From positions 62,001 through 126,000 of the forward strand of contig CALVUI010000001.1 in the NCBI GenBank assembly GCA_944363565.1: a stretch of 64,000 bases of DNA, written 5' to 3'. Source of the DNA: an uncultured Bacilli bacterium. GTDB lineage: Bacteria; Bacillota_I; Bacilli_A; RFN20; CAG-826. Of this stretch, positions 1-64,000 are shown one piece after another (the stretch's first letter is position 1; the number at the start of each line of letters is the position of its first letter). The notes under the pieces are model-generated. The model saw only the letters and a program-made list of their open reading frames with translations. It made no database searches and was not told where the DNA came from. The position numbers and the translations under genes are program-made.

Positions 1-1
1 C

Positions 2-562
2 ACCTATTTCCCGGGTCTGACCGACGGGATCAGCCTGCTGATCATCTTGCTTTTCTCCTCGATCATCGCCGGGGCGGCCTCCGACGGCTACACCCGGGAA
101 GGGAAGGGGCGGCTTTACCTCCGCCAGATCCCGGTTCCGCCCTTGAAGCAGAGCCTCATCAAGGCTTCCTTGCCCTTCGCCGCCTCGTTCCTGTCTTTGC
201 TACTTAGCCTCATCGTTTTGGTCTCTTTCTCCTTGATCGATGCATCGCTATTCTTCGCCGCCCTCTTCATCGGCTTAATCCTCTTAAGCGCCCTCGCGGT
301 CTTGGGCCTTGATGCCGACGCGGCCAGACTGGCCATCGTGAAACGGAAGATCGGAGGCTATGCCTCGGTCCTCATTTCCCTGGGCTTGCCCTTGTTACTG
401 GCGGCCCTCCACTTCGTCCTGGTCTTCCTGACCGGCTTTCCGACCTCTTTGATGTACGTGCTGGAAATCATCTTGGCCTGCCTCGTGGCCTTGCCCGCCC
501 TCCTTTCCTTCTTCCTTAAGAACCGCCGGATGATCCCGGAGATGAGGGTCGACGTCCTATGA
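2..562 (+). CDS. C-terminal part of a polytopic membrane protein, probably ABC-2-type permease
   Basis: The frame is open to the left edge, so the gene starts outside the window; only the C-terminal ~186 residues are visible. They form about five hydrophobic segments separated by short basic loops. A cytoplasmic-looking stretch just after the first visible helix (SDGYTREGKGRLYLRQIPV) resembles the 'SREGK...K.IPV' loop found in ABC-2-type export permeases, where a conserved charged motif precedes a lysine near the next helix. That match is by eye only. The stop overlaps the start of the next gene by 4 nt, so the two are translationally coupled; the ATP-binding partner would lie upstream. It could instead be another multi-pass protein. 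Confidence 0.6.
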   Translation, partial: TYFPGLTDGISLLIILLFSSIIAGAASDGYTREGKGRLYLRQIPVPPLKQSLIKASLPFAASFLSLLLSLIVLVSFSLIDASLFFAALFIGLILLSALAVLGLDADAARLAIVKRKIGGYASVLISLGLPLLLAALHFVLVFLTGFPTSLMYVLEIILACLVALPALLSFFLKNRRMIPEMRVDVL

Positions 563-2904
563 AGAAGACCCTGGGCCTCCTTTTGATCATTCCCTTCGCG
601 GTCGCGGTTTTGGGCTTCGTCAACATCGCCGTCCTCCACAACGCCATCCAGGTCGATATCTCCGGCATCAACTGGGACTATGGGGAAAGCGAAGGCTTCA
701 AGGTCGACAAGGATTCCTACAAGCTCGAGGCCACCCCGATCGTCGACCCCAATTACTCCCTTGCCCCGGGCAATGATTTGGTTTGGTCCGCCGAATCCCT
801 AAACGAAGAAACCAGTCCCGTCTCGATTGCCAAAATCGGGGACGATTACTATTTGACCGCCCTCGAGGAAGGGGAGGCCCGCATCACCTGCCGGAACGAG
901 AAGGGCAACGTCAGGCGGACCTTCAACGCCGTCTGCTACGAAAACGGGACCGTCATCATAAATGACGAAAAGTGGCCCTCCAGTGGGGCGATGATGGGAA
1001 ATCTCCGCAAATACGGGACCCAGGAATTCGATAACGAAGGAGATCTCCGCCCCGCCAAGATACAGCTTTCGACCGCCGTCCTCGGGGTCGAGGCCGCCCC
1101 CGTCGCCCTCCAATATAGTTCGAACCTCGCGGTCGATGGCAATGTCATCACTCCTCTAACGGGAGGTGAGGCCTACGTCCGCTACGGGGCCGAGGGCCTA
1201 AGCGAGATCTACGGGGAGTACCGCTTCTACGTCGTGGAAGACGCCATCAACGTCGACGATTACCAGGATCTGATCTCCGCCACCAATCTCGCCGAAGAGG
1301 TCTACCCGGTCTGCCTTCAAAGAAACCTCCTGTCCCTTAGGGAAACCTACAAGGTCGATGCCGAAGGGAATTACATCGATGAATTGCTTTCTCCCAATAC
1401 CCGGGTCTTCGGCAATTATGACTTCGCAACCAAGTCCTTCTCCTTCGAAGACGAGATCTACCGTTTCGAAACGACCTACAACCACGAATACCTCGACCAG
1501 CTCCAGGAAAACGACACCAGTGGCGAGGCCCTCGACGAGGTCATCGCCGGGGTGAGGCTTAGGGACGATTTCTACGGGAACGGCTTCTCGATCAACATGC
1601 ACGAGCTCTGCTACCCCAAAAACGGGGCGGTCGGCGATACCGGGATCCTGATACCCGGCGAAGGGGACCTCTTCGACGGGCCCCTCTACTTCGTGACCGT
1701 CGGTCCGACCGAATTGCCCTTCGTGGCCGCCTATGGCCAGGACAACTGCGGGATCTACCTCGACGGGGATGGCATCTTGGTCGATGACCTCGATGTCCGC
1801 AACATCAGCGACACCGACAATTTCTATGACCTCACTTATGTGGGCAGTGTCATCGACGTCTCCGGGAACGACTGCACGATCCGCAACTCCTTGATCCACA
1901 ACGGCCGGGTGGCGGTCCGGGCCTTCCAGTCCGAAAACTTCCTGCTTGAGAACTCCTACCTCTACCGGGCCCGCGAGTTCCTCCTCAAGGTCGGTAGCGA
2001 TACCTATCTCAAAACCGATCCCAGTAAGCAAGTCTCCTATCAGTCGCCCCTAGGCAATCAGTCCGGCCCCCTCTCGAGCATCCTCGGCGGGCAAGATTCG
2101 CCCGGCGATGCTCTGTGGGCCGAAGCGGTCCGATACGGGAACGCTTCCCACGTCTCGGCCCTAAGGGCCATCCAGGAGGGCCTCGACAACAAAGCCGACC
2201 AAGGCTATCTCAACATGAGGGTCAAGGATTGCACCTTCAGCGATTCCGGCCTCTTCTCGATCGCCTTCGATACCGTCTTCAACGGGGCCTACCTCTACAA
2301 CGGGACCCCGGCCTCCCTCTTCTCCCTCGTCGAGGGGATCGAGGGCCTCGTCACCATCCCCGACGACGTCGGGGGGACCTCGAAGCCGGTCTCCTTGAGT
2401 TTGGAGGGCGATACCCGCTTCTACGACTTCAAGTCGGTGGCCTCTATCGACGCCTCCTGCCTCATCGAGCAAAACCTCGGCCAATTGATCAGACCCGCTC
2501 CGGGGATAGACGATTACTTCCCGATGCGGAAGCTTCTCAGTGAGGCCTGCAACGCCCTACGTTACAATTACTACCCCGACGGTCCGAGCGGCGATCCCTA
2601 CATCAACCCGATCGCCGGCTTCTACGGCGGGGGCTACAACGCCTCTATCCTCCGTTACGACGGGCTGACCAAGAACCCCTTCGGGGAGGAAATCGAGATC
2701 GATTACGCTAAAGAGCTCTTCAGCCGCGACAACGGCGGCACGGTGGCCAACCTCTTGGCCCACTGCGTGCCCCTAGCCGCCGGGATGAATAGCTTCCGCT
2801 TTTTGACCAGCGGGACCTACGAAGGAAAACCCGACCTCTATGGGGAAAACCCCAATGTCGGCAATCTATATACCAGGGGAGGAGAATATGATGAAATGCC
2901 CTAA
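559..2904 (+). CDS. Membrane-anchored extracellular protein with beta-helix region
   Basis: A 781-aa protein with an N-terminal hydrophobic segment (about residues 4-27) that lacks a lipobox and probably acts as a signal anchor. The body is acidic and aromatic, as expected for a secreted protein. Residues of roughly 395-480 show the short N/D/G-rich turns of a right-handed parallel beta-helix (GIYLDGDGILVDDLDVRN, then NDCTIRNSLIHN and SENFLLENSYLY), a fold used by surface polysaccharide-active or adhesion proteins. The N-terminal ~130 residues look like an Ig-like bacterial domain. The ATGA start overlaps the upstream permease and the gene overlaps the next lipoprotein by 17 nt, so all three are one transcription unit. 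Function is not assigned. Confidence 0.75.
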   Translation: MKKTLGLLLIIPFAVAVLGFVNIAVLHNAIQVDISGINWDYGESEGFKVDKDSYKLEATPIVDPNYSLAPGNDLVWSAESLNEETSPVSIAKIGDDYYLTALEEGEARITCRNEKGNVRRTFNAVCYENGTVIINDEKWPSSGAMMGNLRKYGTQEFDNEGDLRPAKIQLSTAVLGVEAAPVALQYSSNLAVDGNVITPLTGGEAYVRYGAEGLSEIYGEYRFYVVEDAINVDDYQDLISATNLAEEVYPVCLQRNLLSLRETYKVDAEGNYIDELLSPNTRVFGNYDFATKSFSFEDEIYRFETTYNHEYLDQLQENDTSGEALDEVIAGVRLRDDFYGNGFSINMHELCYPKNGAVGDTGILIPGEGDLFDGPLYFVTVGPTELPFVAAYGQDNCGIYLDGDGILVDDLDVRNISDTDNFYDLTYVGSVIDVSGNDCTIRNSLIHNGRVAVRAFQSENFLLENSYLYRAREFLLKVGSDTYLKTDPSKQVSYQSPLGNQSGPLSSILGGQDSPGDALWAEAVRYGNASHVSALRAIQEGLDNKADQGYLNMRVKDCTFSDSGLFSIAFDTVFNGAYLYNGTPASLFSLVEGIEGLVTIPDDVGGTSKPVSLSLEGDTRFYDFKSVASIDASCLIEQNLGQLIRPAPGIDDYFPMRKLLSEACNALRYNYYPDGPSGDPYINPIAGFYGGGYNASILRYDGLTKNPFGEEIEIDYAKELFSRDNGGTVANLLAHCVPLAAGMNSFRFLTSGTYEGKPDLYGENPNVGNLYTRGGEYDEMP

Positions 2905-4000
2905 GAAAACGCCACTGATGATGGCGGCCGCCTTGCTGCTTACGTCCTGCGGCTTCCTGCCGTCGAACGTCGAAGGCTACTACATCGAAGACGTGAATAA
3001 GGTCTCTAATGCCGATGGCTCGACGACCATCACCTTCACCTTTTCCGATCCCGAGATCCCCCCGATGGTCATCGACGTCCCGGCCGGACAAGATGGCCTC
3101 GGCATCGCCTCGATCACCCACGTCCTCGATACCGAAAGCGATCCAGACCGCGTCATTTTGACCATCACCTATAGCGATGAGGAAGTCGATCCGACCGTCT
3201 TCTACATCCCGGTCCTCCAAGGGGAAGCCGGGAACGGGATCTACAACGTCACCTACGAGGCCATCACCGATCCCGAAAGCGAGCACTACCTCGACATCGA
3301 GGTCACCATCGCCTTCACCGATCCCTCGATGCCCGATAGCGTCTTCTACGTCCCCCATGGCAACGGCATCGTCTCCATCCAGGAGGATCCCGAGAACTGG
3401 TCCCCGGATACCGGCTACTACTACATCGTGACCTTTGAGGACGGCCAGACCATCAGGATCGCCGCCCCCCAGGGCGAACCCGGGGTCGGGATCAGCAGCA
3501 TCGACTACGAGTTCGACGAAACCAAGAATGTCATCAGGGTGACGATCGAACTGACTTCCGGCGAGGTCAGCGAGATCGAGATCCCGGCCGGGAACCGTTG
3601 GCACGTCGGTAGCGGCCTTCCGGCCTCTTCCCTCGGGGTCGACGGGGACTATTACTTCGACACCGCGACCGGGAACATCCACCGCAAAAACGGGAATGTT
3701 TGGGAACTGGTCGAGACCATCGACTTCACCCATCCTAGCTACACCGTTACCTTCTTGGCCAACGGGGGTTACTTCCAGGTCACCCCGGAGGTGACCGGCG
3801 AATACATGACCCGGAACGTCACCGAAGGGACTTATCTCACCGAAGACATGATCCCGGTTCCCCTCCATGAGGAAGGGAAGGTCTTCGACGGCTACTGGAC
3901 TTGCGCTGATGAGCCCGGGCCCTTCGATGCCAAGCTTACGCTTCTCACGCCCATTACCCGCGATCTTACCCTCTATGCCCACTGGGCGGAGGCGGTGTAA
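2888..4000 (+). CDS. Surface lipoprotein with tandem beta modules and an InlB-type repeat
   Basis: I chose the ATG at 2888 because a strong Shine-Dalgarno (AGGGGAGGAG) lies just upstream and the product then begins with a clear lipoprotein signal (lipobox LTSC, Cys21). After the lipobox come about five copies of a ~45-residue beta-rich module. Each starts with a 'GxGI..I' element, continues with a threonine/valine-rich strand pair such as VILTITYSDEE or TIAFTDPSM, and ends with an 'IPxGxxG' turn. This is followed by a short 'GDYYFDTATGNIHRKNGNVW' motif of the kind seen in phage-tail or collagen-like surface proteins. The C-terminal ~85 residues match the InlB/Flg_new repeat (YTVTFLANGG ... 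GYWTCADE ... LYAHW). An adhesion or matrix-binding role is inferred. Confidence 0.8.
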   Translation: MMKCPKKTPLMMAAALLLTSCGFLPSNVEGYYIEDVNKVSNADGSTTITFTFSDPEIPPMVIDVPAGQDGLGIASITHVLDTESDPDRVILTITYSDEEVDPTVFYIPVLQGEAGNGIYNVTYEAITDPESEHYLDIEVTIAFTDPSMPDSVFYVPHGNGIVSIQEDPENWSPDTGYYYIVTFEDGQTIRIAAPQGEPGVGISSIDYEFDETKNVIRVTIELTSGEVSEIEIPAGNRWHVGSGLPASSLGVDGDYYFDTATGNIHRKNGNVWELVETIDFTHPSYTVTFLANGGYFQVTPEVTGEYMTRNVTEGTYLTEDMIPVPLHEEGKVFDGYWTCADEPGPFDAKLTLLTPITRDLTLYAHWAEAV

Positions 4001-4041
4001 TCCATTAGGCGTTTTATCAAAGGAGAAAGAACAAACACATT

Positions 4042-5193
4042 ATGTCCAACCGTTTCTGCCTCAATCCCGTCAGCTATCACGGCTACGGGGCCATCGAAAA
4101 CATCGTTTCCGAGGCCAAGAACCACGCCTTCAAGAAGGCCCTCGTCATCACCGACGCTTCGCTGGTGAAGTTCGGGGTTGTCAAGCATGTCACCGACTTG
4201 CTCGACAAAGCCAATTTGGCCTACGCCGTCTATGACGAGGTCAAGCCCAACCCGACCATCGAAAACGTCACCGACGGCGTCAAAGCCTTCAAGGAAGAAG
4301 GGGCCGATTACATCATCGCCATCGGGGGCGGTTCCTCGATGGACACCGCCAAAGCCATCGGCATCATCGTCGAAAACCCCGAGTTCTCCGATGTCCGGAG
4401 CCTCGAAGGGACGGCCGCCACCAAGAAGGCCACCGCCCCCATCATCGCCGTCCCGACCACGGCCGGGACCGCGGCCGAGGTCACCATCAACTACGTCATC
4501 ACCGACGTCGAGAGGAAGCGGAAGTTCGTCTGCGTCGATCCCCATGACATGCCGATCATCGCCGTCGTCGATCCCCTCATGATGGAAAGCATGCCCAAGG
4601 GCTTAACGGCCGCGACCGGCATGGACGCTTTGACCCACGCCATCGAAGGCTATATCACCAAGGGAGCCTGGGAGCTTAGCGACATGTTCCACCTCGAGGC
4701 CATCCGCCTCATCTCCCACCACCTCCGTTCGGCCTACAAGGGCGAAAAGGAAGGGCGGGAAGCCATGGCCCTCGGCCAATACGTGGCCGGCATGGGCTTC
4801 AGCAACGTGGGACTTGGCATCGTCCACTCGATGGCCCACCCCCTCAGCGCCCTCTACGACACCCCGCACGGGGTGGCCTGCTCGATCCTCCTCCCGAGTG
4901 GCATGGAATACAATGCCGAGTACACGGGTGAGAAATACCGGGAGATCGCCCGGGCCATGGGGGTCAAGGACGTCGACTCCATGAGCGTCGGGGAATACCG
5001 CAAGGCCGCCATCGAAGCGGTCAAGAAACTCTCCGCCGATGTCGGCATTCCCGCTAACCTCAAGGGCATCGTGAAGGAAGAAGATCTCTCCTTCTTGGCC
5101 GATAGCGCCCTTGCCGATGCCTGCTGCCCCGGCAATCCCCGCAATCCGACCAAGGAAGAAGTCATCGCCATCTACCGTAGCCTTCTCCGTTAA
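4042..5193 (+). CDS. fucO: Lactaldehyde reductase (iron-dependent alcohol dehydrogenase)
   Basis: FucO reduces L-lactaldehyde from fucose or rhamnose breakdown to 1,2-propanediol with NADH. The 383-aa length equals the family norm and the sequence is strongly FucO-like throughout: the NAD-binding GGGS motif at 96-99, TTAGTAAEVTINYVITD near 139-155, and the four metal ligands Asp195, His199, His262 and His276 in the expected spacing. A Shine-Dalgarno AGGAGAAAG precedes the ATG. The last codon (CGT) and stop come from an IS30-like element inserted at 5188; the pre-insertion gene would have ended one residue earlier (...Ser-Leu-Leu-stop). The original terminator now lies beyond the IS at 6734. 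Activity should be unaffected. No other fucose or rhamnose genes are visible here. Confidence 0.95.
   Translation: MSNRFCLNPVSYHGYGAIENIVSEAKNHAFKKALVITDASLVKFGVVKHVTDLLDKANLAYAVYDEVKPNPTIENVTDGVKAFKEEGADYIIAIGGGSSMDTAKAIGIIVENPEFSDVRSLEGTAATKKATAPIIAVPTTAGTAAEVTINYVITDVERKRKFVCVDPHDMPIIAVVDPLMMESMPKGLTAATGMDALTHAIEGYITKGAWELSDMFHLEAIRLISHHLRSAYKGEKEGREAMALGQYVAGMGFSNVGLGIVHSMAHPLSALYDTPHGVACSILLPSGMEYNAEYTGEKYREIARAMGVKDVDSMSVGEYRKAAIEAVKKLSADVGIPANLKGIVKEEDLSFLADSALADACCPGNPRNPTKEEVIAIYRSLLR
5174..5187 (+). repeat. Left copy of 14-bp target-site duplication
   Basis: ACCGTAGCCTTCTC, repeated exactly at 6705-6718, flanks the IS30-like element directly. It is part of the fucO C-terminal coding sequence, and the second copy is what remains of the original gene end beyond the IS. 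Confidence 0.85.
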
Positions 5194-5213
5194 GTGACAA
5201 TGTAAAAGCGACG
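5188..5213 (+). repeat. Left terminal inverted repeat of the IS
   Basis: Starts CGTTAAGTGACAATGTAAAA and pairs with the reverse complement of 6679-6704 at 20 of 26 positions. It supplies the Arg codon and TAA stop that now end fucO. Confidence 0.8.
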
Positions 5214-5254
5214 TAGGCTCCTTAATTCGTGCCCTTGCCTGAATTTTCTGCCCA

Positions 5255-5274
5255 TTTTCGCGATTGTCCTGTCA
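5255..5274 (-). repeat. Internal inverted-repeat-like site (reverse orientation)
   Basis: TTTTCGCGATTGTCCTGTCA resembles the right IS end read on the plus strand (CTTCGCGATTACTTTGTCAC at 6679-6698). It lies inside the left non-coding arm and points the opposite way to the left terminal repeat. Possibly an extra transposase-binding site or a relic of an older element. Confidence 0.5.
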
Positions 5275-5339
5275 AAGTTTGACTAAATTCCCGCCTTGGA
5301 CGAGAATCTAGGCGAGCCGAAAATGCCTTCGCGCTTCCC

Positions 5340-5360
5340 GTGACTAAGTAATCGCGAAAG
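5340..5360 (+). repeat. Internal copy of the IS terminal repeat
   Basis: GTGACTAAGTAATCGCGAAA matches the right terminal repeat better than the outer left repeat does (18 of 21 against GTGACAAAGTAATCGCGAAG and its next base). It could be a second functional left end. Confidence 0.6.
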
Positions 5361-5400
5361 CTCAGGTCGGCTGTTTTCGGGCCCGGCCCGGCCCTTTTAT

Positions 5401-5439
5401 GGAAGGTCAGATTAGTGGCGCTAACCTGACCTTCCTTTT
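5401..5439 (+). terminator. Strong hairpin plus T-tract at the 3' end of the transposase gene
   Basis: A 15-bp stem with one mismatch (5401-5415 against 5421-5435) closes a TGGCG loop and is followed by TTTT on the plus strand. It overlaps the end of the transposase gene, which runs the other way. In the plus direction it would stop transcription entering from fucO; on the minus strand there is no matching T-tract. Confidence 0.75.
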
Positions 5440-6588
5440 GTCTATCTTCTTGATTCCAAGCGCCTCGAGAAAGGCCTTCCCGAACGCGCGCTCGGCCGCC
5501 TCGCTCGGCGTTCGGTCGCCCTTTCCCGCGCGGACGAGCGAATTGATGTTGTCGAACGCGCCGTCGACGTCCTCTTGGGTCAGCCCGTCGAGCGATTTCC
5601 CCTTGGGAAACACGTACCGCACGAACCCGTGGTTCCTCTCGCATTCGGCTTTGTCGTTGGATCGGTATGGCCTGGCGTAGAAGGCGCGGCATTTGGTTGC
5701 GCCAGCGGATTTCGCGTAGCCTTCAATTTCGTAGAACGTCGCGAATTCGGTCCCGTTGTCGCAGAGGCAGGCCTCGAACGCGTTGGGGAATCCGGCGGCT
5801 ATGAGCTTCGACATCACGGCGACGATTGCCCTTTTGGCCGACGACGGGTCGCCTTTCTTCACCAGCCTCCCGATCTGCAGGTTGAACCTGGGGAACGTTA
5901 TCGTCAGTATCGCCATTTTGTCGTCCTTTTTGCCGACGACGGAGTCGTATTGGGTGATGATCGCCCTTTTGTTGGCGGCCGTGTAATCGAGGAAGTCGCC
6001 GTGCGTCCTCCCGACGAGGGCGCGGACGTCGCGGATGACGATCTTCTTCGCCTTAGGCGCTTTGGGGAGGCCCCTCTTGAAGCGGACGTATCGGCGAAGC
6101 TCGTGCGGCTTCACGGAGAGGGCGCCGGAATAGACGAGCCTCCGGAGCGTCCTCTCGCAGCAGATCTCCCCCGCCCATTTGTTCGCGATGAAGACGTGGT
6201 GGATCGAACCCGTGTCCTTTATCTGCTGGGAAAGCGAGTCCAATTTGGCGACGCCGCTGGCCGAAACCCTGGTTCCGGACCTCGATTCCCTCCGCCTTCT
6301 CTCCGCCTCCGCGTCGGCGGACTCGTAGTCATAAAACCGCTTTTCGAACCGGCAATAGGACCTTTTGCCGCAGAAGTTGCATATGCCGAGGCGCCCAACC
6401 TTCGGGCACTTTCCGGCGCCGGGGTTCCTGATTTGGGAGCCCCGCTCGATTTCCCGGTAGACAGTGGATGCCCAGAACCCGATCCTCTTGGCGATCGACG
6501 CCGCGGATTCGCCCTTCGCGATGCAAGCCTGTATCAGCATTCTGTCGTTCATCGCTAATTTGGAGTGTTTGTTATCCTTTTTGGCCAT
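5407..6588 (-). CDS. IS30-family transposase
   Basis: A DDE transposase of 393 aa. The start at 6588 was chosen because it has a good Shine-Dalgarno (GGAGGAAAAA) and begins at the conserved N-terminus; an upstream in-frame ATG adds 22 unlikely residues. An IS30-type helix-turn-helix occupies about residues 11-50 (LAMNDRMLIQ ... STVYREIERG). A cysteine cluster (Cys61, 70, 73, 79) follows, as in a subset of the family. The catalytic triad is Asp215, Asp277 (CDNGTEF) and Glu317 in the 'ERNHGFVRYVFPKG' motif, the IS30 signature. The frame is intact with no sign of decay, so the element may be active. Confidence 0.93.
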   Translation of the reverse strand: MAKKDNKHSKLAMNDRMLIQACIAKGESAASIAKRIGFWASTVYREIERGSQIRNPGAGKCPKVGRLGICNFCGKRSYCRFEKRFYDYESADAEAERRRRESRSGTRVSASGVAKLDSLSQQIKDTGSIHHVFIANKWAGEICCERTLRRLVYSGALSVKPHELRRYVRFKRGLPKAPKAKKIVIRDVRALVGRTHGDFLDYTAANKRAIITQYDSVVGKKDDKMAILTITFPRFNLQIGRLVKKGDPSSAKRAIVAVMSKLIAAGFPNAFEACLCDNGTEFATFYEIEGYAKSAGATKCRAFYARPYRSNDKAECERNHGFVRYVFPKGKSLDGLTQEDVDGAFDNINSLVRAGKGDRTPSEAAERAFGKAFLEALGIKKIDKRKVRLAPLI

Positions 6589-6678
6589 GTTTTTTCCTCC
6601 TTTCGGAAAGGCCGGGCCGGACATGAGAATGATAGCATCCCGGCGGAAAAACATGGCCCCGATGCCAAAATGGGAAAA

Positions 6679-6704
6679 CTTCGCGATTACTTTGTCACCT
6701 TACG
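6679..6704 (-). repeat. Right terminal inverted repeat of the IS
   Basis: Read on the minus strand it begins CGTAAGGTGACAAAGTAATC and lies directly against the right copy of the 14-bp duplication. Confidence 0.8.
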
Positions 6705-6718
6705 ACCGTAGCCTTCTC
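6705..6718 (+). repeat. Right copy of 14-bp target-site duplication
   Basis: Exact repeat of 5174-5187. It is followed at once by TAA, which in the reading frame of fucO is the original stop codon of that gene. Confidence 0.85.
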
Positions 6719-6733
6719 TAAGAGGACTTACCG

Positions 6734-6758
6734 AGCCCGGCCCTCTGGCCGGGCTTTT
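6734..6758 (+). terminator. Displaced fucO terminator
   Basis: AGCCCGGCC, loop CTCT, GGCCGGGCT, then TTTT. A perfect 9-bp stem that sits just beyond the old fucO stop and just before the cobB promoter. Confidence 0.85.
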
Positions 6759-6762
6759 GTTA

Positions 6763-6768
6763 TATAAT
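6763..6768 (+). promoter_or_regulatory. -10 box 7 nt before the cobB start (leaderless type)
   Basis: TATAAT ends 7 nt before the ATG at 6776 and no Shine-Dalgarno can fit between them. Transcription would begin at or next to the start codon. No good -35 is visible. Confidence 0.55.
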
Positions 6769-6775
6769 CCTCCCG

Positions 6776-7498
6776 ATGGACGAATTGGGCTTGCTTAGAA
6801 AAGAAATCGGGGAAGCCAGATCCCTTTTCTTTTTGGGCGGGGCCGGGGTCTCGACGGCCTCGGGGATCCCGGATTTCCGAAGTCCCGCGGGCCTCTATGC
6901 GATCGAAAGCCGTTACGGTGTCTCCTATGAGGAAATGCTGAGCCGCGACTATTTTTACGACCATCCGCAGGAGTTCTACGAGTTTTTCTTCTCCTCGATG
7001 GTTTACCCTAGGGCCAAACCCAACAAAGCCCACCTGGCTTTGGCGGACTTCGAGAAGAGGGGACACGAAGTCCATATCGCGACCCAGAACATCGACGGCC
7101 TCCACCGGAAGGCCGGCTCCAGCAAGGTCTATGAACTCCACGGGAACGTCTACCGTTACTACTGCACCCGTTGCGCCCGTCGCTTCTCTTATGGGGAAAT
7201 CGCCCACGAGGGCGTTCCCCATTGCCCCTGCGGGGGAATCCTCAAGCCGGAGGTCACTTTGTACGGGGAGGAGTTGCCCCAACAGGCCTTGGGGGCAGCC
7301 CTCAGGGCCGTGAGGGAGGCCGATGTCATGATTTGCGGGGGAACCTCTCTTCGGGTTTATCCGGCGGCCGCCATCCCGGAGTATTTCATGGGGAAGTGCA
7401 AGATCCTCATCAACAAAGAGGCCACGCCCCTCGATCCCTATTTCGATTACGTCTTCCACGAGGACATCGGGAAGACCTTGGAGGCTTTGTTATCATGA
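6776..7498 (+). CDS. cobB: NAD-dependent protein deacylase, Sir2 family
   Basis: Sirtuins remove acetyl and other acyl groups from lysine using NAD+, yielding nicotinamide and O-acetyl-ADP-ribose; a classic target is acetyl-CoA synthetase. The 240-aa protein carries the NAD-binding GAGVSTASGIPDFR at 22-35, TQNIDGLH at 103-110, catalytic His122 in ELHGN, and a structural zinc site at Cys130, Cys133, Cys150 and Cys152. The start is the only plausible one and lies 7 nt after a -10 box, so the mRNA is probably leaderless. The TGA stop overlaps the ATG of the next gene, giving a three-gene unit with the DUF5662-like gene and yqeY. Confidence 0.95.
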   Translation: MDELGLLRKEIGEARSLFFLGGAGVSTASGIPDFRSPAGLYAIESRYGVSYEEMLSRDYFYDHPQEFYEFFFSSMVYPRAKPNKAHLALADFEKRGHEVHIATQNIDGLHRKAGSSKVYELHGNVYRYYCTRCARRFSYGEIAHEGVPHCPCGGILKPEVTLYGEELPQQALGAALRAVREADVMICGGTSLRVYPAAAIPEYFMGKCKILINKEATPLDPYFDYVFHEDIGKTLEALLS

Positions 7499-8160
7499 AG
7501 AAACTGATCGGTCACTTCTTGACCATAACCAAACACCGTAACCGGGTTATCGCCAACGGTTTCCACATGGGGATCTTCTTCCATTGCCTAAGGCACGACC
7601 TTTCGAAGTACGGGCCCAGCGAATTCATCCCTTCGGTCAAGTACTACGCCGGCGACCATAGCCCGGTCTACGAAGAACGTCTCAACAACGGCTACTTCTC
7701 GAAGATCTGCCAGCACCACACCCGTCGCAACAAGCACCATTACGAATACTGGACCGATTATTTCTTCGGAAGGGTCATCGCCAAGAGGATGCCCTATGTC
7801 TACGCCACCGAGTACGTCTGCGACGTCCTCGCGGCCTCGCGGACCTACCATCCCGAGTCCTTCACCGGCCTCAAGGCCCTCGAGTACTTCAAGACCCATA
7901 GCCAGAGGTACTTCATAAATTCGGCCACCTATGAGTACGTGTGCTACTGTTTGGGGGAGTACGCCAAAAACGGGTGGAAGAACCTTTCGAAAAAGAAGAC
8001 GAAGGCGAAATACGCGCAGATCGCCGCCAAATATCCCGATGTCGAGATCTTTACCACCATGCCCTTAGGACCCGGTCTCCCGCCTCTAAAAGGCGATGGA
8101 TTAAGGGCCGCGGAGGCTCTCGACAAGAGTAAAATCAAATTGGAGGACCAATCATGTTGA
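7495..8160 (+). CDS. DUF5662-like protein with conserved HDLSK motif
   Basis: A 221-aa soluble protein starting at the ATGA overlap with cobB. Its N-terminus has the pattern H...H(M)...HDLSKYGPSEF (about residues 13-45), followed by a histidine-rich stretch (CQHHTRRNKHHYEYW, about 73-87). This pattern is characteristic of proteins classed as DUF5662, which are common in Firmicutes and phages. The conserved His/Asp residues resemble an HD-type metal site, but no activity is established. The family assignment is from memory of the motif. The last codons overlap the start of yqeY by 7 nt. Confidence 0.75.
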   Translation: MKKLIGHFLTITKHRNRVIANGFHMGIFFHCLRHDLSKYGPSEFIPSVKYYAGDHSPVYEERLNNGYFSKICQHHTRRNKHHYEYWTDYFFGRVIAKRMPYVYATEYVCDVLAASRTYHPESFTGLKALEYFKTHSQRYFINSATYEYVCYCLGEYAKNGWKNLSKKKTKAKYAQIAAKYPDVEIFTTMPLGPGLPPLKGDGLRAAEALDKSKIKLEDQSC

Positions 8161-8570
8161 TCGATGAAATCAAAAAGGCCTCGATGAAGGCCCTAAAGGA
8201 AAAAGACACCGCGACCAGAAATGCCCTATCGGCGGTTATCTCCCGTTATGGGATCATGGCGACCTCGGGTAACGGCAAGGAAGTAAGCGACGCCGACGTC
8301 ATCAAGATCATCACCAAGGTCGACCGCGAGCTCGATGAAGAGATCGCTTCCTACGAGGCGGCGGGACGCTTTGAACAGGCCGAGGCCGTGAAGGCCCAGA
8401 AGGCCGCCCTCAAGCCCTATATCCCAAGCCTCATGGGAGAAGAGGAAATCAAGGCCATCATTCTCAGTCTCGAAGACCGGGCCGTGCCCGCGGTCATGAA
8501 GCACTTCAAGACCCATTATGCCGGGCGGGTCGACATGGGGACGGTCAACAAGGTTTTGAAATCCCTCTAA
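8154..8570 (+). CDS. yqeY: GatB/YqeY domain protein
   Basis: YqeY proteins (about 148 aa) resemble the C-terminal tRNA-binding tail of GatB, the amidotransferase that makes Gln-tRNA; their own role is unclear. This 138-aa copy has the typical N-terminus (LIDEIKKASMKALKEKD), the mid-region DREL-DEEIASYEAAGR, and the C-terminal VDMGTVNKVLKSL motif, where 'D.g.v.kvvr..L' is conserved. The Shine-Dalgarno GGAGG lies within the end of the upstream gene. It is the last gene of the cobB unit. Confidence 0.92.
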   Translation: MLIDEIKKASMKALKEKDTATRNALSAVISRYGIMATSGNGKEVSDADVIKIITKVDRELDEEIASYEAAGRFEQAEAVKAQKAALKPYIPSLMGEEEIKAIILSLEDRAVPAVMKHFKTHYAGRVDMGTVNKVLKSL

Positions 8571-8683
8571 GGCTTGACTGATATCCTTAGGGACCAGGGG
8601 ATTCTTCGATTTATCCCCCTTTCAAAGAAGGCCCAAAAATCATAAGATATGGGGCACCGCGTTAGCGGTCCCATTGGCGAAGC

Positions 8684-8757
8684 GGGGGCTTGGTTCAATG
8701 GCAGAACAGAGGTCTCCAAAACCTTTGATGTGGGTTCGATTCCTTCAGCCCCCGCCA
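8684..8757 (+). tRNA. tRNA-Trp (CCA)
   Basis: The acceptor stem GGGGGCT pairs with AGCCCCC; the discriminator is G and CCA is encoded. The anticodon loop CTCCAAA on a GAGGT/ACCTT stem gives CCA (Trp). The T stem has one T-T mismatch. A CCA anticodon together with ordinary TGA stops argues against UGA=Trp recoding. Confidence 0.95.
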
Positions 8758-8807
8758 TCTGATAACTAATATTGTGATACAAAGCAAGGGTGTCAAATAT
8801 CCGATAT

Positions 8808-8836
8808 AAGTGCTCAATCCTGGGCACTTTTTCTTT
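8808..8836 (+). terminator. Terminator after tRNA-Trp
   Basis: AAGTGCTCA, loop ATCC, TGGGCACTT (one T-G pair), then a long T-rich tract. Confidence 0.8.
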
Positions 8837-9206
8837 TTTTATCGTTTTGCCACTAGGAATTCCGGGTGTCAGTCGGCCATATTCCGGGAAGATACCAACA
8901 CAGGATAATCAAATGCTGGTCCATTTCCGATGACCGACTTCAAAAACCGCGACACCCCACGACACCCCTGCAAAAATCCCAAGTTTGTCTCGGCTCAATC
9001 CCGCATCAGTCTCAATGTAGTCTCACTTTTGGAGAGAATACTTGATTCAAAAGGCCACGTCTAACATAAGTCATTTCCAGCCCAGGCGGAGATGGCTTTT
9101 TGGAGGCAGGATTATAGAGATGGGATTTTTAATTAACGGCCTCTTTTTATAACCCTATGCAGATGACTCGGTTACGCTGTTACGCTATAATAATAATAGT
9201 ACGAAT
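8837..9206 (+). other. Non-coding, AT-richer stretch between tRNA-Trp and the CPBP gene
   Basis: No convincing gene. There is a short direct repeat (GACACCCC twice near 8950-8966). A TATAAT at about 9185 could serve the CPBP gene. Composition changes clearly from the GC-rich genes to the left, marking the edge of an accessory islet next to a tRNA gene. Confidence 0.5.
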
Positions 9207-9965
9207 ATGAAAGCAGTTTTAAAATATCTGACTATTACTTTTGCCTTAACTTATGCTTGTTGGTGGGGCGTAGCTGCTCTTGTAGCATATACTGATTTTG
9301 TATATGGCGACATATTACCGACATTTATATACGTTGTAGGCAACTTCGGCCCGGCTATTGCCGCATTATTTTGCATTGACGGCAGACCCTACCTAACTTC
9401 ATTGAAAAAATTTTTATTCTCCTACAAAAAACGCGGAATATGGTTTTTCCTTTTATTCGTCGCCCTCGTTACGCTCACCGTAGGACTTTCTTCAATGGAA
9501 TGGAATCCGCAAATGACGGGGTTGAATTTTTTTATCTCGTTGCTCGGTTCCATCGTTGTTTACGGAGGTGAGGAAGAACTTGGCTGGCGAGGAATTTTAC
9601 AGCCCACCTTATCTAAGAAAATGACATTACCGCTTGCCGCGCTTGCGTGTGGTGTGATATGGGCGTTATGGCATTTACCGCTTTGGTTTATAGAAGGCCA
9701 CCCCAACCAGTCGATGCCCTTCTGGGTACAGGCAACGTTCGGCATATTTCTTTGCTTTTGGCTCGGCACAATTTATGAGCGTTCAAAATGTCTGCCGCTG
9801 TGTATGCTCTTCCACGGTTTTGCCAATGTGATGTTGTCGTCATTCGTCTTAAAACTGAACTGGGTATTGGTTGTCGGGATCATACTGACGACAGCCGTGG
9901 CAATCGCTCTTTGGCTGCTTGACTTAAAACAGGCAAAAGGTATAAACAACCAGCCGACAAGATGA
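9207..9965 (+). CDS. CPBP-family intramembrane protease homologue
   Basis: A 252-aa protein with about seven hydrophobic helices. It holds the two signature motifs of the CPBP (CAAX protease and bacteriocin-processing, 'Abi') family: EEELGWRG near residues 122-129 and WALWHLPLWF near 151-160, which carry the Glu/His residues of the proposed active site. Family members process or protect against small peptides; no bacteriocin gene is seen beside it. There is no Shine-Dalgarno; a TATAAT about 15 nt upstream suggests a very short leader. Codon use is much more AT-rich than in neighbouring genes, which points to recent acquisition. Confidence 0.9.
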   Translation: MKAVLKYLTITFALTYACWWGVAALVAYTDFVYGDILPTFIYVVGNFGPAIAALFCIDGRPYLTSLKKFLFSYKKRGIWFFLLFVALVTLTVGLSSMEWNPQMTGLNFFISLLGSIVVYGGEEELGWRGILQPTLSKKMTLPLAALACGVIWALWHLPLWFIEGHPNQSMPFWVQATFGIFLCFWLGTIYERSKCLPLCMLFHGFANVMLSSFVLKLNWVLVVGIILTTAVAIALWLLDLKQAKGINNQPTR

Positions 9966-10062
9966 TAAAGGCGAATACAATGAAGTTACAACCGATGCAA
10001 AAAGCGGCAAACTTAGAGAAGCATTTTTGAATGTCGATATGGCCATAAGCAGATCGGCATGA
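9958..10062 (+). pseudogene. Possible gene fragment, 34 codons to a stop
   Basis: Overlapping the end of the CPBP gene in another frame is a short open stretch whose translation looks protein-like (DDKGEYNEVTTDAKSGKLRE ... NVDMAISRSA). It has no start codon or ribosome site of its own. It may be the tail of a gene lost when the islet was assembled. I do not recognise the family. Confidence 0.25.
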
Positions 10063-10155
10063 GAATTACTAATCTTAAAGTCGCATCGTAAGTGGCGCTT
10101 TTATGATGTGTACCCAAAATCCTGGACAGTCCCATAGACAGGAGGTAATCAAAGT

Positions 10156-10263
10156 ATGGGACGATACGACAAGACGCTCAATGCCGGAGGCAAGAGGAAG
10201 GCAAGGGAAGACTTCCTCGAGGAGATCGAGACCTGCACTCCCTTTTCTACATTTTGTTGTTGA
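10156..10263 (+). CDS. Orphan 35-aa reading frame with a strong ribosome site, possibly an IS remnant
   Basis: ATG is preceded by ACAGGAGGTAATCAAAGT, a near-perfect Shine-Dalgarno. The product starts MGRYDKTLNAGGKRKAREDF, looks like a normal basic N-terminus, then runs abruptly into an AT-rich cysteine tail and stops. About 50 bp upstream is TGTACCCAAAATCCTGGACA, which resembles an insertion-sequence end. The simplest reading is the first ~26 codons of a truncated mobile-element gene. Confidence 0.3.
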   Translation: MGRYDKTLNAGGKRKAREDFLEEIETCTPFSTFCC

Positions 10264-10415
10264 CATTGACACTCAACCAACAAACATCTTCAAACGTAAG
10301 CAAAGAAGTGGCATTTGGCATTTATTAAGGGGTTTCGTTTATCTAGTAAGGGTGTCTTTTGCTAGTAGGGGCGTCATTTTGTATTAAAGCGATAGCACAA
10401 AGACACATGCTTACC

Positions 10416-10439
10416 AACGCCCAGCGATGGGCGTTTTTC
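10416..10439 (+). terminator. Intrinsic terminator in the accessory islet
   Basis: AACGCCC, loop AGCGAT, GGGCGTT, then TTTT. No intact gene precedes it directly. Confidence 0.7.
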
Positions 10440-10594
10440 ATTTCGATGGCAGCCGAGGCAGGTGGAAAGGCACCTAAGTGAGACTATGGATGCAACATGT
10501 TGCTCAGGCTTGGCCGGAAGCCAGGCATGCTTAGAGTATTCGTATTGTTTTTCCTCATTTTCACCCTTAGAAATCTTCTTGTGTGACCGCACTT

Positions 10595-10603
10595 TGATAT
10601 AAT
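10595..10603 (+). promoter_or_regulatory. Extended -10 promoter for the 10625 lipoprotein
   Basis: TGATATAAT is an extended -10 box; no good -35 at 17 nt. It lies 21 nt before the ATG, with a GGAG ribosome site between. Confidence 0.6.
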
Positions 10604-10624
10604 CAAAAAAGGAGTTGATTGAAC

Positions 10625-12100
10625 ATGAAGAAATATTTGCCCTTCGCCCTCATCGCGGTGGCCCTCGGCCTCACGGCCTGCAATCCCACCGCTTCCACCT
10701 CATCGGTGGACGGAACCTCCGAAACCGAGACCACTTCGGAAACCACGGTGGAACATAAAACCGCCTGGACCGATGAAGAAAAGGCCATCTTCGAAGAAGA
10801 ATTGGCCGGTTACGTCCCTCCCTTCGCCGAGGCCCTCGACGGTATGGCGGTCGAAGCCCCCGATATCGAGGATTCCCCGAACTACGCCCGCATCAGCTCG
10901 GACTTCAAAGTCGATTATTCTTTGGTGAACAGTTACGGCGCGCTCCTTGAAGAAGACGGCTTCATGGACATGACCGATTGGGCCCCGATCTTCGGGATCG
11001 AGTTGCCCGAAGGCCTTAGGCTTTACATGATGAGCATGGAGGCCGGGGTCGCTTTGGAAGCCCAGGTCTTCCTCTTTGACGATGCCGGCCAATTCCTCAG
11101 CAGCGGAGAAGGCTATTTCGGTGTCAATTTCTACGCCAGCATTCCCTATTATGAATTCCCGACCGAAGCCCTCAATGCCGGTCTCTTGGAATATTGGGGA
11201 GTGGAAGGGGTGACCATCCCGGCCTTTGATGCCGAGTACTACGACTACCTCGAACCCGATGCCGAATACAATACCTTTGAAATCGCCGGGCCTGCCCCCA
11301 GCGACCTGACCGCTTCCTACGTCGAATCCCTCTTGGCCCTCGATTACGTCGAAGAGCACGCCGAAGGGGAAACCCTCTATGTCGATCCTACGGGGCAGAT
11401 CATGCTTAACCTCGTCTACGACGCCGAAAATAAAACCTTCACCGTCGTCGTTTATCAGTCCCTGGTCTTCGAATGGCCGGCCGAAGACGTGGCCGCGGCC
11501 GTCAAGGCTTTGAGTGGAAGCGATACCCTGATCCCGGCCCTTGTGGGAGCCGACTATTACGTCGTTTACACCCAGTGGCTCGAAACCTCTGGCGAGTTCT
11601 CGGTCTACTGCTATGGCGGCGATTACATCGAGCCCTTTGAAACCATCCTTTTGGGGGCTGGCTACGAAAAGAGCGAGGCCGGGGCCTTCCTTTCCGAGGA
11701 CGGCTACCTCTCTTTGACCCTGAGCTATGACGACAAACTCGTTTCCACCGACCTCAAGGTCAAGTTGGGTGATAACGCCCCGACCACCTATTTCCCGAGT
11801 GAGAAAATCGCCGAACTCTTGGCCCAAGCCGGACTCGAAGGCGTCGTCATCCCGGCCCCGGTCGGCGAGTTTAGCGCCTACACGATCGACGCAACCTTCT
11901 GGCCCGGATCCCTCTACGTCTACGCTTTGACCGATGACCCGAACTGCGGCGATGCCTACATCGCCCTCCTTGAGGAGCAGGGCTGGTATTGGTCGGACGA
12001 TGCCTATGGCTATATCCATGATAGCTATGCCGGTATCTCCCTGGCCGCCAGTTACGCTTCCTGGGCCGGCGGTTTGGAAATCGGCATTTACCAACTCTAA
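10625..12100 (+). CDS. Lipoprotein with four diverged internal repeats
   Basis: A 491-aa protein from the ATG at 10625 (the upstream TTG at 10619 has no support). It has a lipoprotein signal ending LTAC (Cys19), then a Ser/Thr/Glu linker to about residue 45. The rest is acidic and aromatic with four related modules. Each has an alpha segment of the type 'Y...L...GY/GF', then a 'DGY.xLxLxY' beta hairpin, and usually a closing 'V.IYQ' strand: GALLEEDGFMDMTD, ESLLALDYVEEHA, ETILLGAGYEKSEAG, ALLEEQGWYWSDDAYG. The final residues are GLEIGIYQL. I do not recognise the family. It is monocistronic between its own promoter and a weak hairpin near 12170, and is probably a surface-anchored binding protein. 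Confidence 0.75.
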   Translation: MKKYLPFALIAVALGLTACNPTASTSSVDGTSETETTSETTVEHKTAWTDEEKAIFEEELAGYVPPFAEALDGMAVEAPDIEDSPNYARISSDFKVDYSLVNSYGALLEEDGFMDMTDWAPIFGIELPEGLRLYMMSMEAGVALEAQVFLFDDAGQFLSSGEGYFGVNFYASIPYYEFPTEALNAGLLEYWGVEGVTIPAFDAEYYDYLEPDAEYNTFEIAGPAPSDLTASYVESLLALDYVEEHAEGETLYVDPTGQIMLNLVYDAENKTFTVVVYQSLVFEWPAEDVAAAVKALSGSDTLIPALVGADYYVVYTQWLETSGEFSVYCYGGDYIEPFETILLGAGYEKSEAGAFLSEDGYLSLTLSYDDKLVSTDLKVKLGDNAPTTYFPSEKIAELLAQAGLEGVVIPAPVGEFSAYTIDATFWPGSLYVYALTDDPNCGDAYIALLEEQGWYWSDDAYGYIHDSYAGISLAASYASWAGGLEIGIYQL

Positions 12101-12286
12101 GCCTAAGTTTCTCTGCTGAAGCTTATCCCCCCAGATTAACCTCCCTTAGCCATTTGCGAGGCAAAGGAACCGCATCTGCGGGGATTTTTCTTTATCCAAA
12201 TTCCGCAAATCCCTCGGAAAAGGTGGCTTTAGTTGAGTGAAATGACAGGGTATTTTGGGTTGCTTCCGACTTTACAAATAGGTAAG

Positions 12287-12300
12287 TGTAAGCGCTTTCA
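12287..12300 (+). promoter_or_regulatory. cre box (CcpA operator)
   Basis: TGTAAGCGCTTTCA matches the CcpA consensus TGWAARCGYTWNCW at every position. It lies 58 nt before the start of the Lrp-like gene, so that gene and the acyl-CoA synthetase behind it are probably under carbon-catabolite control. Confidence 0.85.
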
Positions 12301-12358
12301 TTCTCTATGGGGAGGACTAGAATTAGGGTGTACAAAGAGTTTTCGAAAGGAGGGTACC

Positions 12359-13540
12359 ATGCCGAAACTCTACAAAATCGGGACTCCTGAACAACAGGAG
12401 TATCTCCGGGACTACCACTATAACCCCAAGGGGATGGCTTTCAGCGAACCCGGCGTCATCGCCAGCGACGCCAAGGAGTTCTTGGCCTTCAACATCGCCA
12501 AGTCCTTTTACCAGGTCCATCCGGAAGTCTTCAATCTCGCTTATGTCGAAGAGAAGACCGGGATCAAGAAAGAGGAAGCGGCCAAACGCCTCAAACGCCT
12601 CTATGACGAAAAGCTGATGATGCTAGTGAAGAACTCCTGCGTCAACATCATGGGCTTCGGCCTCTACTACTGGGTCGTGAAACTTAAGGAAGGGACTTCC
12701 AAGGAAGATAGGAAGGATCTCTACGACTTCTTCCAAAACAACGACCAGATCTGCACCGGCTATCCGATGGACGAAGGCGGGGAGTTCGATTTCTATAACG
12801 GCAACCACATGCGGAACCTCGATAACCTCTTCTACGGGGTCATCGAAAAGTTCCGTCACCGTCCCTATGTTGAATGGGTCCATATCTGCCCGGTTAGGCG
12901 CTTGATCCGCGAAAGCAGCGTCAACCAGTTCGACGCCAAAGAGGGCTACCGGCATTACTTCTTCGAGGAAGACCAGGTCAAGAAAGCGGTCAAACTCCAG
13001 AAAAAGATGGACGAGAAGGACTTCGCCATCATCGAAGCCCTCAACAACAGTCCGACGGTCGGGGAGATGTTCGATTATATGGTCCTTTCTTCCTTGAGCG
13101 GCTTGCCCGCCAAGGAAATGAAGGAAGACCTCATCAAGGCCGTCGACCATGACCGCGGGGTCATCCCGATGATCTATCTCAACTACGCGGCCTTGGGCTT
13201 GCACCAACGCTTCTTCTTGGTTTCCCTTTTCGAAAACACCCCGACCTATCGAAGCGAGCAAATCGCCGATGGGCTGGCGAAGGACCCGAGGTTCGTCAAC
13301 TTCTTCGACTTCTCCGATGCCCACCATAACTACATGCTAAGTATCTATGACGAACTGAGCGACGCGGACGAAATCCGCGCAAAACTCAACTCCTATGGTG
13401 AGGTAAAGGAGGTTTTGGAATCCTTGTCGTCCCGCCAATTCCGGCGCTGGACGGCACGCCTTGACTACGAAAACGGCCTCTATGAGGAATGCGTCTTCAC
13501 CGACGACGTCCTCCTCGATCGGAGCACGGAGGGCATGTAA
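12359..13540 (+). CDS. Lrp/AsnC-like winged-helix protein, putative regulator
   Basis: A 393-aa protein starting after a strong Shine-Dalgarno (GAAAGGAGGGTACC). A winged-helix-like segment lies at about residues 58-90 (NLAYVEEKTGIKKEEAAKRL KRLYDEKLMML in outline). Two long alpha/beta halves follow that resemble duplicated AsnC-type ligand domains, with a second helical section near 235-270. It is separated by nothing from the downstream synthetase gene (stop and ATG adjoin), so it probably senses a metabolite of that enzyme. The regulator reading is an inference from fold-like features; no direct family match is claimed. A perfect cre box lies upstream. Confidence 0.6.
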   Translation: MPKLYKIGTPEQQEYLRDYHYNPKGMAFSEPGVIASDAKEFLAFNIAKSFYQVHPEVFNLAYVEEKTGIKKEEAAKRLKRLYDEKLMMLVKNSCVNIMGFGLYYWVVKLKEGTSKEDRKDLYDFFQNNDQICTGYPMDEGGEFDFYNGNHMRNLDNLFYGVIEKFRHRPYVEWVHICPVRRLIRESSVNQFDAKEGYRHYFFEEDQVKKAVKLQKKMDEKDFAIIEALNNSPTVGEMFDYMVLSSLSGLPAKEMKEDLIKAVDHDRGVIPMIYLNYAALGLHQRFFLVSLFENTPTYRSEQIADGLAKDPRFVNFFDFSDAHHNYMLSIYDELSDADEIRAKLNSYGEVKEVLESLSSRQFRRWTARLDYENGLYEECVFTDDVLLDRSTEGM

Positions 13541-14932
13541 ATGGAAATCAAAGAAGCGCGACCCTATGTCGTCGAAAGCCTGAAGTACGCCCTCAATCCC
13601 TCCTCGATCGCCGTGGTCGGGGCCTCCCGTTATCCGACGAAGGTCGGGAACAAGGTCGTCTACGAACTCCAGAAGTGGGGCTACAAGGGGAAGATCTTCC
13701 CGGTCAACCCGAGGGCCGATGAGGTCCTCGGCCTCAAGGCCTACCATACCCTCAGGGAGATCAAGGAGCCGGTCGACCTCGTCTTCGTGGCCGTCCCGGC
13801 CCACATCGTGAGTTCCATCATCCACGACGCCGTTGCCATCAAAGCCAAGATGCTGGTCATCGCCACCAGCGCCTTCAAGGAGATCGGCCGGGCCGAACTG
13901 CAAAACGACATTACCGAGTACTGCCGGGAGCAGAAGCTGCCCTTGATCGGTCCCAACCTCGTGGGCATGGGCTCGCCCTATACCCACTTCAACTGCGGCT
14001 TCATCCCCTACCTCCCGGTCGAAGGGCCGATCGCCATGATCTCCCAGTCCGGGGCCAATTTGCTCGCGGCCCTCGGGACCAGTCAGGAGGAACACTTCGG
14101 GATGAGCTTCTTCGTCGGTCTCGGAAACAAAGCGGACGTCGACTTCTCGGAGTTCATCGAATACGCCGAGTCCGACCCCCATACCAAGTGCCTTTCGATC
14201 TACATCGAAGGGCTCGATAGCCCTGAGGCTTTCGTAAAGTCCTGCAAGAAGGTCACCAAGCCCATCGTTGTCATCAAGGTCGGGCGGAGCAAGATCGGCC
14301 ACAAGGCTGCCTTCGCCCACACCGCTTCCGAGAACCCGATGGACGATGAGTATTACGACCAGATCATCAAGGAAGCCGGGGCCATCCGGGCCACGACCTG
14401 GCAGGAATTCCTCGATGTTTCCTTGGCCCTCGGCTACCAACCGGCCTTGAAGGGCGACAATGTCGTCATGATCACCAACGGCGGGGGAGCGGGCCTCCTC
14501 TCCTGCGACCATTTCGAGCGCCTCGGCCTACCTTTGAAGGAACTCAAGGACATCTCGCCTCTACTGGCCCAGAAGATCAGGGCCTACATGCCGATGTTCG
14601 GGTCCCCCCTCAACCCGGTCGACATTTCCGGGACCGCTTCCGTCATCCAATACAAGGGGGCCTTCCAGCAAGCCCTCAGGGATCCCCATGTCGACGGGGT
14701 CCTCGGGGCCATCTGCCCGACCGCGGTCACCGACGTCCACGGGGTGACCCTGGCCGCCGTCGAGGTGGCGGAGAAGACCAAGGACCTCCATAAGCCCTTC
14801 GTCATGATCTGCCAAGGCGGGGAGGAGTGCTCGGAGGCCATCAAGTTGCTCCGTTCGCACGGCATCCCGGCCTACAAGACGGCGGAACAGGCGGTCAACG
14901 CCATGGTCGCCCTCCGCAAGGCGGCCCGTTAG
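13541..14932 (+). CDS. ADP-forming acyl-CoA synthetase, alpha subunit
   Basis: These enzymes interconvert acyl-CoA + ADP + Pi and acid + CoA + ATP, giving ATP from acetyl-CoA in fermentation. The 463-aa protein has the CoA-binding Rossmann domain (SSIAVVGASRYPTKVGN, residues 21-37), two succinyl-CoA-ligase-like domains (GPNLVGMG at 137-144; ISQSGANL at 167-174) and the phosphorylated histidine region, GRSKIGHKAAFAHTAS, with His260. In most relatives this reads SHTG; here it is AHTAS, so the residues around the histidine differ. The ATP-grasp beta subunit that ACD needs is absent from the window. It directly follows the Lrp-like gene and ends at a strong terminator. Confidence 0.85.
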   Translation: MEIKEARPYVVESLKYALNPSSIAVVGASRYPTKVGNKVVYELQKWGYKGKIFPVNPRADEVLGLKAYHTLREIKEPVDLVFVAVPAHIVSSIIHDAVAIKAKMLVIATSAFKEIGRAELQNDITEYCREQKLPLIGPNLVGMGSPYTHFNCGFIPYLPVEGPIAMISQSGANLLAALGTSQEEHFGMSFFVGLGNKADVDFSEFIEYAESDPHTKCLSIYIEGLDSPEAFVKSCKKVTKPIVVIKVGRSKIGHKAAFAHTASENPMDDEYYDQIIKEAGAIRATTWQEFLDVSLALGYQPALKGDNVVMITNGGGAGLLSCDHFERLGLPLKELKDISPLLAQKIRAYMPMFGSPLNPVDISGTASVIQYKGAFQQALRDPHVDGVLGAICPTAVTDVHGVTLAAVEVAEKTKDLHKPFVMICQGGEECSEAIKLLRSHGIPAYKTAEQAVNAMVALRKAAR

Positions 14933-14950
14933 TCTTTCCATATTAATAAG

Positions 14951-14973
14951 AGGAGGGGGCGACCCCTCCTTTT
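14951..14973 (+). terminator. Terminator of the acyl-CoA synthetase unit
   Basis: AGGAGGGG, loop GCGA, CCCCTCCT: perfect 8-bp stem, then TTTGTCTTTT. Confidence 0.85.
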
Positions 14974-15040
14974 GTCTTTTTCCTTCCTCCTTCTAAAGAA
15001 GGGCCTTGAAAGAGATCGCCCTTTTGACCCGTCTTTACAA

Positions 15041-15194
15041 TTTCCGATATTGGTAAAACAAGAAAGCGAGGCCCCTTTCCCTTATCGGAAATCTCATTTT
15101 CCATATCGAAAAAATCCACGTTTGGCCTATATTTAGCGATATAGGGAAAACAATTTTGTATATATGAAAATCAACTTTGGCATATCGAATTTCC
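15041..15194 (+). promoter_or_regulatory. Cluster of five related palindromic sites upstream of the AraC gene
   Basis: In an AT-rich gap of about 160 bp the same motif returns five times: TTTCCGATATTGGTAAAA (15041), TTTCCCTTATCGGAAA (15076), TTTTCCATATCGAAAAAA (15098), TTTAGCGATATAGGGAAAA (15132) and TTTGGCATATCGAATTTCC (15176). A consensus is TTTCCnATATnGGAAA, an imperfect palindrome. This looks like an operator array for the AraC regulator itself or another regulator of the galactan genes. The motif is not the usual AraC half-site and I have not matched it to a known one. Confidence 0.6.
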
Positions 15195-15197
15195 TTT

Positions 15198-15213
15198 ATG
15201 TAAGGGCTTACAT
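15198..15213 (+). promoter_or_regulatory. cre-like palindrome just before the AraC start
   Basis: ATGTAAGGGCTTACAT is a 7-bp palindrome around GG. Its core TGTAAGGGCTTACA differs from the cre consensus only at the central C (G here). It sits 8 nt before the ATG at 15222. Confidence 0.45.
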
Positions 15214-15221
15214 GCCTTCTA

Positions 15222-16052
15222 ATGTGCCTGGACAAACCCATGGGATTTGAAAACAACGCGGCTTCATACCTCGAGATTTCCCTCCACGAGATCGGGCGGG
15301 AGGAATGCCTCCCGAACAAGGTTTTCCATTACACCCCGAAGGAGTACCACCTCTTCCATTACGTGGTCCACGGGAAGGGGACCTTCGCCATTAGGGGCGT
15401 GACCTACCACCTCAAACGCGGGGACTGCTTCTACATCCCCCCGCGCGAGGTCCCGACCTATTCCCCGGACCCCGAAGACCCCTGGATCTACGAGTGGGTC
15501 GGGATCGGGGGTTCGCGGGCCACGTCGATCATCGAATCGGTGGAGATCTCCGGTTCGAGCCCCGTCATCCATGACGAGGGCCTCCACCTCAAGCCCTACT
15601 TCGATGGCCTCGCCACCGAGTACCTAAGGCACGGGAAGATGAACCTCTATTGCCTAGGGCAGGCCCTCTGCTTCCTCGGCTATCTCATCCAGGGCCTCAG
15701 GGGCGAGACCGAGGAAGAGGATCCCAAGCAAGCCCACCTCCAGATGGCCAAGGAATACATCAACAACAACTACCAGTTCCCGATCACGGTGGCCGACGTC
15801 GCCAAAAACGTCGGGATTACCGCCAATTACCTCAGTTCCCTCTTCCATGACTACGAGGGGATGTCGACCAAGTCCTACCTCATCAAGGTGAGGATGGAAA
15901 AGGCGGCCACGATCCTCAGATCGGGAGCCTACAAGATCAAGGAAGCCGGGATGATGTCCGGCTACAAGGACCAGTTGCATTTCTCGAGCGAGTTCCGCAA
16001 ATACCACGGGGTTTGTCCGAGTGAATTCTTAAGAAAGGAAAGCAAACAATGA
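15222..16052 (+). CDS. AraC-family transcriptional regulator of the galactan locus
   Basis: A 276-aa one-component regulator. The N-terminal half is a cupin-like sugar-sensing domain (FHYTPKEYHLFHYVVHGKGT near 35-55, then RGDCFYIPP). The C-terminal ~100 residues are the double helix-turn-helix of AraC proteins: first helix pair around ITVADVAKNVGITANYLSSLF, second ending in the signature FSSEFRKYHGVCPSEFLR. Neither candidate start (15222 or 15240) has a Shine-Dalgarno. The stop overlaps the ATG of the first GH53 gene, so the regulator leads the operon and probably activates it in response to galacto-oligosaccharides. Confidence 0.92.
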   Translation: MCLDKPMGFENNAASYLEISLHEIGREECLPNKVFHYTPKEYHLFHYVVHGKGTFAIRGVTYHLKRGDCFYIPPREVPTYSPDPEDPWIYEWVGIGGSRATSIIESVEISGSSPVIHDEGLHLKPYFDGLATEYLRHGKMNLYCLGQALCFLGYLIQGLRGETEEEDPKQAHLQMAKEYINNNYQFPITVADVAKNVGITANYLSSLFHDYEGMSTKSYLIKVRMEKAATILRSGAYKIKEAGMMSGYKDQLHFSSEFRKYHGVCPSEFLRKESKQ

Positions 16053-18145
16053 AAGGTAGCAAGAAGGCCTTCGGGCTCAGCGCCCTCCTCGTCAGCCTGG
16101 CTTTGACCGGCTGCGGACCCACCCAAGGGGCCACTAGTTCTCAGGGCCCCGCGGAAGGCCGCGAAGTGGCCTTTGCCTATGACGAGGTCGACTTTACTCC
16201 GACCTACGGCGACAAGACCAACGACGAAGTCCACGATTACGAAGGGATCATCGTCAATCCGTTGACCCGGGATCTCCGCGACGACTTCGCCTTCGGGGTC
16301 GATGCCTCAATGACGGCGGAAGTGGAGCGCCTCGGCGGCGTCTTCTACAACGAAGAAGGGGTCGAGCAGGACCTCTTCCAGATCCTGGCCGACTGTGGGG
16401 TCAACTTCTTCCGGGTCCGCCTCTGGAACAAGCCCTCGGACCGTTACGGCCGCGGGTTCGGGGGCGGGAACAACGACCTCGAGACCGATATCGCCTTGGC
16501 CAAAAGGGCCCAGGCCGTCGGCATGAACATCTGCGTCGACTTCCATTACAGCGACTTCTGGGCCGATCCCGACAAGCAACAGATCCCCCAGGAATGGCAG
16601 TCCAAAGGGGCCGATGACATCCCCGAACTCCTCAGGCAATTCACCGTCGACTCCCTCAATTCCTTCAAGGAAGCCGGGGTCGAGGTCGACGCCATCCAGG
16701 TCGGGAACGAAATCAACAACGGCATGATGGGGGACTACGGGACCATCGGCTGGAACAACATGGATGAGTCCTTCGTCTACATCTCCTCCCTCCTCAAGGC
16801 CGGGATCGAAGGGATGAAGGAAGTCTTCCCCGACTGCTATTCCATCGTCCATCTCGCCAATGGCACCAACGCCGACGAATTCGAAACCTACTTCTCCTAC
16901 CTCGATAAGAACGGGGTCGACTACGACATCATCGGGGCCTCCTACTATCCGGCCCTGACCGGCGACCTCAACCGCCTCCAGCAAAACCTCGACCAGATCT
17001 CCGAGAAGACCGGTCATCCGGTCATGGTGGTCGAAACCTCCTGGGGCTTCACCAACGACCACGTGGCCGGGGTGACCGCCAACCAGTACTCGGCCGATGA
17101 CGAGGATACCGGGGGCTACCTGACCAGCGAACAGGCCCAGGCCACGGCCCTCCGCGACGTCCTCGACGTCCTCAGCAAGGTCCCCAACCAAATGGGCCTC
17201 GGCTGCTTCTATTGGGAACCGGCCTGGCTCCCGGTCAGCCTCAACGGGGAAGTCCCGGGCTGGGCCAGCAAATATGGCCAGTCCTATGCCGAATACGGCA
17301 ATACCCAGCATAGCTCGATGTACGAAGACGGGCTTACCACTTGGAGCAACCAAGGCTGGTTCTCCTTCTCCGGGAAGCTCCTCAGCAGCGCCTCCGTCTA
17401 CAAGATGGTCAAGGAAGGCGGCCATAATCCGACCGAAGAAGTCTCCCTCTCGCCCCGGGCCACCGAATACGAGGCCACCATCAACCTCGCGGCCGATGAG
17501 ACCTTGCCCACCACCGGGCGGGTCGTCACCAACCTCGATGCCATCCGCAACGCCCCGGTGACCTGGGACGAAGAAGAAGCGGCGGCCTGCGTCGAAGTCG
17601 GGGACTACGTGGTCCACGGGGTCCTCGATGAAAAATACGACGTCGTCCTCAGGGCCGAATGCATCGAAAACTACATCGTCGACCCGGGCTTCGAGCTCCA
17701 GGGCGGCAACGACTCCCTCAAGGAACCCTGGCACCTCAGGAGCCTCAGTCCGGAAGGGGAGAAGATCGTGAAACTCGACCGGAAGTCCGACACCCGGACC
17801 GGGACCACCGACCTCAACTGGTACTACGGGGCCGGGAACTTCTCCTTCGACTTCTACCAGGTGGTGGAAGACATGCCGGCGGGGACCTACGACCTCACTA
17901 CCTATCTACTAGCTCCGGCCCAAAGCGATTTCACCCAAACCCTGACCCTCTACGTCAAGAATGGGAATGACGAAATGACCCTCGACCTCTCGCCCCTCTG
18001 CGTGGGCTGGGCCTCGGGTTACCAGGAAGCCCTCCTTTCCAACATCGTCGTCGAAGAAGGGACCGACCTCGAAGTCGGGATCCGCGGCGAATGCGAACAA
18101 GCGGCCTGGGCCCACAACGACGACTGGAAACTCCTAAGGAGATAA
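16049..18145 (+). CDS. Extracellular endo-beta-1,4-galactanase lipoprotein (GH53)
   Basis: GH53 enzymes cut beta-1,4-galactan side chains of pectin. The 698-aa product has a lipobox (LTGC, Cys22) and so is tethered to the outer membrane surface of the cell. The GH53 barrel spans roughly residues 80-460, with Glu221 (QVGNEINNG) as acid/base and Glu329 (VVETSWGF) as nucleophile, and the family motif VDFHYSDFW near 163-171. An Ig-like linker follows (about 475-550). The C-terminal ~150 residues form a beta-sandwich with a carbohydrate-binding look (NYIVDPGFELQGG ... WYYGAGNFSF), perhaps a galactan-binding module. ATGA overlap with the AraC gene; the next gene begins 1 nt after the stop. Confidence 0.95.
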   Translation: MKGSKKAFGLSALLVSLALTGCGPTQGATSSQGPAEGREVAFAYDEVDFTPTYGDKTNDEVHDYEGIIVNPLTRDLRDDFAFGVDASMTAEVERLGGVFYNEEGVEQDLFQILADCGVNFFRVRLWNKPSDRYGRGFGGGNNDLETDIALAKRAQAVGMNICVDFHYSDFWADPDKQQIPQEWQSKGADDIPELLRQFTVDSLNSFKEAGVEVDAIQVGNEINNGMMGDYGTIGWNNMDESFVYISSLLKAGIEGMKEVFPDCYSIVHLANGTNADEFETYFSYLDKNGVDYDIIGASYYPALTGDLNRLQQNLDQISEKTGHPVMVVETSWGFTNDHVAGVTANQYSADDEDTGGYLTSEQAQATALRDVLDVLSKVPNQMGLGCFYWEPAWLPVSLNGEVPGWASKYGQSYAEYGNTQHSSMYEDGLTTWSNQGWFSFSGKLLSSASVYKMVKEGGHNPTEEVSLSPRATEYEATINLAADETLPTTGRVVTNLDAIRNAPVTWDEEEAAACVEVGDYVVHGVLDEKYDVVLRAECIENYIVDPGFELQGGNDSLKEPWHLRSLSPEGEKIVKLDRKSDTRTGTTDLNWYYGAGNFSFDFYQVVEDMPAGTYDLTTYLLAPAQSDFTQTLTLYVKNGNDEMTLDLSPLCVGWASGYQEALLSNIVVEEGTDLEVGIRGECEQAAWAHNDDWKLLRR

Positions 18146-18146
18146 C

Positions 18147-19979
18147 ATGGAAAAACCGTTCATCTTAAACCTCGTCCACCGTCTCGAACTTTCCCCCGAA
18201 TACTCCCAGAAAACGACGGGAGCCGGGGGCAAGGAAGAGGACTTCGGTGGCGCCCTCACCTCCGAATCGGTGGAGATCTTCAAGATCCAGCAGGAATTAG
18301 CCCACCGCAATGGCCTCAAGACCACGATCCAACTGACCTATGCCTCTTTATTCTCCGACGAGTGCATCGAGTTGGCCCGCAAGGACCATGAAAAATACGG
18401 GGATGAGATCAGCCTCTCGCTCCTCGGGCTACCCTGCGACGAATTCAAGAACAAGTACAAGACCAAGGACTTCTGCATTTGGATGTTCAGCGAAGAAGAC
18501 AAGAAGGCCGTGGTCGACGACGTCTTCGCCCTCTTCAAGGAAAAGCTCGGCTTCTATCCGGAAAGCACCGGGAGCTACTTCCTCGATGCCTTCACCCTCA
18601 ACTACATCCACGAGCATTACCCCTCCGTCAAGTGCGCCATCGCCACTTGTTTCGAGGAAGGGCCCAAGGCCTACCATACCTGCAACAACTCCTGGTACAC
18701 CTTCTTCGACGGGGGACCCTGGAACCCCTGGGTCCCGGGCAAGGACAATAGCCACGTCCCGGCCGTGAGCAAGGAGGACGACTGCGGCATCGTCTGCATT
18801 CCCCACCTCAGCCGCGACGTCATGGCCTGCTTCGATGGCAATGGAAGTAATTTCGGGACCCATCCTCAAAACGTCCTTAGGGGCATGATCTACGACGATA
18901 AGAGAAGAATTCCCTACCTCTATAACCTCATCGACCAGTACCGGCATCTGGGGAAATACAACCGTTACGCCTACAACATGATGTTCGTGGGCCCGGGTTG
19001 GATGAACAAGGCCGGTCGTTGGGAAGTCCCCTACGAAGGCCTCTACAAGAGCTACGAGGATGCCATGCGTTACTACGGCAAGCTCAAGAAGGAAGGCAAG
19101 CTCCTCGACCTCACGATGGCGGAGTTCGCCGACTTCTACCGGGAGGGCCTCGATTATGAGGAACCGGAGAGGTGCCTTTGGAAGGACATCCTCTATGGAT
19201 CGAGCAAAGAGTACTTCTGGTACCTCGATCCCTATATGCGGACGTGCCTCGACTTCAACCAAGGCGGGGCCATGATCGACTTCAGGCCCTATGCCGCCAG
19301 ACTCAATAAGAAAGTCGGGATCGGGACCGAATCGGTCTACGATGCCTCCTATCCCTATCTGATCCAAGCCAACTACCGGGCCGGTTACTTCACCCACTAC
19401 GCCGGGGAAGGGACCGTCAAGTCCTACAAGGTCAAGCACGGAAGCGAGGTCTATGACGGCTGCCTGCAAAGGACCTTGGCCAAGGTCGAGGTCCTCGCTA
19501 ACGGCGACACCTTGGTGAGGGCCGATCCGGTCGAATTCGTCTTCAGCGACCTCAAGGTCGCCATCGAATCTTCCTTCCTCTTCAAAAAGGGAGAGGGGAA
19601 GGTCGAGATCACCCGTAAGGTCGTCTCCTATGAAGGGGAGGGCGAGATCGAAATCGAAGAATATTTCACCGGGGCCTTCGGGACCACCGAATACCAGGCC
19701 GATATGACTAGAATCGTTCTCTCGGTCGAGGGCAAGAAAGGGGAGCAGTCCCTCAATTATGCTTACAAGTGCCGCAACCTCGTCGACACCGAAGCCAAGC
19801 GCGTGAGCGCCCTCATCCCCGACGTCGCCACCGATTTAGAGATGGGGAGCGAGGAAGCCATCAAGGGGAGCGTCGACGAAGGCTATGCCTTCTCGCCGGT
19901 CTACCGCCTCAGCCTAAGCAAGACTTTGAAGGGGAAAGGAGAAATCAAGACATGGCTCAGTCTAAAAAAGGCAAACTGA
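18147..19979 (+). CDS. Unassigned 610-aa cytoplasmic protein of the galactan locus
   Basis: No signal peptide or membrane segment. The N-terminal ~390 residues are rich in His, Asp, Trp and Tyr and read like a sugar-active barrel: it opens NLVHRLELSPEY, and has conserved-looking patches at SLLGLPCDEFKN, ESTGSYFLDAFTLNYIH and FFDGGPWNPWVPGKDNSHVP. The C-terminal ~200 residues look like beta-sandwiches. It could relate to the glycosidase-like DUF3863/DUF3864 proteins or to polysaccharide-deacetylase/GH57-type barrels, but I cannot confirm either. Its position between an extracellular and a cytoplasmic galactanase, and the lack of any beta-galactosidase in the locus, make it a candidate for an intracellular galacto-oligosaccharide-acting enzyme. 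Confidence 0.85.
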   Translation: MEKPFILNLVHRLELSPEYSQKTTGAGGKEEDFGGALTSESVEIFKIQQELAHRNGLKTTIQLTYASLFSDECIELARKDHEKYGDEISLSLLGLPCDEFKNKYKTKDFCIWMFSEEDKKAVVDDVFALFKEKLGFYPESTGSYFLDAFTLNYIHEHYPSVKCAIATCFEEGPKAYHTCNNSWYTFFDGGPWNPWVPGKDNSHVPAVSKEDDCGIVCIPHLSRDVMACFDGNGSNFGTHPQNVLRGMIYDDKRRIPYLYNLIDQYRHLGKYNRYAYNMMFVGPGWMNKAGRWEVPYEGLYKSYEDAMRYYGKLKKEGKLLDLTMAEFADFYREGLDYEEPERCLWKDILYGSSKEYFWYLDPYMRTCLDFNQGGAMIDFRPYAARLNKKVGIGTESVYDASYPYLIQANYRAGYFTHYAGEGTVKSYKVKHGSEVYDGCLQRTLAKVEVLANGDTLVRADPVEFVFSDLKVAIESSFLFKKGEGKVEITRKVVSYEGEGEIEIEEYFTGAFGTTEYQADMTRIVLSVEGKKGEQSLNYAYKCRNLVDTEAKRVSALIPDVATDLEMGSEEAIKGSVDEGYAFSPVYRLSLSKTLKGKGEIKTWLSLKKAN

Positions 19980-20215
19980 ACTACCGTTGCCCCAGTTGCT
20001 TCATCCGCGACATCGACATCGACATGTTCTACGATGCCGATAAGAAGGAATACTACTGCTTGCGTTGCTGCTACCACGGCTCGGAAGAGGAAGTCCTCCA
20101 TTTGAACGACATGCTCAAGTTCCGTTACAAGAGCATGGAAAAGCGGGTCGTAGATTTTGGTGAAGACGACAAGCCCATCGCCTTCGAGGACTACCAAGGG
20201 GAAGAGGAGAAATGA
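19952..20215 (+). CDS. Small zinc-ribbon protein
   Basis: An 87-aa basic/acidic protein. The start at 19952 has a good ribosome site (AAAGGAGAAA) and overlaps the upstream gene by 28 nt. CPSC (residues 13-16) and CLRCC (about 36-40) form a two-knuckle zinc ribbon with an aromatic spacer (DADKKEYY). The acidic C-terminal tail has no recognisable domain. Its stop overlaps the start of the cytoplasmic GH53 gene. Small zinc ribbons often bind nucleic acid or act as adaptors; the reason for one inside a sugar operon is unknown. Confidence 0.8.
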   Translation: MAQSKKGKLNYRCPSCFIRDIDIDMFYDADKKEYYCLRCCYHGSEEEVLHLNDMLKFRYKSMEKRVVDFGEDDKPIAFEDYQGEEEK

Positions 20216-21330
20216 ACCTCGGCGTCGATCTATCGAGCTATATCGAGGAAGTCGCCCACGGGGCCAAATGGTACCTGGGGGAGAGGGAGGTCAATCCCTT
20301 CGAGGCCTTTAAGGAGAACGGCATCAAGTATGTCCGCCTCCGGGTCTGGGTCGATCCCTACGACGAGGAAGGAAAGCCCTACCTCGGCGGGAGCGTCGAT
20401 ACCAAGAAGCTCCTGGAGTTGGCCCTACTAGCCAAGGAATACGGCTATGAATGCGTGGTCGATTTCCATTACAGCGACTTCTGGTGCGATCCGGCCAAAC
20501 AAAGGGTTCCCAAAAGCTGGGCCAACCTCGATTTCGAGGGATTGAAGAAAGTTCTGCGGGAATATACGGTCCAGATCCTCACGCTTTTGAAGGAAAAGGA
20601 CATCAAAGTCCATGCCATCCAGATCGGCAATGAAATCACCAACGGCCTCCTTTGGCCCTTTGCCCATCTTGAGGGCGAAGTCCCCAATCGGACCGGTTAC
20701 GAAAAGGTGGCCGCCTTCCTGAAAGAAGGGATCGCCGGGGCCAAGGAAGTCTATCCCGAAAGCCAAATCATCCTCCACCTCGAAAATAGCGGCAACCGCC
20801 CCGTGTTGGACGAATGGTACGGGCACGCCAAGGAAGAGGGCCTCGACTACGACGTCATCGGCCTCTCCTACTATCCCTATTGGCACGGCGAGAGGGATAA
20901 CTTCATCTCCAACTGCCTCTACCTCAAGGAGAAATACCAAAAGGCCATCTGGATCATGGAAACGGCCTACGGCTTCACCCTCGAGGACTACGAGAAGGAC
21001 TCCGACGGGAGCCAGCTGGTGGTCGGACCCAAGACCGTCTCCAACCTCTGCGCCCCCTATCCCCTCACGGAAGAAGGGCAAAAAAACTTTGTCCTCGACC
21101 TCCTCGCCGCTGCCAAAAAGGCCGGCATCGGGGAAATCTACTACTGGGAGCCGGCCTACGTCCCCGTGAAAGGGGCGGGCTGGGCCTCCGAAAGCGCCCA
21201 GGCCTACATGGCGACCGGGGTCAGCAAGGACCCGCGCAACGAGTGGGCCAACCAAAACCTCTTCGATTATGGCGGGAAAGCCCTCCCGGCCTTCTACGCC
21301 TTTAAAAATGATGGAAAGGAGATTTTATGA
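20212..21330 (+). CDS. Cytoplasmic GH53 galactanase
   Basis: A 372-aa bare GH53 catalytic domain that begins directly with the first beta strand (MNLGVDLSSYIEE) and has no signal peptide. The family motifs are all present: VDFHYSDFW near 83-91, acid/base Glu141 (QIGNEITNG) and nucleophile Glu250 (IMETAYGF), plus the C-terminal YYWEPAYVPVKGAGWAS. Known GH53 enzymes are nearly always secreted, so a cytoplasmic copy beside an oligosaccharide importer suggests it shortens imported galacto-oligosaccharides. ATGA overlaps join it to the genes on both sides. Confidence 0.93.
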   Translation: MNLGVDLSSYIEEVAHGAKWYLGEREVNPFEAFKENGIKYVRLRVWVDPYDEEGKPYLGGSVDTKKLLELALLAKEYGYECVVDFHYSDFWCDPAKQRVPKSWANLDFEGLKKVLREYTVQILTLLKEKDIKVHAIQIGNEITNGLLWPFAHLEGEVPNRTGYEKVAAFLKEGIAGAKEVYPESQIILHLENSGNRPVLDEWYGHAKEEGLDYDVIGLSYYPYWHGERDNFISNCLYLKEKYQKAIWIMETAYGFTLEDYEKDSDGSQLVVGPKTVSNLCAPYPLTEEGQKNFVLDLLAAAKKAGIGEIYYWEPAYVPVKGAGWASESAQAYMATGVSKDPRNEWANQNLFDYGGKALPAFYAFKNDGKEIL

Positions 21331-22550
21331 AAAAGACCATCGCTTTACTTCCCGCCCTCTTGGCCGTCATGACCCTCACCGGCTGCAACCCCGGTTCGAC
21401 CGGCAGTAGCGGCAGCGTCGAACTCCTGGTTTGGGAAGACGCCTCCAACATCCCGACCCTCGAGACCATCGCCGACTACTTCTTGGCCGATTACCGCCAG
21501 AACTACCCGCTAGCCCCGGAAGTGACCATTCGTTTCGAAGCCCGCAACGAGGCCGCGGCCGTCAGTGACCTCCTGACCATCGGCGAAAGCGGCAACGGCC
21601 CCGATATCGCGGCCATCACTTCCGACACCCTTTCCACCGCCGTCCAGAGCAAGCTGGTGGCCCCCGTGGTCTACGACGAGGAGATCAAGAACTGCTTCGA
21701 TCCCGAGACCGTGGCCAACGTCACCATCGAAGGCACCGTCTACGCCTATCCGATCACCAGCGAATCGCAGACCATCATGTACGACAAGCGGGCCGTCAGT
21801 GATCCGAGCACCTTCGATAGCTTCGATTCCTTGCTGGCCTCGGGCAAGAAGGTGGCCTGGGACATCAACGGCGACGACTGCGCCTACTATATGTTCGGCT
21901 TCATGAACGACTCGGTCCTCTTCGGGGACGATGGCAACGATCCCGATCAGCTCGATCTTGCCACCCCGCAGAGCATCCAAAACCTCACCGACGTCTACAC
22001 CAAGTACTTCAGTGTCTTCGAAGCCACCTCTCCCGAAGTGGCCGGTGCCCTCTTGGCGGCCGGCGAAGTCGCCGGGCTCGTCTCTTCGCCCTTCATGTAC
22101 AAGACCCTGGCCGATTCCTTCGGCGAGGAAAACGTCGGTCTCCACAAGCTCCCGACCATCAACGGGCAGGACATGAGGCCCTTCTCCGGCTACAAGGAGT
22201 ACGTCGTTTCCTCCTATAGCGATCAGCCGGCTTTGGCCCAGATGTTTGCCAACTACATCGTCTCGGCCGAAAACCAGATCACCCGCATGCTCGAGCTCAA
22301 CTATCTCCCGACCCGTTACGACGGGGAAGTGGAAGACTTCATGGAAAACGGCGCAAATGCCGACATATTGGCCGTCTACCAGGAAAGCTACGAGCTCTCC
22401 AAGCCGATGCCGACCATCACCAAGATGGGTTACTACTGGCCCCCGATGATCAACTTCTGCAAGGACCTCTACCGCAACGCCTCCAACGTCAACGCCGCCT
22501 ATGTCGAATCCGGCTTGAAGGAAGTCGAGGCCACCATCAACCGGGGCTAG
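21327..22550 (+). CDS. ganS: Galacto-oligosaccharide ABC transporter, substrate-binding lipoprotein
   Basis: A 407-aa family 1 solute-binding protein with lipobox LTGC (Cys20). Typical MalE/GanS features are a short Gly/Ser linker, the first lobe strand VELLVWEDASN, a hinge segment around GTVYAYPITSESQTIMYDK (120-140) and the C-terminal WPPMINFCKDLYRNA helix. It delivers oligosaccharides released by the GH53 enzymes to the GanPQ permeases that follow. The start overlaps the cytoplasmic GH53 stop. The specificity for galactan products is inferred from context. Confidence 0.9.
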   Translation: MKKTIALLPALLAVMTLTGCNPGSTGSSGSVELLVWEDASNIPTLETIADYFLADYRQNYPLAPEVTIRFEARNEAAAVSDLLTIGESGNGPDIAAITSDTLSTAVQSKLVAPVVYDEEIKNCFDPETVANVTIEGTVYAYPITSESQTIMYDKRAVSDPSTFDSFDSLLASGKKVAWDINGDDCAYYMFGFMNDSVLFGDDGNDPDQLDLATPQSIQNLTDVYTKYFSVFEATSPEVAGALLAAGEVAGLVSSPFMYKTLADSFGEENVGLHKLPTINGQDMRPFSGYKEYVVSSYSDQPALAQMFANYIVSAENQITRMLELNYLPTRYDGEVEDFMENGANADILAVYQESYELSKPMPTITKMGYYWPPMINFCKDLYRNASNVNAAYVESGLKEVEATINRG

Positions 22551-22554
22551 GACC

Positions 22555-24318
22555 ATGGGAAGCTCCAATGTAAGCACCTACCGGCCCTCTAGCTTCTTAG
22601 AAAAAATAAAATATGCCTTCCTGAAGTGGAAGGATGTCTATCAGGCCACCGACGGCCTCGGGAAGGCGGGGATGATCATCAACCTCCCCCTTCCCGGCCT
22701 CGGGTCGGCCCTCCTAGGGAGGCTGGAAAAAGGCCTCTTGGCCTTCCTCGCCTACTTCGCCGTCGTCTTCCTTGGCGTCTACGTCGCCATCCAAAAGGCT
22801 AATGGCGTCGCCCTCAACGAAGGGTCCTTGGCCATTCTCTACATCGTCCTTCTTCTTGCCGTCGTCTTCATGATCGCCTCGGCCTTCGGGGCCTCGATCA
22901 CCAAAGGCGCCGAAAGGGTCGATGACCACAAGTGGCACGTCGAATCGGTCTTCGTCCGCAAGAACAAGGCCAAGTCCGGCTTTGCCGCCTACGTCGAGGA
23001 TTTTAGGACCACCTACCGCAATACCAGCAAGAAGCACAAGGTCCTCTTGGTCCTTTCCTTCTTCGTGATGGGGATCCCGGAATTCTTCTTCTCCCAGATC
23101 CTCAAGGGCCTCGTCTTCTTCGGGGCCCAGATCGGGGTCTTCGCCTATTTGATCGTCAAGGGGGCCGCCGACATCGGCATCCTCTTCGCCCTCAATGTCA
23201 TCTCTTCCCCTAACGGCGCCTTGGTCAACGGCCTCGTGGCTTTGACCCTCATCGCCGCCCTGATCGTGGCCTACGTCTTCCATCTCAAGGACATCTTGGC
23301 TTTGGTGAAAGCCACCGACGAGGGGAAGCGCCAGACCTTCCGTGGGGAGATGCTCTCCTACATCAACGAGAAGTTCCCGACCTTGGCCCTCATGATCCCG
23401 ATCATTGGGGCCGTGGCCTTCACGGTCCTGCCGATCCTCTTCATGATCCTCACGGCCTTCACCAACTACTCGATGAAGACCGTCCCGGGTTACGAGAACT
23501 ACAACCCCCTCTTCCAGATCCCCCTCAAGTGGACCGGATTCGAGGCCTTTGGTCGCCTTTTTGCGGACCATTCGAGCCTCATCGACATGGTCAACGTCTT
23601 CGGCTGGACCATGGTCTGGGCGACCCTCGCCACCTTCTCTTGCTACTTCGGCGGGATGCTCCTAGCGATGCTTCTCAACAAGAAGGCAGTCAAGGGGAAG
23701 GTCATCTACCGTTCGATCTTCGTCGTTGCCATGGCCTTGCCCCAATTCGTCTCCTTGCTGGTCGTCCGTTCGATGTTCGATACCCACGGCATCGTCAATA
23801 ACATCCTTATGGAACTTGGGATCATCACTTCCCGCATCGACTTCTGGCAGATCGGGGACGTGGCCAAGGTCCTGATCCTTCTCATCAACATGTGGGTCGG
23901 GATTCCCTACTACATGCTTTTGATGTCGGGACTCTTGCTGAATATCCCAAAAGACCTCTATGAGGCCGCCGATATCGAAGGGGCCTCCAGATGGCAGAAG
24001 TTCAAGTCCATCACCTTCCCCCAGATCTTCTACATGACGACGCCGGTCTTGATCACGAGCTTCGTGAGCAACATCAATAACTTCAACGTCATCTGGTTCC
24101 TGACCGGCGGTGGTACCGTCTCGACCATCTCGGGGACGGCCGGGGATACCGACATCCTCATCACCTGGCTTTACAAGATGACCTTCCAGGCCGGGGGCCA
24201 GCCCGACTACAACTTAGCCGCCGTCGTCGGCATCATCATGTTCATCATTTCCGCCACCTTCTCGCTGGTCATCTTCCGGCGTTCGAAGGCCTACACGGCC
24301 GAGGAGGAATACCGCTAA
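22555..24318 (+). CDS. ganP: Galacto-oligosaccharide ABC transporter permease (MalF/GanP type) with extended N-terminus
   Basis: At 587 aa this is longer than usual for MalF/GanP-type permeases (about 420-515 aa). The extra N-terminal ~240 residues contain four or five additional hydrophobic helices and a conserved-looking cytoplasmic loop. The core permease begins near residue 260 and includes the MalF-type EAA loop YEAADIEGASRWQKFKSITF, which docks with the ATPase. A weak ribosome site (TAGGA) precedes the start 4 nt after ganS. The stop overlaps the ATG of ganQ. No ATPase gene is in the operon, as is usual for Firmicutes that share an MsmX-type ATPase. Confidence 0.92.
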   Translation: MGSSNVSTYRPSSFLEKIKYAFLKWKDVYQATDGLGKAGMIINLPLPGLGSALLGRLEKGLLAFLAYFAVVFLGVYVAIQKANGVALNEGSLAILYIVLLLAVVFMIASAFGASITKGAERVDDHKWHVESVFVRKNKAKSGFAAYVEDFRTTYRNTSKKHKVLLVLSFFVMGIPEFFFSQILKGLVFFGAQIGVFAYLIVKGAADIGILFALNVISSPNGALVNGLVALTLIAALIVAYVFHLKDILALVKATDEGKRQTFRGEMLSYINEKFPTLALMIPIIGAVAFTVLPILFMILTAFTNYSMKTVPGYENYNPLFQIPLKWTGFEAFGRLFADHSSLIDMVNVFGWTMVWATLATFSCYFGGMLLAMLLNKKAVKGKVIYRSIFVVAMALPQFVSLLVVRSMFDTHGIVNNILMELGIITSRIDFWQIGDVAKVLILLINMWVGIPYYMLLMSGLLLNIPKDLYEAADIEGASRWQKFKSITFPQIFYMTTPVLITSFVSNINNFNVIWFLTGGGTVSTISGTAGDTDILITWLYKMTFQAGGQPDYNLAAVVGIIMFIISATFSLVIFRRSKAYTAEEEYR

Positions 24319-25232
24319 TGAATAATTCCGTCGCCGTCAAACGGGCCGCCCCGAACAAGGCCGCCGTCTCGAAGAAGAAGGCTTCGCAGAAAAGAAGACG
24401 GATCTTCGACGCCGTCTGGAGCAACGCCCTGACCGTGATCCTCGCCATCCTTTGGCTCATTCCGGTCATCTACGTCATCATCTTCTCCTTCAGCGACCAG
24501 AAGTTCTTCATCATCCCCAACGGGTTCTTGCCGACCGGCTACACCTTCAACAACTACATCTCGATCTTCACCCAGAGCGACAACGTCATCAAGTTCACCG
24601 ACTGGTACGTCAATACCTTGATCCTCTCGCTCTGCAACTGCGTCCTCGTCACCTTCTTCACCGTCATCACCGCCTTCGTCCTATCGCGTTTCCGCTTCAA
24701 GGGCAGGAAGTTCCTGATGAACGTGACCATGATCCTCGGGATGTTCCCGGGCTTCATGTCGATGGTCGCCGTCTTCCTCATCCTCAACCTCATCGGGCTC
24801 ATTGACTCCTACTGGGCCATGCTCCTTTACTGGGTGGCCGGGGCAGGGCTAGGTTACTTCGTGACCAAGGGTTACTTCGATACCATCAGCAATGACATCG
24901 ACGAAGCCGCCAAATTGGACGGGGCCAGCCAAGCTAGGCTCTTCTTCCAGATCTACATCCCTCTGGCCAAGCCCGTCATCATCTATACCGCCCTTACCGC
25001 CTTCATGGCGCCCTGGGCCGACTACATCCTCTCTTCGATCGTCATCACCTCTTCGGCCAATCGGACCATCGGGTACGGCCTCTATAGCCTGATGACGGCC
25101 GACCACATCAACACCTACTTCACCCGCTTCTGCGCGGCCTCGGTGGTAGTGGCCCTCCCGATCGTCGTCCTCTACATCGCCCTCCAGCGCTTCTTCGTCG
25201 CCGGCATCTCGGCCGGGGCCGTGAAAGGATAG
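24318..25232 (+). CDS. ganQ: Galacto-oligosaccharide ABC transporter permease (MalG/GanQ type)
   Basis: A 304-aa permease with a lysine-rich N-terminal tail of about 30 residues, then six transmembrane helices. The EAA loop is IDEAAKLDGASQARLFFQIYIPLAKP in outline (positions about 194-218). It pairs with GanP to form the membrane channel. Its ATG shares one base with the ganP stop. The next gene, a GH53 lipoprotein, follows 4 nt after the stop, so import and hydrolysis genes are co-transcribed. Confidence 0.93.
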   Translation: MNNSVAVKRAAPNKAAVSKKKASQKRRRIFDAVWSNALTVILAILWLIPVIYVIIFSFSDQKFFIIPNGFLPTGYTFNNYISIFTQSDNVIKFTDWYVNTLILSLCNCVLVTFFTVITAFVLSRFRFKGRKFLMNVTMILGMFPGFMSMVAVFLILNLIGLIDSYWAMLLYWVAGAGLGYFVTKGYFDTISNDIDEAAKLDGASQARLFFQIYIPLAKPVIIYTALTAFMAPWADYILSSIVITSSANRTIGYGLYSLMTADHINTYFTRFCAASVVVALPIVVLYIALQRFFVAGISAGAVKG

Positions 25233-25236
25233 AACA

Positions 25237-26868
25237 ATGAAAAAGTTGCTATTACCGATCGCACTCGGCTTGCTACTTGCCTCCTGCTCGCCGACCTCTT
25301 CGATTACCTCGGAGACTCAGCCGGAATCCCCGCAGAAAAAGCTCATCTTCGATGAAATCCCCGATCTCTATGTCTATTACGGGGCCGTCGATGGCTCCGC
25401 TCCTTGGAGAAGCGTGGCCCCCTTCATCAGAGAGGAAGACGGCACGATCGTGAGCCCCGAAGAGGCGACTTACGTTTACGAAGGCGATGCCATCAGGATC
25501 GAAGACGGCCGGATCACCGCCCTCGAAGGCGGGACTTCGACCGAAGTAAAGGTCACGGCCCCGAGCGGGGCCACCGGGACCTTCACCGTCAACGTCCTCA
25601 ACCGTGGCTACAAAGAAAACCACGAAGAAGCGGCGAACGACGAAGGGTGGTATGGAGACATCGACATCGACCCGATCGCCGCCCTCGACGAAACTTTCGC
25701 CAATGGGGTCGACATCTCCAGTGCTGCCTATATCTATGAGCGGTGCGGGCGTTACTACGGGGCCTATTACAACGAGGAAGGGAACGAGCAGTCCCTCTTC
25801 CAGATACTAGCCGACCACGACGTCAACTACGTCCGCCTCCGCCTCTGGGTCGATCCCTACAACCACGAGCTTCTCGATAAGGATGGGAACCCGACGCCCT
25901 ATGGGGGAGGGGTCTGCGACTACCCGCGGGTCGAATGGATGGCCAAGGAAGCCAAGGCCGCCGGCCTCAAGGTCCTCCTCGACTTCCATTACAGCGACTT
26001 CTACACCGATCCTTCGAACCAAGTGATCCCCAAAGCCTGGAGCGACATCACCACTTCGACGGAAATGGGGGAGAAGATCTACCAATACACGAAGGAAACC
26101 CTCGAGTCCCTGAAGGCCGCCGGCGCCTTGCCCGATGCCGTGGCCCTCGGAAACGAAACCACGACGGGTCTCTTGACCCGGCTCCCGGGGACGGACAAGG
26201 CCTCCCTTACCGGCGGCAATCCCGGCTACATCGAAGGGAAACGCTCGGCGCCCTCTTCGATCAGCGGCTCCTATGGTTCCGGTAACTTCGTCCTCTATCT
26301 CAGTAAGGCCAACCAGGCCGTCAAAGAGGTCGACGAAGAGATCCTCACCATGGTCCATATGGCCAGGGGCCTGACTGCCGCCAACGACATCATCTCCTAC
26401 TTCTCCTCACTGGATGAAGTCGGCTATGACATCATCGGCCTCTCGGGATACGTCTACTACCAGTGGTCCAATCCCTCGACCCTCAACAATAACCTGACCA
26501 AGATCGCCAACGCCTTCCCGGACAAACTGGTCTCGATCGCCGAACATTCCTACGGGTTCACCTTCGAAAGCGATACCCTCGGGGGCTTCACCTTCAGCGA
26601 CCATCCCGACGCCGGGGCCCGCCCAGTCTCCTCCTACGAGGTCTCGATCCAGGGCCAGGCCGAATGCGTGGCCGATGTCACCGAGGCCGTGGCCAAGCTT
26701 CCCAATGGCTGGGGCGCCTTCTATTGGGAACCGGCCTGGCGCATCCGGGCCGGGGCCGGCTGGGCCGACGCCAATTCCCGCAATTCCTGGGCCAACCAAG
26801 GGCTCTTCAGCTATGACGGGAAGGTCCTCGGCAGCCTCGACGTCTATTCGAAGATGCTAGGGAAGTAA
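25237..26868 (+). CDS. ganB: Second extracellular GH53 galactanase lipoprotein
   Basis: A 543-aa lipoprotein (LASC, Cys17). After a linker, residues of about 35-122 form a bacterial Ig-like domain, then the GH53 barrel covers about 150-540. Catalytic residues are Glu307 (ALGNETTTG) and Glu436 (SIAEHSYGF); VLLDFHYSDFYTDPSNQV carries the family motif. Compared with the first GH53 protein, it has an N-terminal rather than a C-terminal accessory domain and a longer loop (about 311-345), so the two may differ in substrate length or binding mode. The gene ends the ganSPQ block; a gap of 73 nt with a near-cre site separates it from the next lipoprotein. Confidence 0.94.
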   Translation: MKKLLLPIALGLLLASCSPTSSITSETQPESPQKKLIFDEIPDLYVYYGAVDGSAPWRSVAPFIREEDGTIVSPEEATYVYEGDAIRIEDGRITALEGGTSTEVKVTAPSGATGTFTVNVLNRGYKENHEEAANDEGWYGDIDIDPIAALDETFANGVDISSAAYIYERCGRYYGAYYNEEGNEQSLFQILADHDVNYVRLRLWVDPYNHELLDKDGNPTPYGGGVCDYPRVEWMAKEAKAAGLKVLLDFHYSDFYTDPSNQVIPKAWSDITTSTEMGEKIYQYTKETLESLKAAGALPDAVALGNETTTGLLTRLPGTDKASLTGGNPGYIEGKRSAPSSISGSYGSGNFVLYLSKANQAVKEVDEEILTMVHMARGLTAANDIISYFSSLDEVGYDIIGLSGYVYYQWSNPSTLNNNLTKIANAFPDKLVSIAEHSYGFTFESDTLGGFTFSDHPDAGARPVSSYEVSIQGQAECVADVTEAVAKLPNGWGAFYWEPAWRIRAGAGWADANSRNSWANQGLFSYDGKVLGSLDVYSKMLGK

Positions 26869-26910
26869 CCGAGATTCTTCGATATCAAACTTCAAACCTC
26901 AACCCTACAA

Positions 26911-26924
26911 TGAAACCGCTTCCA
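26911..26924 (+). promoter_or_regulatory. Near-consensus cre box
   Basis: TGAAACCGCTTCCA fits TGWAARCGYTWNCW except at position 6 (C instead of R). It lies 18 nt before the lipoprotein gene at 26942. Confidence 0.45.
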
Positions 26925-26941
26925 AAAAGGAGAAACAAAGA

Positions 26942-28117
26942 ATGAAAAAACACCTTCTGGCCATGCTACTACCGGCTGCCATGCTGCTAGCCGCCTGCGG
27001 GCCCACCAACTCCAGTTCGACCCCGGTCGAATCCACCTCCGAGACCGATGATCCCGTCACTTCCACCAGTGAGACCGAAGATGGAGAAGACGAGGAATCG
27101 ACCACGCCCATCGAAATCCCGACCGTCGTCCCGACCGTCCACCTGACCGTCGAAGGGATCGAGGTCAGCGAGGAAAACGGGATCTTCATCGGTTCCCCGA
27201 ACATCGAAGGGGCCAACGCCGACACCTGGGGCTATGAAGAGGCCACCAAGCAGGAGGATGGGACCTACACCTATACCTTCCCGGAGATCGAAGTCGAGAA
27301 CATCATCATCTACAAGGTCTATGTCCAGGCCAAGGCCGGCAATCCCTGGACCGGGATCGCCTGCGACGAATGCCCGGGCAATGACACCGAGCTCACGATC
27401 CTGACCCTCGAAGGCCAGAACGATTACTACCAAACCGTCACCTTCTCGAGCCAGCCCGATAGCAGCGAGGTCCTCAGCGAGGCCACCTTCCGCCTGACCG
27501 CCACCGATGCCGATGGGAACCCCATCACCCAAGAAGGCCTCTACATCGTGGCCTGGGATAGCCAATATGGCGATGGCCACCTGACGGTCTGGAACCACGA
27601 AGGCAACGGGGTCTATACCTATACCTACGCCGACATCGCCTACGGCTCCTTCACCATCAACCCCTTCCTCGAAAACACCAACGACACCACGGCCATTTCC
27701 TGGAACAAGTCCGATACCCTCGGCAATGCCGGCTACAAGTTCGACATCACGGCCGATCAGACGGTCTATGAGTTCGCCGCCAAGTGGAGCAGCATCCCGG
27801 AGGTCAGCACCTCCGAAGGCTACGCCGTCACCTTCAACCTCAACCTCGAAAACGCCCTGGTGGGCGGGGATGCCCAACCCCAGGTCGTCGTCGGTTCTTC
27901 TTGGCTCAAGATGACCGGCAGCGAGACCACCTGGACCTACACCGCCACCCTCGAAGGGGAGATCTCCTTCTACTTCTACTGGTGGGACGGGGGAGCCGGC
28001 CGCCAGATCCACGCCGATGCCAACTGGACCAACTTCAGCGCCACCATCAGCGCCGACACCACCCTTACCGTCACCGGTGACTTCGCTGCAGAAATCAACG
28101 TCGGCACCTTGGCCTAA
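26942..28117 (+). CDS. Surface lipoprotein with three carbohydrate-binding-like modules
   Basis: A 391-aa lipoprotein (LAAC, Cys19) with a long Ser/Thr/Glu linker. The rest falls into about three beta-sandwich modules of 100-110 residues. Each has a 'W.y....e..g.ytYtf/tyt..' pattern: DTWGYEEATKQEDGTYTYTF, VWNHEGNGVYTYTYADI, and LKMTGSETTWTYTATLEGEI. This pattern recalls starch- or glycan-binding modules. It has no catalytic signature. As the last gene of the galactan locus it probably captures polysaccharide at the surface. The ribosome site is AAAGGAGAAA and a strong terminator follows. Confidence 0.75.
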   Translation: MKKHLLAMLLPAAMLLAACGPTNSSSTPVESTSETDDPVTSTSETEDGEDEESTTPIEIPTVVPTVHLTVEGIEVSEENGIFIGSPNIEGANADTWGYEEATKQEDGTYTYTFPEIEVENIIIYKVYVQAKAGNPWTGIACDECPGNDTELTILTLEGQNDYYQTVTFSSQPDSSEVLSEATFRLTATDADGNPITQEGLYIVAWDSQYGDGHLTVWNHEGNGVYTYTYADIAYGSFTINPFLENTNDTTAISWNKSDTLGNAGYKFDITADQTVYEFAAKWSSIPEVSTSEGYAVTFNLNLENALVGGDAQPQVVVGSSWLKMTGSETTWTYTATLEGEISFYFYWWDGGAGRQIHADANWTNFSATISADTTLTVTGDFAAEINVGTLA

Positions 28118-28133
28118 TCGCTCCTTTCCAAAG

Positions 28134-28158
28134 AGCCCGCCCTCACGGCGGGCTTTTT
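28134..28158 (+). terminator. Terminator closing the galactan locus
   Basis: AGCCCGCC, loop CTCAC, GGCGGGCT, then TTTT. Confidence 0.88.
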
Positions 28159-28231
28159 AATTCCCGCGGGGACGAGGGGACTAGGTATTCTTTCCCGTGC
28201 GTTTTCTCAATCTGATCTGTTTAATAAGTGT

Positions 28232-28738
28232 ATGAAAGTCAAAGCCCTTTTCCTTGCCCTTCCCCTCCTTCTGGTCTCCTGTGGAGGAGAACAACTCTAT
28301 TTTGACAGGCCTTCGGATTGGTCGCTTGGCCTCTGGATCACCGAAAAAGCAAGCTACAAGGATCTAAAAGACTATTTGTTCTTACCGGGTGGAATGGGCG
28401 GCGATATCTATCTTGATCCCGCCTACAAGGAGGAAGTGAAGGGGGAAGGGGAGGACCTCGTTTTACCCGCTCGAAGGGTGGAATACACCTTGGCGGGCTA
28501 TCCCGATGTCTCCGATCCCCCCCGGGTCGTCGAAATCTACATTACCGACCCCGATGTCACCTTTTATGGCCTAAACATCGTGTCAACCGAAGCAAAGATC
28601 GAAGAGACTCTGACCGGTTGGTCGAAGGGCATAATGTGGGATGGCCTCTATCGCCGAGGAAAGGCCTATATCCATTTTTGGAATAATACCGTGACTATAG
28701 GGGTCACCAGCACGAACAATGAAGGAATAGTCTTCTAG
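28232..28738 (+). CDS. Small lipoprotein of unknown function
   Basis: A 168-aa protein with signal peptide and lipobox LVSC (Cys17). The mature part is rich in Tyr, Trp and Asp (DRPSDWSLGLWITEKASYKD, RRGKAYIHFWNN) with no recognised domain. There is no ribosome site; a TTTAAT box ends 6 nt before the ATG, so the message may be leaderless. It lies alone between the galactan terminator and the MATE gene. The next 170 nt hold a short hairpin (CTTCC ... GGAAG near 28873) but no gene. Confidence 0.65.
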   Translation: MKVKALFLALPLLLVSCGGEQLYFDRPSDWSLGLWITEKASYKDLKDYLFLPGGMGGDIYLDPAYKEEVKGEGEDLVLPARRVEYTLAGYPDVSDPPRVVEIYITDPDVTFYGLNIVSTEAKIEETLTGWSKGIMWDGLYRRGKAYIHFWNNTVTIGVTSTNNEGIVF

Positions 28739-28910
28739 ATAATTCACTTTTGCGGTGATTTTGCAGTTTTTCGATCATTACTCGGACGATTGAACCCCAT
28801 CTATTTTGCTTTCTTGTATCAACAACGCCTAACCCATGGGATACCGGGACTTTTTACAAAATTGAATTGCCCCCTTCCTTTTTAAGGAAGAAGGCATAAC
28901 ATAGCGACCG

Positions 28911-30326
28911 ATGCGCCTTCCTAGTCTTCACATCATGTCGACCTTCAAGAAAAACGCCGGAGTCGTCAAATTGGCGATTCCGGTTTTCCTCGAACTGATC
29001 CTCAGCGTCGCCATGGGCTACGTCAACCAGTTCCTGCTTAGCGGCTTGCCCCTAGCCTCCAACGCGGTCGGGCAAAGCAACCAGGTCCTCAACATCTTCG
29101 TCGTTTCCTTTTCCGTCCTTTCGACCTCGTCCCTCATCCTCATCAGCCAACTCTTGGGCCAGAAAAAGGAAGGGGAGGTCGAGAAGATCTATTCCCTGAG
29201 TTTCTTCCTGAACCTCATCATCGGGATATTGATTTCCGCCTTGGCCCTCGTTTTGACCCCCTATGTCTTCTCCTGGATGGGGGTCGACCAGGAAGTCATC
29301 GCCTACGCGGTCAATTACCAGCTGGTGGTGGCCCCGAGCCTCGTCTTCGTGGCCCTGACCAATGTCTTCTCGGCCTTCCTAAGGGCCAACAAGAAGATGG
29401 TCTTCCCGACCGTCGTGGCCTTCGCCAGCAACTTGGCCAACGCAGCCATCGCCGCCATCTTCATCTGGGGGATCCCGGGACTGGGCCAGATGGAGAAACT
29501 GATCGGGGTCGGTATTGCCACCGACATCAGTCGCTTCCTTGCCTTCATTGCTTCTTTGTTTTTCTTCTTATTTGCGACCAAGGGTCGGATTTCGATCAAG
29601 GTCTTACGGCCTTTTCCCCGCAAAACCTTGTCGAAACTCTTGGGAATCGGCCTTCCGACGGCCGGGGAAACCCTCTCCTACCAAGCTTCCCAATTGGTTC
29701 TGACCATCATCATCAACTTCTCGGTTTCGGTCCTCGAGCAGAACCTTAGGAACTACCTCCTGACTTTCACCTCCCTCATTTATCTATTTGCCTCCGGTTC
29801 GGCCATGGCCATGCAGGTGGTGGAAGGCCAATTGATCGGACAGATGAAGAAGGAAGAGGCCTACGCCCTCGTCAAGGAAGTCGGCCTGATGTCGCGGGTC
29901 GTCTCCTTTGCCATGTCCCTCCTATTCACGGGCCTGGCCTATCCCGTCTTCTACGCCCTCATGGGACCGGCAGCCTCCAACCCCGCCTCCAATCCCTTGG
30001 GAATTCCCCTTTCGACGGTGGCTTTGACCGCCGTCTACTGCATGCTCATCGATATTTTGCTTGACCAGGGGAGGGCCACCAATCTCGTTTACGTCAAAGG
30101 CCTTGAAACGGCCGGGGACATCAAGTTCCCGGTCCTCTGTTCGATCTTCACCTCCTGGATCTGCACGGTCGGGATCAGCGCCCTCCTTTGCATCGTTTTG
30201 GGCATGGGGATCTACGGGGCCTTCATCGGGGCCGCCCTCGATGAATGCGTCCGGGCCGTCCTCTTCTACGTCCGTTGGAAAAAGGGCGGTTGGCGGAAGA
30301 TCGACCTCACCAAGGAACTTGTTTGA
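28911..30326 (+). CDS. MATE-family efflux transporter
   Basis: A 471-aa protein with twelve hydrophobic helices in two similar halves. It opens with a typical MATE N-terminus (NAGVVKLAIPVFLELILSVA) and has the characteristic GYVNQFLLSGLP and QSNQVLNIFV segments in the first half and GIGLPTAGETLSYQASQL at the start of the second. MATE pumps export cationic drugs or metabolites using Na+ or H+ gradients. The ATG at 28911 gives a normal length; ATG 28935 is an alternative and neither has a clear ribosome site. Confidence 0.92.
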   Translation: MRLPSLHIMSTFKKNAGVVKLAIPVFLELILSVAMGYVNQFLLSGLPLASNAVGQSNQVLNIFVVSFSVLSTSSLILISQLLGQKKEGEVEKIYSLSFFLNLIIGILISALALVLTPYVFSWMGVDQEVIAYAVNYQLVVAPSLVFVALTNVFSAFLRANKKMVFPTVVAFASNLANAAIAAIFIWGIPGLGQMEKLIGVGIATDISRFLAFIASLFFFLFATKGRISIKVLRPFPRKTLSKLLGIGLPTAGETLSYQASQLVLTIIINFSVSVLEQNLRNYLLTFTSLIYLFASGSAMAMQVVEGQLIGQMKKEEAYALVKEVGLMSRVVSFAMSLLFTGLAYPVFYALMGPAASNPASNPLGIPLSTVALTAVYCMLIDILLDQGRATNLVYVKGLETAGDIKFPVLCSIFTSWICTVGISALLCIVLGMGIYGAFIGAALDECVRAVLFYVRWKKGGWRKIDLTKELV

Positions 30327-30356
30327 AATCGCTTTCCCATAGCCCTAGAATGCATT

Positions 30357-30374
30357 CGGCTATAGTAATAGCCG
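30357..30374 (+). promoter_or_regulatory. Perfect 7-bp hairpin touching the ribosome site of the NmrA-like gene
   Basis: CGGCTAT, loop AGTA, ATAGCCG. Its last base is the first G of the GGAGG ribosome site at 30374-30378. As RNA it could limit ribosome access; as DNA it could be a repressor operator. Confidence 0.5.
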
Positions 30375-30383
30375 GAGGAAAAT

Positions 30384-31328
30384 ATGAAGAAAATTTTGCT
30401 TAACGGCGTCGATGGGAACTTCGGGTCCCGCTGCGCCTCCGTCTTGCTCGAAAAGTGGCCGCACGAGGATTTGATCTTCACGGCCCCGACCGAGAAGGGC
30501 CTCAAGGCCTACGAGGGCAAGGGCGTGGAACTGCGCGTCGCCGATTTCAATGACGAAACGGGCTTGGTCGAGGCCTTCAAGGGGGCCGACACCATGATCC
30601 TCATCTCGATGCCCTTCGTCGGGCCGCGCCGCCGCAAGGTCCAGAAGGCCGCCATCGACGCCGCCGTCAAGGCCGGGGTCAACCGCTTGGTCTACACCTC
30701 GATCGTCGGGGCCGGGGAAAAGGACATCGATACCTACGAGGTCAATGACCACGTCTACACCGAGGCCTACATCAAATCGGTCGGGATCCACTATCTATTC
30801 ATGCGCGATTCCCAATACGCCGAGGCCATGGTCAGCAACTACATCAACGCCTACACCAATACCGGCAATGTGCTAGCCAACAACATGGGCTCGGGGAAGA
30901 TGGCCTACATCTCCCGCGATGACTGCGCCATCGCCGCCGCCTACGCCGCCATGAGCGATTGGCAAGATAGGGTCGTCGACGTCAACGGGGCCGAACCCCT
31001 GACCATCGCCGAATACATCGAGATCGCCAACCAGGTGACCGGCCACCACGTCAAGTACGTCGAGATCAGCGACGAGGAGCAATATGCCTTCTTCGACTCG
31101 ATCGGCGTCCCCCGCACCACCGAGCAGATGTGGGCCCAGACCGCCACCAACTTCCCCTTCTGCAGCGATGGGATGGTGACCTTCGGCCGGGCCATCCGTC
31201 TCGGGCAGATGTCGACCTTCACCGACGACTTCGAGAAGCTCGTCGGCCGCAAGCCCCTGACCGTCAAGGAAATCTTCGAACACATGGACGAACACCTGAT
31301 CGGGCAGAGGACTTCGACCGAAGACTAA
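30384..31328 (+). CDS. NmrA-like NAD(P)-binding oxidoreductase
   Basis: A 314-aa atypical short-chain dehydrogenase. The N-terminal strand and dinucleotide loop are KILLNGVDGNFGSRCASVL (residues 3-21), followed by VADFND (about 54-59) and a VYTSIVGAGEKD segment where the family has its active-site region. There is no YxxxK, as is normal for NmrA/NAD(P)H-quinone-reductase types such as QorB. These proteins reduce quinones or sense NADP(H). A strong GGAGG ribosome site lies behind a palindromic hairpin. The gene is monocistronic with its own terminator. Confidence 0.88.
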   Translation: MKKILLNGVDGNFGSRCASVLLEKWPHEDLIFTAPTEKGLKAYEGKGVELRVADFNDETGLVEAFKGADTMILISMPFVGPRRRKVQKAAIDAAVKAGVNRLVYTSIVGAGEKDIDTYEVNDHVYTEAYIKSVGIHYLFMRDSQYAEAMVSNYINAYTNTGNVLANNMGSGKMAYISRDDCAIAAAYAAMSDWQDRVVDVNGAEPLTIAEYIEIANQVTGHHVKYVEISDEEQYAFFDSIGVPRTTEQMWAQTATNFPFCSDGMVTFGRAIRLGQMSTFTDDFEKLVGRKPLTVKEIFEHMDEHLIGQRTSTED

Positions 31329-31348
31329 GATCGTCTATCGATAATAAG

Positions 31349-31373
31349 GAGGGACCGCGGGTCCCTCTTTTTT
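31349..31373 (+). terminator. Terminator after the NmrA-like gene
   Basis: GAGGGACC, loop GCG, GGTCCCTC, then TTTTTT. Confidence 0.88.
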
Positions 31374-31392
31374 GTCCCTTTGGAAAATCCAA

Positions 31393-31406
31393 TGTAAGCG
31401 CTATCA
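31393..31406 (+). promoter_or_regulatory. cre box upstream of the pullulanase gene
   Basis: TGTAAGCGCTATCA matches TGWAARCGYTWNCW at every position, 31 nt before the ATG at 31438, where bound CcpA would block transcription. Confidence 0.85.
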
Positions 31407-31437
31407 TTTACGCACAAGGGGAGAAAATACAGAACCT

Positions 31438-34350
31438 ATGAGAAAGACCTATCCGTTTCTTCTACTGGGGCTTTCGGCCGTCTTCCTAGCGGCCTGCGGC
31501 CCCACCTCGACCTCCTCCACCGAGCCCGGGCCCGGTGGAAGTACGCCGCCAGTCGGCGAGTTCGACGGCACCGTCCATAACCAGCCTGGACCCAGCGACT
31601 TCAACCTCTACTTCTATTCGTCCGAAAGTACGTACGAGGAACGCAATTACATCTGGTGCTGGTATTCCGCGGGTTCGTCCTATGGCTTCCAGACCAGCGG
31701 CGACTCGACCGTCATCTTCGAGGAGACGGGGGAGGACTTCCCCTTCATCCCGGCCTACATCGCCTGGAACGTCGAGTACGACACGATGGGGACCTGGGAC
31801 TTCAATACCCCAAACAAGATGAAGTTCACCGGGATCGACGATCCCCTGATGATCGACGGGATCATCTATCGGAGCGCCGACGGTTCGAGTCAGACCCAGG
31901 ACCTGAACTTCGATGCTTCGAAAGCCAAGCCCGACGAAAACGGCCGCTACAATGTCTATTTCTACGAAGGTCGGGGGACCTATTACGACATCGCCGACTT
32001 CCCGACCCTTCCGATCGACCGCATCGTCTATAGCGAGAAGGAAGGCCCGGCCGTCAACCTGACGGGGAGCGGCCTCGGCGAGGCCCTCGGGAACTTCGCG
32101 ATCGACGAGGTGTGCCTTGTTCCTTACCGTTATGAAAACGGAAGCAAGAAGGAAGGGACTCCGATCGGCTTTGGGGAGACCAGCGCCATCCAAGGCGGGG
32201 GAACGACAGCTTCCTTGGTCTTGGATCAGCCCTTGGATCTGACCTATAAGTACGAATTCCGCTGCCTCAACCCGATGACCGGGGAGATGGAGACGGCCGG
32301 TGATTTGAACTTCAAGCCCTATTACTCCTCCGACGCCTTCGAGGCCAAGTACATGACCGACAAGGCCCTCGGGGCCGTCATCGAAGGTGGGAATACGGCC
32401 TTCCGCCTCTATTCCCCGAGTGCCACCTCCGCGACCCTCAACCTCTATGAGGGGGAGAAGAAGACCTCCTATCCCATGGAAAAGGGCGCCAACGGTGTCT
32501 TCGAATACGTGGAGCAGAAGAACCTCGGCGGGACCTACTACACCTTCGACGTCACCAACTACGGGGAGACGGAGAAGGATATCCCCGACCCCTATGCCTA
32601 TAGCAGCAACGCCAACGGGGCCCGTTCGATGGTCGTCGACTGGGACCAGGTCGAGAAGCCGGCCGGCTTTGAGAAACCCTTCGTCCCCGAGGTCAACTAC
32701 GCCTCCACCACCATCATGGAAATGCAGACCCGCGACTTCACGGCCGACGAGACCTGGAACGGCAGCGAGGCCAATCGTGGCAAGTTCCTCGGCCTCATCG
32801 AAGAAGGAACGAGCTACGAAGGGAAGGCCACCGGCTTCGACTATGTCAAGGAACTGAAGGCCGCCGGCCTTACCCACGTCCAGATCATGCCCACTTACGA
32901 CTTCGCCTCGGTCGATGAGACGAGACTCGAGGACGAGGAATACAACAACCTCCCCTATGGCGGGGCCTACAACTGGGGTTATGATCCGCAGCAGTACAAT
33001 GCCCCCGAAGGCTCCTTCTCGAGCGACCCCAACGACGGCTACGCCCGGGTCAATGAGATGCGGGAATTCGTCAATGCCTACAACCAGATCGGCCTCGGGG
33101 TCAACATGGACGTGGTCTATAACCACATGCCGGGCAAGGATTCCTCGACCTTCAATAAGATCTTCCCGGACTACTACTTCCGGACCAACTCCTTCTCGGG
33201 AGCCGGGAGCGACGTCGCCAGCGAGCGTGGCATGGTCCGCCGCTTCATCATTGATTCGGTGACCCATTATGTGGAGCACTACCACATGTCCGGTTTCCGC
33301 TTCGACCTCATGGGCTTGCTTGATCGGCCCACGATGGAGGAAGTCAGGAAGGCCATGGACGAGATCGATCCCAACATCATGGTCTACGGCGAAGGCTGGT
33401 CGATGTTCGAAAGCGACCCCGACACCGACATCACGGCCGGCGGGATGGCGACCCAGAACAACATCGGGACGATGAAGGAAGACTGGGTCGGGGCCTTCAA
33501 CGACACCTACCGCGATGGCATGAAGGGTTCGGTCTTCGACGGAGACGGAACCGGCTACGTCCAGGAAGCCTATCAAAACGAGGAAGTGAGCAAAGCCACC
33601 CTCGACAAGGTCTACTACGGCCTCTCCGGCACCTATCGCCGCGGCAGTAGCGGTGGTCGTTACTACTCGACGGTCGCCGATGGCATCGGGGCCTCCCTGG
33701 CCTATGTCGAATGCCATGACAACATGACCCTTTACGACAAGCTCATGGTCACGACCGGCGAGGTCAGCCGGCGCAATGCCAGCAATAGCAACGACCTCCT
33801 GATCGAGGCCTTCGAGGAAGAAAAGGTCCTCGACCAAGTTGAACTAGCCAACGCCAACGTCCTCGGATCCCTCTCGCCGAGCTTCTTCCAGATCGGCCAG
33901 GAGTTCGGGCGGAGCAAATCCTTCACCGACGAAAAGTTCCTCCAGGACGGGAAGTATGTGAAGGTCGAAGATGGCGAAGGGAAGATCACCTACTTCAGCA
34001 GCGACTCCTACAACCTCTCCGACGAGGTCAACGCCATCGACTGGGGTCTCCTCTCCAGTCACGCCGCCTTGGTCGAGTCCTTCAAGGAAAACCTCGGGGA
34101 TAGGATCGAACGCGGCTCCCTGATTGCCGACTACGGAGTCGGGGACTACGGCTATGCCGAGGTCACCGACACCAACTTCATGAACTTCGACTTGCTCGAG
34201 AACAATCTCGTCGTCTCCTATGGCCTCGACCTAAAGATGATCGGGAATACGGGGACCTACCTCTACATCCAAAACTACTCCTCGGCTCCGGTCAGCTATC
34301 TAAACGTCACCGTGCAGCCCCACGCTACCTTCGCGGGAATCGTGGCCTAA
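31438..34350 (+). CDS. pulA: Type I pullulanase lipoprotein (GH13)
   Basis: Pullulanase hydrolyses alpha-1,6 branch points of pullulan and starch. The ATG at 31438 has a ribosome site (GGGGAGAAAA) and gives a lipoprotein (LAAC, Cys20) of 970 aa. Residues of about 40-300 are N-terminal beta domains of the pullulanase-associated kind; a CBM48-like domain is at about 310-400 (NTAFRLYSPSATSATLNLYEG). The type I signature YNWGYDP is at 511-517. GH13 regions are DVVYNH (558-563), GFRFDLMG with nucleophile Asp623, GEGW with acid/base Glu652, and CHDN with Asp761. The protein is anchored on the cell surface. A perfect cre box upstream predicts repression by preferred sugars. Monocistronic. Confidence 0.96.
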   Translation: MRKTYPFLLLGLSAVFLAACGPTSTSSTEPGPGGSTPPVGEFDGTVHNQPGPSDFNLYFYSSESTYEERNYIWCWYSAGSSYGFQTSGDSTVIFEETGEDFPFIPAYIAWNVEYDTMGTWDFNTPNKMKFTGIDDPLMIDGIIYRSADGSSQTQDLNFDASKAKPDENGRYNVYFYEGRGTYYDIADFPTLPIDRIVYSEKEGPAVNLTGSGLGEALGNFAIDEVCLVPYRYENGSKKEGTPIGFGETSAIQGGGTTASLVLDQPLDLTYKYEFRCLNPMTGEMETAGDLNFKPYYSSDAFEAKYMTDKALGAVIEGGNTAFRLYSPSATSATLNLYEGEKKTSYPMEKGANGVFEYVEQKNLGGTYYTFDVTNYGETEKDIPDPYAYSSNANGARSMVVDWDQVEKPAGFEKPFVPEVNYASTTIMEMQTRDFTADETWNGSEANRGKFLGLIEEGTSYEGKATGFDYVKELKAAGLTHVQIMPTYDFASVDETRLEDEEYNNLPYGGAYNWGYDPQQYNAPEGSFSSDPNDGYARVNEMREFVNAYNQIGLGVNMDVVYNHMPGKDSSTFNKIFPDYYFRTNSFSGAGSDVASERGMVRRFIIDSVTHYVEHYHMSGFRFDLMGLLDRPTMEEVRKAMDEIDPNIMVYGEGWSMFESDPDTDITAGGMATQNNIGTMKEDWVGAFNDTYRDGMKGSVFDGDGTGYVQEAYQNEEVSKATLDKVYYGLSGTYRRGSSGGRYYSTVADGIGASLAYVECHDNMTLYDKLMVTTGEVSRRNASNSNDLLIEAFEEEKVLDQVELANANVLGSLSPSFFQIGQEFGRSKSFTDEKFLQDGKYVKVEDGEGKITYFSSDSYNLSDEVNAIDWGLLSSHAALVESFKENLGDRIERGSLIADYGVGDYGYAEVTDTNFMNFDLLENNLVVSYGLDLKMIGNTGTYLYIQNYSSAPVSYLNVTVQPHATFAGIVA

Positions 34351-34361
34351 GTAGAAAGAAG

Positions 34362-34386
34362 GAGGGAGCTCCGGCTCCCTCTTTTT
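34362..34386 (+). terminator. Pullulanase terminator
   Basis: GAGGGAGC, loop TCCG, GCTCCCTC, then TTTTT. Confidence 0.88.
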
Positions 34387-34446
34387 CATTGCCCTTTTGC
34401 GGACTTTTCTTCATTAAGCCCGCAGAACCTACACCCTTTTTTCGTT

Positions 34447-34465
34447 ATCCCCTGCGGGGATTTTC
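34447..34465 (+). terminator. Second hairpin terminator upstream of pyrG
   Basis: ATCCCC, loop TGC, GGGGAT, then TTTT. It backs up the pullulanase terminator or attenuates read-through into pyrG. Confidence 0.6.
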
Positions 34466-34501
34466 GATTTTTCCTAGCCACCTAGGGCCATAATGTCTAG
34501 A

Positions 34502-36130
34502 ATGCCTCCCATGAGCAGGTTTGTCTTTGTTACGGGCGGGGTCGTTTCTTCCCTCGGGAAGGGGATCTTCGCCTCCTCCCTTGGTTTTTTGTTGAAGAAA
34601 CGGGGCCTCAAGGTCTTCATGATGAAGTTCGACCCCTACCTCAACGTCGATCCCGGGACCATGTCCCCCTATCAGCACGGGGAGGTCTTCGTGACCAAGG
34701 ACGGGGCCGAGACCGACCTCGACATCGGCCATTACGAGCGCTGGCTCGACGAATCGTTGGCCAAGGAATCAAGCGTCACCTCCGGTAAGATCTACGGGGC
34801 GGTTTTGGAAAAGGAAAGGCGCGGGGACTACCTCGGGGCTTGCGTCCAGGTCATCCCCCACGTCACCAATGAGATCAAGGCCCGTCTCCACGATGCCGAA
34901 CGGGCCTCGGGGGCCGATGTCATCATCTGCGAGATCGGAGGCACGGTCGGGGACATCGAATCCGAACCCTTCCTCGAGGCCATGCGCCAGATGCGGGTGG
35001 AACTAGGCTACCAAAACGTCATGTTCTTCCATAACACCCTGGTCCCGTATCTTCGGACCAGCGAGGAAAGCAAGACCAAGCCGACCCAGCACTCGGTCAA
35101 GGACCTCCTCTCGATCGGGATCCAGCCCGACGCGATTGTCTTAAGGTCCGAAGTGCCCCTGGGAGAAGGGGCCAAAGAAAAGATCTCTTTGTTCTGCAAC
35201 GTGGCCCGTGAAGGGGTCTTCGAGGCCGACGACTGCGAGATCGTCTACGAATTGCCCCTCAAGCTTCACGAGCAGGGCCTTGACGAATTTGTCCTTAGGC
35301 GTTTCGGCTTCACCAAGCAAACCAATATCGACCTCAAGGACTGGGAAGGCCTCGTCAAGCGGATCGCCGAGACCAAGGCCTCCGGCAAGAGCGTAAACAT
35401 CGCCCTGGTCGGGAAGTACGTCGAACTCAAGGATGCCTATCTTTCGGTCGCGACCGCCCTCAGCCACGCCGGTTACCACTTCGGGGTCAAGGTCGATATC
35501 GACTGGATCAAGGCCATCGACCTCGAAAACGGGAACTACGAGGAACGCCTTGCCAAGGCCGACGGGATCTTGGTCCCCGGGGGCTTCGGGGAAAGGGGCA
35601 GCAAGGGCAAGATGCTGGCCATCGAATACGCCCGCACGCACGATATTCCTTGTCTAGGGATCTGCTTTGGGATGCAACTGGCGATGATCGAATTCGCCAA
35701 GCACGTCTTGGGCCACCAGGAAGCCAACACCACCGAATTCGACCCCGAGACCCCGTGCCCGGTCTTCGATCTATTGAGGGACCAATACGACGGAATCAAG
35801 ATGGGAGGGACCTTGCGTCTAGGGGAGTATCCCTGCGCCCTCCAAAAGGGAAGTCTGGCCGAGAAGTGCTACAAGGCCCCCCTCATCAAGGAAAGGCATA
35901 GGCACCGTTACGAATTCAATTCGGCCTACCGGAAGGAATTCGAGGAAGCCGGGGTCGTCTTCTCCGGCATCAACCCCGATTCGGGCTTGGTCGAAATCGT
36001 CGAGATCCCTAAACTCAGATTCTTCATCGCCTCCCAATTCCATCCCGAATTCACTTCGCGGCCCTTAAGGCCCAATCCCTTGTTCCAGGAATTCGTCGGG
36101 GCCGCCATCAAGGAAAAGGCCGAGCGCTAG
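34502..36130 (+). CDS. pyrG: CTP synthase
   Basis: Converts UTP to CTP with ATP and glutamine. The N-terminal synthetase domain starts FVFVTGGVVSSLGKG and includes DPYLNVDPGTMSPYQHGEV; the C-terminal class I amidotransferase domain has PGGFGERG and CLGICFGMQ with the catalytic Cys, and a His-Pro-Glu triad end (FHPEF). Length of about 540 aa is normal. Three in-frame ATGs compete (34493, 34502, 34511). The first lies inside a CATAAT that looks like the -10 box, and 34502 falls 7 nt after it, so I prefer 34502; homologues would also fit 34511. The diacylglycerol-kinase-like gene follows without a gap. Confidence 0.96.
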   Translation: MPPMSRFVFVTGGVVSSLGKGIFASSLGFLLKKRGLKVFMMKFDPYLNVDPGTMSPYQHGEVFVTKDGAETDLDIGHYERWLDESLAKESSVTSGKIYGAVLEKERRGDYLGACVQVIPHVTNEIKARLHDAERASGADVIICEIGGTVGDIESEPFLEAMRQMRVELGYQNVMFFHNTLVPYLRTSEESKTKPTQHSVKDLLSIGIQPDAIVLRSEVPLGEGAKEKISLFCNVAREGVFEADDCEIVYELPLKLHEQGLDEFVLRRFGFTKQTNIDLKDWEGLVKRIAETKASGKSVNIALVGKYVELKDAYLSVATALSHAGYHFGVKVDIDWIKAIDLENGNYEERLAKADGILVPGGFGERGSKGKMLAIEYARTHDIPCLGICFGMQLAMIEFAKHVLGHQEANTTEFDPETPCPVFDLLRDQYDGIKMGGTLRLGEYPCALQKGSLAEKCYKAPLIKERHRHRYEFNSAYRKEFEEAGVVFSGINPDSGLVEIVEIPKLRFFIASQFHPEFTSRPLRPNPLFQEFVGAAIKEKAER

Positions 36131-36991
36131 ATGGTCAACGGCCTCCTCCTCTATAGCCCCTCCTCGGGCCACCGCGATTTTTCCAAAAAGGTCGATTATG
36201 TCAAAAAAGCCCTTTCGATGAGCTTCGACCGTCTCGATTATGCCGCCCCCTCCTCGGCCTATGAGGCCTTTCGAAGGGAACGGGAGGCCATCGGGCGCTA
36301 CCATAGTCTCATCGTGGTCGGGGGCGACGGGGCCTTCAACACCGCCGTCAATGCCCTGGCCCTCCACAAAGAGGCCCCGATCCTCGGCTATATCAACGAG
36401 GGGACCCTCGGGGACGTCGGGCGGAACTTCGGGGTCGGGCGGCGCTTACGGGGCGCTTTGTCTATCATCGCCAAGGGCCATCACGAGGAATTCGATGTCG
36501 GGGAGTGCGGGGGCCGCTATTTCGCCTATATGGCCGCCATTGGCCGTTATAGTGACATCGCCTATGCCGTCTCGCCCCGGGAGAAGAAGGCGATCGGGAA
36601 GCTGAGCTACTACAAGAAGGCGGCCCACGAGGCCTTCGCCAACCAAAACGTCAAAATCGAGATTGCCTTCGAGGACGGGACCACCTTCGAAGAAGAGGTG
36701 CCCTTCTTTTTGGTCCTCAACGGCCAAAACGTCGGCGGTTTCAAGGTAAACCGCCAGGGAAATCCCTTCGATGGGACCATGGAAGCCTATATTACGAAGA
36801 AAGGGCCCTTGGGGGGACTGACCCACTACCTGACCGGGAAGGGTCTAAGGGTCGTTTCCTTTAAGAAAATCGCGGTAAAACCCCTCCGAAACGACCTTCC
36901 TTGGTGCCTGGATGGGGAGCTGGGCCCTTTCGGCGGGGCCGAGATCCTCTGCCACCGCCAGGCCATCAAAATCTATTGCCGCTGCCGTTAA
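36131..36991 (+). CDS. Diacylglycerol/lipid kinase family protein
   Basis: A 286-aa protein of the DAG-kinase catalytic family, which phosphorylates lipids such as diacylglycerol. The nucleotide-binding VVGGDGAFNTAVNAL is at about residues 62-76 (the family has GGDGTxxEVxNG), and INEGTLGDVGRNFG follows at about 89-102. The usual GGDGT reads GGDGA here. The C-terminal lobe has LNGQNVGGFKVN and an acidic LDGELGPF (family DGE). The ATG adjoins the pyrG stop. Which lipid it acts on cannot be told from the sequence. Confidence 0.88.
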   Translation: MVNGLLLYSPSSGHRDFSKKVDYVKKALSMSFDRLDYAAPSSAYEAFRREREAIGRYHSLIVVGGDGAFNTAVNALALHKEAPILGYINEGTLGDVGRNFGVGRRLRGALSIIAKGHHEEFDVGECGGRYFAYMAAIGRYSDIAYAVSPREKKAIGKLSYYKKAAHEAFANQNVKIEIAFEDGTTFEEEVPFFLVLNGQNVGGFKVNRQGNPFDGTMEAYITKKGPLGGLTHYLTGKGLRVVSFKKIAVKPLRNDLPWCLDGELGPFGGAEILCHRQAIKIYCRCR

Positions 36992-37025
36992 AGCCAAAAA
37001 ACCCGCAAAAAGTTGTTATTTTGCG

Positions 37026-37055
37026 TTGTAGATGGACAGCCCTTGCCGATATAAT
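37026..37055 (+). promoter_or_regulatory. Promoter of the repeat-rich membrane protein
   Basis: TTGTAG, 18-nt spacer, TATAAT. It lies about 50 nt before the ATG at 37104. Confidence 0.65.
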
Positions 37056-37103
37056 CATGGCAGTAAATATTTGGCAGCGTTCACTGCCGGAGGCAAAGAG
37101 CTT

Positions 37104-39773
37104 ATGAAAAAAAGCGCGAATGTGTTGTCCGTCATCTCTTGGGTATTAGCCATTATCGGCGTTGCCCTCATCGCTTTGACGCCGATGGTCTGCGGTGCCG
37201 CCAGCTATATCAGCGGGGAAGGCGGCTTCCCGACCTACGTCGTGAACGGCATCATCAATCCCCTGATCGACCCGACGAGCGGGGCCCTCGGCCAACTCTT
37301 CAACTTCGAGTTGGTCGGCGCCAATCCCATGCTTTATGCCATCTACGGGATGCTGGCCCTCGTCATCGTCTTGTTCCTCGTCCTCTTGATCCTCCAAATC
37401 GCCAAGCGTCAGCACCGGATCTGGGTCACCCTTTCGATCCTCGTGATCGGCGCCCTCTCGAGCGCCGTCGCCTTGATCGCCATCTTCCCGAACTTCTGGG
37501 GTGAGGGGGTCAACAACGTCATCGGCGCCATCAACAACGCCGTGAACGCGGCCGCCACTGCCGAGGAAGCCCCGATCTCTTCGATGATGGCCACCCTCTT
37601 CACCGTTTATATGTACGCCAGCTACGCCCTCGTGGCCATTGCCTTCATCCTCGTCGTCATCTCCGCCATCTTGGCCTGCGCCAACGTGGCCGGGACCCCG
37701 AAGGAACTCAAGGAAGCCAAACGTTTGGCCGGCAAGTACGGGGCTGCCACCACCGATGACCTCCGCGACGAACTCGATGGGAACCTGAGCCCGGCCCTCG
37801 GTGGCAACCTCCAGGCCACCAATGCTCCGAGCCAAACCCTCTATAACGGCAATTCTCCCCTCATCGTCCAATACATCAACTGCAACGGGGCTTCCGAAGG
37901 GAAACCCGACCATGAGTGCCAATGTGGGGGACACCACAAAGGCCATCTCGACGAAGAAGACATCCGCCGCATCATCCGCGACGAACTCGGGGCCGTCACC
38001 GGCGAACCCGATGCGGACATGATGACCGAGGACGAACTGAAGAAACTCGTCCGCGATGCCGTCCATGAGGCCAAGAAGCCCGGCGAACCCCCGCTTCCGC
38101 CGGTCCCGTCCGAAGAGAAGCCCCTGACCCGCGAAGACGTCAAGGACATCGTGGCCGAACACCTCGGACCCAAGGAAGAACCGAAACCCGAACCCATCGA
38201 TCACGGCATGGAGCCGATGACCGAGGATGATCTCCGTCGCGTCGTCCGCGAGGAAGTCGAGGCCGTCGACGAGGCCAAGCGGGCCCGCGAAGAAGCCGCC
38301 GCCTGCCCGGAAAAGGAAGCCTTGACCGAAGACAAGCTCCGCCAGATCGTGGCCGAGGAACTCGACAAGCTCCCGAAACCGGAGGAAAAGGAAGACGAAG
38401 GCATCGACATGATGACCGAAGACGAACTCCGTAACCTCATCCGGGAGGAAGTCAAGGCTGCCACCGTCGAAGGCGAAAAGGCCATGGCCGATGTCGAATT
38501 CGAGCCTTTGACCGAGGAGAAACTCCGCTCGGTCGTGGCCGAGGAAATCGCCAAGATCCCGCACGAAGAACCGGCCAAGGAAGAAGAAACCGAAGCCCTG
38601 ACCGAAGAAGAACTCCGCAACCTCATCCGCGAGGAAGTCGAAGGCGCGGCCCCGAAGGCCGTGGAAACCAAGGCCGAGGACAGTGCCGAAGTCCTGACCG
38701 AAGCCGACCTCAAGCGCCTCATCTCCGAAGAATTGGCCGCCCATGACCAAAAGGTGGCCGAGGAAGTCGAAGAGGGGGTGGTCGAGAAGCCGGACGAGGA
38801 TAGCTACCTCACCTCCGAAGACCTCCGTCAGATCGTCCGCGAGGAACTGGCCGAGGCCCAGCCGAAGGAAGAAAAGAAGGAAGAGGCCGACATCCGCGCC
38901 ATCATCAGCGAGGAAATCGCCAAGATCAAGATTCCCGAGGAAAAGGAAGGCCTGAAGGCCGAAGAAGTCCGGGCCATCGTGGCCGAAGAACTCGACCGCA
39001 AGATGGTCGAGGCCGCCCCGGCCGAGGAACCCAAGGCCGAGGAACCGGCCCCCGAAAAGGCTCCCCAGACCATCGTCATCCACCTCGGCGAAACCCCGGT
39101 CAAGGAAGAGGAAAAGAAGGAAGAGGAAACTCCGATCGTCATCGTCCCGGCCAAGGAAGAACCCGAACCGGAGCCGGAACCCGAACCAGAGCCCGAACCC
39201 GAACCAGAGCCCGAACCCGAACCGGAACCGGAACCCGTGGAGAAGAAGCCCCTCATCCAAATGCCCGAAGGCTATGAGAAGGGCAAGACCCGCCGGGTGG
39301 TCGGGGAAACCAATCCCAACCTCCCGCCCCACGAGAAGATCGTCCGCATTCCCTTCCCGACGAGGATGCTGAAGGCCGACAAGGAGCTGAAGGCCGCCTA
39401 CAACGCCATCAAGGCCGAATGCCTCAGCTACGGCCTCAAGAGCCGTGTCTCCAATTCGGGCGATACCTTCCGTCTCCACACCAAGACCTACGTCAAGCTG
39501 ACGATCGCCGGCAAGAGCCTCAAGCTCTACTTCGCCCTCAACCCGAAGGATTACGCCAATTCCCCGATCCCCGTCTATGACGCCTCGGAGAAGAACATCT
39601 ACAAGGAAATTCCGACGGTCCTCAAGGTCAGAAGCGAACTCTCCCTCAGGAGGGCGCGCCAATTGATCGCCGATGCCTGCGAGCACGACCGCCTCGAGCA
39701 GGGCAAGTTGGTCGAGAAGAACTACGTCAACGAACTCAAGGACTACAAGCCCCAGAATTCGAAGGACGACTGA
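37104..39773 (+). CDS. Large membrane protein with 12 'LTEEELRxxVREEV' repeats and an EP tract
   Basis: 889 aa from the ATG at 37104 (ribosome site GGAGG). Residues 1-195 contain four transmembrane helices. A short Cys/His patch follows (HECQCGGHHKGH, about residue 270-285). About residues 285-640 hold twelve copies of a 14-residue helical motif of the type MTEDELRNLIREEV, spaced by acidic/proline linkers. Then come 13 Glu-Pro pairs, and a C-terminal globular domain of about 140 residues (IPFPTRMLKADKELK ... LTIAGKSLKLYFALNPKDY ... VRSELSLRRARQLI). A similar C-terminal domain occurs in other Firmicutes/Mollicutes hypothetical proteins. The repeats look like docking sites on a long arm. Function is unknown; the gene stands alone between its own promoter and terminator. 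Confidence 0.85.
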   Translation: MKKSANVLSVISWVLAIIGVALIALTPMVCGAASYISGEGGFPTYVVNGIINPLIDPTSGALGQLFNFELVGANPMLYAIYGMLALVIVLFLVLLILQIAKRQHRIWVTLSILVIGALSSAVALIAIFPNFWGEGVNNVIGAINNAVNAAATAEEAPISSMMATLFTVYMYASYALVAIAFILVVISAILACANVAGTPKELKEAKRLAGKYGAATTDDLRDELDGNLSPALGGNLQATNAPSQTLYNGNSPLIVQYINCNGASEGKPDHECQCGGHHKGHLDEEDIRRIIRDELGAVTGEPDADMMTEDELKKLVRDAVHEAKKPGEPPLPPVPSEEKPLTREDVKDIVAEHLGPKEEPKPEPIDHGMEPMTEDDLRRVVREEVEAVDEAKRAREEAAACPEKEALTEDKLRQIVAEELDKLPKPEEKEDEGIDMMTEDELRNLIREEVKAATVEGEKAMADVEFEPLTEEKLRSVVAEEIAKIPHEEPAKEEETEALTEEELRNLIREEVEGAAPKAVETKAEDSAEVLTEADLKRLISEELAAHDQKVAEEVEEGVVEKPDEDSYLTSEDLRQIVREELAEAQPKEEKKEEADIRAIISEEIAKIKIPEEKEGLKAEEVRAIVAEELDRKMVEAAPAEEPKAEEPAPEKAPQTIVIHLGETPVKEEEKKEEETPIVIVPAKEEPEPEPEPEPEPEPEPEPEPEPEPEPVEKKPLIQMPEGYEKGKTRRVVGETNPNLPPHEKIVRIPFPTRMLKADKELKAAYNAIKAECLSYGLKSRVSNSGDTFRLHTKTYVKLTIAGKSLKLYFALNPKDYANSPIPVYDASEKNIYKEIPTVLKVRSELSLRRARQLIADACEHDRLEQGKLVEKNYVNELKDYKPQNSKDD
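39159..39236 (+). repeat. Thirteen tandem Glu-Pro codon pairs
   Basis: A hexanucleotide-like array (GARCCN) within the gene at 37104. The unit keeps frame, so copy-number change would alter arm length without a frameshift. Confidence 0.9.
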
Positions 39774-39788
39774 TAGGCGTCAAATACA

Positions 39789-39811
39789 GGGGAGCTCCGG
39801 CTCCCCTTTTT
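39789..39811 (+). terminator. Terminator of the repeat-rich gene
   Basis: GGGGAGC, loop TCCG, GCTCCCC, then TTTTT. Confidence 0.87.
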
Positions 39812-39824
39812 CTTAGGAGCATCC

Positions 39825-40667
39825 ATGGATATCGAGAAGTATTTAAGTAGTTATGGTCGGCAAGAGGGGAAGACTTTCCTGGTGACCGGCGCTTCCTCCG
39901 GGCTCGGCCTGGAGGCGGCCAAGCATTTGGCAAGGTTAGGGGGAAACGTCCTGCTGGCGGCCCGCAACGAGGAACGTCTGAGGGTAGCCGTCGAAAAGTT
40001 GAAGGCCATAAACACCAAAGGTGATTATCGCTATTTTCTCCTCGACCAAAGCGATGCCGCTTCCATCGAGGCCTTCGTAAAGGCCCTGGAAGGGGAGAAG
40101 ATCGACGCCGTCATCTACAACGCCGGGATCTATTTCCCACGAAAAGGCGAGAAGGGCCTGACCTTCAAGACCAACGCGGTCGGGACATATCTTCTATCGC
40201 GGAAGCTCTTGGCCCTCTATCCCAAGGCCCGCCACGTCTACGTCGGCTCCATCATGCATTTCAAGCCCGGGAAGAAGGGCTTTGAAAATGCTTTGGCTAG
40301 AGCCGGACGCCAAAGGGAATACGCCCTCAGCAAGGAAGCCATCAGGATGATTTTCCATTTGGATCTGGAAGCCGGTTACGACTGCGTCTACGTCCATCCC
40401 GGGATCAGCAAGACTTCGATCATCCGAAGCTTCGCTCCCGTGATCAAGAGGTTGGCCAACGGGTTCTTGTACCTCTTCGTCCATCATCCCGTCCAGGCTT
40501 CTTTGGTCGAAGTGGTCGGAGCCATCGAAGATAGAGCCAAGGGGCAATACGTCTATCCTAGGGGATTATTTCAGATCAGCGGATTCCCGAAAATGAAAAA
40601 GGCCCTTGCTTATAACCAAGAAGAGGCCGAGGATTTGCGGGGATTTCTGGAAAGACAATCAGCCTAG
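39825..40667 (+). CDS. Short-chain dehydrogenase/reductase
   Basis: A 280-aa classical SDR. The cofactor loop is TGASSGLGLEAAKHLA (about 21-36), NAG is at about 98-100, the catalytic Ser lies in YVGSIMHF, and the YxxxK pair is YALSK near residue 166. The ribosome site TAGGAGC precedes the ATG. It converges on gmk, and the two genes overlap by 9 nt at their 3' ends. The substrate cannot be inferred; the layout resembles retinol-dehydrogenase-like SDRs. Confidence 0.9.
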   Translation: MDIEKYLSSYGRQEGKTFLVTGASSGLGLEAAKHLARLGGNVLLAARNEERLRVAVEKLKAINTKGDYRYFLLDQSDAASIEAFVKALEGEKIDAVIYNAGIYFPRKGEKGLTFKTNAVGTYLLSRKLLALYPKARHVYVGSIMHFKPGKKGFENALARAGRQREYALSKEAIRMIFHLDLEAGYDCVYVHPGISKTSIIRSFAPVIKRLANGFLYLFVHHPVQASLVEVVGAIEDRAKGQYVYPRGLFQISGFPKMKKALAYNQEEAEDLRGFLERQSA

Positions 40668-41213
40668 GGTGATGCCTCTTTCCTTGAGGCTGACCAGGTA
40701 GCGTTCGTAGATTTCGCTGACGATGTCATCGAGGGGCCGGCGGTCGGTCTTGATGACATAGTCGGTCTCCATGACGGCCCCGGGGGCGAACTCGACGAGG
40801 TCGTTGGCCAAACGGCTGGCGATGGTTTTTTCGTCGTCGTCCCGGCCGATCATCCTTTCCTTCCGCGTTTGCGCGGAGGCCATGAGATGGAAGGTGATGA
40901 TCGAGGGATCGCCGAGGCTCATGAAGCTTTTGAGGCCGTTGGGATCGACCACTACGACCTTGTCGGAGGCGATTTCCTTCTTCGAACAGCCGTAGTGGCG
41001 GCCGTTGTAGCAGGTCGTTTCGACGAAGGCCCCTTCTTGCCGGAGCCTTTCGAAATCTTCCTCGCTCACAAAGTGGTAATCGATGTCCTGGACTTCGTTG
41101 ACCCGCATCTTCCGGGTGGTGTGGGTGACGGCCTTGAGGATCCCATAACGTTCCTTCAAAGCCTTGGCCGCTTCCGTCTTGCCCGAAGCGCTGGGTCCGA
41201 CCAGTAGAATCAT
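40659..41213 (-). CDS. gmk: Guanylate kinase (short form)
   Basis: Guanylate kinase makes GDP from GMP and ATP. The 184-aa protein has the P-loop GPSASGKT (6-13), the GMP-binding HTTRKMRVNEVQDIDYHFVS segment (where the family has 'TTRxxRxgExxGxdYhFv'), and ETTCYNGRHYGCSK. It is slightly shorter than the E. coli enzyme. The start follows a GATAAT box by 6 nt on the minus strand and no ribosome site is present, so the transcript is probably leaderless. It overlaps the convergent SDR gene by 9 nt. A second, canonical gmk may exist elsewhere in the genome. Confidence 0.85.
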   Translation of the reverse strand: MILLVGPSASGKTEAAKALKERYGILKAVTHTTRKMRVNEVQDIDYHFVSEEDFERLRQEGAFVETTCYNGRHYGCSKKEIASDKVVVVDPNGLKSFMSLGDPSIITFHLMASAQTRKERMIGRDDDEKTIASRLANDLVEFAPGAVMETDYVIKTDRRPLDDIVSEIYERYLVSLKERGITLG

Positions 41214-41322
41214 AGGTCAATTATCCCTTGCCTCTTGCTTGAAAGAAACATTTTGGACGAATTTGGGTTGTTTTGGGTCCAAACAAAGAAAACCTGCCTA
41301 ATAAGTGGTGGGAGGTGACCCG

Positions 41323-41673
41323 ATGGAAAACACGCTCGATGTCCTCTTCGACAAAACCGACGCCCAAGGGCAGCTCGGCCTCTTCAACGCCCTTTACCGC
41401 AAGGCCCTCATCGACATCGGATTATCCCCCGATACCCATGTCTACGATCTGAAGTTCCAATTCTTGGCGAGGAGGCCCACCGCTTCGGCCCGTTTCCTCC
41501 TCCTATCCCTTTATTACTATTTGGATCTTTGTAAGGAAGAGAGGCGGATCTTCGTCAACGATGTCTTGGAAAGGGGGCGTCACTACCGTTTCTGGTGGCT
41601 TGAGTTCCATACCCCCGAGGAGTATTCGGAACTCAAGCGCTCCTTCTATTCAAAAAGGAGGATGATGGCATGA
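41323..41673 (+). CDS. Small conserved-looking protein leading the Tad-like operon
   Basis: 116 aa, starting after an excellent ribosome site (GGGAGGTGACCCG). It is soluble, helical, and ends with an aromatic stretch, YLDLCKEERRIFVNDVLERG then RHYRFWWLEFHTPEEYSELK. I do not recognise the family. Its stop overlaps the ATG of the next gene, making it the first gene of the operon that encodes a Tad/Flp-like machine. It might be a regulator or an unrelated passenger. Confidence 0.75.
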   Translation: MENTLDVLFDKTDAQGQLGLFNALYRKALIDIGLSPDTHVYDLKFQFLARRPTASARFLLLSLYYYLDLCKEERRIFVNDVLERGRHYRFWWLEFHTPEEYSELKRSFYSKRRMMA

Positions 41674-42710
41674 AACCAATCCGGAAAACCGGGCTTTTAT
41701 TCACCGTTTTCTTGGCCTCCCTGCCGGCCATGATAGGGGCGACATTCCAAAAGGGCTGCCCGCCCTATGACTTCGACGTCGGGCCTTTTTACGCCCGGGG
41801 TGGTATCCCAGAGATGCGGATCGAATACTTCCCGACCTTCACGGGGATCGCCGACGGCTTCTGGCACATCTTCTGCAACGTCTACGACTACGAAACCAAG
41901 ACCACGACCGAGGTGGTGGCCACCATCGACCGGAACTACGTGGCCCCGATCAGGATGTTCGCGGTCTTCGATTTCTCCGACTTCCTGCAGCTGGGGCGGT
42001 ATCTAAGGCTCGACTTCACCTTCAAGACCTGGATGAACACCCAATCGCCGGTCAATTTCCGTATGAATTACGATACGAGGACCAAGAAGGACATCGTTTT
42101 GACAGAGGCCAACAACTGGGCCAGAGGGAAGATGAACTTCGCCCATTACGACCAAACGGCTGAGACTATGTATTATTTTCGCTCCGTCTACGAGATGCCC
42201 CTACTCAAGGACGTGGTCATGGTTGATGAGTGGGGGCGGATCCCCCTCGAGGTCTTCACCCTCAATAACGAAAACGAATTCACCGGGAACCGTTTCCTAG
42301 ACTACGAGTTGGAGATACCGGTCCAGTTGGCCTTAAGCGGGGATCCGGCCCATTACTTCGCCGGCATCGGGAAGACCATCGGGAAAAACGTCCAGATTCC
42401 GATGAAGCTGACCCTCTCGGGTGATTCCTATGTCTTGAGGCCGACCGTTCCCTGGTACTTCGATCCCGTGACCCAGATGATGGGCCAATACGGCGGGAAG
42501 AACACGCCATCGAGCGCCATCGCGACCCAGGACCTCTATTTCCCGGCCCTCAGGGAAGGGGAGGATCCCGAACTGACGATCCGTTATGTCTTCCAAGGGG
42601 CCGGTCGGAGCAGCCCCGACAATCTGAGCGCCACCGTCAAAGTCGTCTCCGAAGGGCCGATCCTCGGTTCCTGCGAAGATAGCGAGTTCTGCGTGGGGGT
42701 GAAAATCTAG
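41670..42710 (+). CDS. Secreted protein of the Tad-like operon
   Basis: 346 aa with a Sec signal peptide (helix at about residues 8-23, likely cleaved at IGA-TF) and no lipobox. The mature protein is rich in beta-strand-like stretches, Tyr and Phe. It has four cysteines (an early CPP and a late SCEDSEFC), which could make disulphides. No known domain was recognised. By position it may be a surface-exposed pilus-tip or assembly factor. ATGA overlap upstream; its stop shares a base with the GTG of the next gene. Confidence 0.75.
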   Translation: MKPIRKTGLLFTVFLASLPAMIGATFQKGCPPYDFDVGPFYARGGIPEMRIEYFPTFTGIADGFWHIFCNVYDYETKTTTEVVATIDRNYVAPIRMFAVFDFSDFLQLGRYLRLDFTFKTWMNTQSPVNFRMNYDTRTKKDIVLTEANNWARGKMNFAHYDQTAETMYYFRSVYEMPLLKDVVMVDEWGRIPLEVFTLNNENEFTGNRFLDYELEIPVQLALSGDPAHYFAGIGKTIGKNVQIPMKLTLSGDSYVLRPTVPWYFDPVTQMMGQYGGKNTPSSAIATQDLYFPALREGEDPELTIRYVFQGAGRSSPDNLSATVKVVSEGPILGSCEDSEFCVGVKI

Positions 42711-43102
42711 TGTCCGCCCTTTTCTTCAGCGCCCTCATCCTTTCCTTCGTCGGCGGGATCTTCTCCTTGACCCGCCAGATCGATTACGTGGACGGGGTCT
42801 TCAAGGGCTTCGCCAAGGCCGTCCCCGAGACGGCCATGACCATCGTCTACGAAAACGGGGAGATGGCGGTCGGCTTCCACCAAAGCGAATTCACGAAGGC
42901 CCTAAGCGCCTACTTCAAGGAAAGGCTTTGGGACCAGTATGCCGGGAAGTATTCCATCTCGATGACCTACTACCAACACCCGGATTATCCGGGGATCCGC
43001 AAATACCCGACGGCCGTCAGCATCCGCTTCTACTGCGACATCAACATCATGGTGCGTTACAGCGAGACCGTCGAATTCTACATCAGGAGGAACCATGGAT
43101 AA
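42710..43102 (+). CDS. TadE/pseudopilin-like membrane-anchored protein
   Basis: 130 aa starting at GTG 42710, which overlaps the upstream TAG. One N-terminal hydrophobic helix (about 3-19, ALFFSALILSFVGGIFS) is followed by an extracellular domain of about 105 residues. This is the layout of TadE/TadF minor pilins, although the usual Glu5 is not obvious. Its stop overlaps the ATPase gene by 8 nt. Identification rests mainly on topology and on the flanking pilus genes. Confidence 0.65.
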   Translation: MSALFFSALILSFVGGIFSLTRQIDYVDGVFKGFAKAVPETAMTIVYENGEMAVGFHQSEFTKALSAYFKERLWDQYAGKYSISMTYYQHPDYPGIRKYPTAVSIRFYCDINIMVRYSETVEFYIRRNHG

Positions 43103-44030
43103 GCAAAGGACCATCGATTTCTTGGAAACGAGTTTCCTCGCCCCGCTATTGGGCTTGGAAGGACTGACCGACATTTCCTATAACGGCGAAAGCCTCTATT
43201 ACATGACCAACGGCGAGGGTCGTAAGAAAGCCGACATCAAGGTCGAACGTGAGGAAGTCGGGGACTTCATCCGCCAGATCGCCAACATGGAGGAGAAGAA
43301 GTGGAATTATAGCGATCCCCTTCTCGATCTGAGCTTTGGTCATTACCGTCTCAACGCCGTCTTTTCGAGCCTGGTCAGGGTCGAAAACCAGAAATCCTAT
43401 TCCTTCTCCTTGCGTTTGGAATCGGGGAGCAGCCGGATCGAAGGGGACGAGGCCTTCTTCGGGGAAAACGGACGGGAGATCCTCCTCAAGGCCCTTTACG
43501 AAGGCGAGTCGATCATGATCGGCGGGAAGACGGGATCGGGGAAAACCGAACTCCAGAAGTGGCTTTTGCTCCATCTGCCGCCGGCGACCCGGGTCATCGT
43601 CATCGACAACGTCGAGGAACTGACGATGATCAAGAACCCTTCCGTCGACCTGACGATGTGGCTTTCGGGCCAAAGTGAGGAAAGTTACGCGATGCTGGTC
43701 AAAAACGCCCTCCGCAGCAACCCCGATTACATCGTCTTGGCGGAAGCCCGGGGTACCGAAGCCTATGAAGCCTTGTCCTCGGCCATGACCGGCCACCCCA
43801 TCATTACTACCATGCACGCCCGCGGTTTGGCGGAAATGCCGGAGCGCTTTCTCAACATGGCCATCAAGGCCCACGAGGGCCTCGATGCCAAGGGTCTATT
43901 GAAGGACATCAAGGACCATTTCCGTTACTACGTGATGCTCGAGAGGAAGGAAGAAGAAGGGAAGATCGTTCGGAGGATCAAAAGCATTGGCCACCTAAAG
44001 GGCGGCAAGATGGAGGTCCTATGCGCCTAA
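43095..44030 (+). CDS. Tad/CpaF-type secretion ATPase
   Basis: Hexameric ATPases of this family power Tad pili and related secretion. The 311-aa protein has a short N-terminal domain (1-125), Walker A GGKTGSGKT (143-151), an Asp box VIVIDNVEEL (167-176), Walker B region PDYIVLAEAR (210-219) and the His box TTMHA (238-242). It is shorter than CpaF (about 450 aa), lacking the N-terminal extension. The combination with two separate TadB- and TadC-like proteins fits Tad rather than ComG or type II secretion. Overlaps join it to neighbours on both sides. Confidence 0.9.
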   Translation: MDKQRTIDFLETSFLAPLLGLEGLTDISYNGESLYYMTNGEGRKKADIKVEREEVGDFIRQIANMEEKKWNYSDPLLDLSFGHYRLNAVFSSLVRVENQKSYSFSLRLESGSSRIEGDEAFFGENGREILLKALYEGESIMIGGKTGSGKTELQKWLLLHLPPATRVIVIDNVEELTMIKNPSVDLTMWLSGQSEESYAMLVKNALRSNPDYIVLAEARGTEAYEALSSAMTGHPIITTMHARGLAEMPERFLNMAIKAHEGLDAKGLLKDIKDHFRYYVMLERKEEEGKIVRRIKSIGHLKGGKMEVLCA

Positions 44031-44740
44031 ACCGCGAGGCCCAGGGCATCTTCCTATCCCTTGGACTTGGTGTCCTATTCGGGGCCCTTTACTACTTTGT
44101 CTTGGAAGACCTCGTCGTCGCCCTTGTGGTCCTTGGCTTGACTTTCGCCTTCTTCCTCTTCCTCCAACTGACTTTCGTGAGGAAATACCGTCTAAGAAGG
44201 ATCAAGGAACACGAGGACTACCGTTTCATCCATAGCTTCGTGGCTTCCCTATCGACGACCGGGAGCCTGGAGACCGCCTACCAAAGCGCCATCGAGGGGG
44301 CCGATGAGGAATTGCTGAAGGTCGCGAGGGCGCTTGAGGATCGGAGGATCGAAGAGAGGGTTTCCTATCTGGCAGGCTACTTTCGAAGCGACACCTTCTC
44401 GATGTTCGTTTCCCTCTTCTCCCTTTATCAGGAACAGGGTGGGAACTTCCTGAAGATGGCCGCTCCTCTCTTGACCGAATCGGCCCGGGCTGAGGAGGAG
44501 AACAATCGAAAAGACGATATAGGGAAGCGGACTCTGCGGGAATTTTGCCTCCTTTGGGGGATGGCTTGCCTGATTCTACTGACCTTGCGGTTCGCCCTTT
44601 CTGGCTTCTACGAGGAACTGAGGGAAATGCAGTCCTACCGCCTTTCTTCCCTCTTGTTCCTTCCCATCTTCTATCTTTCCTCCTACCTCTTCTTAGCAAC
44701 GAGGACCGGGGAAAGGCTTCTACCTAGGAGAAGGAAATGA
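44021..44740 (+). CDS. TadB-like inner-membrane platform protein
   Basis: 239 aa with two N-terminal helices (about 10-50), a cytoplasmic domain of about 120 residues and two C-terminal helices, the T2SSF/TadB layout. The cytoplasmic part has the family's 'FIHSFVASLSTTGSLETAYQ' type start and the mid-loop LYQEQGGNFLKMAAPLLTE. It would form the platform moved by the ATPase, together with the TadC-like protein. The ribosome site GGAGGT lies inside the ATPase gene, which it overlaps by 10 nt. Confidence 0.82.
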   Translation: MRLNREAQGIFLSLGLGVLFGALYYFVLEDLVVALVVLGLTFAFFLFLQLTFVRKYRLRRIKEHEDYRFIHSFVASLSTTGSLETAYQSAIEGADEELLKVARALEDRRIEERVSYLAGYFRSDTFSMFVSLFSLYQEQGGNFLKMAAPLLTESARAEEENNRKDDIGKRTLREFCLLWGMACLILLTLRFALSGFYEELREMQSYRLSSLLFLPIFYLSSYLFLATRTGERLLPRRRK

Positions 44741-45378
44741 AGGGACGCCTCAGGGTCTTGCCCTGGCGTCTCGTCGCTCTCGGCCTCATCAACCTCCTCC
44801 TCATTGCCCTCGGCATCTACCTCTATCTCGATAGCGGCAATTCCTTCCTCCTCTTAGCTTTCGCCCTCGTCCTCCTCGCCATCGATCTCTTCGGCTTCTA
44901 CCAGCCAAAGAAAGGCACTGCCAAGGGGGAATTGCAGGATGACTTCGTCCGTCTCTTCACCTACTTCGGAATCTACATGGAATGCGGCTACCCGGTCTAT
45001 ACGGCCCTAAGGGAAGGCCGGAAGTACGCCTCCCCTTTGCTTTCGGGGATGGTCGATACCCTGCTTTCCGAAATCGACGCCGACAAGAGCTTGGCCCCCT
45101 ATCTGAAGTTCGCCGCCGTCTTCGACTCGGTGGCCATCAGGCAGGTCATGGTCGCCGTCTACCAGATGGTGGAGGAGGGCTACAACGGGAATTACGTCTA
45201 CCAATTCCAAACCTTGTTCTCGGCCCTCAGCGCCCAGCGGCGGCGCGAAGCGACCTTACGCGAGGAAAAGCGCCTCGAGGCCCTCTGCGTCTTCCCGTTA
45301 GTCGGTAGTGCCGTCTCCATCACCATGGTGGCCCTCGCCATCGTCAATTTGGTCGGAGGTTTCATCAGTGGGATCTAA
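44737..45378 (+). CDS. TadC-like inner-membrane platform protein
   Basis: 213 aa. Two N-terminal helices (about 10-50), a cytoplasmic domain with LQDDFVRLFTYFGIYMECGY and a second half containing LSAQRRREATLREEKRLEAL, then a C-terminal helix (about 188-208). This is the T2SSF half-domain seen in TadC. ATGA overlap with the TadB-like gene. It is shorter than typical TadC proteins (about 300 aa). Confidence 0.8.
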   Translation: MKGRLRVLPWRLVALGLINLLLIALGIYLYLDSGNSFLLLAFALVLLAIDLFGFYQPKKGTAKGELQDDFVRLFTYFGIYMECGYPVYTALREGRKYASPLLSGMVDTLLSEIDADKSLAPYLKFAAVFDSVAIRQVMVAVYQMVEEGYNGNYVYQFQTLFSALSAQRRREATLREEKRLEALCVFPLVGSAVSITMVALAIVNLVGGFISGI

Positions 45379-45703
45379 GTTGGCCCTCATCATTGGGTTC
45401 GGGTTCATTATCATGGCCCTTTGCTACGCCGGCGACCTCATCGCCATCCAGGTCATCCATAGCCAGCTCGACGCCATCTCCCTCACGGTCAGTCAGCACA
45501 TTTCCTATTACGGGACCCTGGTCCAAAAGACCATCGACTTCGTCGAAAAAGACGGTAAGACCCACATCGTTTCCCTCAGCGGCCCGGTCCAGATCGGCGA
45601 AGTCTACGAATATCGCCTCTACCGGGAATACGATCCTCTCTTCATGGGGGATGAGGTAATGGAGATCTCGATCCGCCGCTCCGCGGTGGTGGGATATTAC
45701 TAG
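45368..45703 (+). CDS. Second pseudopilin-like protein
   Basis: 111 aa starting at GTG 45368. I chose this start because CGGAGGT lies 7 nt upstream inside the TadC-like gene. An N-terminal hydrophobic helix (about 4-24) is followed by a small extracellular domain (HISYYGTLVQKTIDFVEKDG ... VYEYRLYREYDPLF). The topology matches TadE/F-like minor pilins. It overlaps the TadC-like gene by 11 nt and the main pilin candidate follows 15 nt after its stop. Confidence 0.7.
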   Translation: MGSKLALIIGFGFIIMALCYAGDLIAIQVIHSQLDAISLTVSQHISYYGTLVQKTIDFVEKDGKTHIVSLSGPVQIGEVYEYRLYREYDPLFMGDEVMEISIRRSAVVGYY

Positions 45704-45718
45704 GAAAGGAGGTAAAGC

Positions 45719-45880
45719 ATGTCGGAATTCAAGGGACAGTTGCTCGGCATCGTCTTGGTCATCGCGGCTTTCGCCGCCATCGGCACGATTCTGGTCGGGG
45801 CGTTCGAAACCAGCGCCACCGCCATCGGCAGCCAGATCACCAACATCGACTCGACCAGCCTATTGAACGTCCAGCTCTAA
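45719..45880 (+). CDS. 53-aa Flp-like major pilin candidate
   Basis: This gene is very short. ATG is preceded by AGGAAAGGAGGTAAAGC, the strongest ribosome site in the operon, as expected for the most abundant subunit. The product is MSEFKGQ followed by a long hydrophobic helix (LLGIVLVIAAFAAIGTILVG, residues 8-27) and a polar tail of about 25 residues. A plausible prepilin cleavage site is Gly6-Gln7, an arrangement like the 'KGQ' sites of archaeal class III signal peptides rather than the G-xxxxE of Flp. It is the last gene before a terminator. No prepilin peptidase is in the window. Confidence 0.75.
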   Translation: MSEFKGQLLGIVLVIAAFAAIGTILVGAFETSATAIGSQITNIDSTSLLNVQL

Positions 45881-45891
45881 GGAGGGAGGAG

Positions 45892-45914
45892 AGGCGGCCA
45901 TCGGCCGCCTTTTT
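45892..45914 (+). terminator. Terminator of the Tad-like operon
   Basis: AGGCGGCC, loop ATC, GGCCGCCT, then TTTT. Confidence 0.88.
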
Positions 45915-45945
45915 CCTTTCTCGGCCTTTTTCATTTTTTTGACTT

Positions 45946-45954
45946 TGCTATAAT
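45946..45954 (+). promoter_or_regulatory. Extended -10 promoter of acpP
   Basis: TGCTATAAT is a perfect extended -10 box 23 nt before the acpP ATG, with an AAGGAG ribosome site between. Confidence 0.75.
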
Positions 45955-45977
45955 GCGCGGGTAAGGAGTTTACCCAA

Positions 45978-46211
45978 ATGGACAAAATTGAAGAAATCCG
46001 CCACATTCTGGCTGAAAAAACCAATACCGATCAAATCGATGACAACCTCTCGCTGAAGGAACTCGGACTCGACTCCCTCGACGTCGTCGACATGTGCCTG
46101 AGCCTCGAGGAGAAATACGGGGTTACCTTCGAAACCGAGGAATTGAGCGGCCTCAAGACCGTCGGAGACCTCTTCGCGGTCCTCGGCAAGAAACTCGATT
46201 CGGCAAAATAA
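45978..46211 (+). CDS. acpP: Acyl carrier protein
   Basis: ACP carries fatty-acyl intermediates on a 4'-phosphopantetheine arm attached to the serine of the DSL motif. The 77-aa acidic protein has LGLDSLDVVDMCLSLEEKYG with the attachment Ser at residue 37, and the usual helix order. The ribosome site is AAGGAG. It is monocistronic, followed by tRNA-Asn. No fatty-acid synthesis gene lies beside it. Confidence 0.96.
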   Translation: MDKIEEIRHILAEKTNTDQIDDNLSLKELGLDSLDVVDMCLSLEEKYGVTFETEELSGLKTVGDLFAVLGKKLDSAK

Positions 46212-46277
46212 CGATTAATCCTTGCATCGGTGCCCGCGTATAGATACAATACGCAATGCGCTTTCGGGCGCAGCACT

Positions 46278-46352
46278 GCTCACTTAGCTCAACGGTAGAG
46301 CAATCGGCTGTTAACCGATCGGTTGTAGGTTCGAATCCTACAGTGAGCGCCA
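46278..46352 (+). tRNA. tRNA-Asn (GTT)
   Basis: Acceptor GCTCACT pairs with AGTGAGC, discriminator G, CCA encoded. The anticodon loop CTGTTAA on a TCGG/CCGA-type stem reads GTT. Confidence 0.96.
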
Positions 46353-46355
46353 AAT

Positions 46356-46432
46356 GGCCTGTTGGAGAAGAGGCTTAACTCATATCCCTTTCAAGGATAC
46401 ATTCATGGGTTCGAATCCCGTACAGGTCACCA
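46356..46432 (+). tRNA. tRNA-Glu (TTC)
   Basis: Acceptor GGCCTGT pairs with ACAGGTC (one G-T), discriminator A, CCA encoded. The anticodon stem TATCC/GGATA closes CTTTCAA, reading TTC. It follows tRNA-Asn by 3 nt, so the two are co-transcribed. Confidence 0.94.
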
Positions 46433-46761
46433 TTGGACAATTCATCGGACTTGGACCTCAAACTCGATGGCGGCCTTGCCTTCAATGCCTCGATCGATGA
46501 TGAGGGAACAAGAACGGTTCAAATACCACACGTCGAAAAGAAGAGGGTAGCCGAAGGGCTGCCTTTTTCGTTGCTTTTGCTATTTAGATCTCGGAATGAT
46601 TGTCATAGGCACCTTCTCCGGCTTAGGTGTTTTGGCTGTAGTTACAAAGGGAAGAAAAGCCAATCGTGTCTAAAAAATCTAAAACACTGCCGAAAAATCT
46701 AAGTTTCCCGAAAATTAGGAAGTAGACTATGGTAAGAAACCCCTGACATTGGGAGAAACAC
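46433..46761 (+). other. Non-coding gap between tRNA-Glu and the GH3 gene
   Basis: It contains the tRNA terminator (46546-46568) and then AT-richer sequence leading into the GH3 ribosome site (GGGAGAAACAC). No gene or clear promoter was recognised. Confidence 0.5.
46546..46568 (+). terminator. Terminator of the Asn-Glu tRNA pair
   Basis: GGTAGCC, loop GAAG, GGCTGCC (one T-G pair), then TTTTT. It lies 113 nt beyond tRNA-Glu. Confidence 0.8.
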
Positions 46762-49197
46762 ATGGCCAATAAGGAAATCGCCGAGAAAATCACCAAACTC
46801 ACCCTCCTCCAAAAAGCCCGTCTTCTAAGCGGGGAAGAACTCAACACCACCCACGAGATCAAAAGCCTGGGTATCAGAAAGATGCAGTTCCTCGACGGCC
46901 CCTCGGGCCTCAGGGCCTCGCGGGAAGGCGGGGACTCCCTTTCGGGGATTTCCGATTCAAATCCCTCGACTTGTTTCCCCTGCGGGGCGACCTATGCCGC
47001 CTCATTTGATAGCGATCTCGCCCGTCGGATCGGGCAGCAGATCGGGAAGGAATGCTGCTATTACAAGGTCGACGTTTTGTTGGGCCCCGCCATCAACATC
47101 CAGCGCAATCCCCTATGCGGGCGGAACTTCGAATACATGAGCGAGGATCCCTACCTCACCGGGGCCCTCGGTGTTTCCTTTACCAATGGTGTCCAAAGCC
47201 AAAACGTCGGGGTTTCTCTGAAGCACTATTGCTGCAACGGGATCGAGAAATTCCGCTTCGTCGGTGATTCCGTCGTTGACGAAAGGGCCCTCCACGAGAT
47301 CTACCTGAGGGCCTTCCGCAAGGTCATCAAGGAAGCCAAGCCCTATACCATCATGACCGCCTACAACAAGGTCAATGGCTTCCACGCTTCCGAGCACGAA
47401 CATCTGTTGAACGATATAACTAGGAAGCAGTTTGGCTTCGATGGTCTCTTCATGACCGACTGGGGCGGCACCAAGGACCGGGTGGCTTCCCTCAAAGCGA
47501 CCCAGGACATGGAAATGCCGGGCCTCGTGGTGGACAACATCAATGCCGTCACCGACGCCGTCCGGGCCGGGACCCTCAAGGAGGAAGTCCTCGACCAATC
47601 TGTGGCCCGCCTCCTCGAACTCGAGGAAAAGACCCGCCACAAGGAGGAAGTGGGGAAGGACATCTTCGAACAGGGCTTTGAGCTTGCCGTCGAAACGGCC
47701 GAGAAAAGCGCCGTCCTCCTTAAAAACGACGGGGTCTTGCCCTTGAAGAAGGAAGAACGTCCCCTCTATGTCGGGGAGTTCTTCAAGAAGATTCGTTACC
47801 AAGGGTCAGGCTCCTCGCTTCTAAATCCCTACCGCCTCGTCCAACCCTATGAGGCCTTGGACGAAGAGAAGCTCCCTTACGATTACGCCCAGGGTTATGT
47901 CGCCGATGAGTCGGATATCAACGAAAGGCTGGAAAGCGAAGCCCTCGAAATGTGCAAGAAGGCCGACACCATCGTCTTCCTCGGAGGCCTCAACGACTTC
48001 ACCGAGTCCGAGGGTTCCGACAAGGAAAACCTCGATTTCCCGAAGAATCAAAGACACCTCCTCGAGAAGATCCTCGAGCTCAAGAAGAAGGTCGTCTTGG
48101 TCCTCATGACCGGGACGCCACTGGAGCTACCCTTTGTCGATGGCCTCAACGCCATCCTCCACCTCGGTCTTCCGGGCGAAGGGGGCGGGGTGGCCCTGGC
48201 CCATCTTCTTTATGGCAAAGTTTCGCCATCCGGCCATTTGGCCCAGACCTGGTTCAAGGCTTACGCCGACGTACCTTATGGTAATGAATACGGGAAGTCC
48301 CCGATCGAGGCCTACAAGGATTCGATCTTCGTCGGGTACCGGCACGGCCTTGACCATGCCGACCGGGTGGCCTATCCCTTCGGATATGGTCTCTCCTATG
48401 CCTCCTTTAAGGTCACTACCTTTAAGGCCAAGAAAGGGGAGGGGAACCTTGTCTTTACCCTTGATGTGGAAAACACCTCGAAGGTTCCGGGCACCTATAC
48501 CGCCCAGATCTATTTCGGGGTACCGACCTCGGCCTTCGTAAGACCTATCCGGTCCCTGGTGGGGATCGGACGCGTCTATCTCGAAGGCGGTGAGAAGAAG
48601 AAGGTCGAAGTGGTGGTTAATCCCGACGACCTCACGGTCTACGATTCGCGGAAAGGTGACTACGTCTATGAAAAAGGAAACTATCGGTTCGAGATCTGCG
48701 TGGATTCCTTGCATCCCCTTATCTCGGTTGAACTGGAATTGGGAGAGCGGGAACTAACGCCCGATCCTGTTTATCAGCCATTCTACGGCGACAAGGACAA
48801 GCGCACCCACCTAAGCGACGAGGACTTCTCGAAGGTCCCCGGCCGCCCCCTCCCGGTCTACCAAAAACCGACGAGACCCTACGATCTTGAGACGCCCCTC
48901 ATGTACATGGAGAAGGGCTTCGGGAAGGTCTTCCTCAAAGCGGTGACCTCCTACGTCCTCGGCCCTTATCGGAAGGCCTTGAAGATGGAAGAAGGGCCCG
49001 AGAAGGAACGGGAAATGAAGGCCGGTCTCTTCGTGGCCAAGATGATGCCATACAACACCTTACGATCCTTTGCCTTCTCTTCCTCGGGTGTGTTTAAATT
49101 CCACATCGCCCGTGGGGTTTTGGAAATGTGCAACGGCCATTACCTCAAGGGGCTCAAGGCCATGATGGAAAAGGATACTTACCATGAACACGAGTAA
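46762..49197 (+). CDS. GH3 family beta-glucosidase-like enzyme, cytoplasmic
   Basis: 811 aa, no signal peptide. The first GH3 domain has LDGPSGLRASREGG (about 44-57), NIQRNPLCGRNFEYMSEDP, the LKHYCCNG motif (where most have KHFxxN) and the nucleophile Asp233 in FMTDWGG. The second domain contains the acid/base region ESEGSDKENLDFPKNQ and GLPGEGGG. A fibronectin III-like domain follows (about 565-660). An additional ~150-residue C-terminal helical extension ends the protein. It probably acts on imported beta-linked di- or oligosaccharides; xylosidase or other specificities are possible. Monocistronic with its own terminator. Confidence 0.93.
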   Translation: MANKEIAEKITKLTLLQKARLLSGEELNTTHEIKSLGIRKMQFLDGPSGLRASREGGDSLSGISDSNPSTCFPCGATYAASFDSDLARRIGQQIGKECCYYKVDVLLGPAINIQRNPLCGRNFEYMSEDPYLTGALGVSFTNGVQSQNVGVSLKHYCCNGIEKFRFVGDSVVDERALHEIYLRAFRKVIKEAKPYTIMTAYNKVNGFHASEHEHLLNDITRKQFGFDGLFMTDWGGTKDRVASLKATQDMEMPGLVVDNINAVTDAVRAGTLKEEVLDQSVARLLELEEKTRHKEEVGKDIFEQGFELAVETAEKSAVLLKNDGVLPLKKEERPLYVGEFFKKIRYQGSGSSLLNPYRLVQPYEALDEEKLPYDYAQGYVADESDINERLESEALEMCKKADTIVFLGGLNDFTESEGSDKENLDFPKNQRHLLEKILELKKKVVLVLMTGTPLELPFVDGLNAILHLGLPGEGGGVALAHLLYGKVSPSGHLAQTWFKAYADVPYGNEYGKSPIEAYKDSIFVGYRHGLDHADRVAYPFGYGLSYASFKVTTFKAKKGEGNLVFTLDVENTSKVPGTYTAQIYFGVPTSAFVRPIRSLVGIGRVYLEGGEKKKVEVVVNPDDLTVYDSRKGDYVYEKGNYRFEICVDSLHPLISVELELGERELTPDPVYQPFYGDKDKRTHLSDEDFSKVPGRPLPVYQKPTRPYDLETPLMYMEKGFGKVFLKAVTSYVLGPYRKALKMEEGPEKEREMKAGLFVAKMMPYNTLRSFAFSSSGVFKFHIARGVLEMCNGHYLKGLKAMMEKDTYHEHE

Positions 49198-49332
49198 CAT
49201 CCGGAGGCTCGACCTCCCGGTCCGCAATTCGTGGGTCAAGAGCAAGAACGTCACCAATCGCGAATGTTAACTTGGTAACCCCCTTCGGCGTCGCCTATAA
49301 GCCGGTCATCTGATTATCGCCAAGCGATCATT

Positions 49333-49355
49333 AGGTCCCTTTGGGGACCTTTTTT
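49333..49355 (+). terminator. Terminator downstream of the GH3 gene
   Basis: AGGTCCC, loop TTTG, GGGACCT, then TTTTT. It ends at the last base of the convergent NCS2 permease gene. Confidence 0.83.
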
Positions 49356-50776
49356 CATATGTTCGTGATGATGAAGCTGAGGATGAAGATGACCCCGAGG
49401 GCGTAGACCGGGATCGAGATCTCCCTCCACTTCCCTTCGAAGAGACGCATGACGATGTAGGCCAAAACCCCGATGGCCAATCCATTGGAAAGGGAGTAGG
49501 TGAGGACCATGGATAGGAAGAGGAGGATTCCGGAAAGGATGGTCGTCTTGTCTTCCTTGGCCAGTTCCGGGAGGGAGGAAGACATGATGAGGAGGCCGAC
49601 CCCGACCAGGGCCACGGCGTTGACGGAGCTATAGGAGAAGACCGAGAAGATCGGGAAGGCAAAGCCCGAAATCAGGAAGAGGATCCCGATGATGACGGCG
49701 GTCAGACCCGTCTTGGCTCCGATGGCGATCCCGATTGTCGATTCGGCGAAGGAGGTGACGGTCGAGGTTCCCAAAGGTCCCGAAAGGAGGGAGCCGGTGG
49801 CGTCCGCCACCATCACCCTCTTGGCGTTTTTGAGTTCTCCCTTTTCGTTGACCAGCCCGCAGTGCTTGGCACAGGTCAACATCGTGGCAGTCGTATCGAA
49901 CATGTTGACGAAGAGCAAAGTGAAGACGGCGACGTAGGTCTCGGGATTGGAGAAGAATTCAGCAACCCTGGCCCCGTAGCCGAGGCCGGCATTGGCCGGG
50001 TCGAAGATCCCATAGAGTAAGACCTTCTCTAGGCCGGAGACGCCCCAAGAGGCGGCACTATCTTCCCATGGGGCCAATGGCAGGCCGCAGGCGGTGGCGG
50101 TGGCCCCGTTTCCGGTCGCCCCGAGGATCAAAGAAGCCGCGACCCCGACCAAGGCGGTAACCACCAGGGAAAGGGGGATGGCCAGCTGATTTAGCAGGGG
50201 GATTTTTTTGAAGGCCATTAGACCGAGGCAGAGTAGAATCCCGAAGGAAGCCAGGAGGACGCCGGGGGAAGAGAAGTCCCCGAGGGTGACGAGGGTCGAG
50301 GCATCGGAGATGATGCCGGCTCCTTGGAGCCCGACGAAGAGGATGAAACCCCCCAGGCCGATCGAGATGGCATTCCTCAGTCCTTTGGGGATGGCGTTGA
50401 TGATGATCCCTCGGAGAGGGGTGAGGGTCAGGGTCATGAAGAGGAGGCCGTTGAGGGTCAGGAGCATCATGGCCTCGATCCAGTCAAAGCCCATGGTTCC
50501 GCAGATGGTGTAACTGATGTAGGCGTTCATCCCCATGCCGGCACTGAGGGCCAAGGGATAATTGGCCACCAGCCCCATGACGAGGCAGGTGAGGCAGGAG
50601 ACGAGGGCGGTCATGAAAAAGACGCCGCCGGCATCCATTCCGGCGTCGCTTAGGAGGGCGGCATTGACCGGGAGTATGTAGATGATGGAAGCGAAGGTGA
50701 CGAGGGCTCCGATGATTTCGCCTTTGAGGGTAGCTTGACGCTCGTCAAAGGCGAAGAGGCGATTCAGGAGCTTCAT
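49355..50776 (-). CDS. NCS2 family purine permease
   Basis: 473 aa with about 12-14 transmembrane helices. The N-terminus (LFAFDERQATLKGEIIGALVT in outline) and the conserved LSAGMGMNAYISYTICG segment are typical of the AdeP/PbuG (COG2252) branch of NCS2, proton-driven importers of adenine, guanine or hypoxanthine. Later conserved parts include VNMFDTTATMLTCAKHCGL and GPLGTSTVTSFAESTIGIAIGAKTG. It is co-transcribed behind exonuclease III (4-nt overlap). Together with deoD it suggests purine salvage, though the exact base cannot be told. Confidence 0.93.
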   Translation of the reverse strand: MKLLNRLFAFDERQATLKGEIIGALVTFASIIYILPVNAALLSDAGMDAGGVFFMTALVSCLTCLVMGLVANYPLALSAGMGMNAYISYTICGTMGFDWIEAMMLLTLNGLLFMTLTLTPLRGIIINAIPKGLRNAISIGLGGFILFVGLQGAGIISDASTLVTLGDFSSPGVLLASFGILLCLGLMAFKKIPLLNQLAIPLSLVVTALVGVAASLILGATGNGATATACGLPLAPWEDSAASWGVSGLEKVLLYGIFDPANAGLGYGARVAEFFSNPETYVAVFTLLFVNMFDTTATMLTCAKHCGLVNEKGELKNAKRVMVADATGSLLSGPLGTSTVTSFAESTIGIAIGAKTGLTAVIIGILFLISGFAFPIFSVFSYSSVNAVALVGVGLLIMSSSLPELAKEDKTTILSGILLFLSMVLTYSLSNGLAIGVLAYIVMRLFEGKWREISIPVYALGVIFILSFIITNI

Positions 50777-51537
50777 AAATCGATGTCAAGGACGACGGGA
50801 CAATGGTCGGAACCGTAAATTTCGCCGTGGATCTGCGCGGATTTTACTTTGTCGAAGATCCTTTCGCTGACAATGAAATAGTCAATTCGCCAACCCGCGT
50901 TCTTTTCCCTGGCGTGGAAACGGTAGCTCCACCAGGTGTATTCGACCTTCTCGGGATAAAGGGCCCGGTAGACGTCGACGAAGCCGTTGCTCAGCAAGTT
51001 GGTGAAGGCCTCGCGTTCTTCTTTTGTGAATCCGGCGTTATGGGTATTGCTCTTGGGGTTTTTGAGGTCGATGGGTTGGTGGGCGACGTTGAGGTCTCCG
51101 CAGTAAACGATCGGCTTGACAGCATCGAGCTTCTTGAGATAGGCGACCAGATCCTTTTCGTATTCGAGGCGGAAGGGGAGGCGCTTGAGTTCTTCCCCGG
51201 AGTTGGGGACGTAGGCGGCGACGAAATAGAAGTTCTCGTATTCGAGGGTGATGACCCGCCCTTCCTCGTCGTATTTGCCGCCTTCCAAACCATAGGTGAC
51301 GGAGAGGGGCTTTTGGCGGGCATAGGTGGCGACCCCGGAATAGCCCTTCCTCAATTTGGAGGAAGTGAAATAGAGGTTGTAGTCCTCGAAAGTGACGGGG
51401 AAGGGTTCGTCTTCCTTTCCCGACCATTTGGTTTCGTTGAGGGCGAAGATGTCGGCGTCGAGGTCCCGGAAGGCCTGTTCAAAGCCCTTGGTGAGGACGG
51501 CCCTGATGCCGTTGACGTTCCATGTTGCGAATTTCAT
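50773..51537 (-). CDS. xth: Exodeoxyribonuclease III / AP endonuclease
   Basis: 254 aa, the family norm. It removes abasic sites and 3' blocks in base-excision repair. All motifs are present: TWNVNGIRA (5-13), LNETKW with the metal-binding Glu, YCGDLNVAH, the GWRIDYFIVS block and the C-terminal SDHCPVVLD. The start follows TATAAT by 6 nt on the minus strand and has no ribosome site, so it is probably leaderless. The ATG of the purine permease overlaps its stop. Confidence 0.96.
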   Translation of the reverse strand: MKFATWNVNGIRAVLTKGFEQAFRDLDADIFALNETKWSGKEDEPFPVTFEDYNLYFTSSKLRKGYSGVATYARQKPLSVTYGLEGGKYDEEGRVITLEYENFYFVAAYVPNSGEELKRLPFRLEYEKDLVAYLKKLDAVKPIVYCGDLNVAHQPIDLKNPKSNTHNAGFTKEEREAFTNLLSNGFVDVYRALYPEKVEYTWWSYRFHAREKNAGWRIDYFIVSERIFDKVKSAQIHGEIYGSDHCPVVLDIDL

Positions 51538-52037
51538 GACCCGATTATAAGTGAAATCCCATTTTGGGAGGGAGGGCCAAAGCGGTTTTTAGAAAAGTTC
51601 GCTAAGAAAATAGATTAAGGAAGGGAATTAGTTCGTTACCGCGCAATCGGGTTTTAATTACCGAATGCAATGCCATTCAAACTCGAAATTTTCAACGCGA
51701 ATATCGGCGTTTTTCCTAAAGTGTTCCTTTAGTCGATTATGCCCGAAAAGAAAATAGAAAGTGCAAATTTATGAAATGGACCTTCATTTTACTGTTTGGC
51801 AGTGAACAAAATGGCATATTTCGCTTAATTTTTGGGTCCTTATGGCTGAAAATATCCTTGGGGAGAGACGAACCAACAGTCTTGGTTAGTTCATTCCGCC
51901 GCCATGCTAGCAAGTTCATATCACCTCCTGCTTGCTAAGATCGCGGGGGACCCTGTTCGACCGAGCGGCCTTCTAGGGGCCTTGGCCAGTCTCCCTTTCT
52001 TTATTGCCATCGTTCTCGTTTTGTTTCAAAATTCCGC
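51538..52037 (+). other. 500-bp intergenic region with two weak small reading frames
   Basis: AT-rich and mostly featureless. It holds the exonuclease III -10 box (51544-51549, minus strand). One small frame (51737-51919, minus, 60 aa) has an excellent AGGAGGTGAT ribosome site but a composition unlike its neighbours. On the plus strand an ATG at about 51904 opens a 45-codon frame ending in a hydrophobic stretch (LPFFIAIVLVLF) whose TGA overlaps the next gene's ATG. The two frames overlap on opposite strands, so at most one is real. Either may be a decayed remnant. Confidence 0.4.
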
Positions 52038-52802
52038 ATGATGGATCTAATTTTCCTAAGTGACATCGTTCCGACTAGGAGTTTTTCTTATCTCTACATC
52101 CTCCTCGATTCCTTCTTCATCTTTTTCTTCATCGCCGTTTTGTTTTTGAAGAAACGATACATGACAATGAGTTTCGCCCTCTTCGGGGGCGTCCTTTATT
52201 TCATCGTCGACTTCTTCGGCTTCTATCTTTTGGCCGGGAGCCGGGAAGTGGTGATCGACCAGGTCCTCCAAGGCCCGGGCATGACGGCCCTCGTCCTCCT
52301 ATGGATGTCCCTAAGTTACGGGATCACCAACTTCGCCTACATTTGGATTTTGCTAAGGAAAGACAAGGAGATGTACCCCCTCGTCTTCCTCCTTCTTGTA
52401 TGGTGGTTCATGGCCCCGATCCTCTTGGCTTCGAGTCCCGCCGCCATCACGACCAGAAGGACGACGGGCGAATATCATTGGATAATGGCCGCCCTCCTCT
52501 TGGTGGGTTATATCGGCCTTGTCGTACATGCCCTCTTCTCCAAGCAAAAGTCCTATAGCATCCTCCGTCTCTTCCTCATCGGGGTCTCGGTCCAGTTCTT
52601 CTGGGAGGCGGCCCTCTTGGTGGGTGGGATCCGGCCCTTTACGGAAACCGCCCTTTTGACCCTCGTCGTCGATTCCCTTTTGGAAACGAACCTCGGGATG
52701 CCCTATATCTGGCTCATTTCCTTCTACCTCTACCAGTGGAGGAACGAGGACCTTAGTAAATACCAAGGGGAGAGGGTACCGCTTTGGCAGCGCAAAGCCT
52801 GA
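52038..52802 (+). CDS. Polytopic membrane protein of unknown function
   Basis: 254 aa with about eight predicted helices, starting YLYILLDSFFIFFFIAVLFL, with alternating short loops. Polar motifs such as GPGMTALVLLWMSLSYGITN and SSPAAITTRRTTGEYHW lie between helices. No family was recognised. It overlaps the next membrane protein gene by 19 nt, so the pair probably acts together, perhaps in envelope assembly. No clear ribosome site precedes the ATG; a possible small upstream frame ends at this start. Confidence 0.75.
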   Translation: MMDLIFLSDIVPTRSFSYLYILLDSFFIFFFIAVLFLKKRYMTMSFALFGGVLYFIVDFFGFYLLAGSREVVIDQVLQGPGMTALVLLWMSLSYGITNFAYIWILLRKDKEMYPLVFLLLVWWFMAPILLASSPAAITTRRTTGEYHWIMAALLLVGYIGLVVHALFSKQKSYSILRLFLIGVSVQFFWEAALLVGGIRPFTETALLTLVVDSLLETNLGMPYIWLISFYLYQWRNEDLSKYQGERVPLWQRKA

Positions 52803-54916
52803 TCAAGGAAAGCCGATCCTTGGCGGCCCCTAAGGCCCGTTTTTCTTGGCTCTTCCAGAAGTCCTTTCCCTATCTCGTCCTCTTTCTGGCCAGTGTCATC
52901 GCCATGTACGTCTGGCTCTTCGAGTCCTACATCACTTTGGGGGACGACGTGGCCGTCAACATCGCCATTGTCGGGGACCTGCTTTATGGTTTTAGGAACG
53001 GCTTCCTCAATTCGACCTCCCATCTGATCTTCGGGAATTTTGCCTACAATCCCTATCTCTTCTATGGCCACTTCGGCCAATACCTGTCCGCCGGCTTTGC
53101 CTATCTCTTCGGCTTCCTGGGAGCCGAGGGCATCGACGGCCTCAAGGCCATCGGTTTCCTTTCCGTCTTCGTCTCCGGCATCTATAGCTACAAGTTGGCT
53201 CTCTCCGTCAGCGGGAACAAGCAGGTGGCCTTGGGCTTTGGCCTTTTCTACATCTTCATGCCCTACCGCCTCTTCTGCTTCTTCTACCGCTTCGCCTATG
53301 GCGAGGCCATTGCCCTCGCCTTCGTCCCGGTTCTCTTCTACGGCCTCCACGCCATCCTCAACGAGAAGGGCTTTTCCCTCTTCCCCTATGTCTCGACTGT
53401 CCTCGGCGGGGCCTTTCTGATCCTTTGCCATCCCTATACCGCCTTCCTCTCCGGATCGGCGGCCATCATCTATTTGCTATTCAATATTAGGAAGGTCATC
53501 GGCCTTTTTGGGGATCATCGTAAGATCATCGCCGTCATTTCCTCCCTCTTGCTCCTCTTCTTCTGCGTTTCCTATTGGTTCGTGCCGATGGTTCTCAACC
53601 AAGGCGCGGGCGACTACGTCTTCGAGGATCCGGAGTCGATGTGGACGACCTCGGCCGATCTCATCTACCGCCTCTACCAGACCCAGCAGTTCATGGGCCT
53701 CATCAACTTCGACTGGCTCTCGGTCTATGGGCCTGGAACCCCGCCCGATACCGTCCTCAATTGGGCTTTGGGTTTGGCCTTCCTCCCGGCCTGCATGCTC
53801 ATTTCCTACTTCCTCGATCTCTATCTCGAAAAGAAGCTCTCCGGGGTCCAAGGGGGCCTTTTGGGGCGCATCCTCATCGCCCTCGTCATCATGGTGGTCC
53901 CGATGCTTCTAAGTTACCAAAGGATCGAGATTTACCTCGCAGAAATAGTCTATCTTGCCGCTTTTTACTATTTTCGCCTCTCGAAGGCCGATGATTTGAA
54001 TGCCCCTTTCAAAAGAAAGGAATTGGAGGAAGCCACCAAGGCCGTTTTCAAGAATCCCAACCTCTATTTTTTCGGTCTCTTGACCATCGTCTGCTTCCTC
54101 TTCCTTTACTGCGAGTTCATGTGGACCGACGCCCCTCAGATTTTGCTGATGGGCCAATTCCCCTTCCGCTTCTGGGGCATATGCTTCTTCGCGATGGGCT
54201 GCTTCGGCCTTTATTTGGTCAAACCGTTTGCCCGTTTCAAACGCGTGGGCCCGGTCGCCCTGATGGCCGGGGCCATGGTCTTTACCCTCGCCATGGGTCC
54301 GATCGACAAACGGATCTTCGTCTTGGAGGGGAACGGGGCCCGTTACGAGGAGCCGGATATTTCTTACTTCGAGGAATACCGGGAATGGGGGACCGCCAAC
54401 GAATACCTTCCCAGCCTCCTTTATGAAATCCGGGACACCGGCAAAAGCGAATACGGCCCCAAGTCCCTGGCCTTCAAGGCCATCAACCTCATCATCAACG
54501 AGAAAGGGGAGTTGCCCTTCGGGTTGGAGGACTACATCACCCCGGTTTATCTGGTTGGGGAAGGAAGCGTGGAAGTCAGGGAAGTGAAAACACCGGAAGC
54601 CCTCTTCTACGTCGAGGCTTCGGTGCCGTCTTTGCTACAGATTCCCCAGCTTTATTACGACGGGTATGCCGCCGAGGCCATCTATGAAGACGGGCAAAGG
54701 AAAGACATTCCCATCAAGGAAGCCGATGGGCTCGTGGCCCTCGAACTCTTCGAAGGGTCCTATCAAATCAAGCTTACCTATCCCGGTTGCCTTTCTTATC
54801 GCGTTTGTCTTCCCCTTTCGATCATTGGCTTCACCGCCCTCCCCGTTTCCCTTCTAGTGGAATGGGGAATCAAGAAAAGGAAGGCGGCCAAGGAAAAGGA
54901 ACTTCCTGTCGCCTAA
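52784..54916 (+). CDS. Large polytopic membrane protein, YfhO/PTPS-related glycosyltransferase-like
   Basis: 710 aa from TTG 52784 (AGAGGG ribosome site 7 nt upstream). About 11-12 transmembrane helices with a conserved first extracellular loop (ESYITLGDDVAVNIAIVGDL and NFAYNPYLFYGHFGQYL) are followed by an extracytoplasmic C-terminal domain and a final helix. This is the layout of the '6-pyruvoyl-tetrahydropterin synthase-related' membrane proteins and of YfhO-type GT-C-like lipid-linked glycosyltransferases. An Asp-Asp pair in the first loop (GDD) could be the metal/catalytic site, as in GT-C enzymes. A role in decorating surface polymers is inferred. Confidence 0.7.
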   Translation: MAAQSLIKESRSLAAPKARFSWLFQKSFPYLVLFLASVIAMYVWLFESYITLGDDVAVNIAIVGDLLYGFRNGFLNSTSHLIFGNFAYNPYLFYGHFGQYLSAGFAYLFGFLGAEGIDGLKAIGFLSVFVSGIYSYKLALSVSGNKQVALGFGLFYIFMPYRLFCFFYRFAYGEAIALAFVPVLFYGLHAILNEKGFSLFPYVSTVLGGAFLILCHPYTAFLSGSAAIIYLLFNIRKVIGLFGDHRKIIAVISSLLLLFFCVSYWFVPMVLNQGAGDYVFEDPESMWTTSADLIYRLYQTQQFMGLINFDWLSVYGPGTPPDTVLNWALGLAFLPACMLISYFLDLYLEKKLSGVQGGLLGRILIALVIMVVPMLLSYQRIEIYLAEIVYLAAFYYFRLSKADDLNAPFKRKELEEATKAVFKNPNLYFFGLLTIVCFLFLYCEFMWTDAPQILLMGQFPFRFWGICFFAMGCFGLYLVKPFARFKRVGPVALMAGAMVFTLAMGPIDKRIFVLEGNGARYEEPDISYFEEYREWGTANEYLPSLLYEIRDTGKSEYGPKSLAFKAINLIINEKGELPFGLEDYITPVYLVGEGSVEVREVKTPEALFYVEASVPSLLQIPQLYYDGYAAEAIYEDGQRKDIPIKEADGLVALELFEGSYQIKLTYPGCLSYRVCLPLSIIGFTALPVSLLVEWGIKKRKAAKEKELPVA

Positions 54917-54939
54917 GCATTTTCGTACCCTTTTCCCCC

Positions 54940-54968
54940 TTGAAGAGAGGGACCTCCGTCCATATAAT
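54940..54968 (+). promoter_or_regulatory. Promoter of the Val-Gly tRNA pair
   Basis: TTGAAG, 17-nt spacer, TATAAT. The first tRNA begins 29 nt downstream. Confidence 0.8.
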
Positions 54969-54996
54969 AGCGAAGCGCTTCGGCGCAACAGCGGTT

Positions 54997-55072
54997 GGGT
55001 GTATAGCTCAGCTGGGAGAGCATCTGTTTGACGTACAGAAGGTCAGGGGTTCGAATCCCTTTGCACCCACCA
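54997..55072 (+). tRNA. tRNA-Val (GAC)
   Basis: Acceptor GGGTGTA pairs with TGCACCC (one T-G), discriminator A, CCA encoded. The anticodon stem TCTGT/ACAGA closes TTGACGT, reading GAC. Confidence 0.95.
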
Positions 55073-55075
55073 ATC

Positions 55076-55149
55076 GCATCTGTAGTTCAGTGGTAGAACA
55101 CCAGCTTCCCAAGCTGGCTATACGGGTTCGATTCCCGCCAGATGCTCCA
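55076..55149 (+). tRNA. tRNA-Gly (CCC)
   Basis: Acceptor GCATCTG pairs with CAGATGC, discriminator T, CCA encoded. The anticodon stem CCAGC/GCTGG closes TTCCCAA, reading CCC. Confidence 0.95.
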
Positions 55150-55159
55150 GCAAGAACTC

Positions 55160-55186
55160 GGCACCACCGCGGTGGTGTCTTTTTTT
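55160..55186 (+). terminator. Terminator of the Val-Gly tRNA pair
   Basis: GGCACCACC, loop GC, GGTGGTGTC (one G-T pair), then seven T. Confidence 0.85.
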
Positions 55187-55425
55187 ACCCTTCCGAGGGA
55201 GCCTGAATCCATGGGATCGTTCACGATTCAAAGGCGACCGGTTGAGAAAAGTAAATATTTTGGTTGGTTAACGGTGTCGAAAAGCAAAATCCCCGCAAAT
55301 CGAATTGAGATTTCCGCAAAACACGTTTCCATTTTTCGAAAAATGCGAAAAATATAGGTCGTGACACATCTTTTTTGCCGTTTTCCACCTTTTCAATGGA
55401 CTATTGCCTAGTTAAACTAGGCCAT

Positions 55426-55926
55426 ATGGTGGAGAAGGAACTGCAGGAAGACTTCAAGGAACACGCCGTTGCCCTCCTCGAAAAAAGAGGAGTCAGCCTT
55501 TTGGACATCGCCGACGCGGCCTGCTTTCTCCAAAAGGACTACCACGAAGGATTGAAGGCCGATGACCTCATGCCCTCGGTCCATAAGGTCCTCGAAAAAC
55601 GGGAAGTCCAGTTCGCCGTCATGACGGCCTGCGAGATCGACCGTCTGGCCGAGGAACATCAGTTCCACGACAAGGAGTTGGAAAGGCTCTTGCTTAACGA
55701 TGCCCCTCTATATGGGACCGACGAGGTCTTGGCCTATGGGATCTGCAACCTCTACGGTTCCATCGCCCTCACCAACTTCGGCTTCATCGACAAGAAAAAG
55801 TACGGGGTGATTTCCCGTTTGAACAAGGCCGGCAAGGGGAGTGGGACCTGTACGACCTTCCTCGATGACATCGTCGGGGCCATCGCGGCCGCCGCGGCCT
55901 CGCGCTTCGCCCATGAGGAGGATTAA
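55426..55926 (+). CDS. yutG: PgpA-domain protein, YutG type
   Basis: 166 aa from ATG 55426, chosen because homologues begin here and two upstream in-frame ATGs have no support. The family is named after phosphatidylglycerophosphatase A but the soluble YutG branch lacks the membrane helices of E. coli PgpA. Hallmarks are LLEKRGVSLLDIADAACFLQ, KREVQFAVMTACEIDRLAE, YGTDEVLAYGICNLYGSIA and the C-terminal TFLDDIVGAIAAAAASR. Substrate is uncertain. It directly precedes cdaA and appears to head the cdaA-glmM-glmS operon. Confidence 0.9.
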   Translation: MVEKELQEDFKEHAVALLEKRGVSLLDIADAACFLQKDYHEGLKADDLMPSVHKVLEKREVQFAVMTACEIDRLAEEHQFHDKELERLLLNDAPLYGTDEVLAYGICNLYGSIALTNFGFIDKKKYGVISRLNKAGKGSGTCTTFLDDIVGAIAAAAASRFAHEED

Positions 55927-55929
55927 GCG

Positions 55930-56760
55930 ATGGACAATGTGCTATTCGGTGTGATGGATTTCACCAATCCGGGGGCCGTGGTCGGCTTCTCCTTGGTCAT
56001 CGTCATCTTTTTGCTCCTCGATTCCTTCCTGGCTTTGACCCTCAAGAAGTGGAGCGTGGTCTTGGTTTGCCTCTTGCTTGAGACCGCTTTGGTTTTGAGC
56101 GCCACCTTTGGGATCGAGGTTCTCTTCTTCGTCCTATTGACCGTCCTCTTGGTCTACATGATCGGCCTCCTCTTCTGTAACCTCGGGTCCCTCCGTTGGT
56201 TCTTTTCGGCTCCCGGCAGCAAGGGCAACGGCCCCTTCGGAAGGATGAAGAAGGAGAAGGGCAAGCCGGCCGCCATCGACCGCGAGGCCGTCTACGAAAA
56301 GGTCAAGAACGCGGTCCTGACCCTCTCACGTCAAAAGATTGGGGCCCTCATCACCTTCGAAAAACGCGATGACCTGACGGATCTAGTGAAAAACGGAACC
56401 ATCGTCAACGCCCCCGTTTCCTCGGAACTCCTCCAGACCATCTTCTATCCCGGGACCCGCCTCCATGACGGGGCCGTGGTCATCCGGGGCGACAAGATTT
56501 TAGCCGCATCCGTCTATTTCTCGCCGACCAACCGGCCTTTGACCGGGAAGTTCGGGAGCCGGCACCGGGCCGCCTTCGGGATCTGCGAAACCACCGATTC
56601 GGTGACCATCGTGGTGAGCGAAGAAACCGGCCGTATCTCCATTGCCTACGACGGGGATTTGACCGGGGTCAATCCCGACAACTTCATGCGTATCTTCCGC
56701 GAAGACATGGACGACGACCAAAAGGAAGACGACGGTCAGGACGACAAGGAAGACAAATAA
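55930..56760 (+). CDS. cdaA: Diadenylate cyclase CdaA (c-di-AMP synthase)
   Basis: CdaA condenses two ATP into c-di-AMP, which controls potassium and osmolyte uptake and cell-wall balance. Three N-terminal helices span about residues 17-85 and the DAC domain about 120-260. The catalytic motifs are DGA (180-182, in RLHDGAVVI) and RHR (211-213, in GSRHRAA). The C-terminus is a highly acidic tail (DDDQKEDDGQDDKEDK). In most Firmicutes the regulator gene cdaR sits between cdaA and glmM; here the cdaA stop overlaps the glmM ATG by one base and no cdaR is present. Confidence 0.95.
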   Translation: MDNVLFGVMDFTNPGAVVGFSLVIVIFLLLDSFLALTLKKWSVVLVCLLLETALVLSATFGIEVLFFVLLTVLLVYMIGLLFCNLGSLRWFFSAPGSKGNGPFGRMKKEKGKPAAIDREAVYEKVKNAVLTLSRQKIGALITFEKRDDLTDLVKNGTIVNAPVSSELLQTIFYPGTRLHDGAVVIRGDKILAASVYFSPTNRPLTGKFGSRHRAAFGICETTDSVTIVVSEETGRISIAYDGDLTGVNPDNFMRIFREDMDDDQKEDDGQDDKEDK

Positions 56761-58082
56761 TGGGGAAGTATTTCGGAACCGACGGCGTGCGGGGACGGGC
56801 CGGTGACGTTTTGACGGCCGAGATGGCCTATCGGATCGGCCGCTACATCGGGGCCTACAAGGGCCACCGGAAGATCCTCCTAGGCCGCGATACACGCCTC
56901 TCGGGTCCCATGCTTTCGAGCGCCCTCGTTTCCGGGATCCTGGCTTCCGGGAGTGACGTCTATGACCTCGGGGTCACGACCACCCCTTCGATTTCCTATC
57001 TGGTATCCCGTTTTGATTTTGCCCACGGGATCATGGTCAGCGCTTCCCACAACCCCTTCTACGACAACGGGATCAAGGTCTTCGAGGAAAACGGGGAGAA
57101 GCTATCCTCCGCCATCGAAGACGAGATCGAGGCCTACATGGTCAAAGAAGAAGACGACCTTCCTCTAGCGACCCGAGAGAAGATCGGCCTCTATGTCAAC
57201 GGGGCCTCCCTAAAAGAAAAATACGTCGCTTGGCTTAGGAGCATGGCTCCCAAGGCCCAGGATATCTCACTCCTCGTTGATTTGAGCAACGGCAGTGCTT
57301 CCGAAATCGTTCCCGGCCTCTTCGAAAACCTCGGCTACAAGGCCACCTACATCAATGGGAAGCCGGATGGCACCAACATCAACCGCGATTGCGGGGCCAC
57401 CCATCTCGAAGGTCTGAAGGAAGAGTTCGCCAAGGGTGGGTACGACCTGGCCTTCAGCTATGACGGGGATAGCGACCGCTTCATGGGACTAGACCCCAAA
57501 GGCCGGCTCATCGACGGGGACGCCGCCATCTATCTTTTGGCCTTGGCCCTCAGGAAGGAAGGCCGTCTCAAGAAGGACAAGGCCGTCCTTACGGTCATGA
57601 GCAACTTCGGTCTTAGGAAGGCTCTCGAGGAAAAAGACATCGCCTACGAAATCGTCCCGGTCGGGGACAAGTACGTCCAAGCCTGCCTTAAGAAGGAAGG
57701 GCTGAGCGTCGGCGGCGAGCAAAGCGGCCATGTCATCGTCTATGACTACCTCAATACCGGGGATGGGATCCTGACTTCCCTTTTGGTTCTCAAAATCTTC
57801 GTCGAATATCCGGAAATCTTCGCAAAACTTGATGATTTCCGCGTATATCCCCAGAAATTGGAGAATGTTTCCTTCGAAACCCGGAAGGATCTCGAAGGCG
57901 CCCTTTCCTCGCCTAAGCTTCAGGAAGCTATCAAGAAGGCCGAGGAGATGCTTGGGAGGGACGGCCGTCTCTTGGTCCGGCCTTCGGGCACCGAGAACCT
58001 CCTAAGGGTCATGGCGGAACATCCCGACTCTTCCATCTGCTATAAGGCTGTTGAGACGGTCTTGGCCTCGATCAAGGAATAA
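56760..58082 (+). CDS. glmM: Phosphoglucosamine mutase
   Basis: Converts glucosamine-6-P to glucosamine-1-P for peptidoglycan precursors. 440 aa, the usual length. The N-terminus MGKYFGTDGVRGRAG, the phosphoserine loop VSASHNPFYDNGIKVF (Ser96), the metal loop YDGDSDRFMG (where Asp residues bind Mg2+) and the sugar-phosphate motif RPSGTENLLRVMAE are all present. It follows cdaA with a 1-nt overlap. In Bacilli GlmM and CdaA interact, which fits this coupling. glmS follows after 13 nt. Confidence 0.97.
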   Translation: MGKYFGTDGVRGRAGDVLTAEMAYRIGRYIGAYKGHRKILLGRDTRLSGPMLSSALVSGILASGSDVYDLGVTTTPSISYLVSRFDFAHGIMVSASHNPFYDNGIKVFEENGEKLSSAIEDEIEAYMVKEEDDLPLATREKIGLYVNGASLKEKYVAWLRSMAPKAQDISLLVDLSNGSASEIVPGLFENLGYKATYINGKPDGTNINRDCGATHLEGLKEEFAKGGYDLAFSYDGDSDRFMGLDPKGRLIDGDAAIYLLALALRKEGRLKKDKAVLTVMSNFGLRKALEEKDIAYEIVPVGDKYVQACLKKEGLSVGGEQSGHVIVYDYLNTGDGILTSLLVLKIFVEYPEIFAKLDDFRVYPQKLENVSFETRKDLEGALSSPKLQEAIKKAEEMLGRDGRLLVRPSGTENLLRVMAEHPDSSICYKAVETVLASIKE

Positions 58083-58095
58083 TAGGAGAAACACT

Positions 58096-59877
58096 ATGTG
58101 CGGTATCGTCGGTGGTATTGGAAAATGCGACTTCCGGGACTATGTCCTCGGAGGACTGAAGAAACTCGATTACCGGGGCTATGACTCGGCCGGCCTAGCC
58201 TATGTGAAAGAGGGCAAGGTCAATCTCTACAAGACCCCGGGCACGGTCGAAGCCTTGGCGAGCAAGGTCCCGGCCTTCGAAGGAGCAGAGATTGCCATCG
58301 GCCATACCCGCTGGGCCACCCACGGGGATCCGAGCGAAGTCAATGCCCATCCCCAGTTCAGTCAGGGCCGCCTCGTCTATTTGGTCCATAACGGGGTCAT
58401 CGAGAACTTCCGGGCCCTCAAGACCCGCCTCAAGGCGCGGGGCTATTCCTTTTTGTCGCAGACCGATACCGAGGTCATCGCCGACGTCTTGGAGTTCCAT
58501 TATCTGACTAACGGCAAAGACGCCCTCAAGGCCATTAGGGAAACGGAGATCGATCTCGAGGGTTCCTATGCCTGCGCCATCATCTTCGAAGGCGACGAGC
58601 ACCTCTATTTCATGAAGAAGGGTTCGCCCCTTCTAATCGGGGTTGGAGACAAGGCCATGTACCTGGCCTCCGATTGCCTCCCGATGATCAAATTGGCCAA
58701 AAGCTATGTCGACCTTTCCGATGGGGATTACGGTTGCCTTTCGCCGGAAGGCCTGACTCTTTATAACGAAGGGCGGGCCGTCGAACCGGTCTATAGCGAG
58801 CGCAAGATCGACGACTACGACTATGACCTCCGGGGCTATCCCCATTTCATGCTCAAGGAAATCGAAGAAGAACCGATGGTCCTTAGCCGCCTCATCGACA
58901 ATTACTTCGATCCCGAATCCGGGGAGTACCTCTTCGATCCTTCCCTTCTCAAGGCCATGAAAGAGGCCGACGAGATCATTTTCCTAGCCTGCGGGACTTC
59001 CCATTACGCCTCCCTCTACGGCCTCGAGTTCATGGAATTTTATGGCAAGAAGGCCAGCTCCTACATCGCCAGCGAATGGGCCTACCATCCCATTTCCCTT
59101 TCCAAGAAGCCCTTCTACGTCCTCCTATCCCAAAGCGGGGAAACGGCCGACCTCATCGCCTGCCAGAAGATCATCAATGACGAAGGAAGGCCGAATCTAG
59201 CAATCGTCAACGTCAAGGATTCGACCCTCAGTAGAAGGGCTACCTATTCCTGCCTCATCTACGCCGGCCTCGAGGTCGCGGTGGCGGCCACCAAGTCCTA
59301 CATCGCCCAGATCGGCCTCATGGCCCTATTGCTCGGGGCCCTCACCAATTCCTCCTCCCCGGTCCGCCACCTCGAAAAGCTCGGGGAAGCGATCGAAGAC
59401 GTCATCGCCCGCAAGGAAGATATCCATGAGACCGCAAAGAAGATCACGGGGGCCCGCGACGCCTTCTTCGTCGGAAGGGGGAGCGACTACAGCGCCGCCC
59501 TCGAATGTGCCCTCAAGCTCAAGGAAATCAGCTACATCCACGCTGAGGCCTATGCCGGCGGGGAGATCAAGCACGGGCCCATCGCCCTCATCGAAAAGGG
59601 GACCCCGGTCTTCGGCCTCATCTCGGAGGTCGATACGGCCTTGCCGTTACGGAACAACATCGAGGAAGTGAAGAGCAGGGGAGCCGCCACCTACATTGTT
59701 TCCTCACTCTCACTATCTTCGGGCAAGGATGCCTTCGTCACCAAAGACGTGAAACCCTATCTCAATTCCTTTTTGAAGGTCGTCTATGGCCAGTACCTGG
59801 CCTATTACGTCTCATTAGAAAAGGGCTTACCGATCGATAAGCCCCGCAATCTCGCCAAGTCCGTCACCGTGGAGTGA
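58096..59877 (+). CDS. glmS: Glucosamine-6-phosphate synthase (isomerizing)
   Basis: Makes glucosamine-6-P from fructose-6-P and glutamine. Start 58096 is set by the obligatory Cys2 (MCGIVGGIG), which becomes the N-terminal nucleophile, and by the ribosome site TAGGAGAAA. 593 aa: glutamine amidotransferase domain (1-225; RGYDSAGLA, GHTRWATHG), then two SIS sugar-isomerase domains with CGTSHYA and SQSGETAD, and the C-terminal KPRNLAKSVTVE. Only 13 nt separate it from glmM, so there is no room for a glmS ribozyme. Its end overlaps the convergent Band-7-like gene by 14 nt. Confidence 0.97.
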   Translation: MCGIVGGIGKCDFRDYVLGGLKKLDYRGYDSAGLAYVKEGKVNLYKTPGTVEALASKVPAFEGAEIAIGHTRWATHGDPSEVNAHPQFSQGRLVYLVHNGVIENFRALKTRLKARGYSFLSQTDTEVIADVLEFHYLTNGKDALKAIRETEIDLEGSYACAIIFEGDEHLYFMKKGSPLLIGVGDKAMYLASDCLPMIKLAKSYVDLSDGDYGCLSPEGLTLYNEGRAVEPVYSERKIDDYDYDLRGYPHFMLKEIEEEPMVLSRLIDNYFDPESGEYLFDPSLLKAMKEADEIIFLACGTSHYASLYGLEFMEFYGKKASSYIASEWAYHPISLSKKPFYVLLSQSGETADLIACQKIINDEGRPNLAIVNVKDSTLSRRATYSCLIYAGLEVAVAATKSYIAQIGLMALLLGALTNSSSPVRHLEKLGEAIEDVIARKEDIHETAKKITGARDAFFVGRGSDYSAALECALKLKEISYIHAEAYAGGEIKHGPIALIEKGTPVFGLISEVDTALPLRNNIEEVKSRGAATYIVSSLSLSSGKDAFVTKDVKPYLNSFLKVVYGQYLAYYVSLEKGLPIDKPRNLAKSVTVE

Positions 59878-60280
59878 CGTTCTTCATTTCCTCGAGTTCG
59901 AGCCCGAGGGGGAGCAAGGATTCCTTGAGGATCCTCTCCCTTTCTTTTTTCTTCAAGGCCTCTTCGAGGCAGCCGTGGATCTCGTGTCTCCCCTTGTAAT
60001 AAAGGCCGGCGTCCTTGATCCGGCATTTGATTTTGGTTTCCTGGCCCTTATGGTCGACGTAGGTCATTTCCTCGCGGCCCTCGGAAATCTTCTTCCAAGG
60101 CCAATTGAGGATTGGAAGGGCGTAGTGCCAGCCCTTGCCCTTGACCTCGCGGGCCTCGCCGCTTCGGATGAGGATCAGGCTTTCGTTTTCCTTCAGGCGG
60201 TAGAGACCGCTGAGGAAAAAGCCGGCAACGGCAAGTAGGAGGATGGCGCAGACAATCCCAACGAAGGCCCCAGGTGACAT
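59864..60280 (-). CDS. Mini Band-7/SPFH-like membrane protein
   Basis: 138 aa with one N-terminal helix (about 5-27) followed by LYRLKENESLILIRSGEAREVKGKGWHYALPIL in outline, the opening strand region of SPFH/Band-7 domains (flotillin or stomatin type). Normal SPFH proteins are 250-500 aa; this one ends after about 85 further residues with a charged helix, so most of the domain is missing. The frame shows no decay. A TATAAT lies 8 nt before the start on the minus strand without a ribosome site. The function of such a short form is unknown. Confidence 0.7.
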   Translation of the reverse strand: MSPGAFVGIVCAILLLAVAGFFLSGLYRLKENESLILIRSGEAREVKGKGWHYALPILNWPWKKISEGREEMTYVDHKGQETKIKCRIKDAGLYYKGRHEIHGCLEEALKKKERERILKESLLPLGLELEEMKNVTPR

Positions 60281-60294
60281 ATCGCAAAATTATA

Positions 60295-60633
60295 TAGGCC
60301 GTTGGGAAATATCAAGGGGTATTTTCAATTGTTTTAGTCCCATCCAATGAACGGGACCAAATTACCCGGCTTGGGAAAGATGGATATTATCCATTCCATG
60401 GTCCATGGTGGTTTTGCGTCTATTGGCCTGCCGTCCGGCACCGGTATTTGAGAGGGTCCTGTAATGTTTGCCAAAAGAGGTTCTGGAAATGGTCCGATTG
60501 AAGTAAGGATGATCTCCGATAACCCCAGATTGGGTATTTAGGAAATCGCCTTGGCCCAACGGATGCTTTGGTATTTTTTGCTTATGGATTTATCGCAAGA
60601 GGCAAGAGAGGGGGACGGAGGATGATTTTCCTT
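60295..60633 (+). other. Non-coding, AT-richer region between divergent genes
   Basis: No convincing gene. There is a small palindrome, CCATGGTCCATGG (about 60397-60409). The only open frame of any size (60362-60559, minus) has low-complexity composition and no ribosome site. It may be a decayed remnant. Confidence 0.4.
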
Positions 60634-60661
60634 TTGACTAATCGCCACTTCATGCCATAAT
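60634..60661 (+). promoter_or_regulatory. Promoter of the RDD gene, leaderless type
   Basis: TTGACT, 16-nt spacer, CATAAT, then 6 nt to the GTG start. It is the clearest complete promoter among the leaderless-type cases. Confidence 0.75.
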
Positions 60662-60667
60662 CCCGAC

Positions 60668-61165
60668 GTGGAACAAGTTGCGAAAATCAGCCGTCAGCCG
60701 GTGGCCAATCCCTTGAAGCGGATCTTGGTCGGGCTTTTGGATTTGGTGGTCGTGGCCTTAGGCTGCCTCCTCATCTCCCTTCCGGCCATTTTGGTCTTGG
60801 TCCAGGCCATCAAGATCGAAGGCCCCTATACCATTTTGGGGCTTTACCTCATCGCCGCCATCACGGGGGCGGGTTGTGTCCTTTTCGGCATCTTCTATCA
60901 CGTCTTCCTTCCCTATCGCTTCCGGGGCCAGACCTTGGGCAACGCCATCATGGGAACGCGGATCGCCGGCGAAAACGGGGAAGACCCCAATCTCGTTTCC
61001 CTCCTGGTCAGGGCCAGCGTCCTCGTGGTCCTCGAGATTTTCACCTTCGGTCTTTATTACCTGGCCGAGGCCTTCTGTCTCGTCTTGACCAAAGGCCATA
61101 CCGACATGACCGACCTCTTCTCTTCGACCTACGTCTCTGATTTCCCGATCAAGGAGGATGAATAA
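60668..61165 (+). CDS. RDD-family membrane protein
   Basis: 165 aa with three to four hydrophobic helices. The first is preceded by ANPLKRILVGLLDLVVVALG, the family's 'R...a.iiD' start, and GQTLGNAIMGTRIAGENGE matches the RDD 'GqTlGkkllgirVv' block, though the namesake Arg-Asp-Asp is altered. The GTG start lies 6 nt after a -10 box without a ribosome site. RDD proteins are often transport-related; no specific role is known. deoD follows directly with its ribosome site inside this gene. Confidence 0.88.
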   Translation: MEQVAKISRQPVANPLKRILVGLLDLVVVALGCLLISLPAILVLVQAIKIEGPYTILGLYLIAAITGAGCVLFGIFYHVFLPYRFRGQTLGNAIMGTRIAGENGEDPNLVSLLVRASVLVVLEIFTFGLYYLAEAFCLVLTKGHTDMTDLFSSTYVSDFPIKEDE

Positions 61166-61166
61166 G

Positions 61167-61877
61167 ATGTCCAACCACATTTCCGCGAACCGCGGGGATT
61201 TCGCCAAAGTCGTCTTGATGCCCGGCGACCCCCTAAGGGCCAAATGGCTGGCCGAGACCTTTTTGGAAAACCCGCGCCTCGTCAACGAGGTGAGGGGGAT
61301 CTTGGCCTACACCGGCGAATATAGGGGCAAGAAGATCTCCGTCATGGCCTCCGGCATGGGGATACCGAGCATCGGGATCTACGCCCACGAGCTTTACGAA
61401 TCCTATGACGTCGAAGCCATCATCCGGATCGGGACGGCCGGGGCCTACCAAAAGGAAATCAAGCTCAAGGACCTGATGCTGGCCCAGGGGGCCTGCACCG
61501 ATAGCAACTTCATGTCCCAATACGGCCTGGCCGGGACCTACTCGGCCATTGCCTCCTACCCCCTTCTCGAATCGGCGGTCAAACATAGCCGTGAGTTGAA
61601 GACCCCCTATCATGTCGGGAATATCCTTTCTTCCGACATCTTCTACGACCACAATCCGAAGTCCTGGGAAAAGTGGGCGGGCCTCGGGATCCTCGGGGTC
61701 GACATGGAGTCCTACGCCCTCTACGCCATCGCGGCCGAGATGAAGAAGAAGGCCCTGGCCATCCTTTCGACCAGCAACTCCTTCCTCTCGACCCTCGAGC
61801 TCAGCAAGGAAGAAAGGCAGTCCGGTCTCGAAGAGATGGCGAAAATCGCCCTCGAAACGGCCTTCGACTTCGCCTAA
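61167..61877 (+). CDS. deoD: Purine nucleoside phosphorylase
   Basis: Cleaves purine (deoxy)nucleosides with phosphate. I start it at 61167, 9 nt after AAGGAGG, because the earlier ATG (61158) abuts that ribosome site. The 236-aa protein matches DeoD throughout: HISANRGDFAKVVLMPGDPLRAKW at the N-terminus in outline, GMGIPSIGIYAHEL, IRIGTAGAY, and VDMESYALYAIA near 179-190 with the base-binding Glu. Asp of TSNSFLS region is replaced: E. coli has a catalytic Asp204 in 'TVSDH', while here the segment reads STSNSF, so Asn takes that place. This may shift specificity from 6-oxo purines. Confidence 0.92.
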   Translation: MSNHISANRGDFAKVVLMPGDPLRAKWLAETFLENPRLVNEVRGILAYTGEYRGKKISVMASGMGIPSIGIYAHELYESYDVEAIIRIGTAGAYQKEIKLKDLMLAQGACTDSNFMSQYGLAGTYSAIASYPLLESAVKHSRELKTPYHVGNILSSDIFYDHNPKSWEKWAGLGILGVDMESYALYAIAAEMKKKALAILSTSNSFLSTLELSKEERQSGLEEMAKIALETAFDFA

Positions 61878-61880
61878 GCC

Positions 61881-62507
61881 ATGCCCTATTCCGTCCGTCT
61901 TACCATTTTCATCGTCGTGACGGTTTTGACCGCCGTCGCTTTCTTTTTGCTTTTCTTCTACGAGCCGATCCGCAAGGCCATCTACCGCCTTTCGCCTTCC
62001 CGTCTCTTCTACGGCAAGGTCCGTTCGGTCGTCCTCAATCACGACTTCTACCTTCTCAACGAACTCTCGATCGGGGAGGGGGACTACGATATCAAGATCG
62101 ATCACCTGATCGGCGGGGACAAGTACATATACCTCATCTTCGACCTCTTCTTCGAAGGTGGGATTGCCCTCGAACCCGACGATGCCAGATGGGTGACCTA
62201 TTCGAAGAAGGGCAAACGGTACATCGACAATCCATTGATCGCCGCCGAAGGGATCTTGGGCAAGCTCTCGGCCAAGACCGGGATCGACCCCAGCCTCATG
62301 GTGGCCATCGTCTTGGTCAACGAGGATTGCTTCCTCACACCATACCGGAACAAGGGGACCTCGCCGTTACTCGTTCCCCTCAACCGCTTCCAAGAGACGA
62401 TCGAGAACCTCGAGTCCCGCGATGTGCCTCACTTGCAAAAAGAGCAACTTTGGCAGACCATACACGATCTCTATGAATTCTACAAAAAGCACAAAGAAGA
62501 AAGATAG
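61881..62507 (+). CDS. Membrane-anchored NERD-like protein lacking the usual catalytic motif
   Basis: 208 aa with one N-terminal helix (about 7-27). The rest resembles the NERD (nuclease-related) domain: LLNELSIGEGDYDIKIDHLIGG, where NERD proteins have 'dihllp.g..tqIDHivis', then a long beta hairpin, and DNPLIAAEGILGKLSAKTG followed by VAIVLVNEDC, like the NERD 'NPl.Qa..h...l...' and 'vvF....'. The Asp of IDH is kept but the expected E-x-K of the next strand (usually '..viEtKn') reads YLIFDLFF, so nuclease activity is doubtful. It is 3 nt after deoD and overlaps the next gene. Confidence 0.65.
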   Translation: MPYSVRLTIFIVVTVLTAVAFFLLFFYEPIRKAIYRLSPSRLFYGKVRSVVLNHDFYLLNELSIGEGDYDIKIDHLIGGDKYIYLIFDLFFEGGIALEPDDARWVTYSKKGKRYIDNPLIAAEGILGKLSAKTGIDPSLMVAIVLVNEDCFLTPYRNKGTSPLLVPLNRFQETIENLESRDVPHLQKEQLWQTIHDLYEFYKKHKEER

Positions 62508-63561
62508 CATCCCCCTCAAGGCCCTGAGTGACATCAAGGGAAACCTCTCGAAGATCCTTCCTTCGGTCCTTTCTTATTTCATCATCGGTCTCCTAGCCAT
62601 CGCCTTGATGTTCCTTTCTTCCCTTTTGTCCTACCTCTTGATGCCACTAGTCATCATTCCCTTCGCCTTCGCCGTCAGCGGCTGCCTGGCTTCCTTCCCC
62701 AAGGGCGGGGAGCTCTCCAACCGCGCCCTCTTCAGCGGCTACAAGGCCTATTTCTCTTTGCCTTATTACGGGTCCTACCGGGTGGTCAATAGCTACCTCA
62801 AGGCCCTCATCATCGGCGGGGTGGCCTCGATGTTCCTCTATTACATCCTGATGGCCCTCTTTGCCGCCAACAACCCGATGTTCCTCGAGGAAATGCAAAG
62901 CTTCGAGAACATGGTGATTTCCGGCCAAACCAACACCGCCCTCGACCTCCTCAACAACGGCTCCTATCTCCCGACCTTCGTCATCACGGTCTCGGTCCTC
63001 GAGATGGGTTCGACCGCCGTCTTGTTCGTCCTCTTCCTCCTAGCGGAAATGCCCAATCCCTTCTTTCGGAATACGATCCGGGGTCTCAATTCCCGTGGCA
63101 TTGCCTATCTCAAGAGGGCCATCAACCTCAAGACCGGCGGGGAGTACCGCAAGACCCTCCTCAAGTGCTTCTGGCCGGCCTTCGTCGCCATTCCCGTCTT
63201 CTTCGTCCTAGGCTGCGTCGTCGGGTATTATTTGCCCTTTGACTTTTCCGCTTTGGAAAGGACCAACCTCATGCTCGCCTCCGGCTATGCAGGGATGTTC
63301 CTTTCCTTTTCCATCCTCCTTCCCTACCTCGTCTATTGTTCCGACGCCTTGGTCGAGCGTTATAGCGGCACCGCCCAGGAAATGGCCTTCGAGATGACCC
63401 AGGAAGCCATCAAGATGGCGGAAGCCCAACGCAATTACCAGGAAGAGGCTCTGCGTCAAATGCAGCAGGAACTCGACGAAGCCAAGAGGCAAGCCGAGGA
63501 AGCCAAACAGGATTTGGGCAAAAGCGAGGACAATCAAAACTCCGAGCCCAAGGACAATTGA
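62473..63561 (+). CDS. Membrane protein with C-terminal coiled coil
   Basis: 362 aa if started at ATG 62473 (no better ribosome site was found; it overlaps the NERD-like gene by 35 nt). A charged N-terminal tail is followed by about six hydrophobic helices in pairs (about 30-80, 120-145, 175-205, 245-295). The C-terminal ~70 residues are a charged coiled coil (AEAQRNYQEEALRQMQQELD). The central arrangement resembles YesL- or DUF624-like membrane proteins (GLNSRGIAYLKRAINLKTGG), but I am not sure. Operon position after deoD and the NERD-like gene gives no clear function. Confidence 0.7.
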   Translation: MNSTKSTKKKDSIPLKALSDIKGNLSKILPSVLSYFIIGLLAIALMFLSSLLSYLLMPLVIIPFAFAVSGCLASFPKGGELSNRALFSGYKAYFSLPYYGSYRVVNSYLKALIIGGVASMFLYYILMALFAANNPMFLEEMQSFENMVISGQTNTALDLLNNGSYLPTFVITVSVLEMGSTAVLFVLFLLAEMPNPFFRNTIRGLNSRGIAYLKRAINLKTGGEYRKTLLKCFWPAFVAIPVFFVLGCVVGYYLPFDFSALERTNLMLASGYAGMFLSFSILLPYLVYCSDALVERYSGTAQEMAFEMTQEAIKMAEAQRNYQEEALRQMQQELDEAKRQAEEAKQDLGKSEDNQNSEPKDN

Positions 63562-63588
63562 ACTAATTCAGCAAAAACTCCGCAAAAG

Positions 63589-63611
63589 AGGGATGGAAAT
63601 ATCCCTTTTTT
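63589..63611 (+). terminator. Terminator of the RDD-deoD unit
   Basis: AGGGAT, loop GGAAAT, ATCCCT, then TTTTT. Confidence 0.8.
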
Positions 63612-63740
63612 GTTTATAAGGGTCTAAATTACGTATAAATAACCCATTTATCTAAATCATTTGTTTTAGGAATTTCCGAAAAAACAGCGAAATCGGTGGG
63701 ACAAACGACCCTTTCTCACGTCTTATACTTACGAAGGAAG

Positions 63741-64000
63741 ATGAAAGTATCCGTCATGACCGCCAAAAGGTTCCTCGCCGGGGACGAGAGGGCTGCCTCC
63801 GAGGTCTACGGGGCCTATCGGGGCCTCGTCTACTTTCTCATCGGTAGCCTTTTGGACAACAAGGAAGATAGGGACGATGTCTATCAGGAAACCTTCTTGA
63901 GACTCTTGGGGTCTAAAGAAGACATCAAGCGCCCGGAAGCCCTCGAGTCCTATCTTCTCCAAACGGCCAAGAACCTCTCCTACGAAGTCCTAAGGAAAAA
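63741..64000 (+). CDS. ECF-type RNA polymerase sigma factor (N-terminal part)
   Basis: Starts after a GAAGGAAG ribosome site and runs off the right edge; 86 residues are visible. The region 2 pattern is clear: YGAYRGLVYFLIGSLLDNKE, then DRDDVYQETFLRLL, the core of sigma-70 region 2.1-2.2, and the DNA-melting end ALESYLLQTAKNLSYEVLRK. A TATACT box lies 11 nt upstream of the ATG. The partner anti-sigma factor would be expected just downstream, outside the window. Confidence 0.9.
   Translation, partial: MKVSVMTAKRFLAGDERAASEVYGAYRGLVYFLIGSLLDNKEDRDDVYQETFLRLLGSKEDIKRPEALESYLLQTAKNLSYEVLRK

Follow-up and report, generated by a model that had tools for sequence, protein, structure and literature searches.

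A Tad-like pilus operon that probably works without a prepilin peptidase in a lineage of uncultured Bacilli

Results

Layout of the operon

The window (the whole stretch of DNA that was analyzed, 64,000 nucleotides) contains a run of eight genes, here called g1 to g8, on the forward strand (Table 1). All eight ORFs were confirmed at positions 41323-45880, and the original prediction described them aptly as tightly packed: neighboring ORFs overlap by 1-11 bp, the sole exception being a 15-bp gap ahead of g8. Just 3' of g8 lies an intrinsic terminator, a GC stem of 7 bp with a tract of five U after it, which folds at -30.5 kcal/mol (z about -5.4); because this terminator is strong, we place the end of the transcription unit after g8. 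The automated terminator scan missed it, and it was detected by reading and folding the sequence. A promoter scan gave nothing above chance. A divergent guanylate-kinase-like gene flanks the operon upstream and acpP flanks it downstream. The genome (1.26 Mb, 95% complete, nine contigs) has as its nearest named relatives uncultured rumen and gut Bacilli, including Candidatus Alloenteromonas and Candidatus Fiminaster, which GTDB places in the order RFN20.

Table 1. Genes and other features of the operon in the window
Feature	Position	Strand	Description
g1	41323..41673	+	116 aa; helical, cytoplasmic; remote kin of the MG284/MPN403 domain
g2	41670..42710	+	346 aa; N-terminal signal peptide; beta-rich, fast evolving
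g3	42710..43102	+	130 aa; minor-pilin-like; N-terminal helix without leader
g4	43095..44030	+	311 aa; CpaF/TadA-type ATPase with short N-terminal domain
g5	44021..44740	+	239 aa; TadB-like platform protein
g6	44737..45378	+	213 aa; TadC-like platform protein
g7	45368..45703	+	111 aa; TadE-like, putative minor pilin; GTG start at 45368
g8 Shine-Dalgarno	45705..45713	+	AAAGGAGGT; near-perfect, near-consensus; read directly from the sequence
g8	45719..45880	+	53 aa; putative major mini-pilin; 92 distinct homologues
Intrinsic terminator	45893..45914	+	GGCGGCC-ATC-GGCCGCC-TTTTT; from the sequence and folding

ATPase and platform proteins

The original prediction of a CpaF-type ATPase is borne out by profile scores. 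The g4 protein scores 111 bits against TadA (TIGR03819, below the curated cut-off of that profile) and 110 bits against VirB11, compared with 60 bits for ComGA, 45 for PilT, and 36 for PilB; a grouping with ComGA or PilT, which had been named in advance as contrary evidence, is thus not what we see. The protein also matches PDB structures of CpaF (104 bits) and archaeal GspE-2, its Walker A motif reads GGKTGSGKTE, and all catalytic motifs are conserved. It is the sole T2SSE-family ATPase over the cut-off in its own genome, and in the tree it falls outside the canonical Tad branch. By homology, g4 is the assembly ATPase, of the TadA/VirB11 type.

The separate TadB- and TadC-like platform proteins that had been proposed are recovered by profile comparison, with hhalign probabilities of 91% for g5 against canonical TadB and 95.5% for g6 against canonical TadC. 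A direct Pfam search with the two window proteins gives no usable match, and Pfam T2SSF matches two of 25 g6 homologues. Again by homology, g5 and g6 are the halves of a two-part membrane platform.

Pilin-like and exported proteins

Three genes (g3, g7, and g8) encode small, single-helix, pilin-like proteins, g3 being the more variable. The topology of g3 and g7 is TadE/TadF-like, and Pfam TadE gives no match for either. No TadV or other peptidase, TadZ, RcpC/CpaB, or secretin is found among the eight proteins, in agreement with the gaps listed in the original prediction; for a monoderm lineage, the lack of a secretin comes as no surprise.

The g2 protein had been described as secreted and disulphide-rich. 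Its signal peptide upholds the first part, and the second was overstated, since the window protein has only four cysteines. Its AF2 model is all-beta (pLDDT 72), and a fold search returned weak matches only, none of them usable; most homologues share a C-terminal motif, G.C..S.YCV. The protein is a candidate tip adhesin or extracellular partner of the pilins.

Conservation and inheritance

We compared 71 distinct homologous loci whose flanks are complete. Gene order is identical in all 71, so that chance can be dismissed as its cause, which fits the reduced, lineage-specific Tad-like machine originally proposed and disposes of the concern that the arrangement might be missing from relatives. 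The genes g4, g5, g6, and g7 are present in every locus and g8 in 70; g2 (53 loci) and g1 (43 loci) are detected in fewer, as would be predicted for genes that evolve faster. The surroundings are also stable: acpP follows the operon in 53 of 60 loci, and the guanylate-kinase-like gene precedes it in 57 of 64. Among close pairs, dN/dS ranges from 0.00 to 0.39 across all eight genes, g2 (0.08-0.39) being the fastest-evolving part. These values, well below one, indicate purifying selection on every gene.

A search of genome contigs with the single ATPase sequence returned no relatives; an alignment-based search returned 205, of which 80 were kept. Within the genus, 34 of the 36 other genomes carry the ATPase, as do 26 of 27 genomes from other genera of the family (class-wide sample, at least 90% complete); the order has several further families in which it occurs. 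The ATPase tree reproduces the taxonomy, with genus, family, and order as nested groups. Given this agreement, the fixed position, and the purifying selection, the operon is a vertically inherited, near-core chromosomal system.

Relationship to conjugative elements and to known filament systems

The closest ATPases outside the order are those of Bacillus badius pPM400 (37% identity), a Listeria plasmid (pLIS25, 30%), a Listeria record in a phage collection, and another family (f13). Such conjugative-element ATPases form the outgroup closest to the system of the order (SH-aLRT 97-98, in a quick tree with some long branches), and canonical Tad, VirB11, and TrbB lie further out. On pPM400 the ATPase gene stands with VirD4-like, VirB4, and pLS20_p028-type genes and with two T2SSF-family proteins; its TadB-/TadC-like proteins and small helix-first proteins resemble those of the operon, and no peptidase gene is annotated in the stretch examined. 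However, loci of the pLS20 type sit with VirD4 or VirB4 type genes, whereas the module described here stands alone on the chromosome and has its own mini-pilin (g8) and an exported protein (g2).

This kinship raises the question of whether the operon is left over, in degraded or orphaned form, from a conjugative element, its ATPase, TadB, and TadC proteins being closest to those of a replicon with genes for VirB4, VirD4, and a membrane protein of the pLS20 type. That origin as a mere remnant is very improbable and is largely refuted by the conservation described above: the chromosomal position is fixed, the ATPase tree tracks taxonomy, and the genes are under purifying selection. Furthermore, a VirD4-family protein (PF02534) is absent from the window's own genome and from 18 of 22 others tested, and the operon is therefore not a conjugation system.

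Among the filament systems compared, Tad/type IVc (Flp) loci are similar in that one operon combines a CpaF/TadA-type ATPase, with TadB and TadC as separate proteins after it, with small pilins and proteins of TadE-like topology. They differ in that the genome studied here has no A24 peptidase and its ATPase and platform proteins are shorter. The Flp pilin of Tad systems, moreover, has a Gly-1 cleavage site followed by Glu5-Tyr6, whereas g8 (MSE.K[GA]QLLG) has neither Glu5 nor Tyr6 past residue 6. Since there is no peptidase in the genome, no Flp motif in g8, and no TadZ among the eight proteins, we do not file the operon as a member of Tad; we read it as a distinct variant of type IV filament machine that operates in the manner of Tad. 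Of the parts that define type IV filaments, the ATPase and platform are present, the pilin leader is ambiguous, and the peptidase is absent.

The ComG competence pilus is likewise a minimal monoderm operon with an ATPase, a platform, and small pilins, but the g4 ATPase is not of the ComGA type, there are two platform proteins rather than one, the operon has no TLIE pilins, and no ComC was found in the genome. Divergent Tad-like loci in three other Bacilli families (f17, f25, and f20) share a related CpaF-type ATPase, TadB/TadC proteins, and mini-pilins with short N-termini. The genomes of these families differ in nearly always carrying an A24 peptidase.

Absence of a prepilin peptidase

We found no match to the A24 prepilin peptidase family (PF01478) in the window's own genome, even at E<=10. 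The original prediction had counted the lack of such a gene anywhere in the genome as evidence against itself; because the lack extends to nearly the entire family and the operon is under purifying selection, we take it to be a remarkable property of the lineage rather than a refutation. The same search is negative in all 37 genomes of the genus (this genome and 36 congeners, including a single-contig genome that is 99% complete) and, elsewhere in the family, in 26 of 27 genomes. In the one exception (G299), the peptidase adjoins KAFTLIELVVV-type pilins, which belong to a separate T4a-like system, and the order's two other peptidase-positive genomes (G044 and G057) likewise carry PilB/PilC loci. 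In other families, by comparison, 50 of 53 genomes with a related ATPase have a peptidase. Incomplete assemblies cannot account for this pattern, and the Tad-like pilus system probably works without a prepilin peptidase.

The main rival to this reading is that a peptidase too divergent to be recognized, or not homologous to known ones, cuts the pilins after residue 6, so that the system would be an ordinary Tad-like pilus. Residue 6 is a plausible place for such a cut: it is always Gly or Ala in g8 (92/92) and Gly, Ala, Ser, or, once, Thr in g7 (96/96), and a small residue is what prepilin peptidases cut after. A Lys precedes this candidate site, and the aligned pilins of peptidase-bearing relatives likewise read M-x-E-x-x-G. 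However, Ala replaces Gly at this position of g8 in several lineages, and three A24-type profiles are negative in many near-complete genomes: besides PF01478, the archaeal-type family (PF06847) is absent, and a profile tuned to the lineage finds nothing in the other 22 system-bearing genomes while detecting five out of five positive controls. There is also no candidate peptidase within the operon or its conserved flanks. The N-terminal sequences are compatible with both readings, and we consider a hidden peptidase rather unlikely.

N-termini of the pilins

The N-termini of g7 and g8 are short and strongly constrained. In 92 distinct g8 homologues the pattern is M-[SGAT]-E-x-K-[GA]-[QT], with Asn for Lys in one of them, and in g7 it is M-[SGA]-x-K-L-[GAS]-[FL] followed by the hydrophobic helix. 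Position 2 is Ser, Gly, Ala, or Thr in all 92 g8 proteins and Ser, Gly, or Ala in 95 of 96 distinct g7 proteins. Together, 187 of 188 begin with M-[S/G/A/T], compared with 23% of the ORFs of the same loci, in which the commonest second residue is lysine; the homologues share descent, and these counts are not independent observations.

Proteins with Ser, Gly, Ala, or Thr as the second residue are substrates of methionine aminopeptidase. The pilins of the peptidase-bearing f17, f25, and f20 genomes, in contrast, begin with MK or MR, and on the basis of this difference the pilins of the peptidase-less lineages appear suited to removal of the initial methionine. In the peptidase-bearing f13 genome and in other conjugative-type relatives, the g7-like protein starts with MG-, and the feature at position 2 may therefore predate the loss of the peptidase. 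We dropped a further argument, that the fixed length of the N-terminus proves an uncut leader: peptidase-bearing relatives share short, fixed N-termini, and canonical prepilin leaders can themselves have six residues.

Discussion

Taken whole, the explanation that fits best is that the operon, chromosomal and inherited vertically, encodes a Tad-like type IV filament machine that does without a prepilin peptidase, a reading to which we give an even chance. The machine would share its ancestry with the CpaF/TadB/TadC module found on conjugative elements of the pLS20 type, as is shown for the ATPase. In this machine g8 would be the major mini-pilin, and the minor pilins g7 and g3 would serve to prime or cap the filament. 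The partner protein g2 would be exported by Sec and would probably be a tip adhesin or other surface-facing part. As there is no A24 peptidase, the translated pilins probably enter the filament with little further processing. Met1 would be taken off by methionine aminopeptidase, exposing Ser, Gly, or Ala, and the mature subunit would keep a short N-terminus with an invariant Glu3 and a near-invariant Lys5. ATP hydrolysis by g4 would then drive g8 out of the membrane to form a thin filament on the monoderm cell. The stronger statement, that the family and much of the order build a type IV filament without any prepilin peptidase, from pilins that are encoded at mature length and have methionine aminopeptidase as their sole N-terminal processing, we put forward tentatively and rate at somewhat less than an even chance.

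A dedicated prepilin peptidase is regarded as a conserved component of type IV filaments, the Nanoarchaeota being the sole phylum in which none has been detected (PMC4471445), and it is listed among the ancestral parts of these filaments (PMC6668835). MSH loci may have no peptidase gene, but a peptidase is then encoded elsewhere in the genome (Denise et al. 2019; PMC6668835), and the Gram-positive tad-like loci without recognizable prepilins nevertheless have tadV (Imam et al. 2011; PMC3244431). In an incomplete search of the literature we found no described bacterial lineage that has a conserved filament system and no peptidase at all. If our reading is correct, an ATPase, a platform, and pilins have been kept under strong selection without a peptidase, and leader cleavage would be dispensable. 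The transfer systems of Gram-positive conjugative plasmids are said to have no pili (PMC8092201, PMC11730352), and the operon ties their pilus-like module, which is poorly understood, to a filament system encoded on a chromosome.

As to function, we lean toward attachment in the gut or rumen, with g2 as the adhesin, as the most likely job of the filament. The main alternative is DNA uptake by a competence pseudopilus that takes the place of ComG. It arises because the window's own genome keeps a comEA-comEC operon and dprA while neither ComC nor a ComG-type ATPase over the cut-off was found there, which leaves g4 as the only ATPase of its family over the cut-off; the closest relatives of the operon also act in DNA transfer. 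We nevertheless judge DNA uptake unlikely: g2, a large, fast-evolving extracellular protein, has no ComG counterpart, and there is no signal of co-occurrence. Since comEA and dprA are found in all 45 genomes tested, whether or not these carry the operon, they are uninformative about its function, and we rejected competence genes as a marker for it.

A third possibility, that the operon is a T2SS-like pseudopilus machine that secretes g2 or another substrate, would account for small subunits, a single ATPase, and a large exported protein within one operon. However, g2 has an N-terminal signal peptide of its own, and a monoderm cell offers no second membrane to be crossed; we think a secretion machine quite improbable.

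The leader gene, g1, had been said to have no recognized family. That stands for the window protein, which scores below the curated cut-off of NCBIfam NF045770 (MG284/MPN403), and not for all of its homologues, nine of 18 of which match this family weakly (best E 9e-5); we found nothing relevant in the literature on MG284/MPN403. The AF2 model of g1 is helical (pLDDT 85) and has no PDB or viral match in a fold search. An HTH protein was considered from the helical pattern and set aside, as nothing else supports it. In the alignment of homologues, g1 is marked by the motif LE[KR]G..Y..WW.

Related pilus-like modules and pilin variation

Two pLS20-type conjugation regions, L165 and that of the Bacillus badius element pPM400 (L197), encode a CpaF-type ATPase, TadB/TadC-like proteins and small helix-first proteins. 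This gene content suggests that a pilus-like device is involved in Gram-positive conjugation.

At L180 (G106), two mini-pilins of the g8 type lie in tandem 3' of the TadE-like minor pilin gene g7, reading SEIKGQLLG and MSEIKGALLT. The divergent operon copy of G204 (L194) yielded no g8; after g7 it encodes a 320-aa protein carrying a helix at its N-terminus.

Four loci of another Bacilli family, f25 (L166, L168, L172 and L174), have Flp-like pilins that read MKAFFEEYG or MKIFFEEYG. Glu-Tyr is present; there is no space for a leader. These genomes encode a peptidase elsewhere.

Locations of additional features
Feature	Location	Strand	Description
Membrane protein	window 37032-39773	+	889-913 aa; long acidic/Lys-Glu repeats, Pro-Glu run, conserved C-terminal domain
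greA-comEA-comEC operon	own genome, C1:463000-470000 (L204)		
T4a-like locus	G299:C2:246000-261000 (L193)		same family; distinct from the g1-g8-type operon

The T4a-like locus has TLIEL pilins, and its A24 peptidase is the sole one found among the tested genomes of the family. The comEC of our own genome scores under the Pfam threshold, but its ORF, 734 aa long and carrying an MBL-type domain, is clear. A homologue fragment of the tabulated membrane protein occurs at L047, close to the pilus locus.
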